A model generated the notes under the pieces. The model was not told where the DNA came from. It ran no database searches and saw only the letters and a program-made list of their open reading frames with translations. A stretch of DNA of 33,580 bases from Comamonas sp. lk (lineage in GTDB: Bacteria > Pseudomonadota > Gammaproteobacteria > Burkholderiales > Burkholderiaceae_C), in the NCBI GenBank assembly GCA_945861345.1, contig CAMATX010000022.1, positions 1 through 33,580 of the forward strand. The letters are read 5' to 3'. The translations under genes and the position numbers were made by a program. This document shows positions 1 through 33,580 of this stretch, piece by piece; the first letter of the stretch is position 1, and every line of letters begins with the position of its first letter.

Positions 1-51
1 GGGCACCGTCAGCAGTTCACCGAACTGCAAATCGGCGCGATTGTCGCTTAA
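1..51 (+). CDS. rplU: 50S ribosomal protein L21, C-terminal end (partial)
   Basis: The first 16 codons read GHRQQFTELQIGAIVA and then stop. This matches the conserved L21 tail (GHRQxxTE followed by a short hydrophobic end). The gene starts outside the window. L21 is a 50S subunit protein that binds 23S rRNA. Its stop lies 12 bases before rpmA, the usual bacterial rplU-rpmA pair, so both are presumably co-transcribed. Identification rests on only 16 residues plus the neighbour. Confidence 0.85.
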   Translation, partial: GHRQQFTELQIGAIVA

Positions 52-63
52 AGGACGCAGGTC

Positions 64-324
64 ATGGCACAGAAAAAAGGCGGCGGCTCTACGCGAAACG
101 GGCGCGATTCCAAGCCCAAAATGCTCGGTGTGAAATCATTCGGCGGTCAGTTGATCAGCGCAGGCGCGATCATCGTGCGTCAACGTGGCACCAAGTTCCA
201 CCCCGGCACCAATGTTGGCATCGGCAAAGACCACACGCTGTTCGCGTTGGTTGACGGCCATGTCCAATTCGCCATTAAAGGCGCATTGAACAAGCACACG
301 GTGAGCATCACAGCTGCGGCTTGA
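64..324 (+). CDS. rpmA: 50S ribosomal protein L27
   Basis: The 86-residue protein begins [16 protein letters not shown] and contains the family core [20 protein letters not shown]. The length is normal for bacterial L27. The protein sits in the 50S subunit, and its flexible N-terminus reaches towards the peptidyl-transferase centre. There is no Firmicute-type N-terminal cleavage extension. An AAGGA ribosome binding site at 51-55, overlapping the rplU stop, lies 8 bases before the ATG and supports this start. A strong terminator follows at 344-382, so rplU-rpmA appears to be a complete transcription unit separated from obgE. Confidence 0.97.
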
Positions 325-1508
<1,184 letters not shown>

Positions 1509-1521
1509 AGATTCCGACGTC

Positions 1522-2658
1522 ATGCCCAGCGCGCGCCGCACCCCCGTCATCCAGGATGCCAAACGCATCGTTGTCAAAGTCGGCTCCAGCTTGGTGACCA
1601 ATGACGGCCGTGGGCTCGATGAAGTAGCCATCGGCGAATGGTGCCGTCAATTGGCCGCGTTGCGCGCCGGCGGCATCGAGGTGGTCATGGTCTCCAGCGG
1701 CGCCATCGCCGAGGGCATGAAGCGCCTGGGCTGGTCCAGCCGTCCGCAGGCGATTAACGAATTGCAAGCGGCGGCTGCCGTCGGCCAAATGGGCCTGGCC
1801 CAAATGTACGAAACCAAGCTGCGCGAAAACGCTTTGGGCAGCGCGCAGGTGCTGCTCACCCACGCGGACCTGGCCGACCGCGAGCGCTACCTCAACGCAC
1901 GCTCCACCCTGCTAACGCTACTCAAGTTAGGCGTGGTGCCGGTCATCAATGAAAACGACACGGTGGTCAACGACGAAATCAAGTTCGGCGACAACGATAC
2001 TTTGGGCGCCCTGGTGGCCAATCTGATCGAGGCCGACGCCCTTGTCATCCTGACCGACCAAACAGGCCTTTACAGCGCCGATCCGCGCAAAGACACGGCG
2101 GCTCGCTTTATCGAGGAAGCCCGCGCGGGCGATCCCGCGCTCGAAGCCATGGCCGGTGGCACCGGCAGCAGCCTGGGGCGCGGCGGCATGATTACCAAGA
2201 TTTTGGCGGCCAAGCGCGCTGCCGGTTCCGGCGCCTCGACCATCATCGCCTGGGGCCGCGAGCCCGACGCGCTGGTGCGCTTGAGCCGGGGCGAGGCCAT
2301 AGGTACCGTGCTACTGGCACCCACGCAAAAAACCCAGGCCCGCAAGCAATGGATGGCCGACCACTTGCAGTTGCGTGGGGCCGTGGTTGTGGACGCCGGC
2401 GCCGCGCGCATGGTGCGCAACGAGGGCAAAAGCCTTTTGCCCATTGGCATGGTGCAGGTGGAGGGCGATTTTTCGCGCGGCGATGTCATCGCGGTGCGGG
2501 GCCCGGACGGGCAGGAGATCGGGCGTGGCCTGGCCAATTACTCCAGTTCCGAGGCGCGCCTGCTGTGCCGCAAACCTTCGGCCGAGATTGAATCCCTGCT
2601 TGGCTACGCCGCCGAGCCGGAAATGCTGCACCGCGACAATCTGGTTTTGATGCGCTAG
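1522..2658 (+). CDS. proB: Glutamate 5-kinase
   Basis: ProB phosphorylates the gamma-carboxyl of glutamate with ATP, the first and feedback-controlled step of proline synthesis. The 378-residue protein has the amino-acid kinase domain at about 10-265 ([62 protein letters not shown]). A C-terminal PUA domain follows from about 285 ([25 protein letters not shown]). Length and layout fit the full two-domain form. There is no good Shine-Dalgarno sequence before the ATG, so translation may depend partly on obgE. The stop interlocks with the convergent rppH stop in the tetramer CTAG (2655-2658). proA is not adjacent. Confidence 0.97.
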
Positions 2659-3227
2659 GCGCCTGGGGCGGTTTCCTGGGGCTGCGCCGGTGGCGCGTCC
2701 ACTGGGGTGTCGCGCTGCGGTGCGCGCACCGGCGGGCCGCGATGGCGTCCGTCTAAGCGCGGTAAAAAGCGCGACAACTCGGTGAGCGCGTCCTGATAAA
2801 CCCCGCGTTTGAAGTCCACGACCGCCTCTAGCGGCACCCAATAGTCGTTCCAACGCCAGGCGTCAAACTCCGGGTGGTCGGTGGCGCGCAGGTTCAGATT
2901 CCAGTCAAACGCGGTGAGCTGGAGCAAAAACCAAATCTGTTTTTGGCCTTTGTAATGGCCGCGCGCATCGCGGCGTATATAGCGCTGTGGCACCTCGTAG
3001 CGCAACCAGTCCCGGGTGCGGGCCACAATCGCAACGTGCTCCGGCTGGAGTCCAACTTCTTCGTGCAACTCGCGGTACATGGCCTGCTCGGGGGTTTCAC
3101 CCCGGTCAATACCACCTTGCGGGAACTGCCACGAATGGGTCCGTATGCGTTTACCCCAAAAAACCTGATTTTTCTGGTTGAGCAGGATGATGCCGACGTT
3201 GGGCCGAAACCCGTCGCGGTCGAGCAT
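2655..3227 (-). CDS. rppH: RNA pyrophosphohydrolase (Nudix)
   Basis: RppH removes pyrophosphate from mRNA 5' ends and so triggers 5'-end-dependent decay. Starting at the ATG at 3227 gives 190 residues beginning [17 protein letters not shown], the conserved RppH start; a longer frame upstream lacks family similarity. The Nudix box GX5EX7REXXEEXG is complete at about 38-59 (GGIDRGE to RELHEEVG). The conserved RYxRR-type segment and YWVP region also fit. The last 35 or so residues form a Pro/Arg/Ala-rich, probably disordered tail. A weak GGGG lies upstream of the start. The gene is divergent from proS, sharing a 92-base intergenic region. Confidence 0.95.
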
Positions 3228-3257
3228 AATCAAACCCCAAATTTTTAAACTTGAGCC

Positions 3258-3285
3258 ATTATGCACGGCAGGCCGCCGCCCGCAA
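3258..3285 (-). promoter_or_regulatory. Candidate rppH promoter
   Basis: On the minus strand TTGCGG (3285-3280) is followed after 16 bases by CATAAT (3263-3258, five of six matches to the -10 consensus). Transcription would start near 3251, giving a leader of about 24 bases. It sits in the rppH/proS divergent spacer, which must also hold the proS promoter; no convincing one is seen on the plus strand. Confidence 0.35.
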
Positions 3286-3319
3286 GATGGTAATCCCCCG
3301 GATTTTTTGATCGATTCCC

Positions 3320-5062
3320 ATGAGAGCATCCCAATTCCTGATTTCCACCCTCAAGGAGGCTCCGGCCGACGCCGAGGTGGCCAGCCACCAGCTGATGATG
3401 CGCGCAGGCATGATCAAAAAGCTCGGCGCCGGCATCTACAGCTACATGCCCATGGGTTTGCGGGTGATCCGCAAAGTCGAGGCCATCGTGCGCGAGGAGA
3501 TGAACCGCGCCGGCGCCGTGGAGATCAGCATGCCGGTCGTGCAGCCCGCCGAGCTGTGGCAGGAAACCGGCCGGTTTGAAAAAATGGGCCCTGAGCTGCT
3601 GCGCATCAAAGACCGCCATGCCCGTGACTACGTAGTCCAGCCCACCAGCGAAGAGGTGGTGACCGACATCGCGCGCCAGGAGATCAAAAGCTACAAGCAG
3701 CTGCCCAAAAACCTCTACCAAATCCAGACCAAGTTCCGTGACGAGCGCCGCCCCCGCTTTGGCCTGATGCGCGGGCGCGAGTTCACCATGAAAGACGCCT
3801 ACAGCTTTGACCGCGATATCGAATCGGCCAAAGCCAGCTACCAGGTCATGGCCCAGGCCTACCGGAAAATTTTTGACCGATTTGGCCTGACTTACCGCGC
3901 CGTGGCCGCCGACAGCGGCGCCATCGGCGGCGACCTGAGCGAAGAATTCCAGGTCATTGCCGCCACGGGCGAGGACGCCATCGTCTATTCGACCGGCAGC
4001 GACTACGCCGCCAATATGGAAAAAGCCGAAGCCCTGGCTCCCGCCGGGCCGCGCCCTGCGGCCAGCCAGCCCACGGCCAAAGTGCCCACGCCAGGCAAAA
4101 GCACCTGTGCGGATGTGGCCGAGTACCTGAAGCTGCCGCTGGCCAGCACCCTGAAATCGCTGGTGGTCGCCACCGACGAGCGTGACGATCAAGGTGAAGT
4201 GGTGAAGTCCGTGGTCTGGCTCCTGCTGATCCGCGGCGACCGCAGCATGAACGAGGTCAAGGTCTCCAAAGTGCCGGGTCTGGCGGACTTCCGCTTTGCC
4301 ACGCTGGCCGAAATTGATGCCCATTTCGGCTGCGAGCCCGGCTACCTGGGGCCGGTCGGCCTGAAAAAACCGCTGCCCATTGTTGCGGACCGCGAGGTGG
4401 CACTGATGGCCGATTGGGTCTGCGGCGCCAATGACGTGGACTTTCACATCAGCGGCGTTAACTGGGGCCGCGACTTGCCCGAGCCCGACGTTATCGCCGA
4501 CATCCGCAATGTGGTGGAAGGCGACCTCGCGCCCGATGGCAGCGGCAGCCTGGCCATTGAGCGCGGCATCGAAATCGGCCATATTTTTTACCTGGGCACC
4601 AAGTACTCCAAGGCCATGAATGCCGCCTTTTTGGACGTCAACGGCAAGCCGCAGTTCATGGAAATGGGCTGCTACGGCATTGGCATTACCCGCCTGCCCG
4701 CCGCGGCCATTGAGCAAAACCACGACGCGCGCGGCATCATCTGGCCCGATGCGCTGGCGCCCTTTACGGTGGTGATTTGCCCCATCAGCCCGGACCGTTT
4801 TGCCGAGGTCAAGACTGCCGCCGACGCGCTGTACGCCGAGCTGCTGGCCGCTGGGGTGGACGTCATTTTGGATGACCGGGGCGAGCGTCCCGGCGCCATG
4901 TTTGCGGACTGGGAGCTCATTGGCGTGCCGCACCGCATCACGCTGGGCGACCGGGGCCTCAAAGACGGTATGGTGGAATACCAGCACCGGCGTGACGCGG
5001 CGGCCACCGCCGTCCCGCTGGACCAGGCCGGCGCCTGGGTGCGCGAGCGGCTCACCGCCTAG
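3320..5062 (+). CDS. proS: Prolyl-tRNA synthetase, bacterial type with editing domain
   Basis: ProS attaches proline to tRNA-Pro. The 580-residue protein starts [19 protein letters not shown], as in most proteobacterial ProS. It carries class II motif 2 ([16 protein letters not shown], about 135-150) and motif 3 ([14 protein letters not shown], about 453-466). Between them, at about residues 230-400, lies the INS editing domain ([40 protein letters not shown]) that clears Ala-tRNA-Pro. The C-terminal anticodon-binding domain is present. The length matches the INS-containing form. There is no strong Shine-Dalgarno sequence. A lytic transglycosylase gene follows after 16-37 bases, depending on its start. 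Confidence 0.97.
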
Positions 5063-5099
5063 ACGCCCTCCCTGAACCTTGCCGCGCCCGCGTCTGCGT

Positions 5100-5738
5100 A
5101 TGCCGCGTTCCCCCGCATTCACGCGCCGTCGCTGGCTGGCGCGCGCCTGGCCCATGGCCTCGGCGGCCCTGGGCCTGCCGCTGCTGCCCGTTACTGCGCA
5201 CGCCGGGCGGCAGGTTGAAGAACCGCTGGTGGACTCGGTGCGCTCGGCCTTGAGCTCGGCCATTCACCAAAGCGCGCCGCCCGCGCCCGTGTTTGCCTCC
5301 GACGCGGCGCGTCAGCTCTATGCGTACTGGCTGGTCGCCATGACCGAGCGTCTGCGCAAACGCCGCGCCGACGCCCTGGAGCACAGGGAATTTTTGCCCA
5401 CCGTTTGGTACGAGAGTAAGCGCGCCGGCCTGGACGTGGCGCTGGTGCTGGGCCTGATTCAGGTGGAAAGTAATTTCCGCAAATTTGCCATCAGCAGCGC
5501 GGGCGCCCGTGGCTATATGCAGGTCATGCCCTTTTGGACCCGGCTCATCGGGGATGGCGACCCAGGCACCTTGTTCCATTTGCAGACCAATTTGCGTTTT
5601 GGCTGCGTCATCTTGCGCCACTACCTGGACACCGAACGGGGCGACACATTTATGGCGCTGGGCCGTTACAACGGTTCACGCGGGCAGCGCCCCTACCCGG
5701 ACGCGGTGCTGGCGGCGCGGCGCGCCTGGGAGATTTAG
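5100..5738 (+). CDS. Lytic transglycosylase, SLT domain, exported
   Basis: This predicted periplasmic enzyme would cleave the MurNAc-GlcNAc bond of peptidoglycan. From the ATG at 5100 it has 212 residues; a TTG at 5079 would add seven. The N-terminus (TRRRWLARAW, then a hydrophobic run ending VTAHA) looks like a signal peptide cleaved after about residue 35, with a twin-arginine motif. The SLT core has the catalytic glutamate at 123 in GLIQVESNF, then SSAGARGYMQVMPFW, NLRFGCVILRHYL and ALGRYNGSRG, all typical of Slt/MltC-type enzymes. It follows proS closely and may be co-transcribed. Its stop lies 13 bases from the convergent grxD stop. The exact substrate and physiological role cannot be read from the sequence. 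Confidence 0.88.
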   Translation: MPRSPAFTRRRWLARAWPMASAALGLPLLPVTAHAGRQVEEPLVDSVRSALSSAIHQSAPPAPVFASDAARQLYAYWLVAMTERLRKRRADALEHREFLPTVWYESKRAGLDVALVLGLIQVESNFRKFAISSAGARGYMQVMPFWTRLIGDGDPGTLFHLQTNLRFGCVILRHYLDTERGDTFMALGRYNGSRGQRPYPDAVLAARRAWEI

Positions 5739-5751
5739 CGCCCCTGAGGGT

Positions 5752-6078
5752 TTAGGCCGCTTTGTTGCTCAGGGTCTGGAGCAATTCGCCCGATTCGTAC
5801 ATTTCCATCATGATGTCCGAGCCGCCGATGAACTCGCCCTTCACGTAGAGCTGCGGGATGGTCGGCCAGTTGCTGTACTCCTTGATGCCTTGGCGTACCT
5901 CGGCGTCTTCCAAGACGTTGACCGTGGTGATCGCCTTGGCGTCCACGCCGCAGGCTTTGAGGATTTGGATGGCACGGCCCGAGAAGCCGCATTGTGGGAA
6001 GTTGGCATTGCCCTTCATAAACAAAACCACTTCGTTGGATTTGACCAGGCTGTCAATGCGTTGTTGGGTGTCGCTCAT
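5752..6078 (-). CDS. grxD: Monothiol glutaredoxin (Grx4/GrxD type)
   Basis: A 108-residue single-domain monothiol glutaredoxin. The signature CGFS active site lies at about 30-33 (PQCGFSGRA), followed by [19 protein letters not shown], which supplies the glutathione-binding TIP and GGxD elements. Proteins of this family bind a [2Fe-2S] cluster with glutathione and take part in Fe-S delivery and iron homeostasis in the cytoplasm. The ATG at 6078 is preceded by GAGG about ten bases upstream. The gene is divergent from slyD and convergent with the transglycosylase. Confidence 0.95.
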
Positions 6079-6138
6079 GGAAAATAGTCCTCGCTAGCTA
6101 AATAGGCCAATTATTTCACTTTTGGGTTTGGCCCTTGG

Positions 6139-6163
6139 GATTTTCCGATAATGGGGAAAAATC
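6139..6163 (+). promoter_or_regulatory. Candidate slyD promoter -10 inside an inverted repeat
   Basis: GATAAT (6147-6152, five of six matches to the -10 consensus) lies 38 bases before the slyD start. It is flanked by GATTTTCC (6139-6146) and GGAAAAATC (6155-6163), an inverted repeat with one bulged base. No good -35 sits at normal spacing (TTGGGT at 6122-6127 is 19 bases away). The arrangement could be an operator over a promoter, but statistical support is weak. Confidence 0.3.
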
Positions 6164-6190
6164 AATTCCCATTCACCCACACCTTTTCCC

Positions 6191-6667
6191 ATGAAAATCA
6201 GTAAAGACTGCGCCGTCACCCTGCACTACAAAGTGGCCAATACCCAGGGCAAAATGCTCGAACAGAGCCAAGAACCCATCGCCTACCTGCACGGCGGCTA
6301 TGGCAATATCTTCCCCGCCGTGGAGGAGGCCTTGCAGGACCAGGAGGCCGGTTTTCGGGCCACCTTGGACCTGACGGCCGAGCAGGCCTTTGGCGCGCGT
6401 GACCAGGCACTGCTCCAATCCATCCCCAAATCCGAGTTCCCGCCCGGCATCAAAGTCGGCGGCCAACTCGAGGGGCGCGACGCCAACGGGAACGCCCGCG
6501 CCTTTACCGTGCTCAAAATCAAGGGCGACCAGGTCTTTTTGGACGGCAACCACCCCTTGGCCGGCCAGGCGCTGCGCTTTTCGCTGCAGGTGCTCGATGT
6601 GCGAGCGGCTTCCGAAGAGGAGGTCGCGCACGGGCATGTGCACGGAGCGCATGGGCATCAGCATTAA
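6191..6667 (+). CDS. slyD: FKBP-type peptidyl-prolyl isomerase, SlyD-like
   Basis: A 158-residue cytoplasmic prolyl isomerase and chaperone. It begins MKISKDCAVTLHYKV, has the split FKBP domain (LHGGYGNIFPAVEEAL, then after the insert-in-flap chaperone domain DGNHPLAGQALRFSLQVLDV), and ends in a histidine-rich tail (EEEVAHGHVHGAHGHQH). The tail closely resembles that of E. coli SlyD, which binds nickel and serves hydrogenase maturation, but it is shorter and has no cysteines, so metal capacity should be lower. Start choice follows conservation; the upstream Shine-Dalgarno is poor. No obvious terminator follows directly; the first hairpin with a T-run downstream is the one at 6800-6828. Confidence 0.92.
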   Translation: MKISKDCAVTLHYKVANTQGKMLEQSQEPIAYLHGGYGNIFPAVEEALQDQEAGFRATLDLTAEQAFGARDQALLQSIPKSEFPPGIKVGGQLEGRDANGNARAFTVLKIKGDQVFLDGNHPLAGQALRFSLQVLDVRAASEEEVAHGHVHGAHGHQH

Positions 6668-6687
6668 TTGTGCGTTTTTGTTAAAAT

Positions 6688-6711
6688 TAGAAAATAGTTG
6701 CGTATTTTTTA
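6688..6711. repeat. AT-rich inverted repeat in the slyD-leuA spacer
   Basis: TAGAAAATA (6688-6696) and TATTTTTTA (6703-6711) are inverted around GTTGCG, pairing over nine positions with one G-U in RNA. The surrounding 6675-6750 is strikingly AT-rich against GC-rich flanks. It could be a regulator-binding site or promoter region for leuA, or a weak end of the slyD transcript; I cannot tell which. Confidence 0.4.
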
Positions 6712-6730
6712 TTAAACCAGACATTTAATT

Positions 6731-6828
6731 CGAAGATATTTGGTTTTTTAGCCAACTTCGCAATCCGCTGCGCGCACTTCTTGGGTACGATAGCCGCTTG
6801 GGCACCTTGGTGCCCGCCGCTTTTTTTT
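6731..6828 (+). promoter_or_regulatory. Structured leuA leader with terminator-like hairpin
   Basis: Two hairpins precede leuA. The first pairs CGAAG (6731-6735) with CTTCG (6756-6760) and TTGG (6740-6743) with CCAA (6752-6755) around a T-rich loop. The second pairs GGGCACC (6800-6806) with GGTGCCC (6809-6815), followed after GCCGC by eight T (6821-6828), only 14 bases before the leuA start. It resembles an intrinsic terminator placed where an attenuator would be. I found no leader peptide rich in leucine codons. The alternative is a late terminator for slyD. The 6668-6841 gap holds nothing else recognisable. Confidence 0.45.
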
Positions 6829-6841
6829 CCCCGAGGAATGT

Positions 6842-8557
6842 ATGCTTTTGCAACCGTCTACCAAGTACCAGGCCTTCCCGGCCATTCCTTTGCCCGACCG
6901 TCAATGGCCCGGCCGCACCATCACGCAGCCGCCCATTTGGATGAGCACCGACCTGCGCGATGGCAACCAGTCGTTGTTTGAGCCCATGAACCTGGAGCGC
7001 AAGCTGCGCATGTTCCGCACCGTGTGCGAGGTGGGTTTCAAAGAGATTGAGGTGGGCTTTCCGAGCGCCTCGCAAACCGATTTTGACTTTGTGCGCAAGT
7101 TGGTCGATGACCAACTGGTGCCTGACGATGTCACCATCGAGGTCCTCACCCAGGCGCGCGACCACCTGATCCGGCGCACCTTTGAGTCCGTGGTGGGCGC
7201 GCGGCGCGTCATCATGCACGTCTACAACGCCACCGCGCCGCTGTTTCGCGACGTCGTCTTTAATATGAGCAAGGCCGAGGTGGTGCAACTGGCTGTCGAG
7301 TCGGTCACGCTGATCAAAGAGTTGGCTCAGGCGCATCCGCAAACCGAGTGGGTGCTGCAATACAGCCCGGAGTTGTTCACCTCCACTGAGCTCGAATTCG
7401 CCAAAGAGGTGTGTGACGCCGTCACCGAAGTCTGGGGCGCTACGCCAGACAACAAAGTTATCCTCAATTTACCCGCCACCGTGGAAGTGTCCACGCCTAA
7501 TATTTACGCCGATCAGATCGAGTGGATGCACCGCAACGTGGCACGGCGCGACAGCGTCCTCATCAGCTTGCACCCGCATAACGACCGTGGCACAGCCGTC
7601 GCCGCCGCCGAGCTGGGCCTGATGGCCGGAGCGGACCGCGTGGAAGGCTGTTTGTTCGGCAACGGCGAGCGCACCGGCAATGTGGACATCGTCACCCTGG
7701 CGCTGAACCTCTACACCCAGGGCGTGAACCCGGGCTTAGACTTTTCGGACATCAACGCCGTGGCCCGCACGGTGGAGCATTGCAACCAGTTGCCCATTCA
7801 CCCGCGCCACCCCTATGTGGGCGATTTGGTGTTCACAGCCTTTAGCGGCTCGCACCAGGACGCCATCAAAAAAGGCTTTTCTGCTTTGGACAAAAATGGG
7901 TTTTGGAACGTGCCCTATTTGCCCATCGACCCGGCCGATGTGGGCCGCACCTACGACTCCATCATCCGCGTCAACAGCCAGTCGGGCAAGGGTGGCGTGG
8001 CCTACCTGATGGAGGCCGAGTTCGGCGTGGTCATGCCCCGGCGCTTGCAAGTGGAGTTCTCGGGCGAAGTGCAGGCCTACACCGACACCCACGGCGGCGA
8101 GATGAGCGCGCAAGACATTTGGGACTTGTTCGCCAGCACCTATATGGTGCCCACCGAGCCACTGGGCTTTGTCGGTTACCAGCTGACCGACCACCCTCAC
8201 GACGCTAATGGGCAGGGCATCCGCCTGACGCTCGAGGTGGCGGGCAAGCGCCATACCCTCAGCGGCGCGGGCAACGGCCCGATAGACGCAGCCGTGCAAG
8301 CCCTGCTGACCATCGGTGTGGACGTGCAGGTACGCAGCTTTGAAGAACGCTCCACCAAGAGCAGCGCCCACGGCGGCGACGCGCAGGCCTGCGCGTTTAT
8401 AGAGCTCAGTTCAGATGCCACGGACGCGCCCGATCGCTTTGGTGTGGGACTGGACCACAACATCCTGACCGCCTCGATCAAGGCGCTTGTCAGCGGCGTG
8501 AATCGCCTGGGGCTGGTGCCGAAAGTGGCGGTCAAGGTAGAGGCTGCTTTGGTCTAA
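6842..8557 (+). CDS. leuA: 2-isopropylmalate synthase, long (type 2) form
   Basis: LeuA condenses acetyl-CoA with 2-oxoisovalerate, the first committed step of leucine synthesis. At 571 residues this is the longer form related to actinobacterial and fungal enzymes rather than the roughly 510-residue E. coli type. The TIM-barrel catalytic domain has [11 protein letters not shown] (Arg39, Asp40) and the metal ligands in HPHNDRG (His244, His246), then NGERTGNVD and [12 protein letters not shown]. The C-terminal LeuA-dimer domain, the leucine-feedback module, spans about 430-571 ([15 protein letters not shown]). GAGG at 6833-6836, five bases before the ATG, sets the start. It stands alone, without leuBCD, behind a structured leader. 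A GC hairpin (8565-8579) lies after the stop but lacks a T-run. Confidence 0.96.
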
Positions 8558-8586
8558 GACGCATGCGGCCAGGGGCCGCGCGCCAT

Positions 8587-8616
8587 TTGACAATGTTATT
8601 ACAAAGTAGTAACATT
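8587..8616 (+). promoter_or_regulatory. mazEF promoter with palindromic operator
   Basis: A consensus -35 TTGACA (8587-8592), a 17-base spacer and TAACAT (8610-8615) form the best promoter in the window. The spacer and -10 lie inside a 25-base palindrome, 8592-8616: AATGTTATTAC, AAA, GTAGTAACATT, with 10 of 11 positions paired. MazE-type antitoxins repress their own operons by binding palindromes of this kind, so this is most likely the autoregulatory operator. Transcription would start near 8622. Confidence 0.75.
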
Positions 8617-8648
8617 AGAACCTTTCCAATCCCGTCAGAGGTGCCGTC

Positions 8649-8897
8649 ATGCATGTTTCGATTCGTCCGATCGGCAATTCGCGCGGCATCGTCATACCCA
8701 AGCCGTTGCTCACCCAACTCGGTCTGGTCGATCAAGCCGATCTGACGGTGGAAGATGGCGCTTTGGTGATTCGCAAGCCCGCGTCCCCGGCCCGCGCTGG
8801 TTGGGCTGACGCGGCAAAAGCGCTTGCCTTGCAGCAGGATGACGCGCTTTTGCTCGGTGATTTCGGCAATGAGGGTGACGAGGACCTGCAGTGGTAA
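8649..8897 (+). CDS. mazE: MazE-like antitoxin (AbrB/SpoVT fold)
   Basis: An 82-residue antitoxin. The N-terminal half, MHVSIRPIGNSRGIVIPKPLL followed by LGLVDQADLTVEDGALVI, is a swapped-hairpin AbrB/MazE DNA-binding domain. The acidic C-terminal half ends NEGDEDLQW; as in E. coli MazE, such a tail closed by Trp wraps the toxin. GAGGTG (8638-8643) five bases before the ATG gives a strong ribosome binding site. It overlaps the toxin start by seven bases, typical of TA pairs. It should neutralise MazF and repress the promoter at 8587-8616. Confidence 0.9.
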   Translation: MHVSIRPIGNSRGIVIPKPLLTQLGLVDQADLTVEDGALVIRKPASPARAGWADAAKALALQQDDALLLGDFGNEGDEDLQW

Positions 8898-9211
8898 AGC
8901 GCGGCGAGGTCTGGTTGGTCAATTTGGACCCCACGGTAGGCAGTGAAATCCGAAAGTCCCGGCCCTGTGTGGTGCTCTCGCCCCCGGAACTGCACGAGCA
9001 CCTGAAGACCGTCATCATTGCGCCAATGACTTCCAAAGGCTTTGCCGCGCCTTTTCGTGTGCCGCTCAAGTTTCAGGCGACCGCAGGGCTTTTGGTGCTC
9101 GACCAAGTCCGTAGCGTGGACAAAGTGCGCCTAGTCAAAAAAATGGGCAGCGTATCTGCCCCAACTTTAAAAATCGCTCTGCACACCATGCAAGAGATGT
9201 TCAAGGACTAA
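8891..9211 (+). CDS. mazF: MazF/PemK-type endoribonuclease toxin
   Basis: A 106-residue toxin of the MazF/PemK family, sequence-specific RNases that cut mRNA and halt growth. The start MVKRGEVWLVNLDPTVGSE is the canonical family opening; RKSRPCVVLSPPELH and VIIAPMTSK follow, with LVLDQVRSVDK and a C-terminal amphipathic helix. It begins with GTG inside the end of mazE; GAGGA (8880-8884) lies six bases upstream. No truncation is visible, so it should be active. The cut site cannot be predicted. Its last 45 bases are antisense to the 3' end of prmC. Confidence 0.92.
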   Translation: MVKRGEVWLVNLDPTVGSEIRKSRPCVVLSPPELHEHLKTVIIAPMTSKGFAAPFRVPLKFQATAGLLVLDQVRSVDKVRLVKKMGSVSAPTLKIALHTMQEMFKD

Positions 9212-10024
9212 TCGCCCACCACTGCAGCGCGCAATGCCAGCCAAGTCCTGGCGCGATTGCACTTCGCTAAAGCCTGCCGCCCCCAGCAGGGTGCGTACCG
9301 CTGGCGCCTGGTCGTAGCCGTGCTCTAACAGCAGCCAGGCGCCGTCGTGCAGGTGCGCGGGGGCTTGCGCAATGATGGCGCGTATATCGTCCAGTCCGTC
9401 AGGGCCGCTCACCAGGGCTTGCAATGGCTCATGGGTGAGGGCGGGAAGGTGTGGATCGCCCTGCGCGATATACGGTGGGTTGGAGACGATGGCGTCAAAA
9501 CGCCCCTCAATGCATTCAAGCCACGAACCCTGCGAAAACGCGACCTTCAGGTGCAGGCCTTGCGCATTGGCACGGGCTACTTCCAGCGCATCGGCGCTGA
9601 AGTCGCGCGCATGCATCTGCACATCGGGGCGTTGGTGCTTGAGCGCCAGGGCGATGGCGCCGCTGCCGGTGCCCAGGTCCAGCACGCGGGCGGTGGGGGG
9701 CAGCAGTTCCAGCGCCCAATCTACCAAAGTTTCGGTGTCGGCGCGCGGGCAGAGCACGCGCCGGTCCACTTGCAAATCGAGTCCGTAAAACGCGGCTTGC
9801 CCAGTAAGGTAGGCCAGCGGCTCGCCCGCGAGGCGGCGGCTCAGCGAGTCTTGCCAAGCCGCCCGGGCTGCGATGGGCAAGGCGTCCTCAGCGTGCGCGA
9901 GAAGCCAGGCCCGCTCGGCAGGTGCGCGCCCCAACGCGTGCAACAGCAGCAACTGCGCCTCTAGCCGCTCCAGCCCATGCGCGTCTGCGCAGTGCAAGGC
10001 CTGTGCGAGTGTGGGCGCAGACAC
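9167..10024 (-). CDS. prmC: Release-factor glutamine N5-methyltransferase
   Basis: PrmC methylates the glutamine of the GGQ motif in RF1 and RF2. The 285-residue protein starts at a GTG eight bases after the prfA stop. It has the N-terminal helical domain, the SAM-binding motif LDLGTGSGAIALALK (about 116-130) and the catalytic NPPY (182-185). Family members normally stop soon after DLAGIxRCSGGR, here reached at residue 271. The extra 14 residues (LVLEHLLHGVQSDF) are encoded entirely by DNA that is also the end of mazF on the other strand; residue 272 is the complement of the mazF stop codon. The tail therefore looks acquired when mazEF arrived. Confidence 0.95.
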   Translation of the reverse strand: MSAPTLAQALHCADAHGLERLEAQLLLLHALGRAPAERAWLLAHAEDALPIAARAAWQDSLSRRLAGEPLAYLTGQAAFYGLDLQVDRRVLCPRADTETLVDWALELLPPTARVLDLGTGSGAIALALKHQRPDVQMHARDFSADALEVARANAQGLHLKVAFSQGSWLECIEGRFDAIVSNPPYIAQGDPHLPALTHEPLQALVSGPDGLDDIRAIIAQAPAHLHDGAWLLLEHGYDQAPAVRTLLGAAGFSEVQSRQDLAGIARCSGGRLVLEHLLHGVQSDF

Positions 10025-10032
10025 AGCGGGCC

Positions 10033-11118
10033 TTAGGGCTTGCCCAGTTCCAAGTCGGCCATTTGCTGCGCCGCCTCATAGGCTTGCAGCGCTTCGATCA
10101 CATCGCCCAAGTCGCCTTCCATGATGGTGAGTAGCTTGTACAGCGTCAGGTTAATGCGGTGGTCGGTGAGGCGGCCTTGGGGAAAGTTGTAGGTGCGGAT
10201 GCGGTCGCTGCGGTCGCCGGTGCCGACCAGGCTTTTGCGCTCGGCGGCGTCTTTGGCGGCGCGCTCGGAGCGGTCTTTTTCTTGAATGCGTGCGGTCAGC
10301 ACGCGCAGCGCTTGCGCCTTGTTGCTGTGCTGGCTGCGTCCGTCCTGGCATTCGGCGACGATGCCGGTGGGCAAGTGGGTAATGCGCACCGCCGAGTCGG
10401 TTTTATTGATGTGCTGCCCGCCCGCACCACTGGCGCGGAAAGTGTCTATGCGCAGGTCCGAGGGGTTGATTTTGATGGCCTCGGCCTCGTCCGGCTCGGC
10501 CAGCACCGCCACCGTGCAGGCGCTGGTGTGGATGCGGCCCTGGGTTTCGGTGACCGGCACGCGCTGCACGCGGTGGCCACCCGATTCAAACTTGAGCGCG
10601 CCATAGACCTTATGGCCTTCCACACGCAGCACCACTTCTTTGTAGCCGCCCAGCTCGCTGGCCGACTCGCTCATGATCTCGGTTTTCCAGCCCAGGCTAT
10701 CGCAGTAGCGGGTGTACATGCGTGCCAGATCGCCCGCAAACAGAGTGGACTCGTCGCCGCCGGTGCCAGCGCGGATTTCCACGAAGGCGTTGCGCGCATC
10801 GTCCGGGTCTTTGGGCAGCAGCATCCGGGTGAGTTCGGCTTCGAGCTGGGCCAGCTCGGCGTTGGCACCTTCGATCTCTTCTTGCGCCATGTCGGCCATG
10901 TCGGCATCGGCGAGCATGTCGGTGGCGGTGGCCAAATCGGCCTCGCGGCTTTGGTAGCGGGCCCAGCGGCTGGCCACGGCGCCCATTTCGGTGTGTTCGC
11001 GCGACAGTGCCAGGAACTGGGTCATGTCCTTCATGATGTCCTCGCGCGAGAGCAAGAACTCCAACTCGCCCAGGCGGTCGGTGTAACGGGACAGTTGTTG
11101 GCGTAAAAAAGGTTTCAT
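10033..11118 (-). CDS. prfA: Peptide chain release factor 1
   Basis: RF1 terminates translation at UAA and UAG. Starting at the ATG at 11118 gives 361 residues ([20 protein letters not shown]), the usual RF1 length; the longer open frame upstream has no family similarity. The stop-codon-reading tripeptide is PVT (188-190, in [18 protein letters not shown]). The GGQ motif is at 233-235 ([15 protein letters not shown]), and Gln235 is the target of the adjacent prmC product. hemA-prfA-prmC is a conserved order and probably one operon. There is no clear Shine-Dalgarno before the ATG. The 91 bases between hemA and prfA hold only a small GGGC/GCCC hairpin followed by six T on the minus strand, which could reduce read-through. 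Confidence 0.96.
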
Positions 11119-11209
11119 GGGGCTAGGGCAAAAAGGGGCGGGAAGCCCAGCGCAGCGGCACCAGGGCACGGTCTGGCGGGCCGCAAAAGGACAGCCACGG
11201 GCAGCGTCG

Positions 11210-12469
11210 CTAACGCTCTTTGCGCAAGAAGAAGTGTTCGATGGCGTGGCTGGCGCGCTCGCGGGCCACCGCGTCGGCCGCGTGCAGCTCGGCAAAAGCG
11301 CCGTGCAGCATTTTTTGGGTCAGGCCTTTGCTCAATGCTTCGAGCACGGCGGCGGGGTCTTCGCCCTTGGCAAGCGCTTTGTGGGCACGCGCCAGCTCTT
11401 GGGCGCGCCAGGCGTCGGCCTGGGCTTTGAGTTCCTGGATCAGCGGCACGGTGTGGCGCTTGTCCAGCCAGTGCATAAAGCTTTGCACGCCGGTATCTAC
11501 TATCGCCTCGGCCTGGGCCACGGCGGCTTGGCGGTTGGCTTGGCCGGTTTGCACGACGCTGGCCAGATCGTCCACGGTATACAGATAGACGTCGCTGAGC
11601 CGCTTGACCTCGGGCTCTATATCACGCGGCACGGCCAAATCGACCATAAACATCGGTCGGCGTTTGCGCTTTTTCAGCGCCCGTTCCACCGCGCCTAGGC
11701 CGATGATGGGCAAGGTGCTGGCGGTACAGCTGATCACCGCATCAAACTCGGCCAGACGCTCGGGCAGGTCGGACAGGCGCATCACCTGCGCGTCAAAGCG
11801 GCTGGCCAACTGCTCGCCGCGCTCCAGCGTGCGGTTGGCAATCGTGATGGACTGGGGGTTTTTGGCGGCAAAGTGGGTGCTGCACAGCTCGATCATCTCG
11901 CCGGCGCCCACAAACAAGACCTTGACTTTGCCCATGTCTTCAAACAATTGCCCGGCCAGGCGGACCGCGGCCGCAGCCATGCTGATGGAGTGGGCGCCGA
12001 TTTCGGTGGAGCTACGCACTTCCTTGGCCACCGCAAACGAACGCTGGAACAGCTGCGAGAGCGTGCTGCCCAGCGCCCCGGCGGCATCGGCGGCGCGCAC
12101 CGCATCTTTGAGCTGCCCCAGAATTTGCGGCTCGCCCAGTACCATCGAATCGAGGCCGCTGGCTACCCGAAAGGCGTGGCGGGCGGCAGCATCGTCGGTC
12201 AGGCTGTAGGTGTGCGAGCGCAGCGCCTGGGTGCTGACGCCGCCGGACTGTGCCAGCCAATCGAGCGTGTGCTCCAGGTGCGACTGGTCGCCGGCGCAGT
12301 AAATCTCGGTGCGGTTGCAGGTAGAAACAATGGCCGCTTCGGGCGCGGAGGGCATCGATTGGCGCAGGCCGTTCAGGTGCGGCCCGATCTTATCGATGGC
12401 AAAAGCAAAACGCCCACGCAAGTCCAGCGGCGCGGTGTTGTGGTTGATGCCTAATGCCCAGACTGCCAT
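11210..12469 (-). CDS. hemA: Glutamyl-tRNA reductase
   Basis: HemA reduces glutamyl-tRNA to glutamate-1-semialdehyde, the first step of C5-pathway tetrapyrrole (haem, B12) synthesis. The 419-residue protein begins [20 protein letters not shown] and has the catalytic cysteine at 51 ([10 protein letters not shown]). [15 protein letters not shown], the NADPH-binding segment [13 protein letters not shown] and the C-terminal dimerisation helices follow. A perfect TATAAT (12486-12481 on the minus strand) lies only 11 bases before the ATG, so the transcript may have a leader of about five bases and no Shine-Dalgarno site. Confidence 0.97.
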
Positions 12470-12480
12470 AGATAGCGCGG

Positions 12481-12490
12481 ATTATAAAAT
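12481..12490. promoter_or_regulatory. Shared TATA element between hemA and the small membrane gene
   Basis: On the minus strand 12486-12481 reads TATAAT, a perfect -10 for hemA. On the plus strand 12483-12488 reads TATAAA, five of six matches, suitably placed for the gene at 12513. Neither has a recognisable -35. The two -10 boxes overlap in the 43-base divergent spacer, so the promoters, if real, would exclude one another. Confidence 0.45.
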
Positions 12491-12512
12491 TGTTGTTCTA
12501 AACAAGGAACCG

Positions 12513-12788
12513 ATGGGCCCGCTCGACTTTGCCAACCATGTACTGAACTTTGCCGCGCCAGCCCTGTGCGTGGGGCTGTTTTTGGCCTTGCTCGCGCCCT
12601 GGGCGCTGCGTCCGGCAGCGGTGCGCCTGTCCTGGCAAGGTCAGAGCGCTGTCAATGCGCTGGCCGGTTTGGCCGCCTTGGCGCTGGGCCTGTGGTTCTT
12701 TGGCAATGACGGAAAAATGGCCAGTTACGGAGCCATGCTGTGCGCCTGCAGTCTGGCGCAATGGGCCGGAATGCGCTTTGGCCATTAG
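12513..12788 (+). CDS. Small hydrophobic membrane protein, unknown function
   Basis: A 91-residue protein with three probable membrane helices at about 10-32, 45-64 and 70-88. A central WQGQSAVNALAG turn and a GNDGKM loop separate them. AAGGA (12504-12508) four bases before the ATG supports this start over a longer open frame that overlaps hemA. I recall uncharacterised proteins of this size beside hemA in related bacteria but recognise no named family. It is divergent from hemA, and its stop interlocks with the convergent GDPD gene (TTAG, 12785-12788). Nothing in it suggests catalysis. Confidence 0.75.
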   Translation: MGPLDFANHVLNFAAPALCVGLFLALLAPWALRPAAVRLSWQGQSAVNALAGLAALALGLWFFGNDGKMASYGAMLCACSLAQWAGMRFGH

Positions 12789-13585
12789 GTGGCCAAGGGC
12801 GCGTCGGGCCGGAAATGGTCGACCCGGTCGGTAATGATGCCCTCGGTACCCCACGCCACCAGCTGCGCGGCGGCCGCCTCGTCGTTGACGGTGTAGCTCA
12901 GGCAGCGCAGTCCCGCCGCTTTGGCTTGGGCCACGGTCTGGGGTGTCCAGAGCGTGTAATTACACACCAGGGCCACGCAATGCAGGTCCAGCGCCGCTTG
13001 CAGCCAGCCCTCCCACAGCGTATCGAGCAACAAGGCGCGCGGCAGACTGGGCGCGCTCAGGCGGGCGCCTTGCAAGGCCTCCACCTCAAAAGAACTTAGG
13101 AGTGGCGCAACCGGGGCGCCGTGCCATAGGCTGTGCGCTTGGGCGGCCACCACGGCGCCCGTGTGCAAGGCGGTGCCGGTGGTCGGTTTGATTTCGATAT
13201 TGAGGCAGTGTCCGCCCGCGCGGCAAAAACGGGTGATTTGGGCCAAAGTGGGCATGGCTTCACCCGCGTAGGCGCTGCTGTGCCACTGGCCGGCGTCGCG
13301 CGTGGCCAGTTGGCGCCAGGGCTGGGCGCCGGCGATGGCGTCGTGCGGCGGGCCATCTTGCGGCACGCCGGTGCCGGGGCTGGTGGTGCGCTCCAGGGTA
13401 TCGTCATGCAGCAAAAAGGGCACATCATCGCTGCTGAGTTTGACGTCGCACTCGAACATCCGGTAGCCCAAGCTGGCGCCCAGGCGAAAAGCCGCCAGCG
13501 TGTTTTCGGGGGCCAAAAGACCTGCGCCTCGGTGGGCGATCCAGCGCGGGTAGGGCCAGGCGGGCAGGGTGGGCGGGGCGGTCAT
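12785..13585 (-). CDS. ugpQ: Glycerophosphodiester phosphodiesterase
   Basis: This enzyme hydrolyses glycerophosphodiesters from phospholipid turnover to glycerol-3-phosphate and an alcohol. From the ATG at 13585 it has 266 residues and no signal peptide, fitting the cytoplasmic UgpQ type; an upstream GTG would add seven. GDPD motifs are complete: IAHRGAGLLAPENTLAAF (catalytic His18, Arg19; Glu and Asn of ENT), FECDVKLSSDDVPFLLHD, LNIEIKP, LSSFE and the C-terminal LSYTVND with GIITDRVD. It stands alone, without ugp transporter genes, so the symbol is by similarity. The 156 bases upstream (13586-13741) show no clear promoter. Confidence 0.9.
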   Translation of the reverse strand: MTAPPTLPAWPYPRWIAHRGAGLLAPENTLAAFRLGASLGYRMFECDVKLSSDDVPFLLHDDTLERTTSPGTGVPQDGPPHDAIAGAQPWRQLATRDAGQWHSSAYAGEAMPTLAQITRFCRAGGHCLNIEIKPTTGTALHTGAVVAAQAHSLWHGAPVAPLLSSFEVEALQGARLSAPSLPRALLLDTLWEGWLQAALDLHCVALVCNYTLWTPQTVAQAKAAGLRCLSYTVNDEAAAAQLVAWGTEGIITDRVDHFRPDAPLAT

Positions 13586-13741
13586 AGGCGCCACTGTAAC
13601 CCGCACCCGTAAGCCGTCCCTCCCAACCCAAGGGTCGCAATAGGCTTGGGCCGGGGCTTATGCTGCGCTGCGGTAACATCGAAAATTGCTTGGGCGCCGG
13701 GTATTTGCAGTGCCGCCGCCATCCCCTCCAACGCCTGATTG

Positions 13742-16700
13742 ATGAACGCTCCCACCGACTTGTCGCACCTGCTGTCTGCCACTGCTGCCTCTGCGGGCGA
13801 GCGCATTCGCGAGATTCCGTACAACTACACCTCGTTTTCCGACCGCGAGATTGTCATCCGCCTGCTGGGCGCTGCGGCCTGGGACCGCTTGTTGCTCCTG
13901 CGCCAGGAGCGCAACACCGGTCGCTCGGCGCGCATGCTCTACGAGGTGCTGGGCGATATCTGGGTGGTGCAGCGAAACCCCTATTTACAAGACGATTTGC
14001 TGGACAACCCCAAGCGCCGGCGCATGCTGGTGGAGGCTTTGCGCCACCGTCTGGCCGAAATTCACAAGCGCCGCGTGCCCCAAAGCGGTGGCCAGCGCGA
14101 CGCCATGGTGGGCAGTTTGCTCGACGCCGCCCAAGCGGCGGTGGATGCCTTTGATGCCAATTTTGTCCACGTTGCCGCCTTGCGGCGCAAAACCCAGCGC
14201 GCGCTAGGCCGCCTGACGGCGCCGGGCAATATCAAATTTGACGGCCTGAGCCGCGTCTCGCATGTGACCGATGCCACCGACTGGCGTGTGGAATATCCTT
14301 TTGTGGTGCTCACGCCCGACACCGAAGAGGAAATGGCGCGTCTGGTCAAGGGCTGCATCGGCCTCGAATTGACCATCATCGCCCGCGGCGGCGGCACCGG
14401 CTACACCGGCGGTGCGGTGCCCCTGAGCTGGAAAAGCGTGGTCATCAACACTGAAAAACTCGACGCCATGGGCCCGGTGCAAATGCGCCAACTGCCCGGC
14501 CTGGACCGCGAGGTGGCTACCGTCTGGACCGAGGCCGGTGTGGTGACCCAGCGCGTGGCCGATGCGGCTGAGCGCGCCGGTTTTGTGTTCGCTGTGGACC
14601 CAACCTCGGCCGAGGCCTCGTGCATTGGTGGCAATATCGCCATGAACGCAGGCGGCAAAAAAGCGGTGCTGTGGGGCACGGCTTTGGACAATCTGGCCAG
14701 CTGGCGCATGGTGACCCCGGATGCGCAATGGCTGGAGGTCACCCGCGTTGGCCACAACATGGGCAAGATCCATGATGCGCCCGAGGCGGTGTTTGAGCTG
14801 CGCACTTTCAAGGCCGATGGCAAGACTTTGCATGGCACCGAAACCCTGCGCATCCCGGGCAGCGCGTTTCGCAAAGAAGGCCTGGGCAAGGACGTCACCG
14901 ACAAGTTTTTGAGTGGTCTTCCCGGCATCCAAAAAGAGGGTTGCGACGGGCTGATTACCAGCGCTAGCTGGGTGCTGCACCGCATGCCGACGCACACGCG
15001 CACCGTTTGCCTGGAGTTTTTCGGCAATGCGCGCGACGCGGTGCCCAGCATTGTGGACATCAAAGATTTTATGTTTGCCGAGCAAAAGCGCACCGGTGTG
15101 GTGCTGGCGGGCCTGGAGCACTTGGACGACCGCTACCTCAAGGCTGTGGGCTACGCCACCAAAAGCAAGCGCGCCGCCGAGCTGGGCGGCAGTTCGGGTC
15201 TGCCCAAAATGGTCTTGGTGGGCGATATCGCCGGCGACGACCCTGATGCCGTGGCCCGTGCGACCTCCGAGGTGGTGCGCATTGCCAACGCGCGCAGCGG
15301 CGAGGGCTTTGTGGCCATCAGCCCGGAGGCACGGCGCAAGTTTTGGCTGGACCGCAAGCGCACGGCGGCCATCAGCAAACATACCAATGCCTTCAAAATC
15401 AATGAAGACGTGGTCATTCCGCTGCCACGCATGGGCGAGTACACCGACGGCATCGAGCGCATCAATATCGAGCTTTCGCTGCGCAACAAGCTGGCTTTGT
15501 GCGACGCCTTGGCCGACTTTTTCGCCCGCAGTGATTTGCCCTTGGGTAAAAGTGACGACGCCAATGGCATTTCTTCGGCCGAGCTTCTTGACGACCGTGT
15601 CGGCCAGGCCCAAGCCCTGATCGCGCAGGTGCGCGGTCACTGGCAAAACTGGCTTGACGAGGTGGACAGCTTGTTCCCGCAGTTGCAGGACCACCGCCTG
15701 CGCGCCAGCTGGAAAACCCAGCTGCGTGCGCCTTTGCAAAGCATATTTACCGGCTCGGCCTTTGATGGCATCTTGCAAGAGTGCAGCGCCATCCACAAGC
15801 GGGTGCTCAAGGGCCGGGTCTGGGTGGCCCTGCACATGCACGCCGGCGACGGCAATGTGCATACCAATATCCCGGTCAATAGTGACGACTACGCCATGCT
15901 GCAAACGGCGCACCAGGCGGTCAAGCGCATCATGCTGCTGGCGCGTGCGCTGGGCGGAGTAATTTCGGGCGAGCACGGCATTGGTATTACCAAGCTAGAG
16001 TTTTTGACTGATGCCGAGCTACAGCCTTTTGCGGACTACAAGGCCCGTATCGACCCGCAAGGCCGCTTTAACAAAGGTAAGCTCTTGCGCAAAACCGGGC
16101 AGGGCAGCGCCTTGCTGGACGCCGACCTGACCAATGCCTACACGCCTTCTTTTGGCCTGATGGGCCACGAGTCTTTGATCATGCAGCAAAGCGACATCGG
16201 CGCCATTGCCGATTCGATCAAAGACTGCTTGCGCTGCGGCAAGTGCAAACCGGTGTGCGCCACCCACGTGCCGCGCGCCAATTTGCTGTACAGCCCGCGC
16301 AACAAAATTTTGGCTACCTCGCTCTTGGTGGAAGCATTTTTATACGAAGAGCAAACGCGCCGGGGCGTTTCGATCAAGCATTGGCAGGAGTTCGAGGACG
16401 TGGCCGACCACTGCACCGTATGCCACCAGTGCGAAAGCCCATGCCCGGTCAAAATCGATTTCGGCGACGTCACCATGCAGATGCGTAATTTGCTGCGCAA
16501 GATGGGGCAAAAAAGCTTTCGGCCCGGCAACGCATTGGCCATGATGTTTTTGAATGCCACCAACCCGCAAAGCATTAAGTTCATGCGCAGCATGATGGTT
16601 GGGGTGGGCTTTAAAGTGCAGCGTATGGCCAACGATGTGCTGCGTGTGCTCGCAAACCGCCAAACCGCCAAGCCGCCGTCCACGGTGGGCGCTGCGCCTA

Positions 16701-17641
16701 TCAAAGAGCAGGTGATTCACTTCATCAACAAAAAGATGCCCGGCGGTTTGCCCAAGCGCACTGCGCGCGCTTTGCTCGATATCGAAGACGCGGATTACGT
16801 GCCCATCATCCGCGACCCGCAGGCCACGACGGCCGAGACCGAGGCCGTGTTTTATTTCCCTGGCTGCGGTTCCGAGCGCCTGTTTAGCCAGGTGGGGCTG
16901 GCCACCCAGGCCATGCTCTGGCATGCGGGCGTGCAAACCGTGTTGCCGCCAGGCTATTTGTGCTGCGGCTACCCGCAGCGCGGCAGCGGCCAGGCCGATA
17001 AAGCCGAAAAAATCATTACCGACAACCGCGTGCTATTCCACCGGGTAGCCAATACGCTGAACTATCTGGACATCAAGACCGTGGTGGTGAGCTGCGGGAC
17101 CTGTTACGACCAGTTGCAAGGCTATGAGTTTGACAAGATCTTCCCCGGCTGCCGCATCATCGACATCCACGAATACCTGCTGGAAAAAGGCATTACCTTG
17201 GCCAATGGTGGTCAAGGCTACCTCTACCATGACCCCTGCCACAGCCCCATGAAGCTGCAGGCCCCGCTCAAGACGGTCAAGGCGCTGGTGGGTGATGCGG
17301 TGCTGCAAAGCGCGCGCTGCTGCGGCGAGTCGGGCACCCTGGGGGTCACCCGGCCCGATATCTCTACCCAAATCCGTTTCCGCAAAGAAGAGCAACTGCG
17401 CCAGGACGCCGACGCGCTGGCTGCGCTGGCGCCCGCCAATGCCGGCGCGGCCACCAAAATATTGACCAGCTGCCCCAGCTGCCTGCAAGGCCTTAGCCGT
17501 TACGGCAACGACCTGAACAACGGCCTGCTCGAGGCCGACTACATCGTGGTCGAGATGGCGCGCCTCATTCTGGGCGAGCAATGGCTCCCCGCCTATGTGC
17601 AAAAGGCCAACGCCGGCGGCATCGAGCGGGTGCTGGTTTAA
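13742..17641 (+). CDS. Large FAD and Fe-S oxidoreductase (DUF3683, D-lactate/glycolate dehydrogenase-like)
   Basis: A 1299-residue fusion that carries in one chain what GlcDEF-type enzymes split between subunits. The N-terminal DUF3683 domain covers about 1-130 ([14 protein letters not shown]). A PCMH-type FAD-binding domain covers about 180-400 ([34 protein letters not shown]), followed by the FAD-oxidase C domain ([26 protein letters not shown]). Two 4Fe-4S motifs lie at about 829 ([11 protein letters not shown]) and 891 ([12 protein letters not shown]). Two CCG domains have cysteine clusters at about 1042-1074 (CCGYP) and 1193 (CCGESG), with a last CPSC. The substrate is probably a 2-hydroxy acid, with quinone or an electron carrier as acceptor. 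The ATG at 13742 is preferred to the adjacent TTG. It precedes the ubiquinone genes. Confidence 0.92.
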
Positions 17642-17673
17642 GCTTTACATTAGCCCCACTTTCTTGGACTCTT

Positions 17674-18087
17674 ATGGCCGGCTTGCGCAAAAACTCTCCC
17701 ACCCCCCAGGAGCTGACGCTGCACAGCCAGTCGCGCATGCTGCAAATCAGCTTTTCGGACGGGTCTGACTTTCGAATTCCCTTTGAGCTGATGCGCGTGT
17801 ATTCGCCCTCGGCCGAGGTGCAGGGCCATGGCGCAGGCCAAGAGGTTTTGCAATCGGGCAAGCGCCTGGTCGATATCGACGCGCTCGATCCGGTGGGCAA
17901 TTACGCTGTGCAGCCGCGCTTTTCGGACGGACATGACACCGGCATTTTTTCCTGGGATTACCTGTATTTTTTGGGTGCCGAGCAAGCGCGCCTGTGGCAG
18001 GACTACGAAAAACGTTTGCTGGACGGCGGACGCGACCGCGACGCGCCCATGCCCGCCGCTGCAGGCCACGGCTGCGCCAGCCATTAG
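17674..18087 (+). CDS. DUF971 family protein (GBBH-like N-terminal domain)
   Basis: A 137-residue protein beginning [20 protein letters not shown]. The body ([31 protein letters not shown], then [36 protein letters not shown]) is a textbook DUF971 domain, the fold also found at the N-terminus of gamma-butyrobetaine hydroxylase. DUF971 domains also occur fused to Mrp/ApbC-type Fe-S carrier ATPases, which hints at an Fe-S or redox link, but no function is established here. The tail ends GHGCASH. It lies 32 bases after the large dehydrogenase and 20 before ubiE, probably in one operon, as in many betaproteobacteria. Confidence 0.88.
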
Positions 18088-18107
18088 ATTTCTCCGGAGC
18101 AGCGCCC

Positions 18108-18839
18108 ATGGCCCATACCCATTTTGGATTCCAGTCGGTCGACGAGGCCGAAAAAGCCCGCCATGTGCGCGGCGTGTTTGACTCGGTCGCGCCCAAATAC
18201 GACCTGATGAATGACCTGATGTCAGGGGGTCTGCACCGAATGTGGAAGGCTTACACCGTGATGGTGGCCAACCTGAAAGAGGGCGACAAGGCGCTGGATA
18301 TCGCCGGCGGCACCGGTGATTTGGCGCTGGCTTTCTCCAAAAAAGTGGGCAAAAGCGGGCAGGTGGTGCATACCGACATCAACCACGCCATGCTCAGCAC
18401 CGGACGCGACCGCCTGCTCGACGCCGGCGTGGTGCTGCCCACCGTGGTCTGCGACGCCGAGCACCTGCCTTTTGCGGGCAACTACTTTGACCTGGTTAGC
18501 GTCGCCTTTGGCCTGCGCAATATGACCCATAAAGACCAGGCCCTGTCCGAGATGTGCCGTGTGCTGCGCCCCGGCGGCAAGCTTTTGGTGCTGGAGTTCT
18601 CCAAAATAGCCCCGCCTTTAGAAAAGGCCTATGACTGGTATTCGTTTAAGGTTTTACCCGTCTTGGGTAAGCTAGTGGCCGGTGATGACGCCAGCTACCG
18701 TTACCTGGCCGAGTCCATCCGCATGCATCCAGACCAAGACACTCTCAAGGCGATGATGCAGGCCGGTGGTTTTGGCCATGTGGATTACCACAACCTGACC
18801 GGTGGCATCGCGGCATTGCATGTGGGAATCAAGTGCTGA
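18108..18839 (+). CDS. ubiE: Ubiquinone/menaquinone C-methyltransferase
   Basis: UbiE is a SAM-dependent C-methyltransferase of the quinone ring (2-polyprenyl-6-methoxy-1,4-benzoquinol in ubiquinone synthesis). The 243-residue protein begins [20 protein letters not shown] and carries [25 protein letters not shown], the SAM motif [16 protein letters not shown], and the family signatures [13 protein letters not shown] and LEFSK with [10 protein letters not shown]. It ends with the conserved [16 protein letters not shown] (18095-18098) lies nine bases before the ATG. It acts with UbiJ and UbiB, encoded downstream. Confidence 0.97.
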
Positions 18840-18840
18840 T

Positions 18841-18858
18841 GCAGCGATCAAACGCTGC
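18841..18858. repeat. Short hairpin after ubiE
   Basis: GCAGCG and CGCTGC form a 6-bp stem around ATCAAA directly after the ubiE stop. No T-run follows, so it is not a canonical intrinsic terminator; it may protect the ubiE 3' end or be chance. The rest of the 73-base gap holds only the ribosome binding site of the next gene. Confidence 0.3.
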
Positions 18859-18912
18859 GGCGCGCTTGCCCAGCCAGGGTGAACGGCTTTTTCTAGTTTT
18901 GAAGGATTTGAT

Positions 18913-19845
18913 ATGAAATGGTGGACTGCTTTCTTAGCGGCTTTTGTTTTGTTATGGAGCTTGCAGGCCGAGGCCGCACGGCTGGGCGGCGGCAAATCGA
19001 TGGGGCGTCAATCGGGCAATGTCACGCAGCGTGACAGCGCGCCTTCTGCGCCCTCGCAAGGCGTGGGCAACGCAGCAGCCAAACCGGCACCCGCAGCGGC
19101 CCCCAGCCGTCCGTGGGGCGCCATGCTTGGCGGCCTGGCCGCAGGCCTGGGCTTGGCGTGGCTGGCGCATTCCATGGGCATGGGCGAAGGCATGGGCCAG
19201 ATATTGCTCATCGTCGGTGGCCTTTTGCTGGCCTTCATGGTGTTTCGTTATTTCATGCGCAGCCGCGCCCCTCAGGGTGGGGGCTTTGCCTATGCCGGCG
19301 ACTCGATGAATACACAGCAGCGCACTGCCTACCGCCCCGAAAACGTGGGCAATGACGCGTCCGCCCGCCCTTGGGAGCAGCAGGGCGCGCCGTTTCAAGC
19401 GGCGACAGCGAACGGCGGCTCCATGATTGGGTCGGCGCTAGCGGGCTCGCAAGCCTGGGGCGTGCCTGCCGGTTTTGATACCGAGGGCTTCCTGCGTGCA
19501 GCCAAGGCCAACTTCATCACGCTGCAGGCCGCCTGGGACAAATCGGACATCAGTAGCCTGCGCGCCATGATGACCGACAGCATGCTGGCCGAAATCCGCA
19601 CCCAGCTCAGTGACCGCGAAGCGCACACGGGCACCCAGCCCAACCATACCGAGGTGCTGGCCATTGAGGCGCATTTGCTGGGCATCGAAGAACTGGCAGA
19701 GGAATACATGGCCAGCGTAGAGTTCACCGGCATGATCCGCGAAGAGCCTGCGGCCAGCCCCAGTCCTTTCCGCGAAGTGTGGAATATGACCAAACCCAAG
19801 ACCGGTGGCGGCTGGCTGGTCGCCGGCGTCCAGGCTTTGCAATAA
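18913..19845 (+). CDS. Tim44-like domain membrane protein
   Basis: A 310-residue envelope protein. Residues 1-22 form a signal peptide or membrane anchor (FLAAFVLLWSLQAEA), followed by a Ser/Ala/Pro-rich linker. Two membrane segments lie at about 68-84 and 95-114 (ILLIVGGLLLAFMVFRYF). A C-terminal Tim44-like/NTF2-fold domain spans about 190-310 (FLRAAKANFITLQAAWDKSDISSLRAMMTDSML to WNMTKPKTGGGWLVAGVQAL). Mitochondrial Tim44 tethers Hsp70 to the import channel; bacterial homologues are less well understood and may organise membrane complexes. GAAGGA seven bases upstream sets the start. Its place between ubiE and ubiJ is shared, as I recall, by related genomes. Confidence 0.88.
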   Translation: MKWWTAFLAAFVLLWSLQAEAARLGGGKSMGRQSGNVTQRDSAPSAPSQGVGNAAAKPAPAAAPSRPWGAMLGGLAAGLGLAWLAHSMGMGEGMGQILLIVGGLLLAFMVFRYFMRSRAPQGGGFAYAGDSMNTQQRTAYRPENVGNDASARPWEQQGAPFQAATANGGSMIGSALAGSQAWGVPAGFDTEGFLRAAKANFITLQAAWDKSDISSLRAMMTDSMLAEIRTQLSDREAHTGTQPNHTEVLAIEAHLLGIEELAEEYMASVEFTGMIREEPAASPSPFREVWNMTKPKTGGGWLVAGVQALQ

Positions 19846-19921
19846 AGGGCTGCGCGCCTTTAAAAGGGCGTGGTGCGGGCGCCAGAACGGGGCCATGGCG
19901 AATGGGGAATAATCAGCGCCT

Positions 19922-20482
19922 ATGGCCACATCGTCTCTTTTTTCTTTTGCGCAAAGCCTGTTTGCGCGCTTGCCGCCCACGCTTACACCGCCCGATTGGG
20001 CTGTTTCCGAGGCGCAGGGCCGCCTGGTTTTGCTGCTCAACCATGTGCTGATGCAAGAGCCCTTGGCCATGGAGCGCTTGGCGCGCCAGCAGGGCCGCGT
20101 GGTGCGGGTGCAGTGGCGGGACTTTCATTTCCAGGTGCGTATCAGCCCCGCTGGACTTTTGCAGTTGGAGCGTGCGACAGACACTACCGACTTGTCTTTG
20201 ACCTTGTCTGCGGCGACGCCCTGGGAGCTTGTGGCCCCGCTGCTCGAAGGCGCCAAGCCCGAGGTGCAGGTGCAGGGCGACGTGCAACTGGCCGCCGACA
20301 TCAACTGGCTGATTGACCATGTGCGCTGGGATATGGAGGCCGATCTGGCGCGTATCGTGGGCGACGTGCCCGCGCACGGGCTGTGCGACATCGGTCGCCA
20401 GATGGCGCAAGCCCTGCGCCGTTTCGTGCCCGGCCGCGCACCCTTTGCCGCAACGGCCAGCGCCCCGGAAAGCCAGGCATGA
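19922..20482 (+). CDS. ubiJ: Ubiquinone biosynthesis accessory factor UbiJ (SCP2 domain)
   Basis: A 186-residue protein with an N-terminal hydrophobic-rich region and an SCP2 lipid-binding fold ([67 protein letters not shown]). UbiJ binds ubiquinone intermediates with UbiK and organises the soluble Ubi metabolon. The C-terminal helix ([27 protein letters not shown]) matches the region used for partner binding in UbiJ. The stop overlaps the ubiB start (ATGA), so the two are translationally coupled. The ribosome binding site is weak. Confidence 0.9.
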
Positions 20483-22056
20483 GCCGCCTTTCGCGCGGGC
20501 TGTTCATCGCCTATGTGGTGTTTCGTTACGGGCTGCACACCCTGCTGTTGGAGAGTCTGCCCTCTGGCCGCGCGCTGGGACTGTTGAAATGGCTCTTGCC
20601 CGCAGGCTCCATGGCGCAGCAAGAGCGTGGCGCGCGCCTGCGCATGGCCTTGGAGCATCTGGGTCCGATTTTTGTGAAACTGGGCCAAGTCATCTCCACC
20701 CGGCGCGACCTGTTGCCGGTGGATATTGCCGACGAGCTGGCCAAGCTGCAAGACCAGGTACCGCCGTTTGACTCAGACCTGGCAGTTGCGGCCATTGAAA
20801 AATCCTTGGGCAAACCGATTTCCGAGTTGTTTGTGCAGTTTGAGCGCGTGCCGGTGGCCAGTGCCTCGATTGCGCAGGTGCACTTTGGCCTGATGCGCGA
20901 CCGCCATGGCCAGGAGCGCGAGGTGGCGATCAAGGTTTTGCGCCCGGGCATGTTGGGCGCTATCGACCAGGATCTGGGCCTGATGCGCTGGATGGCCGGG
21001 TTGATTGAAGGCTGGTCCGATGACGGACGGCGCCTCAAGCCTCGCGAAGTGGTCGCCGAGTTTGACAAATACCTGCACGACGAGCTGGACCTGATCCGCG
21101 AGGCCTCCAGCGCCGCCCAATTGCGGCGCAATATGGAGGGTCTGGGCCTGGTCATGATTCCGGAGATGTACTGGGACTTGTGCACCACCGAGGTGCTGGT
21201 GATGGAGCGCATGCACGGCGTGCCAATCAGCCAGGTCGAGACCCTGCGCGCGGCGGGCGTGGATATCAGCAAACTGGCGCGCGACGGGGTGACGCTGTTT
21301 TTCACCCAAGTGTTTCGCGACGGCTTTTTCCACGCCGATATGCACCCCGGCAATATCCAGGTCAGCCTGGCGCCCCTGACGCTGGGGCGCTACATTTCGC
21401 TGGACTTTGGCATCGTGGGCTCGCTCACCGAGGTGGACAAGGAATACCTCGCGCAAAACTTTGTAGCTTTTTTCCGGCGCGACTACAAGCGCGTGGCCGA
21501 ACTGCACATTGCCTCGGGCTGGGTGCCGGCCGCCACGCGGGTCGATGAGCTGGAGGCGGCCGTGCGCGCCGTCTGCGAGCCCTACTTTGACCGACCACTT
21601 AAAGAAATTTCTTTGGGCATGGTGCTTCTGCGCCTGTTCCAGACCTCGCGCCGATTTCATGTCGAAATCCAGCCGCAACTGGTTTTGTTGCAAAAAACCC
21701 TGCTCAATATCGAGGGCCTGGGCCGCCAGCTCGACCCCGATTTGGACTTGTGGGCCACCGCCAAGCCTTTTTTGGAGCGCTGGATGTCCGAGCAGCTCGG
21801 GCCGCGCAAGTTGTGGGCCGAGCTCAAGCTGCAGGCGCCGCAGTACGCCAAGATCCTGCCTCAGCTGCCTGTTTTGCTGCAAAGCTACCTGCAGCGCCCC
21901 AGCCAGGACGCCGCTCAGCAAGCCGCCTTGCTGCGTCTGCTGGCCCAGCAGCAAAAAACCCACCGCCTGCTCCAAGGCGCTCTGTGGGCGGTCGCCGGTT
22001 TTCTGATGGGGGTGGTGCTGACCACCGCCCTGGGGCAACTACGGCTCTGGCACTAG
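20479..22056 (+). CDS. ubiB: Ubiquinone biosynthesis kinase-like protein UbiB
   Basis: A 525-residue atypical kinase of the ABC1/ADCK/UbiB family required for ubiquinone synthesis, where it is thought to use ATPase activity to extract or deliver lipid intermediates. The family KxGQ motif is at 67-70 ([16 protein letters not shown]). The alanine-rich loop follows ([11 protein letters not shown]), then VAIKVLRPG, the catalytic-like [12 protein letters not shown] and DFG-equivalent SLDFGIVG. One or two membrane helices end the protein ([19 protein letters not shown]). The ATG inside the ubiJ stop is chosen over a longer frame lacking similarity. Confidence 0.96.
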
Positions 22057-22063
22057 CCCAAAC

Positions 22064-22069
22064 TATAAT
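22064..22069 (+). promoter_or_regulatory. Candidate promoter for the fmdB-DUF502-aspS unit
   Basis: A perfect -10 TATAAT lies eight bases after the ubiB stop and would give a leader of about 32 bases before the FmdB-like gene. No recognisable -35 sits 16-18 bases upstream. The gap otherwise holds only the ribosome binding site (AAAGG). Confidence 0.45.
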
Positions 22070-22107
22070 GAAAGGCTTTGCCACCTGACCGCTAAAGGCC
22101 CCTCGCT

Positions 22108-22464
22108 ATGCCCATCTACGCCTATAAGTGCGATTCCTGCGGATTTGCCAAGGACGTTTTGCAAAAAATCGCGGACGATCCGCTCAGTGACTGCCCGTCC
22201 TGCGGACAGGCCGCGTTTCAAAAGCAGCTAACGGCAGCGGGTTTCCAGCTCAAAGGCACGGGTTGGTATGTCACGGATTTTCGCGGCGGTAAAGCAGAAG
22301 CATCGGGTGAAAAGGCCGCCACCGATACACCGCCCGTCGCATCGTCTGGCGCCGATGCCGCAAGCAGCGCGACCTCCGCTATCGCGACCACCCCCACGCC
22401 GGTAGCGGCGGCCGCTCCCTCTACGACTGCCACCTCGAGTGCTGCGCCTGCGGCGTCGACCTGA
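22108..22464 (+). CDS. FmdB-family zinc-ribbon protein
   Basis: A 118-residue protein. The first 60 residues form a zinc ribbon of the FmdB type (MPIYAYKCDSCGF, then CPSCGQAAFQKQLTAAGFQLKGTGWYVTDF) with two CxxC pairs. The rest is a low-complexity Ala/Thr/Ser/Pro tail, probably disordered and variable between relatives. FmdB was named as a putative regulator of a formamidase gene, but most members, including this one, have no known role. The gene heads a unit with a DUF502 protein and aspS, a frequent betaproteobacterial order. Confidence 0.88.
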   Translation: MPIYAYKCDSCGFAKDVLQKIADDPLSDCPSCGQAAFQKQLTAAGFQLKGTGWYVTDFRGGKAEASGEKAATDTPPVASSGADAASSATSAIATTPTPVAAAAPSTTATSSAAPAAST

Positions 22465-22502
22465 AACGGCAACCCCCTATCACACCACCGCGAGACAGTA
22501 CC

Positions 22503-23156
22503 GTGCCGATCAAAAAATACCTGCTGACCGGATTGATGGTCTGGTTGCCCCTGGCGATCACCATCTGGGTTTTGCTGTGGATGATGAATGTGCTGGACGG
22601 TCTGTTTGCGCGTTTGCTCATGGCCTTGTCGGCGGTCAGTTCTGACCAGTTTGGGCAGTCTTTAGACAAACTGTCCCACATACCAGGCTTGGGCGTGGTG
22701 CTGGTTTTGGGCTTCATGCTGTTGACCGGCGCGCTGGTCTCCAACGTGGCCGGGCGCTGGTGGCTTAAGCAGTGGGACCGGATGTTCACCCATATTCCGG
22801 TGGTCAAGTCGATTTACAACAGCGTCAAAAAAGTATCCGACACGCTGTTTTCCAGCAATGGAAATGCCTTTCGTACCGCTGTTTTGGTGCAGTTTCCGCG
22901 CCCCGGGTGTTGGACGATTGCTTTTCAGACCGGCGTTCCCGATGGCGAGGTTGCCGCGCACCTGCCCGGTGACCTGATCAGCGTCTATGTGCCCACCACG
23001 CCTAACCCCACCGGCGGCTATTTTTTGTTGCTGCCGCGCGCCGACGTGATCGAATTAGCAATGAGCGTTGACGAGGCGCTCACCTACGTTATCTCGATGG
23101 GCGCGGTTTCGCCGACGGTACACGCCGACGCCAACCCACCGACCTCCCCACATTAA
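22503..23156 (+). CDS. DUF502 family membrane protein
   Basis: A 217-residue inner-membrane protein starting at a GTG ([24 protein letters not shown]). Two membrane helices lie at about 7-28 and 60-82 ([21 protein letters not shown]). The conserved DUF502 stretch follows ([82 protein letters not shown]). The function is not established. A plant relative (LCV/COV) concerns vascular patterning, which says little here. It lies between fmdB and aspS on the same strand with short gaps. Confidence 0.9.
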
Positions 23157-23191
23157 AACCTGGCTGCCCATCGAGGCAGGGAAAGCACCTT

Positions 23192-25003
23192 ATGGCTATG
23201 CGCACGCATTATTGTGGTCTTGTGACCGAAGCCCTGTTGGGCCAAACCGTCTCCTTGTGCGGCTGGGTGAACCGCCGCCGCGACCATGGCGGCGTGATTT
23301 TTGTCGACCTGCGCGACCGCGAAGGCTATGTGCAAGTGGTTTGCGACCCGGACCGCGCCGAGATGTTTGCCATCGCCGAAGACCTGCGCAATGAGTTTTG
23401 CATCCAAGTCCAGGGCTTGGTGCGCGCGCGCCCCGAGGGCACGGTCAACGACAACCTCCAAAGCGGCAAGATCGAAGTCTTGTGCCATGCCCTGACGGTG
23501 CTCAACCCCTCGGTGACGCCGCCCTTTCAGATCGACGAGGACAACCTGTCGGAAACCACGCGCCTGACGCACCGCGTCCTCGATTTGCGCCGCCCCTACA
23601 TGCAAAACAACCTGATGCTGCGCTACCGCGTGTCCATGGACGTGCGCAAGTTTTTGGACGCCAACGGCTTTGTCGACATCGAAACGCCCATGCTCACCAA
23701 GAGCACGCCCGAAGGCGCGCGCGACTACCTGGTGCCCAGCCGGGTGCATGACGGCCAGTTTTTTGCGCTGCCGCAGTCGCCCCAGTTGTTCAAGCAGTTG
23801 CTGATGGTGGCCGGCTTTGACCGCTACTACCAAATCACCAAGTGCTTTCGCGACGAGGACCTGCGCGCTGACCGTCAGCCGGAGTTCACCCAGATTGATA
23901 TCGAAACCTCGTTTTTGGGCGAGGAAGAAATCCGCGACATGTTCCAGGGCATGATTTGCACGGTGTTCCAAAACACCATTGGCGTGGACCTGGGCGTCTT
24001 CCCGGTCATGAGCTATGCCGACGCTATGCACATCTACGGTTCGGACAAGCCCGATTTGCGCGTCAAGCTGCAATTTACCGAAATGACCGACGTGATGAAG
24101 GACGTGGACTTCAAGGTCTTCTCGGGCGCCGCGACCATGAAGGGCGGCCGTGTGGTGGCCTTGCGCATTCCCGGTGGCGCGCGCGAAAGCGGTGGCTTGA
24201 GCCGTGGCGAGATCGACGCCTACACCGAGTTTGTGAAAATTTACGGTGCCAAAGGCCTGGCCTACATCAAGGTCAACGAGCTGGCCAAGGGGCGCGATGG
24301 CTTGCAAAGCCCCATCGTCAAAAACATCCATGACGCCGCGATTGCCGAGTTGCTCCAGCGCACAGGCGCGCAAGACGGCGATCTGATTTTCTTTGGCGCG
24401 GATAAGGCCAAGGTGGTGAACGACGCGATTGGCGCGCTGCGCATCAAAATTGGCCACAGCGAATTTGGCAAAAACAACGGTTTATTCGAAAAAGGCTGGG
24501 CGCCGCTGTGGGTAGTGGACTTCCCGATGTTCGAGTTCGACGAGGAAGCCCAGCGCTACACCGCCACCCACCACCCCTTTACCGCCCCCAAAGACGGCCA
24601 CGAGGACTGGATGGTCACCGCCCCCGAGAAGTGCATTTCCAAGGGCTATGACATGGTCTTGAACGGCTGGGAAATGGGCGGCGGCTCGGTGCGTATCCAC
24701 CGCGCCGATGTGCAGCAAAAATTGGTTGATGCGCTGAAAATAACGCCCGAAGAAGCGCAGCTCAAATTCGGCTTTTTGCTCGATGCCCTGCAGTACGGCG
24801 CACCTCCGCACGGCGGCTTGGCTTTTGGCCTGGACCGCATCATCACCTTGATGACAGGCGCCGAGTCCATCCGTGACGTGATTGCCTTCCCCAAAACCCA
24901 GCGCGCCCAGTGCTTGCTCACCCAGGCCCCCAGCCCGGTGGACGAAAAGCAGTTACGCGAACTGCATATCCGGTTGCGCAACCTGGACGCGGCCAAGGCC
25001 TAA
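23192..25003 (+). CDS. aspS: Aspartyl-tRNA synthetase, probably non-discriminating
   Basis: A 603-residue class II synthetase of the bacterial type. The OB-fold anticodon domain ([25 protein letters not shown]) is followed by the catalytic core ([33 protein letters not shown], motif 2 [19 protein letters not shown]) and the GAD insertion domain. Motif 3 is [13 protein letters not shown]. The anticodon-contact residue after RRRD is His32, where E. coli has Leu30, and Gly83 (RPEG) replaces a Lys. The equivalent His31/Gly81 pair in Pseudomonas aeruginosa marks a non-discriminating enzyme that also makes Asp-tRNA-Asn, needing GatCAB to finish Asn-tRNA. GGGAAAG precedes the ATG. Confidence 0.96.
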
Positions 25004-25025
25004 GCTCAGCCATGGCCAGCGTCAT

Positions 25026-25631
25026 TCAGACGCCGGTCAGGCCGGCGTAGGATTTGCGTGTGGCGGGCGATACCGCTTGCAGCAGCTGGACATATTGCGT
25101 TTTATGCCGTGCCAGCATGCGTGCCGAGGCCACCCAGCGCGACTTGCAATACCAATGGCAACTGTGTTGCAAAAGCAAGAGCTCGGCACACAGGCGGTAG
25201 GCCCGGTCGCGCTGAGACAGGTCTTCGCTATTGGTCATGGCGGCGGCCATACCATCGGCGTGCACGCGGAGTAATTTGCGTAAGTCAAAGGTCAAGGCCG
25301 GCGCCCAGTGCGTGGCCAGCGGCAGGCCCAGTGGCAGGGTGCTGGCCTGCCATTGGCGCGGGTCAGCTTCGCCCATGTCAGCGATCAGGTTTTGTACCTG
25401 CCCCAGCAGCTGGGTTTCGGTCTGGTCCAGCACCGTCCAAATGGCGGCCCGGCGCTGGGCGTCGCTCTCGCCCAGTGCCCGCAAATAACCATCGACCAGG
25501 TTTTGCATCAGCGTCTCGATCTGGTAGCGGCGCAAAAAATGTCCGAGCAGCAGCACCCGGCGGCGCTGCTCCAGGGAGTTGCGCATTTGCAGGGAGAAGG
25601 CCAGGACGGTGAAAAATACCAGAACGTACAT
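25026..25631 (-). CDS. Uncharacterised membrane-anchored helical protein
   Basis: A 201-residue protein of unknown family. An N-terminal hydrophobic helix (YVLVFFTVLAFSL, about 2-15) is followed by a basic stretch (RRRVLLLGHFLRRY), giving a cytoplasm-facing signal anchor. The remainder is predicted mostly helical and charged (ETLMQNLVDGYLRAL, RAAIWTVLDQTETQLLGQVQNLIADM, LCAELLLLQHSCHWYCKSRWVASARMLARHK). The HSCHWYC segment has His and Cys residues that could bind metal, but I know no such family. It ends 22 bases from the convergent aspS stop and is divergent from the EEP hydrolase gene. TACACT, 12 bases before its ATG, is a weak -10 candidate. Confidence 0.7.
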   Translation of the reverse strand: MYVLVFFTVLAFSLQMRNSLEQRRRVLLLGHFLRRYQIETLMQNLVDGYLRALGESDAQRRAAIWTVLDQTETQLLGQVQNLIADMGEADPRQWQASTLPLGLPLATHWAPALTFDLRKLLRVHADGMAAAMTNSEDLSQRDRAYRLCAELLLLQHSCHWYCKSRWVASARMLARHKTQYVQLLQAVSPATRKSYAGLTGV

Positions 25632-25699
25632 AGGTCAAGGCCAAGTGTAGCGAGGGTCGCGGCCCCGGAGCGGCGGGGCTAGCGGTGCACAATAGGCCT

Positions 25700-26449
25700 A
25701 TGGTTAAAGCTTTGCGCGTGGTCAGTTACAACATCCACAAGGGTGTGCGCGGCCTGGGACCAGCGCGCAGGCTGGAAATCCACAATCTGCGCAGCGCTAT
25801 TGCCCGCTTGAATGCCGACCTGGTGTGCCTGCAGGAGGTGCGCAAGCTCAACCACCGAGAAGCGCAGTTTTTTACCCAGTGGCCGACCCAAGGCCACGCC
25901 GATTTTTTAGCGCCCCAGGGCTATGCCGCCGTTTACCGCAGCAATGCATTCACGCGCCACGGCGAGCACGGCAACGCGCTGCTCTCGCGTTGGCCTGTCT
26001 TGCACCACCAGCACGAGGACATTTCGGACCACCGCTTCGAGCAACGTGGCCTCTTACACAGTACCCTGGAGGTGCGCGGGCAAGCAGTGCACGTGCTGGT
26101 CTTGCATCTGGGCTTGCTGCGCGCAGGACGGCTGCGCCAATTGCAGCAAGTGTGTGCCTTTATCGAGCGCGAGGTGCCCGCAGGCCAGGCGCTGATCGTG
26201 GCCGGTGACTTCAATGAATGGGGCTCCTCGGTGCGCCAGGTGCTGGCCCGCGTCGGGCTGGCACCGCCAGCGCAGCACAGCTTGCCCACCTTTCCGTCGG
26301 CGCTGCCCTTGCTGGCGCTGGACCACATCTACACGCGGGGCCTGGTGTGTTTGCGCCAGCATGTGCCGCGCGGTGGGCCCTGGGTGCGTATGTCAGACCA
26401 TTTGCCCCTGGTCGCCGAGTTTGACTTTATGCCTGTGCCTGCGGTATGA
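25700..26449 (+). CDS. Endonuclease/exonuclease/phosphatase (EEP) family hydrolase
   Basis: A 249-residue metal-dependent hydrolase of the EEP superfamily. Motifs are in order: VVSYNIHKGV (Asn, metal site), LVCLQEV (catalytic Glu), VLVLHLGLLRAGR (His), VAGDFNEW (Asp, Asn), LDHIYTRG (Asp, His) and MSDHLPLVAEF (Asp, His). There is no signal peptide. The closest arrangement I know is E. coli ybhP, the EEP gene next to clsB. The substrate could be a phospholipid head group or a nucleic acid. The ATG at 25700 is preferred to an upstream GTG. Its stop overlaps the clsB start (ATGA), indicating translational coupling. Confidence 0.9.
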   Translation: MVKALRVVSYNIHKGVRGLGPARRLEIHNLRSAIARLNADLVCLQEVRKLNHREAQFFTQWPTQGHADFLAPQGYAAVYRSNAFTRHGEHGNALLSRWPVLHHQHEDISDHRFEQRGLLHSTLEVRGQAVHVLVLHLGLLRAGRLRQLQQVCAFIEREVPAGQALIVAGDFNEWGSSVRQVLARVGLAPPAQHSLPTFPSALPLLALDHIYTRGLVCLRQHVPRGGPWVRMSDHLPLVAEFDFMPVPAV

Positions 26450-27660
26450 ATGCCGTGCATTTGCGCCCCCGCCACCGACTGCATTTGCTGCAGGGCGCCG
26501 ATGAATTGTTTGCCGCCGTGGTGCATGCCATTGACCGCAGCCACACCGAAGTGCGCCTGGAAACCTATATCTATGCTTTTGACCGCCAGGGGGAGGCGCT
26601 GGCCCTGGCCCTAGAGCGCGCCGCTCTGCGGGGCGTGGCGGTGTATGTGGTGGTGGACGGGATTGGCACGCCAGCGCCTCCCATGCAGTGGCTTAGCCGC
26701 CTCAGTGCGGCCGGGGTGCAGTGGCATCGGTTTTCTCCGTTGGGTTACTTTGATGTTTTTTTTCCGGTGCGCTGGCGCCGCTTGCACCGCAAATTGTGTG
26801 TCGTGGACGGCCGTGTGGCCTTTTGCGGCGGCATCAATGTCATTGATGATTTTTCCGATCCGCACTATGGGCACCTGGAGTCACCCCGCTTGGACTTCGC
26901 GGTCCAGGTGCATGGTCCCTTGGTGCATGACGCACAGGCCTTGATGCAGCGCTTTTGGATGCGACTGGAGTTTGCTTTGCAACTGGAGACGCGCCAGTGG
27001 ACGGCGGCGCGGCGCCATTGGCGATCGGCCCTGGCGCCCGCCACCGCCCCGGCAGCGCTGCCGCTGGTGCAAGAGCCGCCGGCTAATGTGGCTGCCGCGC
27101 TGGTGCTGCGCGACAACTTGCGCAACCGCAGCCGTATCGAGCGCGCTTATCGCCAAGCTATCGGACAGGCGCGCCACGAGGTATTGATTGCCAATGCCTA
27201 TTTCATGCCCGGACGCAAACTGCGCAGCGCTTTAGAACATGCGGCACGCCGGGGCGTGCGGGTGATCGTGTTACTGCAAGGTCGCTACGAGTATTTCATG
27301 CAGTTCCATGGCGCGCGCGCTGTGTACGGCAGCTTGCTGGCCGCAGGCGTGCAAATCCATGAATACCAGAGTGGTTTTTTGCATGCCAAGGTAGCGGTGA
27401 TCGACGGCCTGTGGGCCACGGTAGGGTCCTCCAACCTCGATCCACTGAGCTTGTTGCTGGCGCGCGAGGCCAATGTGGTGGTGCGCGATGCGCATTTCGC
27501 GCAGACCCTGCGCGAACGCTTAATGGCTGCGCTGCAGCGCCAGTCCTTGCAAGTGCAAGCGACGCGCTACCTGGCGCGAAGCGCCTGGCAACGCGCGCTG
27601 GACTTGGCTGCCTTGGCCCTTATGCGGCTGGGTGTTTTTGTCATTGGGCGGCGCTATTAA
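26446..27660 (+). CDS. clsB: Phospholipase D-type cardiolipin synthase, ClsB-like
   Basis: A 404-residue enzyme of the phospholipase D superfamily with two HKD motifs: HRKLCVVDGRVAFCGGIN (His114, Lys116, Asp121) and HAKVAVIDGLWATVGSSN (His313, Lys315, Asp320). ClsB-type enzymes make cardiolipin from phosphatidylglycerol, and E. coli ClsB can also form phosphatidylglycerol. There are no N-terminal membrane helices, unlike ClsA, which favours the ClsB group. A C-terminal hydrophobic segment (LDLAALALMRLGVFVIG) may associate with the membrane. It is coupled to the preceding EEP gene; ybhN, the third member of the E. coli unit, is not present. Confidence 0.92.
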   Translation: MNAVHLRPRHRLHLLQGADELFAAVVHAIDRSHTEVRLETYIYAFDRQGEALALALERAALRGVAVYVVVDGIGTPAPPMQWLSRLSAAGVQWHRFSPLGYFDVFFPVRWRRLHRKLCVVDGRVAFCGGINVIDDFSDPHYGHLESPRLDFAVQVHGPLVHDAQALMQRFWMRLEFALQLETRQWTAARRHWRSALAPATAPAALPLVQEPPANVAAALVLRDNLRNRSRIERAYRQAIGQARHEVLIANAYFMPGRKLRSALEHAARRGVRVIVLLQGRYEYFMQFHGARAVYGSLLAAGVQIHEYQSGFLHAKVAVIDGLWATVGSSNLDPLSLLLAREANVVVRDAHFAQTLRERLMAALQRQSLQVQATRYLARSAWQRALDLAALALMRLGVFVIGRRY

Positions 27661-27742
27661 CACCCCTGGCTTTCGGTGCGGACCCAATGCCCTTGTGCCC
27701 TGCCAGGCCGCTGGGAGACAAACCAACCCACGGGGTAAACGC

Positions 27743-27751
27743 TGGTAACAT
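27743..27751 (+). promoter_or_regulatory. Candidate extended -10 for folE
   Basis: TGGTAACAT (TG, one base, then TAACAT with four of six matches) would place a transcript start near 27758, about 21 bases before the folE ATG. No -35 is visible. The 118-base gap 27661-27778 shows no clear terminator for clsB, so read-through is possible. Confidence 0.3.
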
Positions 27752-27778
27752 GGTTTGTTAGCCACCATAAACCCCGCT

Positions 27779-28480
27779 ATGCAACCATCAGACGAGGACG
27801 TTGGAACCCCGGTTTCCGTCAAAATTCGAGAGCGTATCGCTGCCGCACGCAAGCGTTTTAACGCCAATGACAATATCGCTGACTTCATTGAGCCGGGCGA
27901 GTTGGCGGCCTTGCTCGACGAGGTGGAAGTCAAAATGCGCGGCGTGCTCGACAGCCTGGTGATTGACACCGATAACGACCACAACACCGCTAACACGGCA
28001 CGTCGGGTCGCCAAGATGTACCTCAATGAGGTGTTCCGTGGCCGTTACGTGGCGGCCCCGCCCATTACCGAGTTCCCCAACGCCGAGCACCTCAACGAGC
28101 TGATGATCGTCGGTCCGATTACGGTGCGCAGCGCCTGTAGCCACCATTTTTGTCCGGTGATTGGCAGTATCTGGATCGGCGTGCTCCCCAATGAGCACAC
28201 CAATGTGATCGGCCTGAGCAAATACGCCCGCCTGGCCGAATGGGTCATGGGTCGCCCGCAAATCCAAGAAGAGGCAGTCGTCCAACTGGCCGACCTGATC
28301 CAGGAAAAAACCCAGCCCGATGGTCTGGCCATCGTGATGGAGGCCAGCCACTACTGCATGTCCTGGCGCGGCGTCAAAGACATGGACAGCAAAATGATCA
28401 ATTCGGTGATGCGCGGCGTCTTCCTGAAAGACCCCAATTTGCGCCGCGAGTTTTTGTCCCTCATTCCCAAGAAAGGCTGA
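27779..28480 (+). CDS. folE: GTP cyclohydrolase I
   Basis: FolE converts GTP to 7,8-dihydroneopterin triphosphate and formate, the entry to folate (and other pterin) synthesis. From the ATG at 27779 it has 233 residues; a TTG upstream would add eight without similarity. The zinc ligands are present: Cys120 and His123 in SACSHHFCPV and Cys193 in SHYCMSWRGV, matching E. coli Cys110, His113 and Cys181. VIGLSKYARLAEWVMGRPQIQE and the C-terminal GVFLKDPNLRREFLSLI complete the signature. The enzyme is a toroidal decamer. It has no clear Shine-Dalgarno. A BLUF photoreceptor gene starts three bases after its stop. Confidence 0.96.
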   Translation: MQPSDEDVGTPVSVKIRERIAAARKRFNANDNIADFIEPGELAALLDEVEVKMRGVLDSLVIDTDNDHNTANTARRVAKMYLNEVFRGRYVAAPPITEFPNAEHLNELMIVGPITVRSACSHHFCPVIGSIWIGVLPNEHTNVIGLSKYARLAEWVMGRPQIQEEAVVQLADLIQEKTQPDGLAIVMEASHYCMSWRGVKDMDSKMINSVMRGVFLKDPNLRREFLSLIPKKG

Positions 28481-28483
28481 ACC

Positions 28484-28906
28484 ATGCTGGTCCGTTTGCT
28501 CTATGCCAGCCGTGCCGTCAACCCGGCGACCGCTCCGATTGAAGAAATCTTGGCCCAGTCCCGCCAAGGTAATCCCGGCCAGGGTATTACCGGCATTCTT
28601 TGCTATGGCGGTGGTATTTTTTTGCAGGCTATCGAAGGCGGGCGTAATGCGGTCAATGCGCTGTACAGCCACATCCAGCGCGATCCACGCCACAACGATG
28701 TGGTGCTGCTTTTGTATGAGGAAATCCGCGAGCGGCGCTTTAGCGGTTGGACCATGGGCCAGGTCAATATGTCCAAGCTCAATGCCAGTATCTTGCTCAA
28801 GTATTCCGAAACGCCCGAGTTTGATCCCTATAGCGTCTCGGGTGATGTCTCGCTGGCCCTGCTCGAAGAGCTGATGGCGACCGCTTCCATCATCGGCCGG
28901 GCCTAA
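28484..28906 (+). CDS. Short BLUF-domain blue-light photoreceptor
   Basis: A 140-residue stand-alone BLUF protein, which should bind FAD and switch on blue light. All key positions are present: Tyr7 (LLYASRA), Asn30 (SRQGNPGQGITG), Gln48 (FLQAIEG), and Trp89 and Met91 (FSGWTMGQ). Their spacing agrees with AppA Tyr21, Asn45, Gln63, Trp104, Met106 to within one residue. RDPRHNDVVLL and YEEIRERRF are also canonical. There is no output domain, only about 45 C-terminal residues forming probable helices, as in PixD and BlrB, so it must signal by protein contact. AGAAAGG seven bases before the ATG lies inside the folE end. Co-expression with folE is almost certain; a link in function is inference. 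Confidence 0.95.
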   Translation: MLVRLLYASRAVNPATAPIEEILAQSRQGNPGQGITGILCYGGGIFLQAIEGGRNAVNALYSHIQRDPRHNDVVLLLYEEIRERRFSGWTMGQVNMSKLNASILLKYSETPEFDPYSVSGDVSLALLEELMATASIIGRA

Positions 28907-28931
28907 GGCCGGCGCAGACCTGGGCACTGCG

Positions 28932-29744
28932 ATGGTGCAACTGCTCGGTTGCGATTTTTCCAGCAGCCCCAATTCCCGCAAAAACATTGTCCTGGCCTGG
29001 GGCCACAGCGATGGCGCGCGCCTGCGCCTAGAACGTTTGGAGCGCTTTGCAGGCCTAGACGGCTTTTCACAGGCCTTGGCCCAAGAGCCCGCCTGGGTGG
29101 GTGGCTTTGACCTGCCCTTTGGCCTGCCGCGCGACTTGGTTCTGGCGCTGGGTTGGCCCCAAGACTGGCTGGCCTGTATGTCGCATTACTGCGCCCTGTC
29201 GCGCCCCCAGATCCGGGATGCATTTGCGGCTTTTTGCGATAGTCGGCCCGCCGGCTCCAAGTTTGCCCACCGCGCCACCGACATCCCGGCGCGCTCGAGC
29301 CCCTCGATGAAATGGGTGAACCCGCCGGTGGCCTACATGATGCACGCCGGTGTACCCCTGTTGTTGGCCCTGGACGCGCACTTTCCCGGCCTACAGGCTG
29401 CGCAGACGGGCGCTGCGCGCGTGGCACTGGAGGCCTACCCCGGCATGCTGGCGCGAGAGGTCTTGGGCAACCAAAGTTACAAGAGTGACGACAAAGCCAA
29501 ACAAGACAGCGCGCGGTTGATCGCGCGCAAAGACCTGGTCAATGCCTTGGAGCTGGGCCAAACCCGCTGGGGCTTGGCCCTCAAGCTCAGCCATGCCCAG
29601 CGCGAGGCGCTGGTCCACGATGCCAGTGGCGACGCCCTGGACGCCGTGCTCTGCCTGGTGCAAGCGGCGTGGGCGCAGCGCCAGGCGGGCTGGGGCCTGC
29701 CCGCGCAGGTGGACCCTTTGGAAGGGTGGATCGTGGGCGCCTAA
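28932..29744 (+). CDS. DUF429 family protein (RNase H-like fold)
   Basis: A 270-residue protein of the DUF429 group, whose fold resembles RNase H and is predicted to be a nuclease. Acidic residues sit where that fold needs them: GCDFSSSP at the N-terminus (Asp8), WVGGFDLPFGLP (about Asp57) and the C-terminal DASGDALDAVLCLVQAAWA. VALEAYPGMLAREVLG is also typical. No activity is established for such proteins. It begins 25 bases after the BLUF stop on the same strand, so it is likely the third gene of the folE unit, but nothing in its sequence ties it to light or pterins. Confidence 0.82.
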   Translation: MVQLLGCDFSSSPNSRKNIVLAWGHSDGARLRLERLERFAGLDGFSQALAQEPAWVGGFDLPFGLPRDLVLALGWPQDWLACMSHYCALSRPQIRDAFAAFCDSRPAGSKFAHRATDIPARSSPSMKWVNPPVAYMMHAGVPLLLALDAHFPGLQAAQTGAARVALEAYPGMLAREVLGNQSYKSDDKAKQDSARLIARKDLVNALELGQTRWGLALKLSHAQREALVHDASGDALDAVLCLVQAAWAQRQAGWGLPAQVDPLEGWIVGA

Positions 29745-29788
29745 GCCGTAGTGCCGGGGCCTTACACAGGCAAGGCACAGGCCGCCCG

Positions 29789-29814
29789 AGCCGGCAGGCC
29801 GGCTACTGCATAAT
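29789..29814 (+). promoter_or_regulatory. Palindrome and -10 box before the propeller lipoprotein
   Basis: AGCCGGC and GCCGGCT (29789-29804) form a perfect palindrome with two central bases. It is followed directly by TGCATAAT, containing CATAAT (29809-29814, five of six matches to the -10 consensus). The palindrome occupies the region between -35 and -10, an operator-like position; there is no -35 consensus. It could instead be part of a weak terminator for the DUF429 gene, but no T-run follows. Confidence 0.35.
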
Positions 29815-29845
29815 CGGCGATGCACCAATTGAAAACCAAAAACCC

Positions 29846-31093
29846 ATGTCCTTGACTTCGCTTCGCCTGAAAATTGCCGCTTTGTTTGTTGTTTTGTGGG
29901 TCTGTGCATGCGGTGGCAGCGGAAGCTCTGCGCCTGCCCCTGTGGGTGGTATCACCGTCGCGCCTGGTAACGGACAGGTCACCATCACCTGGAATGCGGT
30001 GCCCGGTGTCGATTATTGGCTGATGTATGCAGCCACGGCCGAGCCCATCAATTTGAAATCACCGCCCGGCTTGCATGCCTGGATGACCAATGTGACCTCG
30101 CCCTATGTGCTGACCGGCTTGGCCAATGGCGTAGCCTATTCCTTTGCTATCGATGGCCGCATCAATGGCGGTCCTGGCGGGCCACAATCGCCCTCCGTCG
30201 CTGTGGTGCCACGCCCGGCCGGTGGCACCTGGGTGGCCAATACGCCGACCTCCGATAAAGGCACGATTCGCAGCTTAAGCCTGGGTCTGAGCACCGATGG
30301 CAACCAGTATTACCTGGCCGTGGGCGATGGTTCGCGCATGTATTCCAGTGCCGATGCGTACACCTGGTCGGCGCCGCTGAGCGGTGTGCCGCAAATGAAC
30401 TACACCGCCAGCACGTATTTCAACGGCAACTATATGGTTTTGGGTCGCAATGGCAGCGCCAACAATATCTATTACAGCGCCGATTTGAGCACCTGGAAGG
30501 CGGCCACCACAGTGGTCACATCGGGCCTCAATGCGGTAACCACTAACGGCACCAGTCTGGTCGCCGTAGGGGATGCAGGCGCGATCTTCTACTCGATCGA
30601 CGGCCTCAGTTGGACCGCTGGCGTGGTGCCTGCCGGGCTGACGGCCAATTTATACGGCGTTGCTTACTCCTATAGCGGCAAATGGATTGCCGTAGGGCAG
30701 GGCGGCACCATGCTCTCAAGCACCGACGGGCTCAACTGGAGCGCGGTCTCGGTGCCCGCAGGGGCAGGACAAAGCTTGCGTGCGGTGGGCGGTTACGGCA
30801 GTATTTGGGTGGCCGCAGGTTCGGGCGGCTCTGTCATCGTCAGCCAAGATAACGGCGTAACCTGGGCTGCACCAACCACGCTGCCGGCGAGCGCAACGAC
30901 CTGGTATGCCTTGAACGCTGCCTACGGCCAGTTCCTATTGGTTGGCAGTGGCGGGCAAATTTTGCTCAGCACAGACGCGGCTACCTGGGTGGCCAAATCC
31001 AGCGGTGTCGGCTCGGACCTCTATGCGCTGTGGGGTAACCCCAGTGCCTATTTGGCAGCGGGCGCAGCAGGCCTTACGCTGACCTCCAAGTAA
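29846..31093 (+). CDS. Lipoprotein with FN3 domain and seven-bladed beta-propeller
   Basis: A 415-residue exported lipoprotein. The signal peptide ends in a lipobox with Cys22 as the likely lipid site (VLWVCACGGSGSS). A fibronectin type III-like domain spans about 34-122 (VTITWNAVPGVDYWLMY, YVLTGLANGVAYSFAI). Seven repeats then recur every 40 or so residues with the pattern (A/L)VGxGGxxxxSxDGxxW, near 159, 199, 240, 282, 323, 366 and 405. The last lacks its W strand, which GGTWVAN (126-132) probably supplies, closing the ring. These are BNR/YCF48-like blades; one reads QDNGVTW, close to an Asp-box. The function is unknown; binding of a protein or glycan is plausible. The composition is richer in Ser/Thr/Asn than its neighbours, as is usual for surface proteins. 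Confidence 0.82.
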   Translation: MSLTSLRLKIAALFVVLWVCACGGSGSSAPAPVGGITVAPGNGQVTITWNAVPGVDYWLMYAATAEPINLKSPPGLHAWMTNVTSPYVLTGLANGVAYSFAIDGRINGGPGGPQSPSVAVVPRPAGGTWVANTPTSDKGTIRSLSLGLSTDGNQYYLAVGDGSRMYSSADAYTWSAPLSGVPQMNYTASTYFNGNYMVLGRNGSANNIYYSADLSTWKAATTVVTSGLNAVTTNGTSLVAVGDAGAIFYSIDGLSWTAGVVPAGLTANLYGVAYSYSGKWIAVGQGGTMLSSTDGLNWSAVSVPAGAGQSLRAVGGYGSIWVAAGSGGSVIVSQDNGVTWAAPTTLPASATTWYALNAAYGQFLLVGSGGQILLSTDAATWVAKSSGVGSDLYALWGNPSAYLAAGAAGLTLTSK

Positions 31094-31101
31094 ACGCGGC
31101 T

Positions 31102-31866
31102 TTAGGCCGCACCGCACACGCTGCAATGGGAGTGGCGCTGGGTGGTCAGGCGCGTCCACTCCATGGTGCGGGCGTCGAGCATCAGCAAATATCCGCTCAA
31201 CGACCTACCCGTTCGCACCACCAACTTGAGCGCCTCGGCCGCCTGCATGGCGCCAATGATGCCCACCAGAGGCGCGAAAACACCCATGGTGGCGCAGCGT
31301 GCCTCTTCGGGTGCCTGTTCGGGCGCGAAGGTGCAGGCATAGCAGGGCGCATCGTTGTGGCTGGGGTCATAGACCATGATTTGCCCATCCATTTGAATCG
31401 CCGCGCCGCTGACCAGCGGTTTGGCCGCACGCACACAGGCGGCGTTCACGGCTTGGCGGGTCTGAAAATTGTCGCAGCAATCGAGCACCACGTCCGCTTG
31501 GGCCACTAAGTCGGCTAGCAAAGCGGCGTCGGCGCGCAACGGCAGGGCGCTTACGCGCACCGAGGGGTTGAGCCGCTGCAAAGTCTCACGCGCCGAATCC
31601 ACTTTGGGCCGCCCCAGCGTTTGGGTGCTGTGCATGATTTGGCGCTGCAAATTGGTCAGCTCCACCACGTCATTGTCGACCAGCGTGATGTGCCCGACAC
31701 CCGCGCAAGCCAGGTACATGGCAGCGGGTGATCCTAAGCCCCCGGCGCCGATGACCAGCGCGTGGGCGCCTAGCAGGCGCTCCTGGCCTTCGATGCCGAT
31801 ATCCTCGAGAAGGATGTGGCGCGAGTAGCGCAACAGGTCCTGATCGTCCAAGTGCGCCTCAGCCAC
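31102..31866 (-). CDS. moeB: HesA/MoeB/ThiF-family adenylyltransferase
   Basis: An E1-like enzyme that adenylates the C-terminal glycine of a ThiS/MoaD-type sulfur carrier, for molybdopterin or thiamine synthesis. The 254-residue protein has RYSRHILLEDIGIEGQERL, the ATP loop GAGGLGSPAA (40-49), DNDVVELTNLQRQ, a catalytic-region Cys191 before GVFAPLVG, and zinc cysteines 175, 178, 248 and 251 (CYAC, CSVC). The length fits MoeB and ThiF equally, and no moaD or thiS lies nearby, so the pathway is undecided. It begins nine bases after the protease stop, so the two are probably co-transcribed. Confidence 0.9.
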   Translation of the reverse strand: MAEAHLDDQDLLRYSRHILLEDIGIEGQERLLGAHALVIGAGGLGSPAAMYLACAGVGHITLVDNDVVELTNLQRQIMHSTQTLGRPKVDSARETLQRLNPSVRVSALPLRADAALLADLVAQADVVLDCCDNFQTRQAVNAACVRAAKPLVSGAAIQMDGQIMVYDPSHNDAPCYACTFAPEQAPEEARCATMGVFAPLVGIIGAMQAAEALKLVVRTGRSLSGYLLMLDARTMEWTRLTTQRHSHCSVCGAA

Positions 31867-31875
31867 CCGCCGACC

Positions 31876-33312
31876 TCATTCCTCTTTCTTCTCGGCGCTG
31901 CGCTCGACCTGGGTTTTGCTAATCAAAACGGGCTGGCCTTTGAGCTTTTTGAGCGCTTGCTGCAGCTGGAAGTCTTTCTCCGAGCCGTATTCGGGCGGAC
32001 GGCGCTCGGATGCGGGCTTGCGGGATTCCTCTTCCAGGCGCTTCATCGCGTCTTCCCGGGCCTTTTCGCGGGCGGGGTCTTTGACCTCTTCGCCTTGGCC
32101 GCTGGCCAGGTGTTTCTCTAAGTCGGCCTCGCGGGTGCGCAAGGCAGCGTAGGGACTGCCTTCTTCGGTGTCATCGACCATGAAGTCCGGCACTATGCCT
32201 TTGGCCTGGATGGAGCGTCCGTTGGGCGTGTAGTAGCGCGAGGTGGTGATTTTCAGGCCAGTATCGCCGCTCAGAGGCCGGAAGGTTTGCACCGAGCCCT
32301 TGCCAAAGGTCTGGCCGCCCAGGATGGTGGCGCGCTTGTGGTCTTGCAGCGCACCGGCCACGATTTCGCTGGCCGAGGCCGAGCCTTCATTGACCAAAAC
32401 GACCAGGGGCACGTTTTTCAGGCCCGCCGGTAGTTTCTTGATCGGATCGGGGCCCATGCGGCTGGCGTAATCACGCGCGGTGGCGCGCAAAATTTGCTTG
32501 CTCTCTTCGGTCTGACCATTGGTGCTGACCACGGTGACGTTCTCGGGCAAAAAGGCCGCCGAAATCGCCACGGCTGCGTTGAGCAGGCCGCCAGGATCGT
32601 TGCGCAAATCGAGCACCAGGCCTTTGATTTTGGGGTCTTGGGCGTACAGCTCGCCCATCTTCTTGGCGAAATCGTCTACCGTGCGCTCTTGAAACTGGCT
32701 GATACGAATCCAGGCGTAGCCGGGCTCAAGCACCTTGCCGCGCACCGATTGCTGCTTGATTTCCTCACGGATGATGGTGACCGGGAAATACCGGTTCTCG
32801 TCCTTGCGGTAAATCGTGAGCGTCACCTTGGTGGCGGGCTCGCCGCGCATGCGCTTGACGGCCTCGTTCAGGCTCAGACCTTTGACGGCGGTGTCGTCAA
32901 TTTTGGTGATCAAGTCGTTGGGCTTAAGACCAGCGCGGTCCGCTGGCGAGCCCTCGATCGGCGAGACCACCTTGACCAGTCCGTCTTCCTGGCTTATTTC
33001 GATGCCTACGCCGACAAACTTGCCAGTGGTTCCTTCGCGGAACTCTTTGAAAGACTTTTTGTCAAAGTAGGTCGAATGCGGGTCCAGGCTGGAGACCATG
33101 CCGGTAATGGCGTCGGCGATCAGCTTTTTTTCGTCCACCGGCTCTACGTATTCGCTCTTGATCAGGCCAAAAACGGTGGAAAGTTGCTGCAACTCCTCCA
33201 GCGGCAAGGGCGTCATGGTGTTGCGCGCAACAGTTTGCAGCGACACGGTGGTCAGCGAACCGGCCAAGGCGCCGATCGCAACCCATCCCGCAATTTTCAT
33301 TTTCTGGCCCAT
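31876..33312 (-). CDS. ctpA: Carboxy-terminal processing protease (S41, PDZ)
   Basis: A 478-residue periplasmic serine protease that trims or degrades proteins from the C-terminus. A signal anchor (WVAIGALAGSLTTVSLQTVA, about 10-29) is followed by the N-terminal helical region (GMVSSLDPHSTYF), a PDZ domain at about 95-180 (GVGIEISQEDGLVKVVSPIEGS, AGLKPNDLITKID), and the S41 core. The catalytic dyad is Ser313 (EGSASASEIVAG) and Lys338 (TFGKGSVQT), 25 residues apart as in Prc. The tail from about 400 is highly charged (Glu/Lys/Arg) and probably disordered. The gene lies downstream of gpmA on the same strand, an order I recall from related genomes. The promoter is unclear; TAGACT about 40 bases upstream is weak. 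Confidence 0.94.
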   Translation of the reverse strand: MGQKMKIAGWVAIGALAGSLTTVSLQTVARNTMTPLPLEELQQLSTVFGLIKSEYVEPVDEKKLIADAITGMVSSLDPHSTYFDKKSFKEFREGTTGKFVGVGIEISQEDGLVKVVSPIEGSPADRAGLKPNDLITKIDDTAVKGLSLNEAVKRMRGEPATKVTLTIYRKDENRYFPVTIIREEIKQQSVRGKVLEPGYAWIRISQFQERTVDDFAKKMGELYAQDPKIKGLVLDLRNDPGGLLNAAVAISAAFLPENVTVVSTNGQTEESKQILRATARDYASRMGPDPIKKLPAGLKNVPLVVLVNEGSASASEIVAGALQDHKRATILGGQTFGKGSVQTFRPLSGDTGLKITTSRYYTPNGRSIQAKGIVPDFMVDDTEEGSPYAALRTREADLEKHLASGQGEEVKDPAREKAREDAMKRLEEESRKPASERRPPEYGSEKDFQLQQALKKLKGQPVLISKTQVERSAEKKEE

Positions 33313-33375
33313 AAAAATGTCCGTTCCCTCGTGTGGAGTCTATTGGCCAGCGATGCCAGCGCAAAGCCCTATTGT

Positions 33376-33409
33376 GCGCCCGCCCGCCCGCCCCCGCGTG
33401 GGGGACGGG
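33376..33409. repeat. GC-rich tetramer run and hairpin between gpmA and the protease
   Basis: A CGCC-period repeat (33376-33395) runs into a strong hairpin: CCCGCCCCC (33387-33395), loop GCGT, then GGGGG and CGGG (33400-33409, one bulged A). It lies 26 bases after the gpmA stop, where a transcript end is expected, but there is no T-run on the minus strand. The 122-base gap 33313-33434 shows nothing else firm. Confidence 0.4.
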
Positions 33410-33434
33410 TAAAGGCCGGAGATTTGCTGGTGCA

Positions 33435-33580
33435 TCAGGCCGTGGCCCCACCTTGGGCAGCGACGGCTTGGGCCGCCTTGGCCACGCTGCCGGCGTCTCC
33501 CAGGTAGCGGTGCCCCGTCGGCCGCAGCTGGGCGTCCAGCGTGTAGACCAGCGGCACGCCGTTGGGAATGTTCAAGCCTA
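33435..33580 (-). CDS. gpmA: 2,3-bisphosphoglycerate-dependent phosphoglycerate mutase, C-terminal end (partial)
   Basis: The minus strand encodes the last 48 residues, including [15 protein letters not shown] and [11 protein letters not shown], then a short Ala/Gln-rich tail and TGA. The NIPxGxPLVYxLD stretch and the RYLGD segment are characteristic of GpmA, the cofactor-dependent enzyme that interconverts 3- and 2-phosphoglycerate in glycolysis. The catalytic N-terminal part lies outside the window. It precedes the S41 protease gene on the same strand. Confidence 0.92.

Follow-up and report, generated by a model that had tools for sequence, protein, structure and literature searches.

A conserved pairing of a divergent folE gene with a short BLUF gene suggests that light tunes pterin production

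The window analysed here, a stretch of 33,580 nucleotides from a contig of Comamonas sp. lk, carries on its forward strand a folE gene (27779..28480; ATG at 27779, TGA at 28478-28480), which according to the open reading frame and Pfam encodes a GTP cyclohydrolase I of 233 aa that we assign below to a divergent subfamily. After a spacer of three bases (ACC) it is followed on the same strand by a short BLUF gene of the PixD type (28484..28906; ATG at 28484, stop at 28904-28906) encoding a protein of 140 aa. A putative ribosome-binding-site-like motif, AGAAAGG, was read on the forward strand at 28470..28476, within folE and 7 bases 5' of the BLUF ATG. Pfam recognised GTP_cyclohydroI (146 bits) in the first protein and BLUF (101 bits) in the second, and no domain besides these two in either of them. 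The next gene, identified with Pfam as DUF429 (28932..29744, forward strand), begins 25 bases past the BLUF stop, and a possible intrinsic terminator, a consensus match only, was localised at 28936..28953 of the forward strand, about 30 bases past the BLUF stop and within the start of the DUF429 gene. Seven terminator-like sites were counted between 27500 and 29900 (shuffled sequences gave a mean of 2.7, sd 1.6), no promoter-like site was found in this same interval, and an Rfam scan of the window gave no match at gathering scores.

The genome from which the window comes (2.63 Mb in 129 contigs, 94% complete) gave a single match to PF01227 and a single match to PF04940, and a search for FolE2 (PF02649) in this 94% complete assembly gave none, so that its sole detected GTP cyclohydrolase I and its sole detected BLUF protein are encoded by neighbouring genes. 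Four matches were obtained when the same genome was searched for MerR regulators.

The window FolE is predicted to adopt the PF01227 fold with its zinc-binding and catalytic residues. Residues C120, H122, H123, S147, K148, R151, Q163, E164, H191, C193 and R197 were invariant in 33 aligned pairs, and we equate them with the residues that bind zinc and act in catalysis in the E. coli enzyme. The protein scored below the cut-offs of all four NCBI folE models that it matched (TIGR00063 and kin), with 147.5 bits for a cut-off of 181.6, 146.8 for 162, 144.9 for 202 and 129.9 for 174. In a tree of 172 FolE sequences, in which the canonical ones were reduced to 14 and every sixth of the named loci described below was used, a fully supported branch split 158 sequences, including the window FolE, from the 14 canonical ones. 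Both this tree and the BLUF tree presented below were built by a quick maximum-likelihood procedure and leave many forks unresolved, and the classes canonical, intermediate and divergent used throughout follow bit-score cut-offs of our own. Judged by scores and tree, the window FolE is not of the ordinary type and belongs to a separate divergent subfamily.

The second protein contained a BLUF domain (PF04940, 101 bits) with Tyr7, Asn30, Gln48, Trp89 and Met91 all present in the translated reading frame, which we take to be the flavin-site residues of the BLUF literature. Tyr, Asn, Gln and Trp were kept in all 123 deduplicated paired BLUF proteins and Met in 120 of them. The comparison with the PixD structure 1x0p gave an E value of 2e-23, and the profile match to PixD structures spanned BLUF residues 1-131, the C-terminal part included, the protein being thus a short BLUF without output domain and with the C-terminal part of PixD. 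As this match is nearly full length, it is plausible that the window BLUF is a pentameric ring-former. A model of the BLUF protein alone showed a C-terminal helix, with low confidence (mean pLDDT 61.8, pTM 0.59, 11 sequences), and its low quality ruled out a fold search with it. A preliminary description of this DNA had claimed a complete short BLUF gene starting three bases after the folE stop, a ribosome binding site inside folE, an intact flavin site and the lack of an output domain, and had likened the protein to the ring-forming PixD type, while the divergence of the FolE had escaped it; the gene, its spacing, the residues and the single domain were confirmed by reading frames, translation and Pfam, the motif upstream of the BLUF ATG was found as a ribosome-binding-site-like stretch, and the assignment to the PixD type stood, with ring formation as a plausible property.

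When 187 BLUF proteins were placed in a tree, one branch (SH-aLRT 98) separated 144 paired proteins, plus one, from 42 unpaired ones; every fourth named locus was used, the 43 unpaired proteins were those in the loci at hand, and the additional one, placed among the paired, is a BLUF for which only about 350 bases of contig lie upstream. In this tree the paired BLUFs are one clade. The mean distances in 72 four-gene loci were 0.13 for FolE, 0.18 for BLUF, 0.29 for DUF429 and 0.39 for ClsB, and selection appears to act strongly on the paired BLUF as a photosensor.

In an attempt to establish how widely the pair occurs, genomes were surveyed at three taxonomic levels. In the family of the window, BLUF was present in 264 and FolE in 286 of 299 genomes. 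Adjacency was evaluated there in the best 150 PF01227 rows only; four of them were canonical or odd types, none with BLUF, and 146 were divergent, with BLUF directly behind 136 of the divergent genes listed (68 according to coordinates and 68 on inspection of the remaining loci). In the order survey, in which all rows from 150 genomes were considered, 17 of 29 divergent FolE genes were paired, as against none of 25 canonical and none of 22 intermediate ones (Fisher p 1e-9), and the 17 paired genes were spread over nine families. At the level of the class, where adjacency was read by eye, FolE was found in 74 and BLUF in 28 of 185 genomes, and the pairs belonged to two members of the window's family and to one genome (G604) from another order, whose paired FolE was likewise divergent (149 bits). 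No BLUF was found behind any of 34 deduplicated canonical FolE loci.

Loci of Rhodoferax, Acidovorax, Curvibacter, Polaromonas, Limnohabitans, Diaphorobacter, Hydrogenophaga and relatives, referred to here as named loci, were fetched with the BLUF profile alone, and folE was found upstream (same strand, at most 700 bases) in 80 of 80, with a median of 8 and a maximum of 145 bases between the match ends; because these are the best 80 of 584 confirmed loci, they represent near relatives. The gap between the folE stop and the BLUF ATG had a median of 9 bases in 132 paired loci, and of 123 deduplicated loci, 87 had a folE-BLUF gap of no more than 15 bases and 115 one of no more than 60. The DUF429 probe matched the fetched flanks of 71 of the 80 named loci (best 80 of 584); among 122 deduplicated paired loci, for most of which about 1.5 kb of flank was available, it matched 31. 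The DUF429 gene is a neighbour in near relatives and lies outside the core pair.

Three of 160 matching plasmid records were inspected. The pair, with folE directly upstream of BLUF, lay on the two Cupriavidus megaplasmids among them, those of C. campinensis MJ1 (L342, 7166-8447) and of the cultured strain C. metallidurans CH34 (L343, 7054-8441). On the third, plasmid pH6NP1 of Polaromonas sp. H6N (L344, 3001-3420), the BLUF gene had no adjacent folE; its neighbours were an integrase gene on one side and, on the other, genes encoding an ATP-binding protein and a histidine kinase.

The turnover of the surroundings was evaluated in 75 paired loci with full flanks. At FolE identities of at least 95%, the upstream neighbour was common in 93% of 15 comparisons; at 70-80% identity a neighbour was common upstream in 3% and downstream in 13% of 571 comparisons, and below 70% identity there was no common flanking gene on either side in any of 402 comparisons, the pair itself being kept. 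Since these loci were selected as paired, the figures give the rate at which the flanks turn over, and the rate at which the pair breaks comes from the surveys. A survey of whether folE-BLUF adjacency is conserved and stronger than expected from gene-order drift had been proposed beforehand, with a lack of co-occurrence past close relatives as a refuting outcome; the order survey and the pair outside the order extended the adjacency far past close relatives, and the loss of all common flanks below 70% FolE identity set it apart from drift. As judged from these comparisons, the folE-BLUF pairing is old and selected, and the two genes are a conserved, putative light-pterin module.

The pairing has its exceptions. 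BLUF was missing from 24 of the 286 FolE-bearing family genomes, as tallied by hand, and divergent FolE was unpaired in 10 of 146 cases among the family rows listed and in 12 of 29 in the order survey, one of these 12 being a genome (G330) with folE and BLUF on two contig ends. The FolE tree called for some 10 linkage changes, a minimum of four being forced by well-supported branches. The enzyme, occurring without BLUF, can dispense with it, as would be expected if BLUF were a regulator. Eleven of the 13 family genomes without FolE were also without BLUF (Fisher p 8e-10); such a joint absence can arise through a single deletion or a single gap in the assembly.

In two genomes, G314 and G438, the pair was an extra copy alongside a canonical FolE. 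In G314 (L330, 7403-16199) the extra pair comes last in an operon-like row that also includes a CarH-like MerR/B12 regulator, DUF1295, fatty acid desaturase, amine oxidase and cyclopropane-synthase-like genes; the regulator had B12-binding domains and was CarH-like, but scored under the curated cut-off. This row looks like a light-stress lipid cluster. In G438 (L331, 6904-10803) a MerR regulator without B12 domain is followed by the extra pair and then by genes for a DCC1-like protein, a HiPIP and a short-chain dehydrogenase. Both clusters resemble the light-induced LitR regulon of Pseudomonas, which reportedly includes folE (PMC9758184). A general light cluster around the pair was considered and rejected: of 122 deduplicated loci, whose flanks mostly measured about 1.5 kb, none matched one MerR probe and 2 the other, 1 matched the CMAS probe, and none matched the desaturase or photolyase probes. 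Additional stretches fetched from G314 also gave no photolyase match. A third genome, G214, had a second, canonical FolE (L336, G214:C12) adjoining, by eye, an apparent metal ABC transporter and a Fur-type regulator, with its paired FolE elsewhere (L332).

The supply of photolyase antenna cofactors had been suggested as a benefit of the pair, and this suggestion was not supported. The photolyase domain (PF03441) was present in 269 of 299 family genomes and absent from 24 of the 264 BLUF-bearing ones, 15 of which had a verified folE-BLUF pair, versus 6 of the 35 BLUF-less ones (the tallies of BLUF or photolyase absence were completed by hand). The comparison gave a Fisher p of 0.14, and the antenna was discarded, for want of support, as the reason for the pairing.

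Signs of direct contact between the two proteins were sought in models and in sequence variation. A fused single-chain FolE-BLUF AlphaFold model (pLDDT 78.6, pTM 0.54) gave no confident placement of the one protein on the other, and Foldseek with this model returned GTP cyclohydrolases only among the 50 matches listed. The distance-matrix co-evolution test in 72 four-gene loci gave no signal beyond ancestry, the FolE-BLUF correlation (r 0.454) being the lowest of the six pairs and its partial correlation 0.066, versus 0.38 for FolE-ClsB and 0.07 for FolE-DUF429 (range of the six pairs, 0.03-0.53); the FolE-BLUF sets comprised 72 to 139 sequences, which is too shallow for paired coupling analysis. 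Eight FolE positions were altered where BLUF was gone, none of them beyond general divergence (L207 left out), and they are uninformative because the unpaired FolE proteins are partly older branches. Gene fusion was rejected as proof of interaction: 10 of 120 listed proteins looked fused, of which two (P0241 and P0244, each seen once) were, by eye, clean stop losses and the other eight carried frameshift-like stretches.

Short BLUF proteins work through other proteins, and many have, to our knowledge, no known partner. A BLUF protein without output domain would signal by binding a partner, and the most economical candidate is the FolE made beside it. According to the order and spacing of the genes, folE and BLUF may be translated from one message, with some coupling between them. 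The BLUF protein, its flavin-site residues being intact, would bind FAD and switch on blue light; in its lit or dark form it would bind the FolE decamer and alter its activity or stability, and the flow from GTP to pterins and folate would then track light. That BLUF acts on FolE itself, setting the pterin flow by light, is a tentative reading to which we would give nearly an even chance. In its favour are the tie to one FolE clade, the tight spacing and the kept photosensor residues; the fused model, the co-evolution test, the lack of a convincing natural fusion and the repeated loss of BLUF weigh against it. A further guess is that a BLUF ring caps the five-fold face of FolE in the fashion of GFRP. 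The specific version, in which the ring-forming BLUF is a dedicated light-switchable subunit that caps or holds the decamer and sets pterin and folate synthesis without transcription, as a light-driven bacterial counterpart of GFRP, seems to us somewhat unlikely.

The two genes could instead be expressed together because FolE and a light response are wanted at the same time, the BLUF target lying elsewhere (a transcription factor, a c-di-GMP enzyme or another pterin enzyme). This is a serious possibility, well short of an even chance. Known short BLUFs are reported to have varied partners, such as PixD-PixE and BluF-BluR (PMC5899715) and BlsA-Fur (PMC5955987). Both extra pairs are in clusters with MerR-type regulators, the one in G314 with CarH-type B12-binding domains, and neither the fused model nor the co-evolution test signalled a contact. 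However, the most distant paired loci compared had no other neighbouring gene in common, which leaves no shared partner in sight close by, and the window genome keeps its one detected BLUF with folE and not with a regulator. The absence of a regulator gene conserved beside the pair in the compared flanks, together with the lack of a DNA-binding domain in the BLUF protein according to Pfam, also speaks against a feedback on expression, in which BLUF would control by light the transcription or translation of its own folE operon like an antirepressor; we regard this as improbable, although light is reported to act on folE through transcription in Pseudomonas, in the LitR regulon (PMC9758184).

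That the two genes are neighbours by history only, one hitch-hiking with the other and without any functional link, appears highly improbable. Several lineages in the FolE tree did retain FolE and drop BLUF, but the pair persists where the compared neighbours have changed, is linked to one FolE clade and to no canonical FolE, and occurs also outside the order (G604). Light acting on this step of pterin synthesis has a precedent in Pseudomonas mendocina, where folE is described as mildly light-inducible and shares its region with the gene of a short LOV sensor (PMC9758184). Taken as a whole, the pairing kept amid reshuffled surroundings suggests that light tunes pterin production.

With well over a hundred genomes showing the conserved pairing, among them many of freshwater and soil origin, a likely partner can be named for a BLUF protein, and this likely partner is a central enzyme and not a regulator. 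If the action were direct, contact between two proteins would let light control the first step towards folate and pterins, of which we found no description in the accessible parts of the literature searched; the two proteins would then make a candidate for optogenetic switching of an enzyme. With an indirect action, too, the module would imply that these bacteria benefit from a light-linked pterin supply.

A full-text search for BLUF together with GTP cyclohydrolase or folE, in a coverage that leaves out most subscription journals, found no report of the pair. The words cyclohydrolase and folate are absent from the available text of a 2014 survey of prokaryotic BLUF and LOV proteins (PMC4844311), as is the word light from that of a 2007 comparative study of folate genes (PMC1971073). 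FolE and BLUF proteins are each familiar; within the reach of our searches, what is new is that the pair is conserved, that it is linked to a single FolE subfamily, and what it probably means.

Three known systems offer a comparison. PixD is reported to form stacked pentamers (PMC5899715). The window BLUF shares with PixD (Slr1694, TePixD/Tll0078) the short BLUF without output domain and a sequence match over nearly the full length; PixD acts with the response regulator PixE in phototaxis, whereas the kept neighbour of the window BLUF is a metabolic enzyme and nothing resembling PixE was noticed next to it. The mammalian GCH1-GFRP system has an enzyme of the same family as the window FolE, and GFRP is, as we understand it, not a BLUF protein. 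GFRP is reported to be a small pentameric regulator that docks along the five-fold axis of the GTP cyclohydrolase decamer and works with phenylalanine and BH4 (PMC7750480). Finally, the LitR/short-LOV regulon of Pseudomonas with folM-folE-folX likewise links blue light to GTP cyclohydrolase I and has a photoreceptor gene in the folE region, but it differs in having LOV and not BLUF, MerR-type transcriptional control and another gene arrangement (PMC9758184).
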